NCBI GenBank assembly: GCA_947472765.1
Contig: CANJCM010000034.1
Span: 1 to 46,936, forward strand
Source: Opitutia bacterium
GTDB lineage: Bacteria > Verrucomicrobiota > Verrucomicrobiia > Opitutales > Opitutaceae
Direction of reading: 5' to 3'
DNA: 46,936 bases
In this document: positions 1 to 46,936 of the stretch, piece after piece
How positions within the stretch are numbered: the stretch's first letter is position 1
Layout: every line of letters starts with the position of its first letter
Made by a program: the position numbers and the translations under genes
Notes under the pieces: model-generated
The model's input: the letters and a program-made list of their open reading frames with translations, nothing else
What the model was told of the DNA's origin: nothing
The model's database searches: none

Positions 1-344
1 GCGCGCCCTCTGCACTGCTGTACTTCCGGATCGTCGTTTCGTGCGAGGATTTCAGAGGATCGGAGCAGGAAGGCCGGGGAGTTCGGGAAGTTCAGAGCGT
101 TCGCTTCCCGGTCGCCTCAATCTCCCTGTTTTAGAATCTCCCGTCTCCGCGTGAAAAGGGATCGTCGAGTCGGCTCTTAGCGCCTTCGCAGCTTTGCGCT
201 TAATCTCCGGAGTTTGAAGGCTTGAGGTCTGACTTGGTTGTGGCTCCGCCGCGCTATGGCCCGTGGACCACACTTCCGTTCAAACGGCGCCGGCCCAATT
301 CGCCCGCCTCCCATCCTGTCCATCCTGTTCATCCTGTCTAAAAC
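1..344. other. Gene-free left edge with a tandem 9-mer
   Basis: I see no convincing gene here; short frames in it have no recognisable protein character. Three tandem 9-mers of the type CATCCTGTC or CATCCTGTT lie at 312-338, a few bases beyond the stop codon of the threonine aldolase gene. A related CATCCTG word recurs near 20000. The block belongs with the dispersed intergenic words found throughout the window. The first bases could hold the end of a gene lying outside the window, but I cannot show it. Confidence 0.5.
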
Positions 345-1394
345 TCAGCTGACCGCGTCACGCACGGCCTTCGCATCCGCCAGAAATGCCTCCACGTCTT
401 CGTCCCGCGTCGCCCACGAACACATCAGCCGGTAGCCACGCTCACCGATAAACAGATAAAAGTGCCAGCCGCGCGCCGTGAGTCCGGCGAAGATCGCGGG
501 CGGCAGTTCGACAAATACGCCGTTGGCCTCGGTGGGCTCGAGCAAGGGGAAGCCGAGGGCGCGCAGCCCCTCCGCGAGTTTCGTCGCCTGCCGATTCGCG
601 TGTCCCGCATGACGCAGCCATGCGCCGTCCCGCAGCACCGCATTCCATTGCGCGCTGCTGAAGCGGAGCTTGGGCGGCAACTGGCCTGACTGCTTCAGCC
701 GGTATTCAAACTCGCGCGCGAGGTCCCGCTGGAAGAAGATTATCGCCTCGCTGCCGAGCAGACCGTTCTTCGTCCCGCCGAAGCAAAGCACGTCGACGCC
801 CGCCCGCCACGTGAGATCCGCCGGCGAATGTCCCTTCGCCACGAGCGTCGCGGCCGCGTTCGCGAATCGCGCGCCATCGAGATGCACGACCAACCCGCGT
901 TGATGCGCGAAGTCCGTCAGCGCCCGCACCTCCACCGGGGTGTAGACCGTGCCCACCTCCGTTGCCTGCGTCAGCGACAGCACGCGGTGCTTCGGAAAAT
1001 GCACCCCGTGTCCGCGGTGCAGCGCCGGCTCGAGCGCGTCGGTCTGCAGTTTCCCATGCGGTCCAGGTACCGTGAGGACTTTGCTTCCCCCGGTGAAAAA
1101 CTCGGGCGCGCCGCACTCGTCCGTGTCCACGTGCGACATCGCATGGCACAGAATCCCGTGGTGACGCTGGCAAAGCGCACCAAGCACGATCGCGTTCGCC
1201 GCCGTCCCGTTCGACGCAAAGTAGACGTCGCACTCCGTCTCGAACAGCGCCGCGAACCGCGTCCGGGCTTCCGCCGTGTGTGCATCGTCACCGTAGCTTG
1301 GCGCCGCGCCCGCATTGGCCGGGCCCAGCGCCGCGAGCGCTTCCGGACAAATCCCGGCAGTCGTGTCGCTGGCGAAGGCGTAATTGTCGGCCAT
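345..1394 (-). CDS. Low-specificity L-threonine aldolase family PLP enzyme
   Basis: A 349-residue protein of the beta-eliminating lyase / threonine aldolase family (PLP fold type I). These cytosolic enzymes cleave L-threonine or L-allo-threonine to glycine and acetaldehyde. Near the N-terminus is SDTTAGICPEAL, the segment where family members bind substrate. The segment HVDTDECGAPEFFTGGSK contains a phosphate-binding region, HLDGARFANA carries the Asp that contacts the PLP ring nitrogen, and CFGGTKNG holds the Schiff-base lysine. The frame extends upstream to 1502, but the ATG at 1394 starts where family members normally start, so the longer N-terminus is rejected. Length is typical. It is divergent from aroK with about 140 bp between them. 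Substrate preference (threonine, allo-threonine or phenylserine) cannot be read from sequence. Confidence 0.9.
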   Translation of the reverse strand: MADNYAFASDTTAGICPEALAALGPANAGAAPSYGDDAHTAEARTRFAALFETECDVYFASNGTAANAIVLGALCQRHHGILCHAMSHVDTDECGAPEFFTGGSKVLTVPGPHGKLQTDALEPALHRGHGVHFPKHRVLSLTQATEVGTVYTPVEVRALTDFAHQRGLVVHLDGARFANAAATLVAKGHSPADLTWRAGVDVLCFGGTKNGLLGSEAIIFFQRDLAREFEYRLKQSGQLPPKLRFSSAQWNAVLRDGAWLRHAGHANRQATKLAEGLRALGFPLLEPTEANGVFVELPPAIFAGLTARGWHFYLFIGERGYRLMCSWATRDEDVEAFLADAKAVRDAVS

Positions 1395-1532
1395 GCCGCA
1401 AACTTCGCCCCGCGGTCGCGCCGGGCCAAGCCATAATCGACTCCGAGACCGCCCGAGTCCCTCCCGCGCCCGGGCGGCTCCGCCCAAGTTAAGGTTTGGC
1501 AACGTGAAACCCCGGCCGTTTCGTCAGCACGG

Positions 1533-2078
1533 ATGCAACCCGCGGACGTCAACCTCTACCTCGTCGGCTTCATGGGCACCGGGAAGAGCACGGTCGGACG
1601 CGCGGTCGCGCAGAAGCTCGGGTTCGACCTGCTCGACAGCGATCACGAGATCGAGCGGCTGCAGGGGAAGACGATCGCGGACATCTTCGCGCAGCAGGGC
1701 GAGCCCGCGTTTCGAGCGATGGAACGCGAGTTCATCCTCCACGGCCATCCGGCCGAACGGACGGTCATCTCCTGTGGCGGAGGCCTCGTCGTCCAGCCGG
1801 GCATGCTCGAGTTGCTCAAGGCGCGCGGCGTCGTCGTCTGCCTGCACGCCTCGATCGAGACCATTCTCGCCCGCACCGCGCGGCACCGGAACCGGCCTCT
1901 GCTCGAAGTCGCCGATCCGGATGCCCGCGTGCGCACCCTGTTTGCCCAGCGCGAGCCGATCTACCGGCAATCCGGCACGCTCATCCTCACCGACGGCCGG
2001 CCACTCAACGACATCACGGCTCACGTCATGCGGGCCTGGAAGCGGGACGCGGTCGACTTCGTCCGCGCGAAGGCCTGA
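1533..2078 (+). CDS. aroK: Shikimate kinase
   Basis: A 181-residue P-loop kinase that phosphorylates shikimate to shikimate 3-phosphate with ATP, the fifth step of the chorismate pathway. Residues 12-20 (GFMGTGKST) form the Walker A loop. DSDHEIE at 35-41 supplies the Asp residues for Mg2+ and shikimate. SCGGG is the shikimate-binding glycine motif, and RHRNRPLL is the lid segment with its conserved Arg. The length (about 170-180) is normal for AroK/AroL. The ATG at 1533 has no purine-rich Shine-Dalgarno sequence before it. queG follows about 40 bp downstream on the same strand, so co-transcription is likely. A glutamine amidotransferase that works on chorismate lies far away at 43734. Confidence 0.95.
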   Translation: MQPADVNLYLVGFMGTGKSTVGRAVAQKLGFDLLDSDHEIERLQGKTIADIFAQQGEPAFRAMEREFILHGHPAERTVISCGGGLVVQPGMLELLKARGVVVCLHASIETILARTARHRNRPLLEVADPDARVRTLFAQREPIYRQSGTLILTDGRPLNDITAHVMRAWKRDAVDFVRAKA

Positions 2079-2120
2079 GGTCGGGCGAGCGCGGCGCCGA
2101 TGCCGCGCCGCCACTGCCGG

Positions 2121-3275
2121 ATGAGTTCCCTCCAGGAAGATTTTCGCCGGCGGCTCGCGACGCTTGGTTTCGACGACGTGCGGTTCGCGGCGATTGGGGA
2201 CCCGGCCCTGCCCGCCGAGGCCGCAGCCCTGCAACGCTGGCTCGACGCCGGGATGCAGGCGGAAATGAAGTGGATCGATCGCACGGCGGACAAACGCGCC
2301 GAGCCGAATCTCGTCCTCGGCGGCGTGAAGTCGATCGTGATGCTCGGGGTCAATTACTGGAGTGACTCGCTCGCCCGCGAAGGAACGGCCGCAGGCAACC
2401 GGCCGGCGTGGGCGCGTTACGCCCTGTACGAGGATTACCATGACACGATGCGGGCCGCACTGATCGCGGCCGGCAAGGCGCTCGAGGAAATGTACGGCGC
2501 GGCCCCGACCGACTATCGGTACTATGTCGACACCGGCCCGGTGCTCGAACGGAGCTGGGCCGCGCGCAGCGGGATCGGGTTCGTCGGCAAGAATGCGATG
2601 CTCATCTCCCGGAGCCACGGCAACTGGCTCTTCCTCGCCGGTCTGCTGACGACGGTCGAGTTCACCCCAGATCCGCCGATCACCCGCGCCGGCGGCGGCG
2701 AGGGCGTGGGCCTGCTTTGCGGCACGTGCACCCGCTGTCTTTCGGCGTGCCCGACGGACGCGTTTCCCTCGCCGGGAGTCGTCGATGCGCGCCGCTGCGT
2801 CTCCTACCAGACGATCGAGAACAAGGGCATCATCCCGCGCGAACTGCGGCCGGGGATCGGCCACCGCATCTACGGCTGCGACGTCTGCCTCGAGGTGTGC
2901 CCATGGAATCGATTCGCGCAGGCGGGTCGCCAGCTGCTGCTCGCGGCCCGGCACGATCTCGCTGAGTTGACGCTACCGGAATTGCTCGCGCTCACGCCGG
3001 AACGATTTGCCGAGGTTTTCCGGCGCACGCCAATCAAGCGGCTCAAACTCACCGGACTTCTGCGCAACGCCTGTGTCGTCGCGGGTAACTCCGGCGACGC
3101 AACCCTCCTCCCCGCACTGCTGCCACTCGCCACGCAGCATCAGTCCGCCCTGGTGCGCGCCCACGCCGTCTGGGCGATCCGAAAGCTCGGAGGCCACCCC
3201 ACTCTCGCCATCACCCAAGGGGCCGAGACCGATCCAGACGTCCTCAACGAATACACGGCCCCGCTCACCAGTTGA
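2121..3275 (+). CDS. queG: Epoxyqueuosine reductase
   Basis: A cobalamin-dependent iron-sulfur enzyme that reduces epoxyqueuosine to queuosine in the wobble base of tRNAs for Tyr, His, Asn and Asp. The N-terminal half is the QueG-specific cobalamin-binding region (YVDTGPVLERSWAARSGIGF and following). Two 4Fe-4S motifs follow: CGTCTRCLSACP and CDVCLEVCPWN. The C-terminal part (about residues 290-370) is helical and HEAT-like, as in structures of the family. The frame opens at 2100; the ATG at 2121 (MSSLQEDF) gives the usual N-terminus and 384 residues, but 2100 cannot be excluded. tgt, which inserts the queuosine precursor, is at 41892-43040 on the other strand. The stop codon is followed in the same frame by an allophanate hydrolase tail, so the 3' flank has been rearranged. 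Confidence 0.95.
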   Translation: MSSLQEDFRRRLATLGFDDVRFAAIGDPALPAEAAALQRWLDAGMQAEMKWIDRTADKRAEPNLVLGGVKSIVMLGVNYWSDSLAREGTAAGNRPAWARYALYEDYHDTMRAALIAAGKALEEMYGAAPTDYRYYVDTGPVLERSWAARSGIGFVGKNAMLISRSHGNWLFLAGLLTTVEFTPDPPITRAGGGEGVGLLCGTCTRCLSACPTDAFPSPGVVDARRCVSYQTIENKGIIPRELRPGIGHRIYGCDVCLEVCPWNRFAQAGRQLLLAARHDLAELTLPELLALTPERFAEVFRRTPIKRLKLTGLLRNACVVAGNSGDATLLPALLPLATQHQSALVRAHAVWAIRKLGGHPTLAITQGAETDPDVLNEYTAPLTS

Positions 3276-3467
3276 GTCTCGTCTACCCGGCTGTCCGCGA
3301 CCGATTTCGGCACCTTCGTCGCCGCGATTCCTCCCCCCCTGGGCATCGGCACGTTGAGCCTGAGCAACGGCGAATCTGTGAAGGGTTTCCTCTGCGAACC
3401 CGCCGCTCTCGCCGGCGCCGAGGACATCTCGCACCTCGGCGGCTGGCGCGCCTTTCTGCGGCGCTAG
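3276..3467 (+). pseudogene. Remnant: C-terminal end of allophanate hydrolase
   Basis: Directly after the queG stop, in the same frame, an open stretch ends in TAG at 3465-3467. From about 3303 it translates with [18 protein letters not shown], then [18 protein letters not shown], then GGWRAFLRR. This is the closing part of the C-terminal domain of allophanate hydrolase (AtzF/DUR1 type), ending in the usual GGWRAYL-like sequence. The amidase domain and most of the C-terminal domain are absent, and there is no plausible start codon of its own. I read it as the scar of a deletion or recombination that joined queG to the tail of a urea or allophanate degradation gene. The match rests on family memory, not on a search. 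Confidence 0.75.
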
Positions 3468-3513
3468 GGACTAAGTGGCCAAGAACCCACGACCCACTGA
3501 GGACACTCGCCGA

Positions 3514-3744
3514 TCAAAGTTTTGCCCCACCAAGCAACTCACTCCCGGTCATCTTCATGGCTTCAGCCAAACGAACTATGGATTCCAGCGAGGGCATCTG
3601 TTGGCCACGTTCAACGTTTCCAACGAAGTTCAGACTCAGACCTGATAACTCAGCCAGCGACTCCTGAGTAATTTTGCGTCCAACGCGTTGATTGCGCACA
3701 GCCTCGCCGAAGGCTTTTTGCAATTTCGCGGCGCGGTCGGGCAC
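3514..3744 (-). CDS. XRE-family helix-turn-helix regulator
   Basis: A 76-residue, single-domain DNA-binding protein. The segment from about residue 14 to 70 (RNQRVGRKITQESLAELSG, then SLNFVGNVERGQQMPSLES) is a standard Cro/C1-type five-helix HTH, with TQESLAELSG and NFVGNVERG as the two central helices. It starts with GTG at 3744; no Shine-Dalgarno sequence is visible. The size and architecture resemble restriction-modification controller proteins and small phage-like repressors, but no restriction or toxin gene is adjacent. It is divergent from a PEP-CTERM protein gene. The 94 bp between them carry four copies of ATACCC or its complement, plausible binding sites for autoregulation and control of the neighbour. 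Base composition is clearly lower in GC than the flanking metabolic genes. Confidence 0.85.
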   Translation of the reverse strand: MPDRAAKLQKAFGEAVRNQRVGRKITQESLAELSGLSLNFVGNVERGQQMPSLESIVRLAEAMKMTGSELLGGAKL

Positions 3745-3753
3745 GCTGAGAGA

Positions 3754-3838
3754 ATACCCGGGATACCCACCATAGATTAACCAACGATAATGGGTATTTC
3801 ATTGACCCGTCCTTGCTCTGCTGTGCCAGTATATACCC
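3754..3838. promoter_or_regulatory. Candidate operator: repeated ATACCC / GGGTAT boxes
   Basis: ATACCC occurs at 3754-3759 and 3763-3768, three bases apart. Its complement GGGTAT is at 3792-3797, and ATACCC again at 3833-3838, touching the ATG at 3839. Four copies of a 6-mer in 85 bp between a divergent HTH gene and its neighbour suggest an operator array. The first pair sits where the XRE promoter should be. The last would block translation or transcription initiation of the PEP-CTERM gene. That the XRE protein binds here is inference. Confidence 0.5.
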
Positions 3839-4570
3839 ATGAAAAGACTCCTTTTATTGGCGTGTTTCGTGACCCTGCGACTTTCCGGCCAAACGCTACT
3901 AACGGACGACTTTTCCGGGGGCAGTCTGGACACTGGCAAATGGCAGGTTACCGCGCCGATGGCTGACTCGCTAATGTATGCCAGCGCCGGCAACGCAGTT
4001 TTCTTTCAACGCGGTACGTTGATAAGCCAAGCAGACTTCTCACCTGGAATTCAGATCACTGGCTCGTTTGCATTCACCGGGGGAGTTCACGATGGTTTTT
4101 GGATTCCACTGCGGACGGATGGCACGGTGCTAGCCCCTCATTACAATTTCCAAAGTAACATCTACGTTGGATTCAATCGGCAGGGAAGTGACAACGGCGA
4201 CAAGGTCGGAATAGAGAATATCTACATCGCCGCAGGAACCGCCCCAGCGTTCATTGGTAGTTTCAGTTTCACCCAGGGAGCGTCCTACGATTTTAAGATC
4301 GTGGACGACGGCACTCAGATCACTCTGTTCTTGGCAGACCTAAATTCTCCCTTCGGCTCAGCCTCCACAACGGAGCGAGACGGCTACAAGCTAGGCCTTC
4401 AAAACCGGGGAACTGTTCCTTGGTTTCCGACCACGGACAATGAAGTGCGATTGTCCTCCTTCACAGTTACCGCCATACCTGAACCGAGCACATTTGCCGC
4501 GGTTGCGGGGCTTTTGGCACTGGCAATCGGCTGCAGATCGAGGTGTGCGGCCACGAGCCGCAGGGTTTAG
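3839..4570 (+). CDS. PEP-CTERM sorting domain protein
   Basis: A 243-residue exported protein. Residues 1-18 (MKRLLLLACFVTLRLSGQ) form a signal peptide. The body (about 19-210) is a beta-rich secreted domain with DDFSGGSLDTGKWQV near its start, as in concanavalin/laminin-G-like or DUF1583-like folds; I do not recognise a specific activity. The C-terminus has the PEP-CTERM signal: PEP at 214-216, a hydrophobic helix at about 217-231, and an arginine-containing tail. Such proteins are processed by exosortase, usually in species that make exopolysaccharide. The gene is lower in GC than its surroundings: 26 of 60 bases in 4141-4200 are G or C, against 43 of 60 in 4861-4920 of metF. The start has no Shine-Dalgarno sequence and abuts an ATACCC box. 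Recent acquisition together with the XRE gene is plausible. Confidence 0.85.
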   Translation: MKRLLLLACFVTLRLSGQTLLTDDFSGGSLDTGKWQVTAPMADSLMYASAGNAVFFQRGTLISQADFSPGIQITGSFAFTGGVHDGFWIPLRTDGTVLAPHYNFQSNIYVGFNRQGSDNGDKVGIENIYIAAGTAPAFIGSFSFTQGASYDFKIVDDGTQITLFLADLNSPFGSASTTERDGYKLGLQNRGTVPWFPTTDNEVRLSSFTVTAIPEPSTFAAVAGLLALAIGCRSRCAATSRRV

Positions 4571-4672
4571 TATCTTACGCCCTGGTGCCGGTTTCAGACC
4601 GGCCTTGTCGTGCTGCATCGGGAATCCGCGGCATCTGCAATCTGCAATAGGTGCCGATCACCGGGGATACTT

Positions 4673-4702
4673 AATTCGCCGCTTTACGAGGAGCGGCGAA
4701 TT
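4673..4702 (+). promoter_or_regulatory. Perfect hairpin in the metF leader
   Basis: An 11-bp perfect stem (arms AATTCGCCGCT at 4673-4683 and AGCGGCGAATT at 4692-4702) with an 8-base loop TTACGAGG lies 20 bp before the metF ATG. There is no T-run after it, so it does not look like a simple terminator. The position suggests a role in metF mRNA stability or initiation, or a dispersed repeat copy. A shorter hairpin (GCCGGT/ACCGGC) lies at about 4587-4603, just after the PEP-CTERM gene. Confidence 0.5.
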
Positions 4703-4722
4703 CCATTCCGTCGCGCTTCCGT

Positions 4723-5601
4723 ATGACGCCCGACCGGCCGATCTCCGAACTCTTCGCGCAAAAGCGCCCGCTCCGCTCGCTGGAATTCTTTCCGCCGCGG
4801 GACGACGCCGGCGTGGAGGCCCTCCGCGCCACGGCCTCAGCGTTGAAGTCGCTGACCCCGGACTTCGTGTCCGTGACCTATGGCGCCGGCGGCTCGACGC
4901 GCGATCGCACCGCGCAGGTCAGCGCGCTGCTGCGGACCGAATTTGGTTTCACGGTGATGCCGCACCTCACGTGCGTCGGGCACTCCCGCGAGGAACTCGG
5001 TGAGATCGCGGATCGGATCCACGGCGGCGGCTTCCGCAATATCATGACGCTCCGTGGCGATCCGCCCAAGGGCGCGGTCAACTTCACGCCGGCGCCCGGC
5101 GGTCTGCGGTATGCCAACGATCTCGTGACGCTCCTCCGCTCACGCCACCCGGACTTTTGTCTCGGAGTCGCCGGGTATCCGGAAAAGCACCTCGAGGCAC
5201 CCTCGCTGGAGATCGATCTGGAAAACCTGCGTCGCAAGGTCGACGCCGGCGCGGCGTTCGTCACGACGCAGCTCTTCTTCGACAACGCCCTCTACTTCCG
5301 CTTCGTCGATCGGTGCCGGGCCGCGGGGATCAACGTGCCCATCGTGCCCGGCATCATGCCGGTGCACGCCATCAAGCAGGTGCAGCAGTTCAGCTCGAAG
5401 ATGGGCGCGACGATGCCAGCCGCGCTGCTCAAGCGCCTCGAGCTCGCGTCCGAGAATCCCGACGTTGTCGAAATCATCGGCATCGACTGGGCGCTCGATC
5501 AAGTCCGCGACCTCCTCGCCCGCGGCGCGCCGGGCTATCACCTCTATATCATGAATCGCGCCAAGGCCGCGCTGGCGCTCGCCGCGGGGCTGGCCGCGTA
5601 G
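4723..5601 (+). CDS. metF: Methylenetetrahydrofolate reductase
   Basis: A 292-residue FAD-dependent TIM-barrel enzyme that reduces 5,10-methylenetetrahydrofolate to 5-methyltetrahydrofolate, the methyl donor for methionine synthase. SLEFFPPRDD near residue 19 carries the catalytic Glu of the family. SVTYGAGGSTRDRT and HLTCVGHSREEL are conserved flavin/folate segments. MTLRGDPP is the region where the substrate-contacting Asp lies, and TQLFFDN and PIVPGIMPV complete the barrel. The length matches bacterial MetF. The ATG at 4723 has no Shine-Dalgarno sequence. It stands alone, with no other methionine gene nearby. A 34-bp dispersed T-rich word begins about four bases after the stop codon. Confidence 0.96.
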   Translation: MTPDRPISELFAQKRPLRSLEFFPPRDDAGVEALRATASALKSLTPDFVSVTYGAGGSTRDRTAQVSALLRTEFGFTVMPHLTCVGHSREELGEIADRIHGGGFRNIMTLRGDPPKGAVNFTPAPGGLRYANDLVTLLRSRHPDFCLGVAGYPEKHLEAPSLEIDLENLRRKVDAGAAFVTTQLFFDNALYFRFVDRCRAAGINVPIVPGIMPVHAIKQVQQFSSKMGATMPAALLKRLELASENPDVVEIIGIDWALDQVRDLLARGAPGYHLYIMNRAKAALALAAGLAA

Positions 5602-5997
5602 CGGCATTTTCGATTTCCGATTCTCGATTTTCGAGTGGGGAACGGAGCGCCGACCCAATACGGCCCCGGGATTTTCCACCGTCGGTTGTCATTCTGAGCG
5701 GGAGCGAAGCATCCAGGCGTAACGATCGCCGTTCTGAGGCCGGCCTTACGTCATCCGGAACCGACAGCCGTCTGCATGGATTCTTCGCTGCGCTCAGAAT
5801 GACAGACCAGAAGAAGATTTGGGCGCACACGAGGTGCGCCCCTACGACCCAAGCCAGCTAGGGCCGCCGCGGAACCGATCTTACCACCGAGACACCGAGA
5901 ACGCCGTCGTTCTCCGCGTCTCGGTGTCTCGGTCGTTAATTTCCGAGGATCGAAGTTCGCCCAATCGAAAATCGAGAATCCAAAATCGAAAATCCCC
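5602..5997. repeat. Mosaic of five dispersed repeat types
   Basis: A gene-free gap between metF and the SUI1-like gene, made almost entirely of repeats. At 5605-5640 and 5962-5997 are two oppositely oriented copies of a TTTTCGATTT-type word, framing the block. At 5687-5806 is a long imperfect palindrome whose arms read roughly GTCATTCTGAGCG and CGCTCAGAATGAC. At 5821-5845 is a REP-like hairpin (GGGCGCA/TGCGCCC) with CTAC, the complement of a GTAG foot, at 5842-5845. At 5886-5933 is a 15-bp perfect stem (ACCGAGACACCGAGA pairing with TCTCGGTGTCTCGGT). I see no coding potential. Confidence 0.8.
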
Positions 5998-6396
5998 TCA
6001 CCCTCCCGCGAACACCGCGCGGAATCCCGCCTCCGTCAGAATTTTCGCCACGGTTTCCCTCTGGTCGCCCTGAATCTCGATCACGCCGTCCTTGACGGTG
6101 CCGCCGCAGCCGCAGGCGGCGCGCATTTTCTTCGCGAGTTGTTCCTTCTCGGGCAGCCCGATGCCGACGAAGCCGTCGACCACCGTCACCGTCTTGCCGC
6201 CGCGCCCGCCGGTCTCGCGCCGCACGTCGACGCGTCCGCGATTCTTCACCGGCTTCGCTTCCGGCGCTGGCCGGCCGGCAGTTTTCGGTGCGCTGGCGGG
6301 GTTCGCGTTCGGCAGTCCGGCCGCCGAGAGCGCCGCAAACGGGTTATGCCCCAACGACCCGCCGCCATCCGTGGAAATCTTCTGAGGACCGCTCAT
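5998..6396 (-). CDS. SUI1/YciH-family translation factor homologue
   Basis: A protein of about 132 residues. The C-terminal half (RETGGRGGKTVTVVDGFVGI, then MRAACGCGGTVKDGVIEIQG, then AKILTEAGF) is a full SUI1/eIF1 domain, as in bacterial YciH. The N-terminal half is a low-complexity Gly/Ala/Pro/Lys tail. Bacterial members are thought to influence start-codon fidelity on the 30S subunit, but the role is not settled. The frame extends to 6438; the ATG at 6396 (MSGPQKIST) fits the family better. The gene follows a small unknown gene by 45 bp on the same strand, and both diverge from sucA. This is a fidelity-type factor in a genome whose starts lack Shine-Dalgarno sequences, though no functional link is shown. 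Confidence 0.85.
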   Translation of the reverse strand: MSGPQKISTDGGGSLGHNPFAALSAAGLPNANPASAPKTAGRPAPEAKPVKNRGRVDVRRETGGRGGKTVTVVDGFVGIGLPEKEQLAKKMRAACGCGGTVKDGVIEIQGDQRETVAKILTEAGFRAVFAGG

Positions 6397-6441
6397 GGAC
6401 ACGTTCTCCGACCCGGTGAGGCCGGACCGCAACGCCAAAGC

Positions 6442-6696
6442 TTACTGACCCGCCCGTCCGCCGCAGACGCCGACCGGAATGTCGGATTCGCCACCCAGAA
6501 ACATCTGCGCCTTCGCATAACTCCGGTTCTGGAGGAAGTGAACCAGCTGCGGGTGCAGTGAAGCCCGGCCTTGGGCCAGCAGGTCGTCCAATTGGGCCAT
6601 GGAGGTGTTAATTGCCTGCGCATCAGCAACCTTAATACCGGCGAGGAGGGCGGTGAGCGCGGCTTTAATCTGCGTTTCCATGGGCGAAGTGGGCAT
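6442..6696 (-). CDS. Small hypothetical protein (84 aa)
   Basis: I do not recognise this family. The 84-residue product is predicted helical: METQIKAALTALLAGIKVAD, then MAQLDDLLAQGRASLHPQL, then an HFLQNRSYAKAQMFLGG segment, ending in a small Cys-Gly tail. It has no signal peptide or membrane segment. It lies 45 bp upstream of the SUI1-like gene in the same direction, so the two probably share a transcript. It is divergent from sucA. The ATG at 6681 (METQ) is an alternative start five codons downstream and has a pyrimidine-rich leader like other genes here. It is probably real because it fills the gap cleanly, has no better rival frame, and has ordinary protein composition. Confidence 0.6.
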   Translation of the reverse strand: MPTSPMETQIKAALTALLAGIKVADAQAINTSMAQLDDLLAQGRASLHPQLVHFLQNRSYAKAQMFLGGESDIPVGVCGGRAGQ

Positions 6697-6888
6697 TCAC
6701 TAATTCCGCTGTTACCCACGTTAAGCGCGATTGCAATCCCCCAGCCCGGCTGCGCGGCACTTGTCTCGCGCTGGCGACCGTGGTCTATTCACCGCTTCTT
6801 TTCTCGCGACGACCCGCCACGGCGGCGCCAAGGCACACACACCTTTGGCACCCGCCCCAGCCGCAGGTCCGACCGGATCTCCCTCTTC

Positions 6889-9711
6889 ATGAATCGCTCT
6901 TCCGTCCCCACTCACGCCAACGCCGCCATCATCGAGGCGGCCCATGAGGCGTGGCTGAAAGATCCCAACTCCGTCGATCCGACGTGGCGGGCCTTCTTCC
7001 AAGGCTTCACCCTCGGCTCCAACGGTGCCACCCCCGCCGCCGCCCTCGCGGCCGCTACCGGCACCGACGCGCAGAGCCACGCGGCCGCCCCGATCATCGA
7101 CAGCCTGAAGCAGTCGCGCGTCCATTATCTGATCAACTCCTACCGCTCGCTGGGCCACCTCGAGGCTCATCTCGACCCGCTGAGCGAGGCGCCCGGACCG
7201 TGTCCGAAGCTCGTGCTCAGCCAGTTCGAACTCAGCGAAAGCGACCTCGACACGACCTTCGACATCGGCACCTACCTCGGCGGCGGCCAGATGAAATTGC
7301 GCGACATCCTCGCGAACCTCCGCCGGACCTACTGCGATCACGTGGGCGTCGAGTACACCCACATCCAGGATCCGGACGTCCGGCTGTGGCTGCAGGAGAA
7401 GCTCGAGTCGACGCGCAACCAGCCGAATTTCTCGCAGGCCGAGAAGGTCCGCATCCTGCGTCGCGTCTACAAGGCGGAGTTGTTCGAACGCTTTCTCCAC
7501 ACGAAGTACGTCGGCCAGAAGCGCTTTTCCCTCGAGGGCGGCGAGACCATGGTCGCCGCGGTCGACTCGATCATCGAGCACTGCCCCCATGTCGGGGTGG
7601 ACGAGGTCGTCATGGGCATGGCCCACCGCGGCCGGCTCAACATCCTCACCAGCGTCATGCGGAAATCGTTCGAGACCCTCTTCGAACAGTTCTCCGAAAA
7701 CTACCTGCCTGACACCGTCGGGGGTGACGGCGACGTGAAGTACCACCTCGGCTACGAGGCCGTGCTCGAGACCGCCGCCGGCAAATCCGTCGAGGTCCGG
7801 CTCGCCGCAAATCCCTCCCATCTTGAGATCGTGGACCCGGTCGTCGAGGGCAAGGCCCGCGCCCGCCAGCGCATCCGCGGCGACATCGAGACCCGTCGTC
7901 GCGTGCTCCCGCTGCTGATTCACGGCGATGCCGCGTTCGCCGGCCAGGGCACCGTGGCCGAGACCCTCAACTTCTCGCAGCTCCCGGGCTATCGCACGGG
8001 CGGCACGCTCCACTTCATCGTCAACAACCAGATCGGCTTCACGACGCTGCCGCGCGACGCCCGCTCGACGCGTTACTGCACCGATGTGGCCAAGATGATC
8101 GAGGCACCGGTGTTCCATGTGAACGGCGACGACCCCGAGGCCGTCTGCATGATCGCGCAGCTCGCCCTCGCGTTTCGCGAGAAGTTCGCCCGCGACGTCG
8201 TCATCGACATGTATTGCTACCGCAAGCATGGCCACAACGAGACGGACGAGCCGGCGTTCACGCAGCCGCTCCTCTACAAAAAGATTGCCGCACACCCGCA
8301 GGTTTCCGCCGTGCTTAGCGACAAGTTGATTGCCGAGGGCACGATCACGGCGGCGGAGTCGCAGGCGATCAAGGCCGAGTACACCGCGGCGCTGGAAAAA
8401 AGTCTCGAGGTCGCGAAAGCCGCCGAGACGGCGAAGACCGCCAAACGCGCCGCCGCCATCGAAGCGAAGAAGTTCGAGGGCTCCACCGCGATCTTCCAGC
8501 CGGACTTCCACTTCAAGCCCGTGCCCACCGGCGTGCCCGTCCCGCTGCTGTCCCGCGCTGCGCAGGGGCTCACCACGCTGCCCGCGTCCTTCAAACCGAA
8601 CCCGAAGATCCGCCGCTTCCTCGATGCGCGCGCCACCGCGTTTCGCGACGGCGGTCCGATTGACTGGGGTTTCGCCGAGGCGCTCGCGTTCGGTTCGCTC
8701 GTCCTCGAGGGCGTTCCCATCCGGCTCAGCGGCCAGGACTGCGAGCGCGGCACGTTCAGCCATCGCCACGCCGTGCTGCACGACATGGAAACGGGCGCGA
8801 CTTACTCGCCGCTCCATAACCTCGACCCGAAGCAGGAACGATTCTGCGTCTACAACTCGCTCCTCTCCGAGGCCGCCGTGCTCGCGTTCGACTACGGCTA
8901 CTCCCTCGACTACCCGAACCTGCTTTGCATGTGGGAAGCCCAGTTCGGCGATTTCGCCAACGGCGCCCAGGTCGTGATCGATCAGTTCCTCGCCGCGGGT
9001 GAATCCAAGTGGCAGCGGACCAGCGGCCTCGTGCTCCTGCTCCCGCACGGCTACGAGGGCCAGGGCCCGGAACACTCGTCCGCGCGACTCGAGCGCTTCC
9101 TCCAGCTTTGCGCCGAGGACAACATCCAGGTCGCAAACATCACGACCCCGGCCAACTTCTTCCACGCCCTCCGCCGCCAGGTGAAGCGCGACGTGAAGAA
9201 GCCGCTCGTGGTCATGTCACCGAAGTCGCTCCTCCGTCATCCCGCCGCCGTCTCGCGAATCGAGGATTTCACGCAGGGCTCCTTTCAGGAAATCATTGAC
9301 GATCCACTTTTCAATCTGTCCGGCGGCACGCGTTCGCCGCTGCCGGCAGATGCCAAGTCTCCGGCCCGCCTCATCCTCTGTTCGGGCAAGGTCTACTACG
9401 ACCTCGTCGACTACCGCGCCAAACATCACGTCAACGACACGGCCATTGTGCGCGTGGAACAGCTCTACCCGCTGCACCGCAAGCGCCTCGCCGAGATCGC
9501 AAAGCGCTATCAGGGCGCCAAGCTGGTCTGGGCGCAGGAGGAGTCCGAGAACATGGGCGCGTGGACTTGGATCGACCAGCAGCTCGAGGACGTTTTCGGC
9601 CGCCGCCCGCTCTACGCCGGCCGCGACGCTTCCGCCTCGCCCGCCGTCGGTTCGCTCGCCCTGCACAAGCTCGAACTCGCCGCGTTCCTCAAACAGGCTT
9701 TCACGGTTTGA
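6889..9711 (+). CDS. sucA: 2-oxoglutarate dehydrogenase E1 component
   Basis: A 940-residue thiamine-diphosphate enzyme that decarboxylates 2-oxoglutarate and passes the succinyl group to the lipoyl arm of E2 (TCA cycle). The short N-terminal E2-binding motif is present (AHEAWLKDPNSVDPTWRAFF). VDEVVMGMAHRGRLNIL begins the ThDP-binding half, with HLGYE, NPSHLEIVDPVVEGKARARQ, the HGDAAFAGQG segment and the YCYRKHGHNETDEP loop following. The C-terminal transketolase-like half holds GQDCERGTFSHRHAVL, WEAQFGDFANGAQ and HGYEGQGPEHSSARLERFL. The frame runs back to 6571, but the ATG at 6889 gives the family N-terminus. A possible promoter (TTGTCT at 6761, TCTATT at 6784, 17-bp gap) lies upstream. It is first in the sucA-sucB-lpd operon. 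Confidence 0.97.
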   Translation: MNRSSVPTHANAAIIEAAHEAWLKDPNSVDPTWRAFFQGFTLGSNGATPAAALAAATGTDAQSHAAAPIIDSLKQSRVHYLINSYRSLGHLEAHLDPLSEAPGPCPKLVLSQFELSESDLDTTFDIGTYLGGGQMKLRDILANLRRTYCDHVGVEYTHIQDPDVRLWLQEKLESTRNQPNFSQAEKVRILRRVYKAELFERFLHTKYVGQKRFSLEGGETMVAAVDSIIEHCPHVGVDEVVMGMAHRGRLNILTSVMRKSFETLFEQFSENYLPDTVGGDGDVKYHLGYEAVLETAAGKSVEVRLAANPSHLEIVDPVVEGKARARQRIRGDIETRRRVLPLLIHGDAAFAGQGTVAETLNFSQLPGYRTGGTLHFIVNNQIGFTTLPRDARSTRYCTDVAKMIEAPVFHVNGDDPEAVCMIAQLALAFREKFARDVVIDMYCYRKHGHNETDEPAFTQPLLYKKIAAHPQVSAVLSDKLIAEGTITAAESQAIKAEYTAALEKSLEVAKAAETAKTAKRAAAIEAKKFEGSTAIFQPDFHFKPVPTGVPVPLLSRAAQGLTTLPASFKPNPKIRRFLDARATAFRDGGPIDWGFAEALAFGSLVLEGVPIRLSGQDCERGTFSHRHAVLHDMETGATYSPLHNLDPKQERFCVYNSLLSEAAVLAFDYGYSLDYPNLLCMWEAQFGDFANGAQVVIDQFLAAGESKWQRTSGLVLLLPHGYEGQGPEHSSARLERFLQLCAEDNIQVANITTPANFFHALRRQVKRDVKKPLVVMSPKSLLRHPAAVSRIEDFTQGSFQEIIDDPLFNLSGGTRSPLPADAKSPARLILCSGKVYYDLVDYRAKHHVNDTAIVRVEQLYPLHRKRLAEIAKRYQGAKLVWAQEESENMGAWTWIDQQLEDVFGRRPLYAGRDASASPAVGSLALHKLELAAFLKQAFTV

Positions 9712-9760
9712 GGCCTGACCTCACCTTTCCACCGCCACCGTTCGTTCCTTCAACTTATCC

Positions 9761-9790
9761 ATTAGTGGCCATTAGTGCTCATTAGTGGTT
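9761..9790. repeat. Triple 10-bp repeat between sucA and sucB
   Basis: Three direct 10-bp units starting ATTAGTG lie at 9761, 9771 and 9781, ending 18 bases before the sucB ATG. A looser version (ATTAGTG and ATGAGTG words) recurs at about 41755-41790 between uxs and tgt, so this is a dispersed tandem word, not part of the operon signal. Confidence 0.7.
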
Positions 9791-9808
9791 AACAGCTCCC
9801 TCTCCGTC

Positions 9809-11032
9809 ATGCCTCTCCTCGAAGTCAAAATCCCGCCGATGGGCGAATCCATCAGCTCCGGCATCCTCGCCAAGTGGCACGTGGCCGACGGTGATGTCGT
9901 CAAGGCCGAGCAGCCGCTGTTCGAACTCGAGACCGACAAGATCACGTCTGAAGGCCTCGCGGAGGCCGCCGGAAAAATCACGTTCCTCGTCGCCGCCGGT
10001 GACGAGGTAAAGATCGGCCAGGTGGTCGCGACGATCGATCCCGCCGCGGTCGGTGCCGTGGCCGTGCCGGGCGGTTCCGCCTCGGCTCCGGCCGCAGCGA
10101 CCAAAACGACGGAAACGACGAATTCGCCCGCCGTCCGCCGGATCGCCGCCGAGACCGGCGTCGACCCCGCTTCGATCGCCGGCACCGGCAAGGCCGGCCG
10201 CGTTACCAAGGGCGACATGCTAACCTCCGCCGCCAAGGCTCCGGAGGTCACGGCCTCCTTGCCGGCACCCGCGCCCGTGGCGGCTCGGGCAATCGAAACT
10301 CCAAAATCCAAAATCGAAAATCCCGGCGCGTCTGCCCGGCAGACCCGCCGGAAGATGTCCCCTCTCCGCGCCAGGATCGCGCAGCGGCTCGTCTCGGCCC
10401 AGCACGAGGCCGCGATGCTCACGACTTTCAACGAGGTCGACATGTCCGCCGTCATGGCCCTGCGTGCGAAGTATCAGGACGACTTCGTGAAGAAGAACGG
10501 ACTGAAGCTCGGCTTCATGTCGTTCTTCGCCAAGGCCGCCGTCCACGCGTTGCGCGAGGTGCCCGCGGTCAACTCGCAGCTCGACGGCGATTCGATCGTC
10601 GAGAACCACTACTTCGACATCGGTGTCGCGGTCTCGACCGAGAAGGGCCTGATGGTCCCCGTCGTGCGGAACTGCGACACGCTCGGGATGGCTGATATCG
10701 AGAAGGCCATCGGCGACGCCGCGAAGCGCGCCCGCGAAGGCAAGATCACCCTCGCGGATCTCGAGGGCGGCGTCTTCACGATCACGAACGGCGGCATCTT
10801 CGGTTCGATGCTCTCCACGCCGATCATCAATCCGCCGCAGAGCGCCATTCTCGGCCTCCACGCCATCAACGAACGCCCGATCGCCGTGAACGGCCAGGTC
10901 GTCATCCGTCCGATGATGTACCTCGCCCTCAGCTATGATCACCGCGTGATCGACGGCAAGGAAGCCGTCACCTTCCTCGTGAAGGTGAAGCAGGCGATTG
11001 AGGATCCGTCGCGCTTGGTCATCGGTATCTAA
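9809..11032 (+). CDS. sucB: Dihydrolipoyllysine succinyltransferase (2-OGDH E2)
   Basis: A 407-residue E2 core enzyme of the 2-oxoglutarate dehydrogenase complex that moves succinyl from the lipoyl group to CoA. Residues 1-77 form one lipoyl domain with the lipoylated lysine at 44 (ETDKITSEG). Residues 106-138 are the peripheral-subunit-binding domain ([20 protein letters not shown]). The catalytic domain runs from about 180 to the end and carries the His/Asp motif [12 protein letters not shown]. The linker between them contains [10 protein letters not shown] at 163-172, encoded by a dispersed intergenic word at 10291-10324. The frame stays open and the enzyme looks intact. The start at 9809 ([14 protein letters not shown]) is preferred to the GTG at 9785. 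A single lipoyl domain and the PPMGES start are typical of SucB. Confidence 0.96.
10291..10324 (+). repeat. Dispersed word inside the sucB linker
   Basis: This stretch reads with CCAAAATCCAAAATCGAAAA in its centre and matches, by eye, the repeats at 5962-5997 and 21457-21493. It is AT-rich against a very GC-rich coding background. It encodes [10 protein letters not shown] in frame, inside the flexible Ala/Pro linker between the binding domain and the catalytic domain of E2. Confidence 0.75.
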
Positions 11033-11052
11033 GGAGGGGCGGCAAGGTGCCC

Positions 11053-11145
11053 AGTTGAGAGATGAGGGTTGAGAGGTGAGAGACTCATCAGCGCTCCCGA
11101 CTCTCAGCTCTCAACCCTCAACTCTCAGCTCTCAACTCTCAGCTC
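11053..11145 (+). repeat. Stem-loop of GAGAG/CTCTC words between sucB and lpd
   Basis: A block of GTTGAGAG-type words (11053-11081) is followed by CTCTCAACTCTCAGCTC-type words (11101-11145). The longest perfect pairing I find is 12 bp, GAGGGTTGAGAG at 11064-11075 with CTCTCAACCCTC at 11108-11119; offset pairings are also possible because both arms are internally repetitive. It lies within the operon, so it could adjust lpd expression relative to sucAB, since Lpd also serves other complexes. Confidence 0.7.
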
Positions 11146-11170
11146 TTCACATTCAGCGACCCAGTCGAAC

Positions 11171-12574
11171 ATGGATAATTTTGACCTCCTCGTCATCGGT
11201 GCCGGCCCGGGCGGCTATGTCTGCGCGTTTCGCGCGGCGCAACTCGGGCTCAAGGTCGCGCTGATCGACAAGCGTCCGACCCTGGGCGGCACGTGCCTCA
11301 ACGTCGGGTGCATCCCGAGCAAGGCGCTCCTCCATTCGAGCGAACACGTCGTCTTCGCCCGTCAGCACGCAGCCGAACACGGTATCAAGCTCGGCTCCGT
11401 CGACGTCGATCTCGCGGCGCTGCTCAAGCGCAAGGACGACGTTGTCACCAAACTCGTCGGCGGCGTGAGCCAGCTCGCCAAGGCCCGCAAGATCACCGTT
11501 CTCACGGGGAGCGCGGCGTTCACCTCCGCCTCCGTCGTTCGCGTCACGGGCGGCACCGGTGAAGCGCGCGAGGTCTCCGCCAAGAACATCGTCATCGCCA
11601 CCGGCTCGGCGCCGGTCGAGCTGCCGTTCCTCAAGTTCGACGGCGAGACCGTCGTTTCGAGCGATCACGCGATCGGCTTCAGCTCGGTCCCGAAGCGGCT
11701 CGTCGTCGTTGGCGGCGGTGCCATCGGGCTCGAACTCGGGTCGGTCTGGGCCCGGCTCGGCAGCGACGTCACCGTCGTGGAATTCCTGCCCAAGCTGATC
11801 GCGACCTACGACGATGACGTCGTCCGCAATTTCACCCGGCTGCTGCAGAAGCAGGGGCTGAAAATCGAACTCAACGCCAAGGTCACAGGTCTGCGCACCG
11901 CGAAGGGTGCGCCCGCGACCTTGCTGGCCGAACGTGACGGCAAACCCTTGGAGTTCGCGGCCGACAAGGTCCTCGTCGCCGTCGGTCGCCGTCCGTTCAC
12001 CGATGGCCTCGGTCTTGAGAAGGCCGGCGTGCAGCTCGACGAGAAGAAGCGCGTCAAGGTCGACGGCCACCTGCGCACCAACGTTCCGGGCATCTGGGCC
12101 GTCGGTGACGTCGTGGCCGGACCGATGCTCGCGCACAAGGCCGAGGAGGACGGCGTGGCGGTTGCCGAATGGATCGCCGGCAAAGCCGGGCACGTGAACT
12201 GGGATCTCGTCCCCGCGGTCGTCTACACGAGTCCCGAGGTCGCCTCGATCGGACTAGGGGAAGACGCCGCCAAGGCCAAGGGACTCGCGGTCAACGTGGG
12301 GCGTTTCAACTTCGCGGCCAACGGTCGCGCGATCGCAGCGGGCACGACCGACGGCTACGCCAAGATCATCGCCGACGCGAAGACCGACCGGATTCTCGGC
12401 GCGCAGATCCTCGGCCATAACGCTGGCGAGCTGATCAGCGAAATCGTCACGCACATGGAATACGGCGGCAGCGCCGAGGATTTGGCCCGCACGATCCATG
12501 CGCACCCGACGATGAGCGAAACCGTCCGCGAAGCCGGCCTCGCCGTCAGCAAGAGCGCGCTGCACGCGATCTGA
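11171..12574 (+). CDS. lpd: Dihydrolipoyl dehydrogenase (E3)
   Basis: A 467-residue FAD-dependent disulfide oxidoreductase that reoxidises dihydrolipoamide on E2 and reduces NAD+. Residues 7-16 (LVIGAGPGGY) form the FAD Rossmann motif. The redox-active pair is C42 and C47 in GGTCLNVGCIPSKALL. VVVGGGAIGLELGSVW is the NAD-binding motif, WAVGDVVAGPMLAHKA is the second FAD motif, and AHPTMSE near the C-terminus carries the catalytic His. The frame extends upstream to 11069 through the repeat block, so the ATG at 11171 is taken as the true start. It is third in the sucA-sucB-lpd operon and probably shared with other 2-oxoacid dehydrogenase complexes encoded elsewhere. Confidence 0.97.
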   Translation: MDNFDLLVIGAGPGGYVCAFRAAQLGLKVALIDKRPTLGGTCLNVGCIPSKALLHSSEHVVFARQHAAEHGIKLGSVDVDLAALLKRKDDVVTKLVGGVSQLAKARKITVLTGSAAFTSASVVRVTGGTGEAREVSAKNIVIATGSAPVELPFLKFDGETVVSSDHAIGFSSVPKRLVVVGGGAIGLELGSVWARLGSDVTVVEFLPKLIATYDDDVVRNFTRLLQKQGLKIELNAKVTGLRTAKGAPATLLAERDGKPLEFAADKVLVAVGRRPFTDGLGLEKAGVQLDEKKRVKVDGHLRTNVPGIWAVGDVVAGPMLAHKAEEDGVAVAEWIAGKAGHVNWDLVPAVVYTSPEVASIGLGEDAAKAKGLAVNVGRFNFAANGRAIAAGTTDGYAKIIADAKTDRILGAQILGHNAGELISEIVTHMEYGGSAEDLARTIHAHPTMSETVREAGLAVSKSALHAI

Positions 12575-13158
12575 ACTCGGGCGTGGGGTCGGCTGGAAAC
12601 CGACGGCGCGAGCCGGGCGGAGAACCGAGCCAACACACCCCGCCCTTCGGGCACCCCTCTCCAAGAGGGGACCTTCGAAAGCCGCCTGGTCTAGGTAAGC
12701 GGCAAGACTGTGAAGCGCATGCGGAGATCCCCTCTCGAGCCGGAACGATGCAGTCAAATGTAGGGCCGGCGCTCGCCGCCGGGCCGTTTCGCGAATGAAA
12801 GCCGTGGCCCGGCCGACGGGCCGGTTCGGCAAGCTCACGGCCAAACGTAGGGAATCCCGGGCCCTGAGCCAGTCGAAGGGCGCCGGCCCTACACCGATCC
12901 GTGGACGGTCCGTCGCACGTTAGGCAGCCCTGGACGGTGGGGGCACCGTCCCTCCATGGATTGCTCTTTGAGAGGAACGCGAACGAAAGTCTGAACGATC
13001 CGCCTACCCTGGAGGGCGGGTGCCCTCACCCGCCGATTTCGTTCCACTGCATCGTTCCGGCTCCAGAGGGGTGGCGCGCAGCGCCGGGGTGTGTCCCGGC
13101 ATTCGGCCCACCATGAGTGTTCCGCTCCGACCGCGCGCAATCAGCGTCCCGTCCGCCC
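12575..13158. repeat. Gene-free REP and repeat cluster after lpd
   Basis: No gene is seen. At 12632-12675 and 13062-13095 are facing copies of one family (ACACACCCCG and ACCCCTCT words in one, the complement in the other). At 12760-12785 is a GTAG foot followed by a GGCCGGCG/CGCCGGGCC hairpin. At 12847-12892 a segment starts GTAG and ends CTAC, holding CCCTGAGCC and CGAAGGG. At 12932-12955 is a hairpin ending in CTCC, and at 13011-13034 one beginning GGAG (stem GGCGGGTG/CACCCGCC). These are typical REP-like designs and lie in both orientations between convergent genes. Confidence 0.75.
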
Positions 13159-15339
13159 CTACAACGTCAGCCCCACCGACACGTTGAAGCTCCGTCCGTC
13201 CGAGGGCCAGACGCCGGGGCCCGGATAGAAGAGCGGTCGCTTGGTGAAGTACTGCCGGTCGGTCACATTGTTGGCGTTGATCTTGATCGTGAGGTTGTCG
13301 CGGGCGCGGAAACTCACGCCCAGATCGAGCAGCCCATAGGAGGGCACGAGCCCGACGGAGCCGGTCGCCGAGGGCGTCACGGTGTTCAGCGCGTCCGCGA
13401 AGGTCCGGCCGACGTAGCTGTAGAGCAGCGTGAAACTCGTCCGCTTCCACCGCAGCGTCGCACCATTCCGCGAGGTCCACCGCGGCGCACTCTCCACGTC
13501 ATTTCCCGTGACATCATAGTTGGCGCTGCCGACCGCAATCCGGGCCTGGCCGTAACGCGCCACCAGGTAGGACGTCGAGGTGAAGACCGACAGGTTGAAC
13601 TGCGGCGGCAGCGGAAGCCGGGCCTCGACAAACACCTCGGCGCCGCGGCTGCTGGAATCGCCGATGTTGGTCTGATAGATGTAGAGGTTCCCCGCGGTGT
13701 CGTTGAGCGAAAGCTTGCCGAGCCGGTTGTCGTACTGGACGTGGAACAGACTCACGTCCCACCTCAGGTTCTTCCAATCGCCGCGATAGCCGGCCTCGAG
13801 GTTGTAGCCCTTGGCATCCTTCAGGTTCTGGTCGGCGCGATCGTAGGTCGCCGCGGGAATGATGTCCTTGAAGATCACAGGGCGGTAAGCCTGCGACCAG
13901 CCGGTGTAGACATTCTGGTGACCGCCCAAGTCGTACTCCAGGCCGGCACCGAAGAGCGTGTAATTGTGCTCGATGCGGTTCGGGATGACGTCGCCGGGGA
14001 GATACGTGACGACACCACTCATGCGGGATCCGCCGCTTTCCGTCCGCGCGCCGGCATTGACTGAGAGGTGCGGCAGAATCTTGAAATTGTTCTCCACGAA
14101 ATACGCCGCGTTGCGCGTCTTGAAGTGCAGGTCGCGGCCCCAACCCGGCGTCACCAGCGAAAGGTCGAAATCGTAACCCGTGGTCCCGCGCCCGAGCTGC
14201 TGGCGGTGGAGATCGTTGTTCATCCACTGCCCGCCCACGAGCAGTGAACCGGAGCGTTCGCCCACCTTGTACTGGTGCAGCACCCGGAGCTCGGTCGTGT
14301 AACTGTGGAAGTGATCGAGGTCGACCTGCCGGTTGGCCGGCTGGCCGGTCAGCGGATTCACGGCGTCGACGACACTGACCGGCCGATCGAAGAGCACGCT
14401 GTTGCGATCGCCGAGCACGGCCGACGTGACCCAGCGCACCTGCGTGTGCTCGCCCAGTTTCAGGTCTCCGCTGACAGATGGAATGTTGATGTCGGGATTG
14501 AAGTAACTGCGCTGCCGCGTCGATTGCCTCGGGTTGGCGCTAAACATGGCGTCACTCAGCGGCCCCGGCAGACGATAGAGATAGTTGGACCTCGCCCATT
14601 CGGCCTTGAGGCTGAGGTTGTCGCTGACCGCCCAACCGAGCGTTACCTGGGCCGCATCCGACTCGCTGCTGGCGTTGTCGCGGTAACCGTCGGAAACGCG
14701 CCGATTCAGATAGGCGTAGTAGGAAAATTTCCCGACGGTGCCGCCCAAGGCGTTGTACGTCGCCCGCAGCCCATATGAGCCCAGCGTGTTAATGGTCTCG
14801 AAAGCGACCGGCCGGTTCCGCGGGGCCTGCTTGCCGACATAATTCAGCATTCCGCCGAACTGCGCGCCGTACTGCAGCGAGCCGGTGCCGCGCACGAGGT
14901 TGATCCGCTCGATGCTCTCCATCGGCATGCTGTAGTGGCTGGCCGGGTAGCCATACATGTCGGAGTTCGTGATCACGCCATCCTTGCGGAGGTTGAACTC
15001 CCAGCCGCGATGCGGATCGAGCCCGCGGGCCGCGATGTTGATCTGGTTGCCCGCGCCATCCATGTCGTAGACGAAGACGCCCGGCACCTTCGCGAAGAGC
15101 TGGCGGCCGGTCTTTTCCGCGATGCTCGCATTCAGCGACAGCACATCGATCACCTCGTTCTTCTTCCCGGCGTGGATGTAAGTTCCCTGCACGGGCTCGA
15201 GGCGGAAGATGTCCGGCGTGTGGGCGGCATCGGTTACCACGACTTCGTCCATCTTGACCGTTTCGCCCGGCGCCGTCTGACCCCGGACAGGGAGCACGGT
15301 AAAACCCAGCATCAGCAGGGCGAAAATGAGTCGGTTCAT
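13159..15339 (-). CDS. TonB-dependent receptor, FecA-like
   Basis: A 726-residue outer-membrane receptor. Residues 1-20 are a signal peptide (MNRLIFALLMLGFTVLPVRG). Residues of about 24-200 form the plug, with a TonB-box-like TVKMDEVVVTDA, then IAARGLDPHRGWEFNLRKDG and NLVRGTGSLQYGAQFGGMLN. The rest is a 22-strand barrel. The plug wording is close to what I know of ferric-citrate receptor (FecA) relatives, so ferric-siderophore or citrate-iron uptake is likely, but the ligand is unproven. No FecR/FecI regulators or ABC importer genes are adjacent. The frame extends to 15447, but the ATG at 15339 starts the signal peptide. It is convergent with lpd across a repeat cluster and divergent from an MFS gene. 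Confidence 0.88.
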   Translation of the reverse strand: MNRLIFALLMLGFTVLPVRGQTAPGETVKMDEVVVTDAAHTPDIFRLEPVQGTYIHAGKKNEVIDVLSLNASIAEKTGRQLFAKVPGVFVYDMDGAGNQINIAARGLDPHRGWEFNLRKDGVITNSDMYGYPASHYSMPMESIERINLVRGTGSLQYGAQFGGMLNYVGKQAPRNRPVAFETINTLGSYGLRATYNALGGTVGKFSYYAYLNRRVSDGYRDNASSESDAAQVTLGWAVSDNLSLKAEWARSNYLYRLPGPLSDAMFSANPRQSTRQRSYFNPDINIPSVSGDLKLGEHTQVRWVTSAVLGDRNSVLFDRPVSVVDAVNPLTGQPANRQVDLDHFHSYTTELRVLHQYKVGERSGSLLVGGQWMNNDLHRQQLGRGTTGYDFDLSLVTPGWGRDLHFKTRNAAYFVENNFKILPHLSVNAGARTESGGSRMSGVVTYLPGDVIPNRIEHNYTLFGAGLEYDLGGHQNVYTGWSQAYRPVIFKDIIPAATYDRADQNLKDAKGYNLEAGYRGDWKNLRWDVSLFHVQYDNRLGKLSLNDTAGNLYIYQTNIGDSSSRGAEVFVEARLPLPPQFNLSVFTSTSYLVARYGQARIAVGSANYDVTGNDVESAPRWTSRNGATLRWKRTSFTLLYSYVGRTFADALNTVTPSATGSVGLVPSYGLLDLGVSFRARDNLTIKINANNVTDRQYFTKRPLFYPGPGVWPSDGRSFNVSVGLTL

Positions 15340-15757
15340 GGGGGCCAAGCAGGAATTGCGACTCCGCGTGGCGGCGGCAACCGGATTTCCGGTGGCTGGA
15401 AATTGCTGACGGAATCCGAGGTGGCGCCGCCTCGCCGCTCCCCCCATGGAGGGCCGGTGCCCTCACCGGCCAGGGTGTGAGTTCCTCATTTTGGCGGATG
15501 TGGACACCCGCCCTCCATCGGACGCGCGAGCCGAACGTCCGGCAGCTGAATCATCGTTTCCATGGAGGGCCGGTGCCCTCACCGGCCATGGCGGTGCGAT
15601 ATGCTTTCTGGAGGGTGGGACACCCGCCCTCCATTTCATTGATCGTCTCTCCGCCCGTTCGAACGATGAAAGCTCTTGCTGGAGGTGTGACCGCTGTTAA
15701 CACCGACGCACCCATGACCCCGCCCTATTGCCCCTGCCGCCTTGTGGCGGATCGTTC
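15340..15757. repeat. Gene-free gap with tandem GGAG-type REP units
   Basis: This divergent gap between the TonB receptor and the MFS gene holds two similar units, each beginning with a hairpin that starts GGAG (stem GGCCGGTG/CACCGGCC) and ending with a hairpin that finishes CTCC. Unit 1 has hairpins at 15448-15471 and 15493-15516, unit 2 at 15564-15587 and 15610-15632. Each pair faces inward, as in a BIME made of two REPs. The promoters for both flanking genes must also lie here, but I cannot point to them. Confidence 0.75.
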
Positions 15758-17119
15758 ATGAGCGCTTCGTACGCCACCGCACCCGCGCAGGCAGCTCCGG
15801 CGCCTTCCGAACTGGAGTCCCGCACTGTCCGCAAGGTCACGATGCGGCTGATCCCGTTCCTGATTCTCTGCTACCTCGTGGCGTACCTCGATCGCGTCAA
15901 CGTCGGTTTTGCCGCGCTGACGATGAACAAGGATCTCGGTCTCTCGGCCGCGATGTATGGCTTCGGGGCCGGCGTTTTTTTCCTCGCGTACTTCGTCTTC
16001 GAGGTGCCCTCGAACCTCATGCTCGAGCGCTTCGGCGCCCGGAAATGGATCGCCCGGATCATGTTCAGCTGGGGCATCCTCTCTGGACTGATGGCGTTCA
16101 TTCCGTCGATCGCCATCGCGACCAAACTGGGCAACGAGCACACGTTCTACGCCATCCGCGTGCTCCTCGGCATCGCGGAGGCCGGTTTTTTCCCGGGGAT
16201 CATTTTCTACCTGACGCTCTGGTTCCCGGCGGTGTACCGCGCTCGGATCATCGGCTACTTCATGGCCGCGATTCCGTTCTCGTCCGTCGTCGGCGCGCCG
16301 ATCTCCGGCCTGCTGCTCGATCTCCACGGCGCCGGCGGCATGGCCGGATGGCAGTGGATGTTCATCATCGAGGCCGCTCCGGCGGTCATCCTGTCCGTCG
16401 TGGTTTATTTCTACCTCACGGATCGTCCGAAGGACGCCACCTGGCTGCAGGACGACGAACGTACCTGGCTGGCCCAGCGGCTCACCGCCGAGGAGGCCCA
16501 ACGCAAGAAGGCCGCTCACTTCAGCATCGTCCAGGCCCTGACCAACCCGAAGGTGCTCGCGCTCTCGCTCGTCTATTTCGGCGCCGTTTCCAGCAACTAT
16601 GGCGTGGGCTTTTTCCTCCCCCAGATCGTGAAGGGCTTCGGCCTCAGCAACGCCATCACCGGCCTGGTCACGGCCATCCCCTATGTCGTCGGCACCATCG
16701 GCATGGTCTGGTACAGCCGCCGCTCCGACCGCAAACAGGAGCGCCGCGGCCACCTGGCCGTCGCCCTCGTGATCGCCGGCGCGGGCATCGCCATCTCCAC
16801 TCTCTTCGAAAGCCCGGCCCTGAAGATGCTCGCGCTGTCGGTCAGCGCGTTTGGCGTCTTCTCCTGCCTGCCGGTGTTCTGGACGCTCCCCACCGCGTTT
16901 CTCTCCGGCGCGAGCGCCGCCGCCGGCATCGCCATCATCAACTCCGTCGGCAATCTCGCCGGATTTACCGGCCCTTATGTCATGGGCTGGATCAAGGATC
17001 GCACCGGCAGCTACACCGGCGGCCTCCTCTCGGTGGCCGGTTGCGTCACCGTCGCACTGGTGATCGTCCTGTTTCTCCGGCACGACAGTCGCCTGGAGCG
17101 TCCGCCAGAAGGCGAGTGA
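15758..17119 (+). CDS. MFS transporter, anion:cation symporter (ACS) family
   Basis: A 453-residue, 12-helix inner-membrane transporter. The first helix carries the ACS signature (AYLDRVNVGFAALTMNKDLG), followed by FVFEVPSNLMLERFGARKWI between helices 2 and 3. A hydrophilic loop (about 215-250) separates the two halves. Relatives carry monocarboxylic sugar acids such as glucarate, galactonate or tartrate with protons. The ATG at 15758 is preferred to an upstream start at 15728, because the residues after it match the usual soluble N-terminal tail. Two oxidoreductases, Gfo/Idh/MocA and SDR, follow on the same strand after a 260-bp gap, suggesting uptake and oxidation of one compound. The substrate is not readable from the sequence. 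Confidence 0.9.
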   Translation: MSASYATAPAQAAPAPSELESRTVRKVTMRLIPFLILCYLVAYLDRVNVGFAALTMNKDLGLSAAMYGFGAGVFFLAYFVFEVPSNLMLERFGARKWIARIMFSWGILSGLMAFIPSIAIATKLGNEHTFYAIRVLLGIAEAGFFPGIIFYLTLWFPAVYRARIIGYFMAAIPFSSVVGAPISGLLLDLHGAGGMAGWQWMFIIEAAPAVILSVVVYFYLTDRPKDATWLQDDERTWLAQRLTAEEAQRKKAAHFSIVQALTNPKVLALSLVYFGAVSSNYGVGFFLPQIVKGFGLSNAITGLVTAIPYVVGTIGMVWYSRRSDRKQERRGHLAVALVIAGAGIAISTLFESPALKMLALSVSAFGVFSCLPVFWTLPTAFLSGASAAAGIAIINSVGNLAGFTGPYVMGWIKDRTGSYTGGLLSVAGCVTVALVIVLFLRHDSRLERPPEGE

Positions 17120-17381
17120 TCATCCCGCCATCAATGTTCTCGTGGCTGCGAGTGTGAGCGAGTGGCCATCGAAAAGGCGCCGACCGACCCGGGAACGCAG
17201 AGGTCGCAGAGGTTAAGGGAGGACGCAGAGCAGACGGCGAGTTCGACCCATCGCTGAACTCGTTCAAACATTCAGCAGCCGGGCTGGAGCGCGATGTTTC
17301 CTGGCTTCATGGCTTCAGGCTCAACTCCGGATGCCGCAGCCGCGGCTTGCCGAGACCACGCCGCTTCCGTTGGCTGGGCGC

Positions 17382-18440
17382 ATGGCTTCACCCCAATCGC
17401 TGTCCGGCCGAGATGTTGTCCGTTGGGGAATTCTCGGGTGCGGCGATGTCACCGAGGTGAAGAGCGGCCCCGGCTTCCAGAAGGCGCAGGGCTCGCAACT
17501 CGTGGCCGTCATGCGGCGCACCAGCCACCTCGCCGCCGACTACGCCAAGCGCCACGGCGTGCCGCGCTGGTACGATCGCGCCGAGGCACTGGTCAACGAT
17601 CCCGAGGTTGACGCCATCTACGTCGCGACGACGCCCGGCGCCCATCTCGAAACCGCCCTCCTCGTCGCGGCCGCCGGGAAGCCATGCTACATGGAAAAGC
17701 CGATGGCGCGGAACACGCCCGAGTGCGACGCCATGATCGCCTCCTTTGCCAGGGCCAATCAGAAGCTCTTCGTCGCCTATTACCGGCGCGCGATGCCGCG
17801 TTTCCTCAAGGTGCGTGACCTCGTCAACGACGGCGCCATCGGCCGGCTCTCCGGCGTCAGTTACCGGCACTCAGCCCCCCGGGTTCAACCGGATCCCACC
17901 AAAGTTGGCTGGCGCACCACGGTGGAGAATTCCGGCGGCGGACTCCTCCTCGACATCGGCTCGCACGTGCTCGACTTCCTCGACTTCTGCCTCGGGCCGC
18001 TCGCGGACGTTCAGGGCCGGGCCGCGCGCAACGCCACCGTCGGCGACGTCGAGAACGCTGTCGCCCTCACGTTCCGCACCGGCGGCGACGTGCTCGGCAC
18101 CGGCATGTGGAATTTCGCCAGCCACGTGGGCGAGGACGTCCTCGAGTTCACCGGCACCACCGGTCGCGTCACCGTAAATTTCTTCGCCAACGATCCGGTC
18201 CGCCTCGAGACCGCGCGCGGAGTCGAAACCTTCGACCTCCCCAATCCGCCTCACGTCGCCCAGCCGCTGATTCAAACCGTCGTCGACGATCTGCTCGGGC
18301 GCGGCACCTGCCCGAGCACGGCCGCCTCTGCCCTCCGCACGCAACGCGTCATGGACCAGGTGCTCGCCGAGTACTACGGCGGACGCGATGACGCCTTCTG
18401 GAATCGCTCTGCAACCTGGCCCGGTCTCCGCGGCGCCTGA
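17382..18440 (+). CDS. Gfo/Idh/MocA-family NAD(P)-dependent oxidoreductase
   Basis: About 352 residues. The N-terminal Rossmann domain opens with VRWGILGCGDVTEVKSGPGF. YVATTPGAH and CYMEKPMARN follow, the latter with the family Lys (EKP) that sits near the substrate hydroxyl. The C-terminal alpha/beta domain includes GGGLLLDIGSHVLDFLDFCL, the position of the other conserved catalytic residues. Members oxidise or reduce sugars, inositols and sugar derivatives. An upstream ATG at 17331 in the same frame would add 17 residues; the start at 17382 leaves about ten residues before the first strand, which is normal. An SDR gene follows nine bases after the stop, so the two are co-transcribed. The 210 bp before the gene contain a CGCAGAGG-type dispersed word (17200-17235). 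Confidence 0.9.
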   Translation: MASPQSLSGRDVVRWGILGCGDVTEVKSGPGFQKAQGSQLVAVMRRTSHLAADYAKRHGVPRWYDRAEALVNDPEVDAIYVATTPGAHLETALLVAAAGKPCYMEKPMARNTPECDAMIASFARANQKLFVAYYRRAMPRFLKVRDLVNDGAIGRLSGVSYRHSAPRVQPDPTKVGWRTTVENSGGGLLLDIGSHVLDFLDFCLGPLADVQGRAARNATVGDVENAVALTFRTGGDVLGTGMWNFASHVGEDVLEFTGTTGRVTVNFFANDPVRLETARGVETFDLPNPPHVAQPLIQTVVDDLLGRGTCPSTAASALRTQRVMDQVLAEYYGGRDDAFWNRSATWPGLRGA

Positions 18441-18449
18441 ATTTCCCTC

Positions 18450-19223
18450 ATGTCCAAACTCCAAGGTAAACGCGCCCTCGTCACTGCCGGTGCCCAAGGC
18501 ATCGGTCTCGCCATCAGCCGCCAGCTCATCGACGCGGGCTGCGATGTGTTCGTCCACTATCACTCCAGTGCCGCCACCGCGGGTGAACTCGCTGAGCGGG
18601 CCAAGAAGGCCGGACGCCGTTACGCGAGCGGCCAGGCCGATTTGACCACGAGCGAGGAAAGCAACCGGCTCGTCGCCGAGGCCGTGAAGTTCCTCGGTGG
18701 ACTCGACATCCTGATCAACAACGCCGGCTCGATGATCGGCCGCCGCTCGATGGCCGAGGGCGACGACGAATTCTGGTCCGATGTGATGTCGCTCAACGTC
18801 GGCAGCGTCCGCCGCGTGACCCGCGCCTGCGTGCCTCACCTCATCGCCGGCTCCAAGGCCGGCGGCGGCGCCAGCATCGTCAATCTCTCCTCGCTCGCCG
18901 CCCGCAACGGCGGCGGCCCCGGCGCGCTGGCCTACGCCACCGCGAAGGGCGCGGTGCTCACCATGACCCGTGGACTCGCGAAGGAACTCGGGCCACAGGG
19001 CATCCGCGTGAACGCGTTGACGCCCGGCCTGATTCTCGGATCGCAATTCCACGCCATCCACACGCCGCCCGAGGCGCAGAAATCGATCATCGCGACGATC
19101 CCGCTCGGTCGAGCCGGCGACATCGATGATGTGGCCCGCGCCGCGGTCTTCCTCGCCTCGGAGTACGACGGCTTCATCACCGGCGCCGCACTCGACATCA
19201 ACGGCGGCGTCTGGGGCGGTTGA
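18450..19223 (+). CDS. Short-chain dehydrogenase/reductase (SDR)
   Basis: A 257-residue classical SDR. The nucleotide motif is VTAGAQGIGLAI, with Ala in place of the first Gly, a substitution often seen in this family. INNAG is the adenine-stabilising motif. The catalytic Ser is in VNLSSLA and the Tyr/Lys pair in YATAKGA. GAALDINGGVWGG closes the fold, as in sugar, polyol or 3-oxoacyl reductases. The start nine bases after the Gfo/Idh/MocA stop marks a tight two-gene operon, perhaps oxidising successive positions of a sugar derivative. A strong hairpin starts at the stop codon. Substrate and cofactor choice are not determinable by eye. Confidence 0.9.
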   Translation: MSKLQGKRALVTAGAQGIGLAISRQLIDAGCDVFVHYHSSAATAGELAERAKKAGRRYASGQADLTTSEESNRLVAEAVKFLGGLDILINNAGSMIGRRSMAEGDDEFWSDVMSLNVGSVRRVTRACVPHLIAGSKAGGGASIVNLSSLAARNGGGPGALAYATAKGAVLTMTRGLAKELGPQGIRVNALTPGLILGSQFHAIHTPPEAQKSIIATIPLGRAGDIDDVARAAVFLASEYDGFITGAALDINGGVWGG

Positions 19224-19257
19224 GAAGTTTCCTGCCCTCACGGGCAGGAAATTTCTC
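19222..19257 (+). terminator. 16-bp stem terminator after the SDR gene
   Basis: Arms 19222-19237 and 19242-19257 pair over 16 bp with a single G-T wobble and a four-base loop TCAC. The core reads TTTCCTGCCC/GGGCAGGAAA. The stem begins inside the stop codon. The 3' arm is followed by no strong T-run, so it may work with a factor or as an mRNA-protecting 3' end. Confidence 0.7.
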
Positions 19258-20041
19258 AACCGTAGCCCGCTGCGTGAGCAGCGGGACAAGGGCGCTAACC
19301 CGCAGCAGCCCCATCAGTTTCGCGGTTACGCGAAACTGCCGCCGCGGCTGATGCAATGTCTGATCAGCTACACTTCAGCTTAATCTGCCGCTAAAACTCA
19401 GACGGCCCTGAGGGGTTGGCCGCAAAAAGGCGCAGAAGGCGCAAAAAAACAATCCACCGGACGGGCGTGCACGAGGGCTGCCTCGTCTCGAATTAGCCTA
19501 ACGAAGGCAACCCAAGTGCACGCCCGGGATTTGCCCGCTCGGACTGCTTACTCGCGCTTACCGTCACCTCGTGACCGCGTTTTTCCGGCGATACGCCCGC
19601 AACCCGGTAGACCGTGTGCAGACTCTGTCATTCTGAGCGGAGCGAAGTTACCGAGCGCAGCGAGAGGCTTGGTCATCCACGCGCATAACTCCCTCGAAAG
19701 CATGGATTCTTCGCTCCGCTCAGAATGACAAAAGGGGATTTGGTTTCGCGCCACTCTCACCTGTACCGGACCTCACGACCGCGGAAGCAGCTCAGAAGAG
19801 ACGCGTGGAAGAAGTCCACGCGGGGCCAAACCGGCGCGCACGAGGTCTGCGTTCCTGCCAATGCTTCAATTTCAGCGGACCTCGTGCGCGCCCGTCTGTG
19901 GATTGGTGGATTGGTTTTTGCGCCTCTTGTGCCTTTTTGCGGCCAATCCCTCCGCGGTTTGGAAGAAGCGTCCAAGAATTGGACCCTCCGAATCCTGCCC
20001 CATCCTGCAATCCTGTCCAAACTCCGGGTCCCATCCGAGGA
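19258..20041. repeat. Gene-free repeat field before the rhamnose isomerase 3' end
   Basis: About 780 bp with no gene. It contains, in order: a GTAG-footed hairpin at 19262-19285 (CCCGCTGC/GCAGCGGG); an ATCAG...CTGAT element at about 19314-19353 holding GCGAAACTGCCGCCGCGG; a GGCGCAGAAGGCGC word near 19430; an 11-bp perfect stem at 19462-19526 (CGGGCGTGCAC/GTGCACGCCCG); a long palindrome at 19625-19731 of the CATTCTGAGCG type; a 15-bp perfect stem at 19833-19892 (GGCGCGCACGAGGTC/GACCTCGTGCGCGCC); and a CATCCTG/AATCCTG word near 20000. Frames in this block translate the repeats and look like no protein I know. Confidence 0.75.
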
Positions 20042-20068
20042 TCAGGCGAAGCTGCCGCCGCGGCTGAT
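20041..20068. repeat. Dispersed element forming the rhaI 3' end
   Basis: The segment begins ATCAG and ends CTGAT and shares a GCGAAGCTGCCGCCGCGG core with the element at about 19314-19353 (one mismatch in the core; the other copy has extra bases in the middle). It covers the rhaI stop codon (20042-20044) and its last codons. Confidence 0.6.
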
Positions 20069-21241
20069 TCCCATTTCCTTGCGGCGGCGTCGGCGATCGG
20101 CGGCGGCCGTGCGCTCGTAGCCTGAACGCCGGTGCTCGGCCAGCGGGTCCGCGGCAAGCCGGTTCGCCTTCCGCCAGGAAGCGAGCGCGGGGGAAACGTC
20201 CGTGAAGAACGCTTTCTTCAAAATCAATTCGGCCGTGACGACATCGCGCTTCAACTGCGCCCGGAGCAGCGCCTCGTGGTCGACGAGCGCCGCTTTCGCA
20301 AAGAGCTCCTGCGCGATCACGACCGTCTGAATCGTCGCCTCGATCTTCGGCTTCTCGTTGTGGCACTGGTCGATCATGTAGGCGATCTTCGGACGCCGCC
20401 GACGTTCGTGCGCGAAGAGGTGAATCTCATGGAAGATCCGGAAAATCTGGTACGGGTCGATCGAACCGAGCGTGAGATCGTCGTCGGCGTAACGCCGGTC
20501 GTTGAAGTGGAAACCGCCGAGCATGTCCTCATCGAGCAGCCACGCGACGATCTGCTCGATGTTGGTCGCCGCATAGTGATGCCCGGTGTCGACGAGCACC
20601 TTGGCGCGCGGTCCCGCCTTCTTCGAAAGCAGATATGCCATGCCCCAGTCGGCGATATCCGTCGCGTAGAACGCCGGCTCGAAGGGCTTGTACTCGACGA
20701 GCATCGTCTGGTTCGGGGCGAGTTTCCGGTGCAGCGCGCCCAGCGACTCCTCGAAGGCCGCCTTGCGGGCGCGAATGCTCTCCTGCCCGGGGTAATTCGT
20801 GCCGTCGGCAAACCAGAGTGAGACGTACTCGCTGCCGACCGCCCGACCGATCGCGACGGAGTCGAAGCAGTGCTGCAGCGCCCGCGCGCGCACGGCGGGG
20901 TCGCTGTTCCCGAACGAGCCCCACTTGTATTCCTGATCCTGAAAGAGGTTCGGGTTGATCGCGCCGATCTTCACGCCGTGCTTCCGGGCCAGTTTCGCCA
21001 CGCTCTTCGGGTCTTCACCCGGCACGAAGTCCCAGAGCACGTGGACCGCCACGGTCGGGCAGCAACCCATCAACGCATGGACGTGTCCCGCATCAGCGAG
21101 CTTGTCGCCGAGATCGATCGCGGCGGCGTCCTGGAAAAATTTCCCGAAGCGCGTGCCGGTGTCAGCGAAGCCCCACGAGGGCGTTTCAATCAGGAAGGTG
21201 TCGAGCGCCTCGCGGGCGCGGCGAAGTTGGGCCGGGGTCAT
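20042..21241 (-). CDS. rhaI: L-rhamnose isomerase (RhaI type)
   Basis: A 399-residue TIM-barrel aldose-ketose isomerase of the Pseudomonas stutzeri L-rhamnose isomerase type, which converts L-rhamnose to L-rhamnulose and often accepts other sugars such as D-allose. Metal and substrate segments visible are VEYKPFEPAFYATDIADWG, VLVDTGHHYAATNIEQ and GGFHFNDRRYADDDLTLGS, the last with the HxND and DDD residues of the dinuclear metal site. The ATG at 21241 is chosen; an upstream start at 21292 lies in repeat-like sequence. The last codons (ISRGGSFA) are encoded by a dispersed repeat at 20041-20068. No rhamnulokinase or rhamnulose-phosphate aldolase is nearby; an Ldh2-family dehydrogenase gene lies upstream on the same strand. 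Confidence 0.88.
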   Translation of the reverse strand: MTPAQLRRAREALDTFLIETPSWGFADTGTRFGKFFQDAAAIDLGDKLADAGHVHALMGCCPTVAVHVLWDFVPGEDPKSVAKLARKHGVKIGAINPNLFQDQEYKWGSFGNSDPAVRARALQHCFDSVAIGRAVGSEYVSLWFADGTNYPGQESIRARKAAFEESLGALHRKLAPNQTMLVEYKPFEPAFYATDIADWGMAYLLSKKAGPRAKVLVDTGHHYAATNIEQIVAWLLDEDMLGGFHFNDRRYADDDLTLGSIDPYQIFRIFHEIHLFAHERRRRPKIAYMIDQCHNEKPKIEATIQTVVIAQELFAKAALVDHEALLRAQLKRDVVTAELILKKAFFTDVSPALASWRKANRLAADPLAEHRRSGYERTAAADRRRRRKEMGISRGGSFA

Positions 21242-21503
21242 GGTAGGACCGCGACTTTGCCGCGCGCCCCGCGAAGTTCCAGCCGAGAACACGAGGCGTC
21301 TCGCTCAGCTCAGCGAACACACCACGTCGCTTCGCGCCACCCCTCTCCAAGAGGGGATCTTCGATCCGCCTTCTCTCTGCTTGGAGATCTGCCGCTACCT
21401 CGTGCTCGTAATAGTTCTCGCTCTCGCAATGTAGGGCCGGCGCTCGCCGCCGGGCCCAATCGAAAATCGAGATTCCAAAATCGAAAATCCCCCGGCGCGT
21501 TCC
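21242..21503. repeat. Repeat cluster between the Ldh2-type gene and rhaI
   Basis: Contents are an ACACACCACG...ACCCCTCT element at about 21316-21365, a CTCGTGCTCGTAATAG word near 21400, a GTAG-footed hairpin at 21431-21456 almost identical to the one at 12760-12785, and at 21457-21493 the TTTTCGATTT-type word in complement. The last ends about 12 bases beyond the stop codon of the Ldh2-type gene. Confidence 0.75.
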
Positions 21504-22556
21504 CTACATCGCGGCGGGAGCCGCGATGCCGAGCTTCTTCATCCACGGCTCCAGCGAGGGCATGATGCTGGGATAAAGTTCGACACCTTGTTTGAGTTGC
21601 TCCTCGCGACGACGCAGGCCGGCCTCGCCGGGAACGCGCACGCGATCGAAGCCCGGCCGTGGCGGCGTGGCGCGACACCCATCGGCGAGATGCGAGGTCA
21701 GCGCGACGAACTCGTCCCGCCCGCCGAAGAACGCGGGATTGATCACCTGGACGAACACCGACGCGCCCCAGCCTTCCTTCGGATGCAAACGACCACGCCC
21801 CGTCAGCGCGCTCGTCAGGGTCTCCACAAAGAGCGCGAGGGCGTAGCCCTTGTGTCCGTGATCGACGCCACCCATCGGCAGCAACGTGCCGGAGGGTTCC
21901 GCAAACATGACGCCCGGATCGTCGGTGGGAATGCCCGCGGCATCGAGCAGCCACTTGCCGGGCAGCGGCTTCTTCTCGGTGTGCATCCGCTTGATCAGAC
22001 CATTCGTCGTGATCGACATCGACACATCGAGGATCACGGGATGCCCGTTCGTCGGCCACGCCGCCGCAAAGGGATTCGGCGTGTACATCGGCTTGCGCCC
22101 TCCGTGCGGCGAGACACTCGACCCGGCCGGATCCGAACAGGAGAGAATCGCCATCATGCCCTGCTCGGTCACCGGCCGCAGAAACGCCGCGAGGCACGCG
22201 ATGTGATGGCTGCGCTGAATTACGATCGTGCAGGTCCCGTGCTGCTTCGCTCGCTCCGTCGCGAGAGTCAGCGCCCGCACCGCGAGCCACGGCCCGGGCA
22301 ACCGTTGTCCATCCCAGTTCACGGCCGCCGGAAAATCGGCAATCACGCGCGGCGAGCCCGACTTCGTCATCGATCCGCTCTCCAGTTCGCCGAGGTAACC
22401 AGCGAGCAAGGCGAGCCCATGCGTGGTATGCCCCATCAGGTCGCCCTCGACCAGGATATCGGCAACGACCCTGGACTTCTCGTCCTCGAGTCCGGCCCGG
22501 TTGAGCAGGTCCGTGGCAAATTGCGTGAGCGCGGTGGGGGAAAAGCGGGCAGGCAT
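21504..22556 (-). CDS. Ldh2 (malate/L-lactate) family dehydrogenase
   Basis: A 350-residue NAD(P)-dependent 2-hydroxyacid oxidoreductase of the Ldh2/YlbC/YiaK/ComC family, which has its own fold and not the classical Rossmann LDH fold. Segments typical of the family are DLMGHTTHGLALLAGYLGEL near residue 40, with the conserved His, then VIQRSHHIACLAAFLRPVTEQGMM and DVSMSITTNGLIKRMHTEKK. GTLLPMGGVDHGHKGYALALFVETL is the NAD-binding/lysine region. Members act on malate, sulfolactate, ureidoglycolate, 2,3-diketogulonate or proline-derived imines. With a sugar isomerase next to it, a sugar-acid substrate is likely but unproven. The start is the first ATG of a frame matching the usual N-terminus. 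The long frame read in another phase here (22749 to 21310) is a shadow. Confidence 0.9.
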   Translation of the reverse strand: MPARFSPTALTQFATDLLNRAGLEDEKSRVVADILVEGDLMGHTTHGLALLAGYLGELESGSMTKSGSPRVIADFPAAVNWDGQRLPGPWLAVRALTLATERAKQHGTCTIVIQRSHHIACLAAFLRPVTEQGMMAILSCSDPAGSSVSPHGGRKPMYTPNPFAAAWPTNGHPVILDVSMSITTNGLIKRMHTEKKPLPGKWLLDAAGIPTDDPGVMFAEPSGTLLPMGGVDHGHKGYALALFVETLTSALTGRGRLHPKEGWGASVFVQVINPAFFGGRDEFVALTSHLADGCRATPPRPGFDRVRVPGEAGLRRREEQLKQGVELYPSIMPSLEPWMKKLGIAAPAAM

Positions 22557-22621
22557 GGGGAAACTCTAGGTGCGCGCCGGAGTTTTCCGCTAGCACAAAT
22601 CCGACGCCGGCCGCGGGCAGA

Positions 22622-24430
22622 TTACTTCTTCCCGCCGTGACGCTCCGCCGCCGTCCGCACGCGCTCCAAACTGGTGCGCGCCCCTTCATCATCCGGATTG
22701 GCTCGCAACGCCTCCTCGTAGGCGGCCATCGCCTCGGCGGCGCGACCAAGCAGAATCAGCGCCCCGCCCATGCTGGCGTGCAGCGGCCCGGACCGCGCGG
22801 GTTGGAGCAGCAGCGCGGTTTCGTAGTGCGAAAGCGCCTCGGCCGGCCGGTGATCCTCGACGAGGGCATCTCCGAGCGCGGCGTGCGCGCTGCCGTCATC
22901 GGGGTCGAGCCGGACCGCCGCGACGAACTCCTTCATCCCCTCGTCCGGGCGGCCCGCCGCCGAAAGTACCATTCCGCGCAGCAGCCGCGTTTCGGCCTCC
23001 GCGGGGGCGAACTTCGCCGCCGCGTCCAGTTCCACCAAAGCTTCGTCAAAACGACCGGCCTCGGCGAGGACCCGGCCTTGCTCCCGGCGTCGCTCGGCGG
23101 GACTCACCCCCAGCCGCGTGGCCGCTTCATAGTGCGAGGCCGCGGGTGCCGCGCGGCCGAGTCGAAATTGCAGCGAGGCCAGCCCGAGGTGGGCCGCGGC
23201 GGAATCGGGCTCCAGCTTCAGACTCGTCTCGTACTCCGCCACCGCCTCCCCGAGCCGGCCGGCTTGCGCCAGCATTCCCGCGAGCTGCCGATGCGCCGTG
23301 GCATCGCGCGGGGCGAGTTGCACGGCCTGCTCGAAATGTTCCAGCGCCGCGTCCATCCGCCCGGCCGCCGCCAACGCCTGCGCGAGTTCGAGCCGCGCGC
23401 GCGGATTCGCCGGGTCGCGGGCCAGGGTGTCCGACCACAACGCCACGGCGCTGGCATGAATCGCGGTTCGCGTGTGACTCACGACACCGAGGCCGGCCGC
23501 CACCGCCACGAGAGCTAGTCCGCCCACCCGACCCAGCCGCGCCGCCGCCAAAGCCGCCGCCATGGTCAACGCGATCATCGGCACCACGCCCGGCGTTTGC
23601 CCGTAAACCAGAGGATGCGGCCAGAGGAACCGCGGCAGTGACCAGGCGGCCGCCCGCCACGGCTCCGCGCCGGCCGCCAGCACGCCCTCCGCACCACGGG
23701 AACGCAGGAGCACGACGAGGCCCGCGATCATCACGGCAAAAATCGCCCCGTGCCAGCGACCGCGCTGCCGCCAGACTTCGCCCCACGACGACGCCAGAAA
23801 CGCGCGATCAAACGCCAGCAGCAGCCACGGTGCCGCCAGCATCGTTCCGTGCGCCATCGTGCCGAGCGCGACGGCCACGACGGCGAGGAGCTTCCAGCAG
23901 GTGAGGTTCCGACTCGCGCCCGTCGCGAACGCCCACAGCGCAAGCAGCAGCAACATGCCCGCCAGCATCGCCCCGCGCCCCGCGGTCCCCGCCAGCGTGT
24001 CCACTTGGAGCGGATGCAACAGCCACAGCAGCGCGCCGCCGAGCGGCGGAAAAAACCCCCAGCCCGCCCCCGCGACGGACGAGCGCGTCACCGCAAAGCG
24101 CAGCACCGCGAAAATGAAGAGGGCCGTGAGAAAATGGAGCCCCAGGTTTGACGCCTGGTGGACGCGGGCATCGAAGCCAACCCACGTGTGATCGAGCAGC
24201 AGCGAGGCGTTCGTGGCGGGCCAGTCGGCGAAGGGGTGCGCCAGCGCGGCCCGCATCCGGTCAAAATCCTCGTCGAGCCACGGCGCGCGCCACAGCGGAC
24301 CGAAGGCCACCCACGTCGCTGCCGCCAGCACGAGTCCGGCCCGGACCGTCGCGGGCCACGACTCCGGAAACAACAGCCGGCGCAAACCGGCCGGGCCTGC
24401 CGCCGCGGTCCGTGCGCAGTTCGCGTTCAC
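22622..24430 (-). CDS. Membrane-anchored TPR protein
   Basis: A 602-residue protein. Residues of about 25-340 hold roughly eight to ten hydrophobic segments (for example WLLHPLQVDTLAGTAGRGAM), with an extracytoplasmic-looking loop starting SLLLDHTWVGFDARV. From about 340 to the end are at least seven tetratricopeptide repeats with the usual pattern: ARLELAQALAAAGRMDAALE, then HRQLAGMLAQAGRLGEAVAE, then HLGLASLQFRLGRAAPAASH, and so on. The layout resembles the large verrucomicrobial/planctomycetal TPR proteins sometimes annotated as protein O-mannosyl or O-GlcNAc transferase-like, but I see no catalytic motif. Its ATG overlaps the lnt stop (ATGA), so it is translated with lnt. A role in envelope assembly is an inference from that coupling. 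Confidence 0.8.
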   Translation of the reverse strand: MNANCARTAAAGPAGLRRLLFPESWPATVRAGLVLAAATWVAFGPLWRAPWLDEDFDRMRAALAHPFADWPATNASLLLDHTWVGFDARVHQASNLGLHFLTALFIFAVLRFAVTRSSVAGAGWGFFPPLGGALLWLLHPLQVDTLAGTAGRGAMLAGMLLLLALWAFATGASRNLTCWKLLAVVAVALGTMAHGTMLAAPWLLLAFDRAFLASSWGEVWRQRGRWHGAIFAVMIAGLVVLLRSRGAEGVLAAGAEPWRAAAWSLPRFLWPHPLVYGQTPGVVPMIALTMAAALAAARLGRVGGLALVAVAAGLGVVSHTRTAIHASAVALWSDTLARDPANPRARLELAQALAAAGRMDAALEHFEQAVQLAPRDATAHRQLAGMLAQAGRLGEAVAEYETSLKLEPDSAAAHLGLASLQFRLGRAAPAASHYEAATRLGVSPAERRREQGRVLAEAGRFDEALVELDAAAKFAPAEAETRLLRGMVLSAAGRPDEGMKEFVAAVRLDPDDGSAHAALGDALVEDHRPAEALSHYETALLLQPARSGPLHASMGGALILLGRAAEAMAAYEEALRANPDDEGARTSLERVRTAAERHGGKK

Positions 24431-26100
24431 GCCAGTGACTCGTCCGCGTCGTCGTTCACGGGCAGCGGCTTCGGGGCACCGAGCGTCTTCAGGAGTCCGG
24501 CTCCGAGCAGCGCCAGCACGAATGCGACCAGGACGAACCAGTCACCGTGGGTGACGTAAAACGACTCGCGTCCGATCCAGCGGGCATCCCGCGTGACCGA
24601 CACGATCCGGATGCCGCGAAAATAAATACTGCCATCCTCGTTCACGACCGTCGCGCGCACGCCGCCGAACTCGTCGATCCACCCGCTCCACCCGCCATTG
24701 CCGTCCCGCAGCAACGGACGCCGCGTCTCCACCGCGCGCAACACCGAGTGCGCCGCGTGCTGGTAGGCCGCGCCACCCTCGCCGAACCACGCGTTGTTGG
24801 TCAGAACCGTGAGCACGCCGGCGCCGGCCAGCACGCTCCGGCGGGCGAGCTGCGGAAAGACATCCTCGTAGCAAATGAGCGGCCCGGCCACGAGCAGCTC
24901 CCGGCGGAGCGGCAGGATCAGCGGCGAGGAATCGGTTCCGGCGCTGAAGTCCTCGCCGATCGGCACGAACTTGCTCAACCAGCCGAGGATCGGCCGAAAC
25001 GGAACGAACTCGCCAAAGGGGACGAGCTTGCGCTTCGCATAATAGTCGGGCGCCAGACCGGTGTCGGGCCGCACGACAAACGCGCCGTTCATCCACCGTT
25101 CGTCCGGCTGGTTCGGGTGCACGGTCGCAATCGACCCGAACAGCAGTGGCGCCTGCGCCTGCTTCGCGAGCGACCCGACAAATTGTTTCAGCGCGTCATC
25201 GGTCTGCACCGCGAGCGGCGTGACGGCCTCGGGCCAGAGGATCAGATCCGGCTTCGCCGTCGCGGCGGCCAGCGTGGCCTGCTCGAGCACCTTGAGGATC
25301 GCCGTCCGCTTCGCCGGATCCCATTTCACTTCCTGCGGGATGTAAGGCTGCACGAAGGCCACCCGCGCCAGCGGCTCCACGAACTTCGGCCGGTGAAACG
25401 CCTCCTGAAAGTGGATCGAAATGCAGGCGAGCAGGAGGAAGAGCGCGAAGAAGAACTCCTGGCTGCGCTTCGCAAAACCTTTGGCGCCTTCCCAGAACAG
25501 CCGGTGCGCGTAGGCCGCGAAACCGAGGTTCACGATCACGAGCACGAAGGAGACGCCATACGCGCCGGTGAACGCCGCGACCTGCAGAATCGTGGCCCGC
25601 TCCCACTGGCTCGCCGCGAGCGGCAGCCAGGGAAAGCCGCCGAGCAGCCAGGTGCGGGTCCACTCGATGATCACCCAGACCGAGGCGAGGGCGACGATGG
25701 CGAGAATGCGCGTGAAGTTCGGCCGGCCCGTCATCCGCGGCATCACCCACCAGGCGGCCAGATACCACAACCCGATCCACGCGCCGACAAACGGTCCCAG
25801 CAGAAGGAGCCCGACCCACGTCACGTTGTGCAGCCAGCCCAGCAGGATCGTCCACGCCACCATCTGCGCGGCCAGCAGCGTCGTGGCATAGATCCGAAAC
25901 CCCGGCCGCCGGTAGGCCCAGAGCACGCCCGGCACCAGCATGGCATACGCAAACTCCGGCGCGTGAAACGGCGGGAAGGACACCACCGCCAGGACGATCG
26001 TCAGGACGAAGACGACCGCGGCCGCGACGCGCTCCGCGTGACGCTGGACGAACGTCGGCTTTGGATCGTACGGATCAACCACCGGAGTCGGAGCGGACAT
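24427..26100 (-). CDS. lnt: Apolipoprotein N-acyltransferase
   Basis: A 557-residue inner-membrane enzyme that adds the third acyl chain to the N-terminal cysteine of lipoproteins. The N-terminal 240 residues hold about seven hydrophobic helices, including TWLLGGFPWLPLAASQWE. The C-terminal part is a nitrilase-type domain with the catalytic triad in place: E291 in LILWPEAVTP, K356 in YYAKRKLVPFGEFVPF, and C410 in LICYEDVFPQ. A last helix near the C-terminus anchors it. The ATG at 26100 is preferred; the longer frame to 26301 runs into secA. It lies 67 bp downstream of secA and overlaps the TPR gene by 4 bp, so the three genes form an envelope-biogenesis operon on the minus strand. Confidence 0.95.
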   Translation of the reverse strand: MSAPTPVVDPYDPKPTFVQRHAERVAAAVVFVLTIVLAVVSFPPFHAPEFAYAMLVPGVLWAYRRPGFRIYATTLLAAQMVAWTILLGWLHNVTWVGLLLLGPFVGAWIGLWYLAAWWVMPRMTGRPNFTRILAIVALASVWVIIEWTRTWLLGGFPWLPLAASQWERATILQVAAFTGAYGVSFVLVIVNLGFAAYAHRLFWEGAKGFAKRSQEFFFALFLLLACISIHFQEAFHRPKFVEPLARVAFVQPYIPQEVKWDPAKRTAILKVLEQATLAAATAKPDLILWPEAVTPLAVQTDDALKQFVGSLAKQAQAPLLFGSIATVHPNQPDERWMNGAFVVRPDTGLAPDYYAKRKLVPFGEFVPFRPILGWLSKFVPIGEDFSAGTDSSPLILPLRRELLVAGPLICYEDVFPQLARRSVLAGAGVLTVLTNNAWFGEGGAAYQHAAHSVLRAVETRRPLLRDGNGGWSGWIDEFGGVRATVVNEDGSIYFRGIRIVSVTRDARWIGRESFYVTHGDWFVLVAFVLALLGAGLLKTLGAPKPLPVNDDADESLA

Positions 26101-26167
26101 GGAAATGAGGAGAGCCGGGCAGCCGGACCGCGCGAGGCGGCGGTCAACGGGTCCGCCCTCCGCCAGC

Positions 26168-29158
<2,991 letters not shown>

Positions 29159-29260
29159 GAAAGGGATAGACGATAGGCCCGCGTTTCGGGTTGGCAAACG
29201 GCAAATCTAGAATTGGGAAATCCAGCCGATCGACTTCCAGAGAGTCGGATTTCCCGGACC

Positions 29261-30424
29261 TCAAAGCTGGTGGTAAGCCCGCTGTCGCCGATAGACAGTG
29301 GGTGTCATGCCGGTGGCGCTCCGAAACACCGAGATAAAGTGTTTGGAGTCGGTCTGGAAGGTCTGGCGCGCAATCTCCTCCACCGAAATCGTCGAGTTGG
29401 AGAGGAGCGCCTTGGCCCGGTCCAAACGGACCCGGGACAGCTCCTTTTTCGGGGAGCGGCCGAGATGCTGTCGAAACCGCCGGAAAAGCGCGCTGCGCGA
29501 CACAGAAACGTCAGCCAGCAATTGTTCGATACTCACGGGCTTGGACGCATTTTCACGAATCCGGCGGCACACTTCCGCCACGTGAGGATCGCCGACCGCA
29601 GTGACATCGGTCGAGCGCCGCACAACCAATCCGCGGGGATCAAAAAGGAGTGGTTTGCGCGGCGCACGGCCACCATTCATCAACCGGTGGAGCAGTGCGG
29701 CCGCTTCGTACCCGATTCGCTCAGGATACACGTCGATGCTGGAGAGTTGGGGCGTGGAAAGATTGCAGAGAAACGGGTCATTATCGACGCCAAGGATCGC
29801 CACCTCATCAGGCACGGCGAGTTCGGCCCGCAAACACGCATCAATCGCCTGCTGGCCGCGGTCATCGTGACAGGTCATCAGCGCGATTGGGGTCGGCAGT
29901 GACTTCAACCACCTGGCGAGGTGGAGCTGCTCCTCTTCCCAGGATCGGAATGGCGCGGAGGGATACTGGTAAGTGTGGCAATCGAACCCGCGCTGCCTGA
30001 CCAAGGCCTGGAAGAGGGCACAGCGATCGTCCTGATTACGATTTTCGCCCGGCGGCGTGCCACAGAAAGCAAACCGCCGAAACCCCTGGTCGATGAAGTG
30101 ATCGACAGCCAGCCGCACCACCTTGCGATTGGAGATGGCCACCGTCGGAAAGGCATTCTCCGGAAGGGCGTTCCGAAGATCCACGACGGGAACCGAGGTA
30201 TTCGAAAGCGCCCGGGCCATCCGGGTGTCATTGATCCGGGCCAGGATCCCGTCGCCGCGCCACGACTTCAGCCACGAAGGCGGCGGTTCACCCAGCCCCT
30301 GCGGCTTGAAGTAAATCGACCAAGGCTGGTGTTCGTGCTGATAGCGAATCACGCCCCGCAAAATCCCGCGGCCGTACTCCCGTGAAGTTTCCACCAGCAG
30401 GGCAATCCGGGGCACGGTCTTCAT
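29261..30424 (-). CDS. XylR-type AraC-family sugar regulator
   Basis: A 387-residue transcription factor with two parts. Residues 1-270 form a LacI/periplasmic-binding-type sugar-sensing domain opening with RIALLVETSREYGRGILRGV, a phrase shared with xylose regulator XylR of Escherichia coli. The C-terminal 100 residues are an AraC-type double helix-turn-helix: IEQLLADVSVSRSALFRRFR, then ARQTFQTDSKHFISVFRSAT, then GMTPTVYRRQ. The ATG at 30424 is chosen. It is preceded by GGTGGAGCG, the only clear purine-rich ribosome site I noticed in the window. It is divergent from a TonB receptor and the catabolic genes at 30537-40542, which it probably activates when a sugar binds. The inducing sugar is unknown; many relatives sense something other than xylose. 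Confidence 0.9.
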   Translation of the reverse strand: MKTVPRIALLVETSREYGRGILRGVIRYQHEHQPWSIYFKPQGLGEPPPSWLKSWRGDGILARINDTRMARALSNTSVPVVDLRNALPENAFPTVAISNRKVVRLAVDHFIDQGFRRFAFCGTPPGENRNQDDRCALFQALVRQRGFDCHTYQYPSAPFRSWEEEQLHLARWLKSLPTPIALMTCHDDRGQQAIDACLRAELAVPDEVAILGVDNDPFLCNLSTPQLSSIDVYPERIGYEAAALLHRLMNGGRAPRKPLLFDPRGLVVRRSTDVTAVGDPHVAEVCRRIRENASKPVSIEQLLADVSVSRSALFRRFRQHLGRSPKKELSRVRLDRAKALLSNSTISVEEIARQTFQTDSKHFISVFRSATGMTPTVYRRQRAYHQL

Positions 30425-30536
30425 CGCTCCACCCAAACACAGGCGTGACCAGAAACCAGAATTATTATGCACAAAATGCCCATTGCGGAATGTGGGCGGC
30501 ATCGGTTTCCACGACTTGGAATCCGTCCACTAATTC
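30425..30536. promoter_or_regulatory. Divergent control region of the sugar locus
   Basis: These 112 bp separate the XylR-type regulator and the TonB receptor gene and must contain both promoters. An interrupted palindrome at 30478-30497 has outer arms GCCCA/TGGGC and inner arms CATT/AATG around GCGG. It follows an AT-rich run (AATTATTATGCACAAAATG, about 30460-30478) that stands out in this GC-rich genome. AraC-type regulators usually bind direct repeats, so the palindrome could instead be a site for another regulator. Confidence 0.4.
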
Positions 30537-33500
30537 ATGAACCGAAAAAAAACCCTCCCCCTGCTGTTCGCCCTCATCGCCGTCTCCGTCGCCCCGTTGC
30601 CTCCGGTGATGGCCCAAGGCGCCTCCGCCACCTCTGAAGCCGTCTCCGCCGGCACCCTCACGGGGACCGTGACAAATGCCGCCACCGGTCGGACACTCGA
30701 GGGTGCCCGGGTTTCGGTCAAAGGCACGACCCGGGAGGTCTTCACTGATACCCAGGGCTCATTCCGCATCACCAATCTGCCCCCGGGCCAGGTCACGATT
30801 GAAGTCGCCTACACCGGCCTCGATCCGATTGCGAAAACGGCGGCCGTCGCAGCTGGCGCAGCCACCCGGCAGGACGTCAGCCTGACCTCCGATGTCTACA
30901 CGCTCGGCGAAATGCGAGTGGCGGGAGAACGGGAAGGCAACGCCCAGGCCATCACCCTGCAACGCGTCTCGCCCGGAGTGAAGAGCATCGTGTCGGCCGA
31001 CGCTTTCGGCAACCTTGCCGGCAATCCGGCCGACCTCCTGATCCGCCTCCCCGGCGTCGAGGGTCAGTCCATGGACGGCGACATCCGCTACATCCGCATT
31101 CGCGGCATGAGCCAGAATCTCAACACCGTCACGATCAACGGCAACCGTGCGGCCAATGCCGCGTCCGCCGGCACGACTCGTGAATACCAGTTCGAGCATA
31201 CCAATGCGGACGCGATCGAGCGCATGGAAGTCGTGAAGTCCCCCACCCCGGACATGGATGCCGACTCGATCGGCGGGGCGGTGAACCTTGTCACGAAGAG
31301 CGCATTCGACAGCTCGGGTGAACGCCGCGTCAGCGGCTCGATCGGATCGATGTGGCGCCCCTGGGATCCGCGTGACACGAGCCTTCCCCAACTGCGCAGC
31401 TACTCGCTCAACTACTCCGAAGTGTACAAGGAGAAGTTCGGTGTGGCGATCAACCTTGGGTACCGGGTGGTCCCGTCCCTCCTCTCGGAATCCATGATTT
31501 CTTACCAGCAGGTACCGAACGACTCCAACGGGCCCGCTTACCTGTATCAGATGGATTGGCGCGACTCGCGCATCAAGCGCACCCGCGGCGGCGCGAATCT
31601 GAAGCTCGATTACAAGTTCAACGATCAAGTGCGATTCTACCTCAGCGGCTCGGTCGACAAGAGTGACGAGCGAAAGGACCAGTATCGCGAGCAATGGCAG
31701 ACCAATCAGGCGGTCGCCGGCGTGGACAGCAACGGCAACTACACGGGCACCGGCGGCATCATCCCGGGATACACCGAGGGGGTTACGAAAGTCCGCGCCG
31801 TCACGGCCAGCAATATTCAGCTCATTCCGGAATTCCTGAACAAGCAGGCGAAGTCGAACTACCTTCAGTTGGGAGCGGTACACAAGTATCCGACGGTCGA
31901 CCTCGACTACGACGTCTACCAATCCTTCGCGGAAACCAACTATCCCGGCACGCGCTCGATGTCCTTTATCGCCCGGAACATCGGGTTTAACTTCGAGAAG
32001 CGGGACAATCCCTTCTTTCCTTATATCACTCAGACCGCCGGAGCGGATCTTACCAAGATTTCATCCTACACGGAAAATCTCTACAGCAGCACCATCCGCA
32101 ACGGCAAGGACCGCTACATCGGCGCTGCCCTTAACGCCACCAAGCGCCTCGAAACCCTCCCCATCTGGATCAAAGCGGGAGCCCGCATTCGCCGTCAAAA
32201 CCGCGATCTCACGGACAATTCCTACCGTGGTACGTACGTCGGTCCTGACGGGGTGATGGGGTTGAATCCCGCCACCGGCCAGAACGACGACAACCTCGCC
32301 CAATTCGGTCGCGGTTTTGCCGTGCCGAACACTGAACTCTCACGGTACGCCAACCTTCCGTACGCCAATTTCGGCGGCAATGGCCGTCAGGGCATCGACC
32401 AAATCTTCGCCCAGAGCCCGCAGCTCTTCAAACCGGATGTGGCCTCGAACACCACCATCGAATATACCGGCAAGCAGAACTTCCAGGAGACGATCACCGC
32501 CGCCTACCTGATGGGCAACATCGACATCGGCAAGTTCTCGGTCATCGCCGGGGTCCGCGTCGAGAAAACCGATGTCGATGGCGAGGGTGCGCTGCAGTAC
32601 GTTTCCAAAGAGGAGAAGGCCCGGCGCGCGGCCTGGGTCGGTACCGTCACCCCCGTCGAGCAGGAGCGCCGGCTCCGCGCCGAGTACAGCGGCCGCAAGT
32701 CGGCCAGCGGCAGCACGCAAGACTACTTCCCCGGGATTCATCTGAAGTACGCTCCCTCCCGCAACCTCATCACCCGCCTGAGCTATGCCACGAACGTGGG
32801 TCGCCCCTCGATTGGCCAGCTGGTGCCGCGGACCACGATCAACGACGACAGCCAGACGATCTCCACCGCCAATCCGAATCTTAAGGCCCAGAAGGCGAGC
32901 AATTACGACCTGAGCACAGAGTATTACTTCGAGCCGGCGGGCGTCGTCTCGGTCAGCGTCTTCTCCAAGGAGATCAGCCGTTTCATCTACACCGCCAGCG
33001 GCGCGGTGGTCGCGAGCGGCCCCGACAACGGGTTTGATGGCAGCTACACGGGCTACGTGCTCACAACCCAATACAACGGCGGTTCCGCCAGCATTCGCGG
33101 GATCGAGCTGAACTATAACCAGCAGTTCACGAAGCTGCCCGGGATTTGGAGCGGCCTTGGCGCCTTCGCCACGTTCACAAAAATGAAAATCAAGGGCGAC
33201 TACGAGAGCGGCGGCGGCCTGCAGTCCACCAGCGAAGTCCCGGGCTTCAACCCGATGACGGCCAACGCCGGGATTTCCTACATCCGCGGCCGGGTCACGC
33301 TGCGTCTGCAATACAATTATACCGACCAGTTTCTCAGCTCCTACAATGATAACCGCTCCCGCCTGTGGTACACCATGCGCCGTCGCACGGTGGACATGAA
33401 GGCGATGTACCGTTTCACCGACAAGCTGGATGGGTACCTCGACCTCAATAACATGTTCGACGAGCCGGACTCCGGCTCGGTTTGGTACGGTGGGCGCTCC

Positions 33501-33557
33501 CGCAATATCAAGGAAATGAGTCCGCTGGTTTCGCTCGGAATGAACTTCCGGCTCTAA
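30537..33557 (+). CDS. TonB-dependent receptor with carboxypeptidase-like N-domain
   Basis: A 1006-residue outer-membrane receptor. Residues 1-27 are a signal peptide ending VMAQG. Residues of about 37-120 form a carboxypeptidase-regulatory-like beta domain (GTLTGTVTNAATGRTLEGAR, then TQGSFRITNLPPGQVTIEV). The plug follows, with NPADLLIRLPGVEGQSMDGD, YIRIRGMSQNLNTVTINGNR and ADSIGGAVNLVTKSAF. The remaining 750 residues are the barrel, ending SLGMNFRL. This architecture is common for carbohydrate-uptake receptors in Bacteroidetes and Verrucomicrobia. No SusD homologue is present. It is the first gene of the plus-strand locus, divergent from the XylR-type regulator. Two hairpins follow the stop codon. 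Uptake of an oligosaccharide or sugar-acid conjugate is the likely job. Confidence 0.9.
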   Translation: MNRKKTLPLLFALIAVSVAPLPPVMAQGASATSEAVSAGTLTGTVTNAATGRTLEGARVSVKGTTREVFTDTQGSFRITNLPPGQVTIEVAYTGLDPIAKTAAVAAGAATRQDVSLTSDVYTLGEMRVAGEREGNAQAITLQRVSPGVKSIVSADAFGNLAGNPADLLIRLPGVEGQSMDGDIRYIRIRGMSQNLNTVTINGNRAANAASAGTTREYQFEHTNADAIERMEVVKSPTPDMDADSIGGAVNLVTKSAFDSSGERRVSGSIGSMWRPWDPRDTSLPQLRSYSLNYSEVYKEKFGVAINLGYRVVPSLLSESMISYQQVPNDSNGPAYLYQMDWRDSRIKRTRGGANLKLDYKFNDQVRFYLSGSVDKSDERKDQYREQWQTNQAVAGVDSNGNYTGTGGIIPGYTEGVTKVRAVTASNIQLIPEFLNKQAKSNYLQLGAVHKYPTVDLDYDVYQSFAETNYPGTRSMSFIARNIGFNFEKRDNPFFPYITQTAGADLTKISSYTENLYSSTIRNGKDRYIGAALNATKRLETLPIWIKAGARIRRQNRDLTDNSYRGTYVGPDGVMGLNPATGQNDDNLAQFGRGFAVPNTELSRYANLPYANFGGNGRQGIDQIFAQSPQLFKPDVASNTTIEYTGKQNFQETITAAYLMGNIDIGKFSVIAGVRVEKTDVDGEGALQYVSKEEKARRAAWVGTVTPVEQERRLRAEYSGRKSASGSTQDYFPGIHLKYAPSRNLITRLSYATNVGRPSIGQLVPRTTINDDSQTISTANPNLKAQKASNYDLSTEYYFEPAGVVSVSVFSKEISRFIYTASGAVVASGPDNGFDGSYTGYVLTTQYNGGSASIRGIELNYNQQFTKLPGIWSGLGAFATFTKMKIKGDYESGGGLQSTSEVPGFNPMTANAGISYIRGRVTLRLQYNYTDQFLSSYNDNRSRLWYTMRRRTVDMKAMYRFTDKLDGYLDLNNMFDEPDSGSVWYGGRSRNIKEMSPLVSLGMNFRL

Positions 33558-33581
33558 ACCACGTTAGTTGATTCCGCCATC

Positions 33582-33647
33582 GCGCGGCTCCTCGAAGCCG
33601 CGCCAGTTTCACTCCGCTCAGCGGATCCGGCAGCGGCCCGGATCCGC
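33582..33647 (+). terminator. Tandem hairpins after the TonB receptor gene
   Basis: Two perfect stems lie in the 107-bp gap. The first is 8 bp (GCGCGGCT at 33582-33589 with AGCCGCGC at 33596-33603). The second is 10 bp (GCGGATCCGG at 33621-33630 with CCGGATCCGC at 33638-33647). Neither is followed by a strong T-run. They may attenuate read-through into the downstream enzymes or protect the 3' end of the receptor mRNA, giving more receptor than enzyme. Confidence 0.5.
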
Positions 33648-33664
33648 TCACGGGACCTTTGTTT

Positions 33665-36600
33665 ATGAATCTTTCATTCCTAAGAGCGTCCTTCCTTCTG
33701 GTCTGCGTCGGACTGGCCGATTTCGGCAGTTCCACGTTGGTGGCCCAAATCGAGGCCTCCCGGAAAAAGGTGGTGATGCTCATCGCCGAGGACGAGTACG
33801 ACACGGCGCGCACGCTGCGGGCATTCGCCGAGGAGCAACTGCAGAACGATTTCAAGGTCACGGTGCTCGAAGGTTCCGGCGGGCTCGACAACACCTCCTT
33901 CGATCACCTCGAGGAATTGGAGAGCGCGGATGTTCTGCTGATCAGCGTGCGGCGCCGGCCGCTGCTGCCGGCTCAACTCGCCGTCGTCCGTCGTTATGTC
34001 GAAGCTGGCAAGGCCATCGTTGGAATCCGGACCGCCAGTCACGCCTTCTCGCCGGCCAATGGTCGCAAGCTGCCGGCGGGCTACGCCGAATGGCCGACTT
34101 GGGATGCCGATGTGATCGGCGGCAACTACCACAACCACTACGAGCACGGACCGGTGCTCCGGGTCACCGCCGCTCATCCCGGGCATCCGCTGCTTGAGGG
34201 CGTGAAAGCACCGTTCGAGTCAGAGGCCTGGCTCTATCGCAACACTCCCCTGCGTCCGGGAACCGAATTGGTCCTCTCCGGAACGATTGCGGATCATCCC
34301 AGCGAACCGCTGGCCTGGACCTATCGCCGCCCAGATGGCGGCAACACGTTCTATGTCGCCCTTGGGCTGCCTTCCGACTTTGCAAAACCCGAGTTCAAGA
34401 CGCTCCTCCGCAACGGAATTTTTTGGGCTGCGGGCATTCCCACCCGCCGCGAAGGGGTCAACCAGCTCCGGACTCCGAGCGATCTCACCGTCGACTTGCT
34501 GCTCAAGGAGCCGAAGGTGGCCCAGCCAGTCTTCCTCAACTTTGACGAACGCGGCCGCATGTGGGTCGTACAGTACCTGCAGTATCCGGAGCCGGCCGGG
34601 CTGAACGTGGTCGCGCGCGACAGTGTGTGGCGGATCGTCTACGATAAGAAAAAGCCCGCACCGCCCTATGATACGCCGGAGAAGGCGGCTTTCCGGGGCA
34701 AGGACCGCATCTCGATTTTCGAAGACCGCGACGGCGATGGCACGTTTGAGTCCGAGAAGACTTTCATCGACGGGCTCAACATCACCAGCTCGGTCGTCCG
34801 CGGCCGCGGAGGCGTCTGGGTGCTGTCGCCGCCGCAATTGCTGTTTTACCCGGACAGCAACCATGACGACGTCCCGGATGGTCCCCCGGTGGTGAAGATT
34901 GACGGGTTCAATCTTGAGGACACGCACTCCATCGCCAACTCGCTGCGGTGGGGGCCGGACGGCTGGCTCTACGGCGCCGTCGGCTCGACCGTCTCTTCGG
35001 ATATTGTGCGTCCCGGGGTCGACAAGGAACCCATCGCTCGCATGACCGGGCAGGGCATCTGGCGCTACCATCCGGAGTCGACCCGCTTCGAAGTCTACGC
35101 GGAAGGCGGCGGCAATACGTTCGGTGTCGAGATTGACGAAAAAGGTCGCGTCTTTTCCGGCCACAATGGCGGAAACACCCGGGGCTTCCACTATGTACAG
35201 GGCGGGTACCTGCGCAAAGGGTTCGACAAGCACGGCGAACTCTCAAACCCGTACGCGTTCGGCTACTTCCCGGCGATGCCCCACCCCGACGTGGCGCGCT
35301 TCACGCACAACTTCATCCTCTACCAAGGGGGCGCGCTGCCCGAGAGGTATCGCGGCAAACTCATCGGCATCGATCCGATGAACAGCTATGTTCCGCTCGC
35401 CCAGATTACCCCGACGGGCGCGACTTTTGCCACGAACGATGTGGATGCGGTCATCCGCACGGCGGATCGCCGCTTCCGGCCCGTGGACATCAAGCATGGA
35501 CCAGACGGAGCCATCTACATCGCCGACTGGTACGACGGACAGGTGAACCACTACCGCAACCACGAAGGCCAGATCACCAAGGACGACGGCCGCATCTATC
35601 GGGTGCGGGCCGCGGATGCGAAGGCCGGTTACGCGCCATTCAACTATCTCGAAAAATCCTCCGTGGATCTCCTCGCGCTGTTGCGCAGCGAGAACCGGTG
35701 GACGCGGGAAACTGCCCTCCAGGTGATTGGCGATCGTCGCGACCCGGCTCTGATCGCCCCCCTTCGTCAAATCCTCGCCGCCCGGAGCCTGGGGCAGCTT
35801 TCGCTGGAAGCATTGTGGGCGCTCCATCTGTCCGGAGGACTCACCGATGACGCCGCCGTCGAATTGCTCGTGCACCCGGACCCCTACGTTCGCGCCTGGA
35901 CCGTCCGCCTCCTCGGTGATCGTGGCGACGTGAGTTCCGAAATCAGCCGGACGCTGGTGGAAATGGCGACCAAGGAAACGCACGTCGAGACGCGCAGCCA
36001 GCTGGCCGCGACCGCCAGGCGTCTCCCGGCGGCGACCGCGCTCCCGCTGCTCGAGGTCCTGATCGCCCATGACGAGGACGCCAAAGATCCCTACATCCCG
36101 CTCCAACTCTGGTGGGCCATGGAGAGCAAGGTCTCCACCGATCGCGATGCCGCGATCGGTCTTTTCACGACTGTCTCAGAAAACTCCCTGTGGTCGCGGG
36201 CGCTGGTCCAAAAGCACCTCGCGTCGCGCCTGATGCGGCGGCTCGCTGCGGCCGGTGGCTCCACCAACCTCCTCGCCGCCGCCCGGCTGCTCAATCTGGC
36301 GCCGGCCGGCGAAGCCCGCCGGGAACTCATCCGCGGCTTCGAACAGGCGTTCGAAGGCCGCGCGCTCCCGCCCATGCCGCCCGCACTCGTCGAAGCGTTG
36401 ATCAAGGGAGGCGGAGGTTCGCTCGCGTTGCGGATTCGTCAAAAGGAGCCGGCGGCCCTGACCGAGGCGCTTCAGCTTCTCGCCGATCCCGGCGCGCCGA
36501 TTCTCGACCGCGTCCGCCTCGCCACCACCTTCGGGGAGGTGCCCTATGCGCCGGCCGCCGCCGTTCTGACGCGGCTCATCACCGAGGCAAACCCCCAGCT

Positions 36601-37426
36601 CCGACCGGCCGTGCTGGGGGCGGCGGGGGCCTACCCGGACCGCGCCCTGGACCAGGCGATCCTCTCGAACTTCAGCCAGCTTCCCACGAACGAGCAGACG
36701 ATCGCGCTCTCGGTCCTCACCAGCCGCCGCGCCAGTGCAGAGGCCATGCTCGATGCCATCCGGACCCGCCAAATCGACGCCCGGGCGGTACCGCGCGAGA
36801 TGCAGGACAAGCTGCGCCTGCTCGATGGCGGCGCGCTCGGCGAACGCGTTGACCAGGCATTCGGGGCGAGGGTCGTGATCAGGTCCGGCGAGCTCGAGCA
36901 GGAGATCTCCCGCGTCCTCACCGTGATCCGTGCCGGCCAGGGCAGCCCGTATTCCGGCCGGGATATTTTTTCCCGTCAGTGCCTCGCGTGCCATCGCTTC
37001 CACGGCAAGGGCGGCGAACTCGGACCGGATCTCACCTCGTACCAGCGCGAAGACGTCGCGAACCTGGTGCTCAACATCGTCAATCCGAACGCCGAGATTC
37101 GCGAGGGCTATGCGCCGTTTATCCTGACCACGAAGGCGCCAGCGACCTACACCGGCTTCCTGGCCTCCCAGGATCCGGAGCGCGTCGTTCTGCGCGACAT
37201 GGCGGGGATCAGCATCCCCGTGGAGCGAAACCAGATTTCCACCCTGCAGGGACTTGGCCGTTCCCTGATGCCAGAAGGTCTGCTCTCGGGCCTGACCGAT
37301 TCCCAACTGAGGGACCTTTTCGCCTACCTGCGAATCACGCAGCCCCTCGTCGGTCAGGATCCCGCGACCGTCGTCCCTGACTCCAACCGGAAACGCACCG
37401 GCAAAGCCGGCAAATCCTCCAACTGA
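33665..37426 (+). CDS. ThuA / PVC-type dehydrogenase / cytochrome c fusion protein
   Basis: A 1253-residue exported protein. Residues 1-26 look like a signal peptide. Residues of about 33-250 form a ThuA-like domain (VVMLIAEDEYDTARTLRAFA, then NYHNHYEHGPVLRVTAAHPG), a fold linked to trehalose and other sugar use. Residues of about 270-650 form the PVC-type membrane-bound dehydrogenase beta-propeller (NFDERGRMWVVQYLQYPEPA, then VDIKHGPDGAIYIADWYDGQ). HEAT-like repeats follow (about 670-1000). The C-terminus is a cytochrome c domain with C1106, C1109 and H1110 in CLACHRFHGKGGELGPDL. This combination is a hallmark of Planctomycetes-Verrucomicrobia. It probably oxidises a sugar in the periplasm and passes electrons to a cytochrome chain. 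The ATG at 33665 is used over a TTG at 33659. Confidence 0.88.
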   Translation: MNLSFLRASFLLVCVGLADFGSSTLVAQIEASRKKVVMLIAEDEYDTARTLRAFAEEQLQNDFKVTVLEGSGGLDNTSFDHLEELESADVLLISVRRRPLLPAQLAVVRRYVEAGKAIVGIRTASHAFSPANGRKLPAGYAEWPTWDADVIGGNYHNHYEHGPVLRVTAAHPGHPLLEGVKAPFESEAWLYRNTPLRPGTELVLSGTIADHPSEPLAWTYRRPDGGNTFYVALGLPSDFAKPEFKTLLRNGIFWAAGIPTRREGVNQLRTPSDLTVDLLLKEPKVAQPVFLNFDERGRMWVVQYLQYPEPAGLNVVARDSVWRIVYDKKKPAPPYDTPEKAAFRGKDRISIFEDRDGDGTFESEKTFIDGLNITSSVVRGRGGVWVLSPPQLLFYPDSNHDDVPDGPPVVKIDGFNLEDTHSIANSLRWGPDGWLYGAVGSTVSSDIVRPGVDKEPIARMTGQGIWRYHPESTRFEVYAEGGGNTFGVEIDEKGRVFSGHNGGNTRGFHYVQGGYLRKGFDKHGELSNPYAFGYFPAMPHPDVARFTHNFILYQGGALPERYRGKLIGIDPMNSYVPLAQITPTGATFATNDVDAVIRTADRRFRPVDIKHGPDGAIYIADWYDGQVNHYRNHEGQITKDDGRIYRVRAADAKAGYAPFNYLEKSSVDLLALLRSENRWTRETALQVIGDRRDPALIAPLRQILAARSLGQLSLEALWALHLSGGLTDDAAVELLVHPDPYVRAWTVRLLGDRGDVSSEISRTLVEMATKETHVETRSQLAATARRLPAATALPLLEVLIAHDEDAKDPYIPLQLWWAMESKVSTDRDAAIGLFTTVSENSLWSRALVQKHLASRLMRRLAAAGGSTNLLAAARLLNLAPAGEARRELIRGFEQAFEGRALPPMPPALVEALIKGGGGSLALRIRQKEPAALTEALQLLADPGAPILDRVRLATTFGEVPYAPAAAVLTRLITEANPQLRPAVLGAAGAYPDRALDQAILSNFSQLPTNEQTIALSVLTSRRASAEAMLDAIRTRQIDARAVPREMQDKLRLLDGGALGERVDQAFGARVVIRSGELEQEISRVLTVIRAGQGSPYSGRDIFSRQCLACHRFHGKGGELGPDLTSYQREDVANLVLNIVNPNAEIREGYAPFILTTKAPATYTGFLASQDPERVVLRDMAGISIPVERNQISTLQGLGRSLMPEGLLSGLTDSQLRDLFAYLRITQPLVGQDPATVVPDSNRKRTGKAGKSSN

Positions 37427-37501
37427 TTTCCTTGCCCGGGAGAGTTCGCGACCGGCGGTTGGCGCTGGCGGAGCTTAAAACCCGGAGCATTCCACCTCAC
37501 C

Positions 37502-39037
37502 ATGCCCGAAAATAACCGGCTAAACCGCGGCGCCCTGCCCGCTCTGATCGCTGCCATTCTCGGCTGGCTGTTCGACGGGTTCGAGATGGGCCTTTTCCCT
37601 CTCATCGGAACTCCTGCCCTGCAGGACTTGTTGCCCAACGAAACCGCCGTCGTCCGCGGACAATGGTTCACCACCATTATCGCGGTGTTCCTGGTCGGAG
37701 CCGCCACCGGCGGCGTTCTCTTCGGCTGGTTGGGCGACAAGCTGGGTCGGGTCCGCGCGATGTCACTCGCGATCTTCACCTACGCCGTTTTCACCGGCGT
37801 CTGCGCCTTCGTCACCGCGCCATGGCAATTTGCGGGGCTGCGGTTTATCGCCTCGCTGGGCATGGGCGGTGAGTGGGCGCTGGGCGTCGCTTTGGTTAAC
37901 GAAATTTGCGGCGAACGCAGCCGGGCGTGGATTGCCGGCCTCATTGGGGCGGCTTCAAACATCGGCTTTCTCCTCACGGGCCTGCTCAGCCTGAAACTCA
38001 ACGAGTCGATCGGCGGCGTCACCTCCTTCCTCGGATTGATTGGAGTCGGTTCCGAGACGGCGGACTACCTCCTCCACAATCGTGCCTGGCGCTTTATCGC
38101 CGTCTGCGGCGCCGCTCCGGCCATCATCATCTTTTTCATCCGCCTGTTCGTCGACGAATCGCCGGGATGGCTTGCGGAGCAGAAATCCGGCCGGACCAGC
38201 AACTGGGCGACCGTCGACCTGCTTGGCGTCCTCGCTGCCGCCCTCGCCGCGCTGGTCATCATCTGGTCGTGGTCACCCATGTTCACACACGGCAGCGCCT
38301 CTGCCTTGATTATTACGCTGGGCGGCGGAGCGCTCGTGCTCTGGGGCTATCTCCTCCCACTTCGCCGCTACCTCAGCCGGTCCGAAACAGCGACCCATGG
38401 ATCAGGAATGGAGCGCGACCTCATCATGCGACGGCTGCTCATTGGCTCCGTGCTCGCCGGGATCGCGCTTCTCGGCACCTGGGGTTCGACGCAACAGGCG
38501 GCGCGCTGGGCCAGCGGCCTGGTTCCGGCGGGCTCGTTCCCCATCATCGAGCACACCGTGATCACGACCTCCCTCGGGGCCATCGCGATGTCCTTTCTCG
38601 CCGCCATCGCGACCGATCGCTTCGGCCGTCGACCCACTTACACCGTGCTGTGCGTCCTCAGCCTTGCTTCCGCGGTGCTGTTTTTTCAAAGCAACGCCTT
38701 CGCTCCCGACGGCCACGTGGGAATTTGGTACTACTTCACGGCCTTCCTGATCGGCGGTCTCACCGCCTCTTTTTACGGCTTCTTCCCTCTTTATTTCCCC
38801 GAATTGTTCCCCACCAGCGTTCGCGCGACGGCGCAGGGATTCTGTTACAACATCGGACGGCTGCTGGCTGCGATCGGTTCACTTCAGCTCGCGAACCTCA
38901 CGGGGCTATTTTCACGCGAGGGCACTCCGCTCCTCCAATCCACCGCCAACGCGTTCTCGGTTCTTTCCTGCATCTACCTTTTCGGTGCCGCCGCGATCTG
39001 GTTCGCACCTGAAACCAAGGGCAAGCCGCTGAGCTGA
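37502..39037 (+). CDS. MFS transporter
   Basis: A 511-residue, 12-helix inner-membrane carrier of the major facilitator superfamily. The first helix has GWLFDGFEMGLFPLIGTPAL, similar to the helix-1 wording of sialic-acid and aromatic/organic-acid carriers. The signature loop between helices 2 and 3 is GWLGDKLGRVRAMSLAI, and the mirror one between helices 8 and 9 is ATDRFGRRPTYT. YFPELFPTSVRATAQGFCYN is the helix-10 motif shared with sugar porters. Two longer inter-helix loops explain the length. It lies 75 bp after the ThuA fusion and 23 bp before the enolase-family gene, so it probably imports the periplasmic product of the first into the cytoplasm for the second. Confidence 0.9.
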   Translation: MPENNRLNRGALPALIAAILGWLFDGFEMGLFPLIGTPALQDLLPNETAVVRGQWFTTIIAVFLVGAATGGVLFGWLGDKLGRVRAMSLAIFTYAVFTGVCAFVTAPWQFAGLRFIASLGMGGEWALGVALVNEICGERSRAWIAGLIGAASNIGFLLTGLLSLKLNESIGGVTSFLGLIGVGSETADYLLHNRAWRFIAVCGAAPAIIIFFIRLFVDESPGWLAEQKSGRTSNWATVDLLGVLAAALAALVIIWSWSPMFTHGSASALIITLGGGALVLWGYLLPLRRYLSRSETATHGSGMERDLIMRRLLIGSVLAGIALLGTWGSTQQAARWASGLVPAGSFPIIEHTVITTSLGAIAMSFLAAIATDRFGRRPTYTVLCVLSLASAVLFFQSNAFAPDGHVGIWYYFTAFLIGGLTASFYGFFPLYFPELFPTSVRATAQGFCYNIGRLLAAIGSLQLANLTGLFSREGTPLLQSTANAFSVLSCIYLFGAAAIWFAPETKGKPLS

Positions 39038-39060
39038 GCCGGATCGATCCGACGCCTCCC

Positions 39061-40542
39061 ATGCCACACCCGACCGATTTCCGCCCTATCGGGGCCTCCG
39101 TCTACTTTCTCCCCGTCACGAACCGGACGCCCTTGAAGTTCGGCCGGGAAGTCGTGAATGCCGTAAAATGCGCCCGCGTTTGCGTCAGGATCCGGGGCCG
39201 GGACGGCCGCGAGGTGGAAGGCTGGGGCGAAACGCCGCTCTCCGTGACGTGGGCGTGGCCCAGTGATCTCAGCTACGAAATCCGCGAGCAGCTCATGCTC
39301 ACATTCTCGATCCGGCTGGCGGCTAGCTGGGCCGACTTCGACTTCACTGGAGACGTTCTCGAAGTCGGACACGCGTTTCAATCGGAGGTCCTGCCCGGTT
39401 TGCTAAGTGAGCTCAACGCCGGACAGAAGCCCAATGAAGCCATGCCCTGGCTCGCGGCGCTCGTCTGCTGCTCGGCCTTCGACGTCGCGCTGCACGACGC
39501 TTTCGGGCACCTCGGCGGCAAGCCGGTTTACCAGATGTATGGACCCGGGCACCTGAATCGTGACCTGGCCGCTTATCTTGAGGCCGCGCCCGGCAGGTCG
39601 GTCCGATTCGATGGACTGTATCCGCGTGACTTTCTCGTCGCTTCCGCGCCGCTTCACCTTCCCGTCTGGCATTTGATCGGCGGCGTCGACGCTGTTCGCG
39701 CGGAGGAGATGACCTCCCATCAGCCCGACGACGGATATCCCGTCCTGCTGGGCGATTGGATTCGTCGCGACGGACTGCGCTGCCTGAAGATCAAGTTGCG
39801 CGGCAACGATCCCAGCTGGGACTACGCCCGCCTCGTTCGGATCGGAGAAATCGCCGCCGAACTCGCGGTGCCCTGGCTGACGGCCGACTTCAACTGCACC
39901 GTTCTCGATCCGCAATATGTCATCGAAATTCTGGACCGGCTGCTCATTGAGCACCCGCGGATTTACGGCAGCATTCTCTACGTCGAACAACCCTTTCCCT
40001 ACGACCTCGATCGATACCCCATCGACATCCACGCCATCTCGGCCCGGAAGCCGCTCTTCATGGACGAAAGCGCTCACGACTGGAAGCACGTCGCGCGCGG
40101 ACGCGAGCTAGGCTGGACGGGGGTCGCCTTGAAGACCTGCAAAACCCAGACGGGAGCTCTCCTCAGTGCCTGCTGGGCCAAAGCCCACGGCATGACCTTG
40201 ATGGTGCAAGACCTGACCAATCCGATGTTAGCCATGCTCCCGCACGTCCAGCTCGCTGCGCACGTCGGCACAATCATGGGAGTCGAGGCCAATGCCGCCC
40301 AATTTTATCCAGAAGTCTCCCGCCCGGAGGCGCAGGTGCACCCCGGTCTCTACCGCCGGCAAAATGGCCAGCTCGATCTCACGACCATCCGCGGTCCCGG
40401 TTTTGGGTATCGCCTGAACGAGATTAACCGCACGCTGCCGGCGCCGGCGGGTGTCTACGGCACGATGCGCTCGACTGAGGCGCATTGCCTCGAAACGAGC
40501 AGCGCAGGTCAGACGTCGTCGCCCGCCGCGAAGATCCTCTAA
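39061..40542 (+). CDS. Enolase-superfamily enzyme (mandelate racemase/MLE-like)
   Basis: A 493-residue enzyme with an alpha/beta N-terminal cap and a TIM barrel. Active-site residues seen: K243 and K245 (LKIKLRG, the KxK motif of strand 2), metal ligands D276 (TADFN), E309 (YVEQP) and D335 or E336 (FMDES), and K358 or K361 (ALKTCKTQTG) on the opposite side. Two opposing lysines place it nearer to the muconate-lactonizing / dipeptide-epimerase subgroup than to the His/Asp mandelate-racemase dehydratases. It is about 100 residues longer than usual members, with extra sequence around 170-230. It is the last gene of the locus, 23 bp after an MFS gene. A dehydratase, epimerase or cycloisomerase of a sugar acid is plausible; the reaction is unknown. 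It ends 7 bp from the convergent uxs gene. Confidence 0.88.
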   Translation: MPHPTDFRPIGASVYFLPVTNRTPLKFGREVVNAVKCARVCVRIRGRDGREVEGWGETPLSVTWAWPSDLSYEIREQLMLTFSIRLAASWADFDFTGDVLEVGHAFQSEVLPGLLSELNAGQKPNEAMPWLAALVCCSAFDVALHDAFGHLGGKPVYQMYGPGHLNRDLAAYLEAAPGRSVRFDGLYPRDFLVASAPLHLPVWHLIGGVDAVRAEEMTSHQPDDGYPVLLGDWIRRDGLRCLKIKLRGNDPSWDYARLVRIGEIAAELAVPWLTADFNCTVLDPQYVIEILDRLLIEHPRIYGSILYVEQPFPYDLDRYPIDIHAISARKPLFMDESAHDWKHVARGRELGWTGVALKTCKTQTGALLSACWAKAHGMTLMVQDLTNPMLAMLPHVQLAAHVGTIMGVEANAAQFYPEVSRPEAQVHPGLYRRQNGQLDLTTIRGPGFGYRLNEINRTLPAPAGVYGTMRSTEAHCLETSSAGQTSSPAAKIL

Positions 40543-40549
40543 GGTTCAA

Positions 40550-41476
40550 TCAGAGCGTGCCGCGGAAATACGCGATCGTGCGCTTGAGGCCTTCCTCGAG
40601 CGGCACGGTCGGCTCCCATTTCAGGACGCGGCGCGCGAGCGTGATGTCGGGCCGGCGCTGCTTCGGGTCGTCGGCGGGAAGCGCCTTGTGGACGATGCGG
40701 GATTTTCCACCCACGAGCTTCACGGTCATCTCAGCGAGCTGCAGCATCGTGAACTCGCCGGGATTGCCGAGGTTCATCGGGCCGACGATTTCCGTCTGGG
40801 CCATGAAGCGGACGAATCCTTCGATCAGATCGTCCACGTAGCAGAACGAACGCGTCTGGGTGCCGTCGCCGTAAATGGTGATGTCCTCGCCCTTCAGCGC
40901 CTGGACCACGAAGTTCGAGACGACGCGGCCATCGTTCGGATGCATGCGGGGGCCGTAGGTGTTGAAGATCCGGACGACGCGGATATCGACCTTGTTCTCG
41001 CGGTGGTAGTCGAAGAAGAGGGTCTCGGCACACCGCTTGCCCTCGTCGTAACAGGACCGCCGGCCGATCGGGTTCACGTTGCCCCAGTAACTCTCCGGCT
41101 GCGGGTGCACTTGGGGATCGCCGTAGACTTCACTGGTGCTCGCCTGAAACACCCGCGCCTTCACGCGTTTCGCCAGTCCGAGACAGTTGATCGCGCCCAT
41201 CACCGACGTCTTGATCGTCTTGATCGGGTTGTACTGGTAATGCGGCGGCGAGGCCGGACACGCCAGGTTGTAGATCTGATCCACCTCGTACTTGAAGGGA
41301 TCGATGATGTCGTGGCGCACGAACTCGAAGTTCGGATGCGTCAGCAGCGGGGCGATGTTCGATTTCCGCCCGGTGAAGAGATTGTCGATGCACACGACCT
41401 CATGGCCGTCCCGCAGGAGCCGCTCGCAAAGATGGGAACCGAGAAAGCCGGCGCCGCCGGTGACAAGAATGCGCAT
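40550..41476 (-). CDS. uxs: UDP-glucuronate decarboxylase (UDP-xylose synthase)
   Basis: A 308-residue extended SDR that oxidises UDP-glucuronate at C4, decarboxylates it and reduces the product to UDP-xylose, a donor for cell-surface polysaccharide. The NAD motif is [14 protein letters not shown]. The catalytic region has STSEVYGDP and [11 protein letters not shown] (YxxxK). [20 protein letters not shown] and [20 protein letters not shown] are typical of the Uxs subgroup. The ATG at 41476 is preferred to a GTG at 41488. The gene is convergent with the enolase-family gene, seven bases apart, with no room for a separate terminator. Exopolysaccharide synthesis fits with the PEP-CTERM protein in the window. 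Confidence 0.94.
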
Positions 41477-41891
41477 ACGTCGGGGCACGGTGGCGCATCA
41501 GGGAAAATTTTCGAGCAAATCCGCCGCGACTGCCCCCGGGAACGGCGGCCCCGGCGGACGGTTTACGCCGCAACTATGAATCAGTAGCCCTCGCGCCGCG
41601 GCGCATGGACGGGAGTAAACCAACCAAATACAAACCGCACCGCTCGAGCGAAGCGACAGGCTCGGTCATCCAGACCTTATGCTCCCTCGAAGGCATGGAT
41701 TCTTCGCTGCGCTCAGAATGACAAAACGGGGGATCTGTCGGTGAGCTCCGCATCCGATGAGTGCTCCATTAGTGCCAATGAGTGGTTTCCCCGGATTGGT
41801 TCCGAAGCCCGGCCCTCTGCGCCTTCGTGACTTCGTGGTTAACTCCGAATCGAGCCACCACTCGCTCACGCTCGCGGCCACGGACTCGCAT
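41477..41891. repeat. Gene-free gap between uxs and tgt with truncated repeats
   Basis: No gene is seen. At about 41668-41722 lies the right half of the CATTCTGAGCG-type palindrome; it matches 19668-19730 closely, including a CTCCCTCGAA inner part, but its left arm is missing. At about 41755-41790 are ATGAGTG/ATTAGTG words related to 9761-9790. At about 41817-41850 is a GCGCCTTCGTGACTTCGTGG word. The upstream region of uxs must also be here. Confidence 0.7.
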
Positions 41892-43040
41892 TCACCCCGC
41901 CGCCCGCGCCGCCACTCCCGCCTCGTAACGCGAAATCCACGCCCGGTGCCACGTCCCGTAGTCGCCCGCCTCAATGTGCGCCCGGGCCTGCGCCATCAAA
42001 TCGAGATAGAAATGCAGGTTGTGGATCGTGAGCAGCGTCCCGCTCAGCATCTCGCCTGAGACCGTGAGGTGCCGGAGGTACGCCCGCGAAAAGTTCCGGC
42101 ACGTGTAGTTGTCGAGGCCTTCGACAATCGGCCGCGGATCCGCGCGGTACTGCTCGTTGCGGAGGTTCATCGGGCCGTCGGGCGTGAAGACGAGGCCGTT
42201 GCGCGCGACGCGTGACGGCAGCACGCAGTCAAACATGTCCACGCCGAGCGCGACCATCTTCAGCAACTGCGGCGGCGTCCCGAGCCCCATCGTATAACGC
42301 GGCTTGTCCGCAGGCAGAAACGGCACCGTCGCGCCCACCTGTTTCAACATCTCCGGCTCGGGCTCGCCCACACTGACGCCACCGACGGCGTAACCCGGCA
42401 AATCGAGGGCCGCGAGCGACTCCGCCGCCTCGCGCCGGAGATCGTCGTACGTCGAGCCCTGCACGATGGCGAACACGTGATGCCCCGCGGCGAGAAATCC
42501 TGACTCCGTCGCAATGTCACGACACTGCCGCGCCCAGCGTTCGCTGCGCGCCACCGCTCGCGCACATGCGTCGCGTTCGCACGGCCAGGGCGGACACTCA
42601 TCGAGCACCATGGCGATGTCGCTGCCGAGATTCTGCTGAATCGCCATCACCTCGCGCGGACCGAGGAAGAGCTTGGCGCCATCGAGATGGGACGAGAACG
42701 CCACGCCGTCGTCGCGGACATCCCGCAGCTTGGCCAGCGAGAAAACCTGAAAACCGCCACTGTCCGTGAGAATGGGACCGTCCCAGCCCATGAATTTGTG
42801 CAGCCCGCCCAAGTCGCGGATCAGTTCGCTGCCCGGCCGCAGGTTCAGGTGATACGTGTTGCCCAGGATGATTTGGGAGCCGATGTCGCGGACGTGCTGC
42901 GGCGTGAGGGCCTTGACCGTGCCCTGAGTGCCGACCGGCATGAAAATTGGCGTCTCGACCGTGCCGTGACGGGTGCGCAACCGCCCGCGCCGGGCGGCGG
43001 TCGTGGTGTCGGTCGTGAGGAGATCGAAATGCTTGGACAC
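41892..43040 (-). CDS. tgt: tRNA-guanine transglycosylase, altered zinc site
   Basis: A 382-residue TIM-barrel enzyme that swaps guanine-34 for the queuosine precursor preQ1 in tRNAs with GUN anticodons. Catalytic residues are present: D93 in LTDSGGFQVFS and the nucleophile D271 in MFDCVLPSRVARNG. The zinc site is not normal. Where the family has CxCxxC, this protein reads LDNYTC, so only C314 of the three Cys remains, with L309 and N311 in the other places. The His ligand is kept (H340 in LLTIHNL), at the usual 26-residue distance from the last Cys. I checked the codons at about 42105-42125. The start is GTG at 43040; the frame continues to 43160, but that part translates an intergenic repeat. 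QueG is at 2121. Confidence 0.92.
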   Translation of the reverse strand: MSKHFDLLTTDTTTAARRGRLRTRHGTVETPIFMPVGTQGTVKALTPQHVRDIGSQIILGNTYHLNLRPGSELIRDLGGLHKFMGWDGPILTDSGGFQVFSLAKLRDVRDDGVAFSSHLDGAKLFLGPREVMAIQQNLGSDIAMVLDECPPWPCERDACARAVARSERWARQCRDIATESGFLAAGHHVFAIVQGSTYDDLRREAAESLAALDLPGYAVGGVSVGEPEPEMLKQVGATVPFLPADKPRYTMGLGTPPQLLKMVALGVDMFDCVLPSRVARNGLVFTPDGPMNLRNEQYRADPRPIVEGLDNYTCRNFSRAYLRHLTVSGEMLSGTLLTIHNLHFYLDLMAQARAHIEAGDYGTWHRAWISRYEAGVAARAAG

Positions 43041-43733
43041 TCGATCGACTCTCGATGCTCTCCCCGCGCGACCCAATCCTTTTTCACGCCTCCATGGTGT
43101 AGGGGCGCGCCTCGTGCGCGCCCTCGGCGGTGGCACGGGTCTCCCGACCCGTGAAAACACTACCGGTGGCCGTACGACCCTTCACGGGTAAGGAGACCCG
43201 TGCCACCCGTAGCGCCGCGTCTCCGACCGGCGAAAATCATTCCCTCGTTCTCATAATCGTTCTCCCCGCTCCGCGTCTCCGCGCCTCCGCGTGAGCCAAG
43301 CCCGGCGGAAACGTCCGCCCTAAAGCGGCCAGAATCAGCCCCCCAACTCTCCATCCAATCCATTCCGCACGCGGATACGCGGAGATCAAGTAGTCGGAGG
43401 CTTTCCCTTTAATCGTTTCCTCAAGACCGGCCGGTGGGGGCACCGGCCCTCCATCGTGTGTAGGGGCGTGCCTCGTGCGCGCCCTCGGCGGTGGCACGGG
43501 TCTCCCGACCCGTGAAAACACTACCGGTGGTCGTACGTTCCTTCACGGGTCAGGAGACCCGTGCCACCTCGCTTCCCTCCGCGTCTCCGCGCCTCCACGT
43601 GAGCCCAATCCCGGAACGCCCCACCCCATCAGCCTCGTCCGCAACCCCGCCGGCACTGTGCTTGTCCAACCCGCGTTTCACCCTTTGCATTCGGCCTTTC
43701 CGTCTTTCAGGCTGTTCAACTGCCTAACGCGCC
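43041..43733. repeat. REP array with a duplicated 109-bp module
   Basis: No gene is seen in about 690 bp between the divergent tgt and trpG/pabA-like genes. Two 109-bp modules, 43099-43207 and 43460-43568, differ at five positions by eye. Each begins with a GTAG-footed hairpin (GGGCGCGC/GCGCGCCC) and continues with a facing pair of CACGGGTC-type hairpins whose outer ends read GGTGGCACGGGTCTCC and GGAGACCCGTGCCACC. After each module comes a CGCGTCTCCGCGCCTCC word. At 43429-43452 is a hairpin with a CTCC end (GGCCGGTG type). The rest holds no recognisable sequence. Frames such as 43237-43521 translate these repeats only. Confidence 0.85.
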
Positions 43734-44300
43734 ATGCTGCTCGTCATCGATAACTTCGACTCCTTCACCTTCAACCTCGTCCAATACTTTGGCCAGTTGG
43801 GCGTGGAGCAGCGCGTGTTCCGGAACAACGAGATCACGCCCGCCGAGGCCCTCGCATTGAAACCCGACCGCGTGCTCCTCTCCCCGGGTCCCTGTTCGCC
43901 CAAGGAGGCCGGTGTGACGCTCGACATGATCAAGGCCTTCGCCGGCGTGAAACCCATCTTCGGCGTCTGCCTCGGTCACCAGGCGATTGGCCACTACTTC
44001 GGCGGCAACGTCATCCGCGCCGACCGCCTGATGCACGGCAAGACCTCGCCGATCCATCACCACAACACGGATCTCTTCCGCGGCATGCCGCAGGACTTCG
44101 CCGCCACGCGCTATCATTCGCTCCTGGTCGAGCGCTCCACGTTCCCCAAGGAGCTGGAAATCACCGCTGAAACCGCCGAGGGCGAGGTCATGGGCCTGCG
44201 TCACAAGACCCTCCCCATCTGGGGCGTGCAGTTCCACCCCGAGTCGATCGCCACCGAAGGTGGGATCAAGATTCTCGAGAACTTTCTGACGCTCAATTGA
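43734..44300 (+). CDS. Glutamine amidotransferase of anthranilate / aminodeoxychorismate synthase
   Basis: A 188-residue class-I glutaminase that feeds ammonia to a chorismate-using partner, making anthranilate (TrpG, tryptophan) or 4-amino-4-deoxychorismate (PabA, folate). The catalytic triad is C79 in [10 protein letters not shown] with H168 and E170 in [17 protein letters not shown] is the oxyanion-region motif. Length is standard. TrpG and PabA cannot be told apart by sequence at this level, and many bacteria use one protein for both. No trpE or pabB is adjacent. The ATG at 43734 has a pyrimidine-rich leader and no Shine-Dalgarno sequence. The upstream gap is the REP array. Confidence 0.93.
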
Positions 44301-44451
44301 GTGCGTCGTAAATGCCGATTGCCGAGTGCTCATTGCCGAATTCCCGAGCACCCGAACCCCGTGTCGAATCAGGAAACCCTCCTCCGTCGTAGCGGTCACC
44401 TGAGCTGAAATCCCACTCGGCATTCGCCACTCGGAAATCGGAAATCCCAAC
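44301..44451. repeat. GCCGATTGCCGAG-type words before nrdR
   Basis: The block holds GCCGATTGCCGAGTG near 44313 and complementary CACTCGGCATTCGCC and CACTCGGAAATCGGAAATC words near 44415-44446. A related word (GCCGATTGCCGGGTGCCG) recurs at about 45570-45600. The nrdR promoter or read-through from the previous gene must cross it. Confidence 0.55.
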
Positions 44452-44919
44452 ATGCGCTGCCCCAAATGTACGTCCATCGAGGACAAGGTCATCGACTCCC
44501 GCATCAGCAAGGAGGGATCGACGATCCGGCGCCGCCGCGAGTGCCTCGAATGCGGACATCGTTACACGACGACCGAAACGCTCGTCCGTGACGGCGTGGT
44601 GGTGATCAAGCGCGATGGACGCCGGGAGGATTTCGAACGGGAGAAGCTGGTCCGCGCCGTCCGGGCCGCCTGTCACAAGCGCCCCGTGGACGCCGAACAG
44701 ATTGCGATGCTGGTGGAAGACGTGATGGACGCCCTCGAGGCCCAGTTCGAACGCGAAATCCCCTCCCGCGCCATCGGCGAAGGCGTGATGCAACGGCTGC
44801 GCAACGTCGACCAGGTCGCTTACGTGCGGTTCGCGAGCATCTACAAACAATTCCGGGACGTCGCCGAGTTCGTCGACGAAATCAGCACGCTGGAAAAGCC
44901 GAAGCCCGAGAACCAGTAG
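44452..44919 (+). CDS. nrdR: Transcriptional repressor NrdR
   Basis: A 155-residue repressor of ribonucleotide reductase genes. The N-terminal zinc ribbon has C3 and C6 (MRCPKCTS) and C31 and C34 (RRRECLECGHRYTT). The ATP-cone follows from about residue 48 (VVVIKRDGRREDFEREKLVR, then VAYVRFASIYKQFRDVAEF), where ATP or dATP sets the oligomeric state and so DNA binding. Length and motifs are standard. The ribonucleotide reductase genes it would control are not in the window, so its NrdR boxes lie elsewhere. The start is preceded by a dispersed AAATCGGAAATC word and no ribosome site. Confidence 0.96.
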   Translation: MRCPKCTSIEDKVIDSRISKEGSTIRRRRECLECGHRYTTTETLVRDGVVVIKRDGRREDFEREKLVRAVRAACHKRPVDAEQIAMLVEDVMDALEAQFEREIPSRAIGEGVMQRLRNVDQVAYVRFASIYKQFRDVAEFVDEISTLEKPKPENQ

Positions 44920-44949
44920 AGCCGTTCACGTGCACCGACAAAACCGAGC

Positions 44950-45031
44950 GGGCGCGCACGAGGCACGCCCCGACGAAGCGCGTAGCAGCCGGGCTCGTCC
45001 GACTTTGTAGGGGCGCGCCTCGTGCGCGCCC
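44950..45031. repeat. Inverted REP pair between nrdR and the next gene
   Basis: A GGGCGCGCACGAGG... arm at about 44950-44971 faces a GTAG-footed hairpin at 45007-45031 (foot at 45007-45010). The two together can fold into one long stem around CCGGGCTCGTCC. The left member has CGAC where a perfect inverted copy would have CTAC, so only the right one keeps the canonical foot. Confidence 0.75.
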
Positions 45032-45051
45032 GTTTTCTTCCACCGCACCTC

Positions 45052-45558
45052 ATGCCCCCCCGGTCTCGCGACGAACTGCGTCGGCTGCATTTCATCAACG
45101 CGCTCTTCGCGCACGCGACGGGACAGGATCTCTACCTCGCCGAGCAGATCGCGTCTGCGATCGCCTTCGACCTCGCCGAATTCAAGGCCCAGCTCGAATC
45201 CCACCCGAACTCCGCGAGCACGTACGATGCCGCGTTCAACGCCGCCGCCGTCACGTTGCTCGTGAAGGTCTTCGCGCGGCAGCCGGCCCACGGCTTCTAT
45301 CACTGGGACGCCGCCCTGACGCTCACCTCCGCGACTCCCCTCTTCACCCGGGCGGAAATCATGACCGGCCTGCGCCAGCTCGCCCGCTACCGCGAAGCCA
45401 CGCTGCTCGTGACGAATCTCCGCCCCGCCCTGCTCCCCCCCGGAGCCCGCGCGACCCCGAAGCGAAAGCGGGAATACGAAGAGTCCCTCGCCTTCATCCG
45501 CGATTTGGCTGCGGCTCGCACTGTCCGCGGTGCGAATCTGCATTTGTTGTTTCTGTAG
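45052..45558 (+). CDS. Hypothetical protein (168 aa)
   Basis: I do not recognise this family. The product is cytosolic (no signal peptide or membrane segment) and mostly helical. Notable segments are LRRLHFINALFAHATGQDLY and LAEQIASAIAFDLAEFKAQL near the N-terminus, then VTLLVKVFARQPAHGFYHWD and ALTLTSATPLFTRAEIMTGL, and a basic stretch (ATPKRKREYEESLAFIRDLA) before the C-terminus. It follows nrdR in the same direction with a REP pair between. The ATG at 45052 is preferred to one at 45022, which would translate a REP hairpin. Composition and codon use resemble neighbouring real genes, so I think it is coding. Confidence 0.65.
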   Translation: MPPRSRDELRRLHFINALFAHATGQDLYLAEQIASAIAFDLAEFKAQLESHPNSASTYDAAFNAAAVTLLVKVFARQPAHGFYHWDAALTLTSATPLFTRAEIMTGLRQLARYREATLLVTNLRPALLPPGARATPKRKREYEESLAFIRDLAAARTVRGANLHLLFL

Positions 45559-45856
45559 CGCGCTCTCATTGCCGATTGCCGGGTGCCGATTGCCGAGTGA
45601 TTACGTCGGCTAACGCCGGTCGACCGTTCCGCCAGCCCTGCGGTTGAACCACAGATGGACACGGATGGACCCAAATCTCGTGGTGCAATCGGACGCGGGT
45701 TTCCGAAAGCAGCAGCGCGGTTCACGAGGAGCGGCGGAAGCGCGGAGAGCCAGAGGGTTCGCCTTCGCGGCTTCGCGCTTCGGCGTGAGTCACCGCCCTG
45801 TTGGCGCGGGACCGACTGGGCCGCAGACCGAAAGCTATCGGGGTTCCCAAAAGGGG
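45559..45856. repeat. Gene-free gap with dispersed words before the RAYT gene
   Basis: The GCCGATTGCCGGGTGCCG word lies at about 45570-45600, a CCACAGATGGACACGGATGG word at about 45648-45667, and a CGCGGAGAGCCAGAGGG / TTCGCGGCTTCGCGC block at about 45738-45785. Both directions of transcription converge here. No hairpin with a GTAG or GGAG foot is seen directly next to the transposase stop codon. Confidence 0.55.
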
Positions 45857-46840
45857 TCATGGCAGGATTCGGGATATTGCGGCCTTAATCGCGGGGTTTT
45901 CGAGGGCGCCAGACTTGCGAAACTGACACAGCCACGGGCCCAGGCTGCCTGGCGTTCCCATCTGAAGGCGCTGCGCGAGCCAGTTCCGCGAAACCGAGGT
46001 GCTGAGCTTCATCGCGGTAGCCAGCAGGAGCTTTTCGCCGGCGGATTTTTTTCGGGGCAAACAGTCGAGGGAAATGCCGAGCTCTCCCGCAAGTTTGCGG
46101 AGTTGCCCTTCCCACAGCTCGGCCCGGGCCGCGATGACCGCCTCGCGATCTGCGCCCAGCAGGGAAAAGCTTTCCCGCCGGTCATGGAGACGGGAGCGCA
46201 ACTCCGCCCGAAATGCGGTGGAGCCCAATGCCCAGCCACGGCTGAGTTTTGCGAATCCTTTCTCGCGCATCACGGGATCCTTCTCCCACAGCACTCCGAG
46301 GTATTCACGATATTGGCGCCATCCCGCCGGCGTGTCGCTCAGCCGGCCGCTCTCGCCCAGCACCGTCGCCGGTTCCAGCCATGCCGGGCGGTCGCGGCGC
46401 GGAAACCAGGCGAGGCTGCTCCAGCGATACTCCCAGACTCGTTCCACCGGCACGACTCCGGCTTCGACCGGATTCAGGTGAACGTAGTGCGCCACCTGGG
46501 CGACCACATGGCCGGGTTCGAGCGGCTTGGCGAAGAACCGGCCCTGGAACGGCCGGCCCGTTATGCTGCGGTACCGGTTGAAGCGTCGGGCCCATGTACC
46601 CTGCAGCCACTGCATCCCGTCACTCAGGTTCGGCTCCGGCGTTTCGAGCACGAGGTGGAAGTGATTCTGCATGATCGAGTAGGCGTGCATGAGCCATCCG
46701 TGGCTCGAACAGACTTCGTCGAGGCAGCGCCGAAATGATTCCGCCGCCCCTTTCGTCGCGAAAATCGGCTGCCGGTAATTGCCGCGGTTGATGACGTGAT
46801 AGCAGGCGCCCGAGAATTCGAGTCGGAGTCGGCGAGGCAT
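45857..46840 (-). CDS. REP-associated tyrosine transposase (RAYT, Y1 HUH family)
   Basis: A 327-residue HUH single-strand transposase-like enzyme. The N-terminal segment PRRLRLEFSGACYHVINRGN is the usual RAYT opening. The metal-binding HUH pair is H60 and H62 in MQNHFHLVLE, and the likely nucleophile is Y119 in HYVHLNPVEAG. GRPFQGRFFAKPL lies between. The C-terminal third (about 215-327) is a separate helical, probably DNA-binding part with VSRNWLAQRLQMGTPGSL. RAYTs are domesticated relatives of IS200/IS605 transposases that cut REP hairpins, usually single-copy and not flanked by insertion-sequence ends. The ATG at 46840 (MPRRLRL) is preferred to 46924. It appears intact. The many GTAG/GGAG-footed hairpins in this window are its candidate substrates. 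Confidence 0.9.
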   Translation of the reverse strand: MPRRLRLEFSGACYHVINRGNYRQPIFATKGAAESFRRCLDEVCSSHGWLMHAYSIMQNHFHLVLETPEPNLSDGMQWLQGTWARRFNRYRSITGRPFQGRFFAKPLEPGHVVAQVAHYVHLNPVEAGVVPVERVWEYRWSSLAWFPRRDRPAWLEPATVLGESGRLSDTPAGWRQYREYLGVLWEKDPVMREKGFAKLSRGWALGSTAFRAELRSRLHDRRESFSLLGADREAVIAARAELWEGQLRKLAGELGISLDCLPRKKSAGEKLLLATAMKLSTSVSRNWLAQRLQMGTPGSLGPWLCQFRKSGALENPAIKAAISRILP

Positions 46841-46936
46841 AGTCCCAGTAACTCCGGACGGCGCCGGGGGCGCTTCAACCGTCCACAGGCCCCAATTTTC
46901 GGCGGATATCCCGAATCCTACCATGACCCCGTGTAC
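46841..46936. other. Right edge upstream of the RAYT gene
   Basis: About 96 bp with no recognised feature. The RAYT frame stays open through most of it (to 46924) but without family character. The promoter of the transposase gene is probably here or beyond the window end. Confidence 0.4.

Follow-up and report, generated by a model that had tools for sequence, protein, structure and literature searches.

We found that the window, which is the whole 46,936-nt contig C34 of a draft genome (G000; 4.97 Mb, 157 contigs, 95.9% complete), carries five REP families, A to E (Table 1), and that the transposase gene near its right end lies within inverted repeats of its own. The reading that we favor, at a probability of roughly 0.8, is that this gene belongs to a TIRYT that does not serve the REPs, and that families A to E would have been spread in trans by short RAYTs, each pair being specific in both foot and hairpin. 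With little better than even confidence, we also suggest that RAYTs of the Opitutales repeatedly changed the foot that they read (GTAG, GTGG, GGAG and perhaps GGAN) by way of a small number of foot-pocket residues, those at E. coli positions 98, 101 and 102 near β4 and 17 in the N-terminal part, and so kept insulated RAYT-REP populations within one cell; the GGAG class would be undescribed.

Table 1. Transposase gene, inverted repeats (TIRs) and REP copies in the window.
Feature	Position	Strand	Remarks
Y1 (HUH) transposase gene, long type, 327 aa	45857..46840	-	intact; H60, H62, Y119
Left TIR GGGGTCATGGCAGGATTCGGGATAT	45853..45877	+	overlaps 3' end of transposase gene
Right TIR GGGGTCATGGTAGGATTCGGGATAT	46906..46930	-	6 nt before contig end
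REP family A	5821..5845	-	GTAG foot, stem GGGCGCAC
REP family A	43099..43123	+	GTAG foot, stem GGGCGCGC
REP family A	43460..43484	+	GTAG foot, one stem mismatch
REP family A	44950..44974	-	degenerate foot GTCG, inverted to 45007
REP family A	45007..45031	+	GTAG foot
REP family B	12760..12785	+	GTAG foot, bulged stem GGCCGGCG
REP family B	21431..21456	+	GTAG foot
REP family C	19262..19285	+	GTAG foot, stem CCCGCTGC, loop GTGA
REP family D	12932..12955	-	GGAG foot, stem GGACGGTG; one inverted pair with 13011
REP family D	13011..13034	+	GGAG foot, stem GGCGGGTG
REP family D	15448..15471	+	GGAG foot, stem GGCCGGTG
REP family D	15493..15516	-	GGAG foot, degenerate, 2 mismatches to core
REP family D	15564..15587	+	GGAG foot
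REP family D	43429..43452	-	GGAG foot
REP family E inverted pair	43130..43206	43130 +, 43183-43206 -	GTGG feet outward
REP family E inverted pair	43491..43567	43491 +, 43544-43567 -	GTGG feet outward

The genome carries hundreds of short hairpins of at least five kinds, and these hairpins are genuine REP elements. The feet were examined in an unbiased sample of 447 kb, comprising the window and 20 stretches of 20 kb. When the tetranucleotide preceding each perfect hairpin (stem of at least 8 bp) was measured against its own frequency, GTAG was enriched 35-fold (n = 29), GGAG 18.6-fold (n = 42) and GTGG 14.5-fold (n = 32); GCTA also reached 15.2-fold, but with n = 6 hairpins. The family cores were GTAG-GGGCGCGC-CTCGT (A), GTAG-GGCCGGCG with a bulged stem (B), GTRG-CCC...-GTGA (C), GGAG-GGNSGGTG-CCCN (D) and GTGG-CACGGGTC-TCCN (E). 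The same sample was then searched with the cores stripped of the foot, and the tetranucleotide was read afterwards. The conserved foot that the initial annotation had called for was evident, as GGAG preceded 34 of 34 D copies, GTGG preceded 13 of 13 E copies, and GTAG preceded 11 of 12 B copies and 17 of 20 A copies. Family C showed GTGG in 13 of 17 copies and GTAG in 3 of 17; its core pattern misses the stem CCCGCTGC, and copies with that stem mostly had a GTAG foot (9 of 11). Families A, B, C and E thus have the GT(A/G)G 5' tetranucleotide of REPs and REPINs. Family D has GGAG in all 34 copies with no GTRG upstream in any of them, is otherwise REP-like and was therefore filed as a REP variant.

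Within the window, the several hairpin classes noticed initially correspond to several REP families, and all seven of the GTAG hairpins counted at that stage were present. The GGAG sites also held, apart from that at 15610, which is a degenerate remnant. The class with the stem CACGGGTC, previously listed without a foot, proved to have a GTGG foot in its four copies (family E in Table 1). Reversed core patterns gave no match within the window. We also observed that a 111-nt block comprising an A REP and an E inverted pair occurs twice (43097-43207 and 43458-43568), the two copies being 361 nt apart and 95% identical.

Copies of the core patterns were counted on both strands in 37 genomes of the family (G000 and 36 relatives), with the reversed pattern as a control; family B was counted in the 447-kb sample only, where it had 12 copies. 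The palindromes of families A, C, D and E were abundant in G000 (147-342 copies) and, as the initial annotation had required, extended well beyond the window: 233 copies of A (266 by a narrower pattern allowing two mismatches), 238 of C, 342 of D and 147 of E. Among the relatives, D was found in G003, a genus-mate of G000 (6 copies), G016 (2), and G001, G011 and G027 (1 each), and was absent from the other 31. Family E had 290 copies in G004, 17 in G003, 13 in G035 and at most 2 elsewhere; C had 67 in G012, 59 in G015, 44 in G004, 43 in G016, 22 in G017 and at most 8 elsewhere; and A had 86 in G004, 33 in G007, 9 in G001, 8 in G005 and at most 3 elsewhere. The reversed patterns of A, C, D and E had no match in G000, and reversed D gave single stray matches in G010 and in G034. 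In named genomes, the D pattern was found in at least 13 stretches, and the listed ones were all titled Verrucomicrobia, Opitutia, Opitutaceae or Opitutus.

The arrangement of the copies is also that of REPs. In the unbiased sample, 9 of the 13 D neighbors lying within 250 nt of each other were inverted at exactly 83 nt, and inverted pairs were also present in families A, C and E. A consensus of 26 D pairs (9 from the sample and 17 fetched because they were already such pairs) showed that the spacer is conserved and that the consensus fades farther out in the flanks. The hairpins are short and GC-rich, and most published REPs are found downstream of genes (text of PMC3733652), as might be expected of ordinary transcription terminators or mRNA stabilizers that are held by selection and do not move. 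However, such elements would hardly exist as hundreds of near-identical copies, recur as an 83-nt inverted pair with a conserved spacer and diverging outer flanks, or be near-absent, as D is, from 36 relatives, and we give this explanation almost no credence.

The window gene is intact, with the catalytic residues noted initially, and its product matched Y1_Tnp at E 5.8e-13. Its description as a REP-associated tyrosine transposase was not sustained: the score against the NCBI model of that name was 64.7 bits, below the cut-off of 80, matched REPs do not flank the gene, and it has its own TIRs. These 25-nt TIRs share the pattern GGGGTCATGG[CT]AGGATTCGGGATAT and delimit an element of 1078 bp (45853-46930). 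A second element with the same TIRs is located at C27:39118-40197 and is 82% identical to that of the window; one further TIR copy, with 2 mismatches, lies on C14. The TIR sequence GGGGTCAT agrees with the TIRYT motif GGGGWSAS (text of PMC3733652) at 7 of 8 positions. More generally, among loci with enough flank, a GGGGTCA on each side was seen in 14 of the 26 long ones, the other 12 lacking the pair, and in 0 of the 85 short ones; TIRs at some long loci overlap the gene end. A foot-blind scan of the flanks of long loci revealed REP feet in 0 of 28; 26 gave nothing and 2 gave other short matches. Residues corresponding in the alignment to E100, H101 and R104 of the E. coli enzyme are also missing from the long type, the window gene included. 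Its C-terminal extension was conserved in 14 aligned proteins, and searches of this part against Pfam (including HTH and DnaA_C) and the PDB returned chance-like matches only.

Judged from these sequence features, the window gene fits the TIRYTs (TnpA_Y1 subclass 2.1, RAYT group 1) and would be a self-contained element tied to none of families A to E. In the texts of PMC3733652 and PMC6006769, this group shares with it a long Y1 protein that is extended at its C terminus, the absence of REPs and inverted repeats starting with GGGGTCA; subclass 2.1 is described there as having no REP-like sequences near its genes and as probably equivalent to the TIRYTs (PMC6006769). The differences are the one base by which the TIR departs from GGGGWSAS and the absence of a Pfam HTH or DnaA_C match in the C-terminal part.

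The REP-transposase model had nine matches in G000 with E values of 10 or less; the weakest was a RAYT fragment, three were short genes (on C32, C37 and C9) and five were long (the window gene and those on C49, C27, C4 and C141). There are thus several RAYTs in the genome, which was one of two possibilities raised initially. The short proteins have a Y1 domain with HUH and Y motifs, and their NCBIfam RAYT scores were 99.5 (C32), above the cut-off of 80, and 74.9 (C37) and 40.2 (C9), below it; the C9 protein was also below the Pfam cut-off. Each adjoins its own family on both sides: D REPs at C32 (L006), E inverted pairs at C37 (L007) and C REPs at C9 (L066). Families C, D and E each have a dedicated short RAYT elsewhere in the genome. 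Listing every RAYT gene with its flanking REP class, as the initial annotation had proposed, accordingly paired these three genes with D, E and C, and left the five long genes without matched REP flanks.

The other possibility raised initially was that a single enzyme, encoded in the window, serves all of the REP families here. The gene does encode both catalytic motifs, HUH and Y; its nearest REP is an A copy at a distance of 825 nt, and a further A copy, accompanied by a degenerate partner, is located 344 nt upstream of its paralogue on C49 (L002). However, neither the window gene nor its four paralogues had a matched REP pair (only 96 nt separate the window gene from the contig end upstream, and the long genes on C34, C49 and C141 are close to contig ends, such that their flanks were seen in part), the TIRs belong to the gene's own element, the residues aligned to E100, H101 and R104 are missing, and C, D and E REPs adjoin other RAYTs. 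We consider service by the window enzyme highly improbable.

For families A and B, no short RAYT was found beside the REPs or as a cognate in the G000 assembly, and a search of 12 genomes with the A-type RAYT of a relative (L108) gave only weak cross-matches in G000. In relatives, A-like REPs lie on both sides of L108 and L077 and on one side of L091, and B-like REPs flank L117 and L114. The RAYTs serving A and B would be either lost or absent from this draft, two situations that look alike in an incomplete draft, as assemblies can break at genes flanked by REPs. A long-type RAYT fragment (L067:1342-1800; G000 C10:27156) adjoins an inverted pair of A REPs; it was considered as the A enzyme and rejected, being of the long type. 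Additionally, G004 has its 290 E copies and no E-type RAYT at E <= 1e-20, which indicates that REP copy number needs no resident cognate. The expectation that the hairpins would follow RAYT presence among relatives was therefore borne out in part, by the near-absence of D from the 36 relatives, and failed for A and B and for E in G004. These orphan cases resemble those of pseudomonads, in which REPs outlast a lost RAYT (text of PMC3686654).

To compare feet across the order, RAYT-model matches were collected and found in at least 41 of 57 genomes (G000 included). We examined 118 loci, comprising the nine of G000, the highest-ranking entries of a longer match list and some long loci that were sampled deliberately; the FQG motif divided them into 28 long loci (including the fragment L067) and 90 short loci. 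The raw top feet of the 90 short loci, read foot-blind, were GTAG (29), GTGG (6), GGAG (5), GAGC (5), TGTA (3), GGTG (3) and AGGT (2), with ten others once each and none at 27, and many of the unusual ones were register shifts. Visual inspection gave a final call for 67 of the 90, with 40 GTAG (some of them one-sided, and including L066, which is mixed GTAG/GTGG), 11 GTGG and 16 GGAG-type loci, with no call for 23. Seven of these calls (L070, L076, L089, L099, L104, L122 and L153) came from a second scan that allowed only G[GTC][AG]G and was made after the residue pattern described below was known, and the GTGG foot overlaps the stem at L132, L134 and L147. The GGAG-type loci comprised four in which GGAG abuts the stem on both sides (L006, L090, L099 and L125), six with one base between GGAG and the stem (L076, L102, L113, L115, L141 and L155), four that were one-sided or mixed (L089, L104, L130 and L149) and two with GGAT/GGAN (L140 and L160). 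The RAYTs of L140 and L160 are related, and the feet of their REPs are GGAT or differ in the fourth base (GGAG/GGAC/GGAT); they would be a further foot class.

On a RAYT tree with 65 tips, holding 65 of the 67 called loci, the foot changed ten times, compared with a mean of 23.4 and a minimum of 16 after shuffling. The foot therefore follows descent, yet it has changed repeatedly.

Foot class was also associated with particular residues, which are numbered here after E. coli TnpAREP (4er8) by alignment. The column that best separated GGAG-type loci from the rest was Ec101 (best of 146 columns, with shared descent ignored). In the GGAG-type it held R in 13, T in 2 and H in 1 (n = 16); in GTAG loci it held H in 31 and R in 9 (n = 40), and in GTGG loci H in all 10 that were readable. 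Among the seven loci with GGAG on the stem, both-sided or one-sided (L006, L089, L090, L099, L125, L130 and L149), six had R, and the D enzyme of G000 (C32, L006) had H. The column that best separated GTGG was 17, again with descent ignored, where R was found in 6 of 8 readable GTGG loci and T in 37 of 37 readable GTAG loci. In the E. coli enzyme, the Ec101 column is occupied by H101, which is reported to contact the foot. The text of PMC6006769 discusses W94, Q95, E100, H101 and R104 as the foot region, and that of PMC8266576 places the foot contacts in β1, around β4 and in the C-terminal tail. The pocket residues, chiefly that of the Ec101 column, may thus be where the change of foot along the RAYT tree was made.

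The cleanest natural comparison, as far as sequence can tell, is that of L006 (GGAG) with its sister L087 (GTAG). L087 is intact and 56% identical to L006 over 149 residues, and on both sides has REPs of the form GTAG-GCGGGGTG-CCCY-CACCCCGC, with GTAG directly on the stem. The L006 REPs, GGAG-GGACGGTG/GGCGGGTG with the loop CCCN, form a similar hairpin. Around Ec101, L006 reads YFDHFVR, while L087, L103 and L105 read TFDHILR. A further relative, L233, lies outside the 90 short loci and is 58% identical to L006 over 112 residues, with GTAG REPs and the motif as in L087; its frame is apparently broken and departs after about residue 112.

In themselves, GGAG letters next to a stem have a precedent, since REPs of the form GTRG-GAG-stem have been published for Pseudomonas and Xanthomonas (texts of PMC2817692 and PMC3686654). 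The string GGAG occurs 16 times in PMC2817692, 18 times in PMC3686654 and not at all in PMC3733652, PMC6006769 or PMC8266576, and the occurrences viewed in the first two are parts of longer REP sequences that have GT(A/G)G as the tetranucleotide. The upstream consensus of D is CCAT-GGAG, with the T and GGAG in 34 of 34 copies, and the bases before GAG are not GTRG. As this is so, and as GTAG lies directly on the stem at L087, GGAG would be the true foot of D. Several of the five GGAG-C loci (L076, L102, L113, L115 and L155) could possibly be read as YTGG-GAG instead.

These points bear on the chief alternative, in which GGAG is a by-product and the C32 RAYT reads the stem, the loop and perhaps another flanking base, GGAG either hitch-hiking from one founder or being the GAG spacer of a decayed GTRG-GAG. 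All 34 sampled D copies could stem from one recent burst, GTRG-GAG-stem REPs are common in pseudomonads, and binding by TnpA_Sm tolerated single foot changes (text of PMC8266576). On the other hand, the same source reports that TnpA_Sm cleavage was still hurt by foot changes. Moreover, RAYTs in other genomes (L090, L099 and L125) also have GGAG next to them, on stems of different sequence; the four bases before GAG in D are not GTRG; GTAG at the sister RAYT occupies the same register, immediately adjoining the stem; and foot class goes with pocket residues. We regard a by-product as unlikely, although it carries some weight, and prefer GGAG as a foot that is read.

A GGAG foot lies outside the published tetranucleotide definition GT(A/G)G (text of PMC3686654) and the degenerate feet listed in the text of PMC3733652 (GYAG, GYRG, GTRG and GTMG), and none was found as a tetranucleotide foot in the running texts of PMC3733652, PMC6006769, PMC8266576, PMC3686654 and PMC2817692; on this sequence comparison it appears to be new. 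Multi-family REPs with dedicated RAYTs are already known, and several families are also present in Opitutus terrae (text of PMC3733652). The statement made initially that no description existed for Opitutaceae-like bacteria was consequently wrong in part, as O. terrae has several GTAG families, one of them mostly GTGG; the degenerate feet given in that text lack GGAG. This species is placed there in the same phylum and has several families in one genome, and the multi-family species of that study have repeat-specific REPtrons, as here; the likeness is one of general description. The REPtrons of Pseudomonas, Stenotrophomonas and E. coli, as described in the texts of PMC3686654, PMC2817692 and PMC8266576, likewise comprise short palindromes whose 5' tetranucleotide is conserved, inverted pairs, a short RAYT amid its own REP class and orphan classes after RAYT loss. 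They differ in the foot, which is GT(A/G)G, in pseudomonads often with GAG before the stem, in contrast to the GGAG on the stem of family D with no GTRG upstream.

Taken as a mechanism, the favored reading would combine known RAYT chemistry, namely single-strand recognition and tyrosine cleavage (text of PMC8266576), with several insulated REP populations. The long-type Y1 single-strand transposase and its 25-nt inverted repeats would form one TIRYT element, apart from the REPs. Each REP would be a single-stranded substrate whose foot tetranucleotide and hairpin are read by a RAYT, which would cut beside the REP through its catalytic tyrosine and make new copies in trans. The predicted pairs are D (GGAG) with C32, E (GTGG) with C37 and C (GTGG or GTAG) with C9, and the foot would have changed several times along the RAYT tree of the order. 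In the guide model, foot bases 3-4 choose CT, and GTGG gives CC (text of PMC8266576); GGAG would keep the A3G4 pair needed for CT sites, and GTGG would predict CC. Nothing clear was seen when copies of six family or sub-family cores were inspected for a cleavage dinucleotide at a fixed distance, and the assignment of cleavage sites by this model was dropped, there being no clear conserved dinucleotide around the six cores. The E. coli RAYT, whose REP complex was crystallized, tolerated no substitution in its GTAG foot (text of PMC8266576). Natural GGAG and GTGG enzymes, including related ones whose hairpins are similar and whose feet differ, would open foot reading to a simple swap experiment, and they suggest how several REP populations can remain separate in one genome.

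Two further repeats were observed in the window. A 49-nt repeat around GCATGGATTCTTCGCTSCGCTCAGAATGACA, outside the REP families, is present at 5763-5811, 19689-19737 and 41682-41730, two of the copies showing 71 and 94% identity to the one taken as reference. A 63-nt repeat starting with CAATCGAAA has three copies, at 5962-6024, 10290-10352 and 21457-21519.
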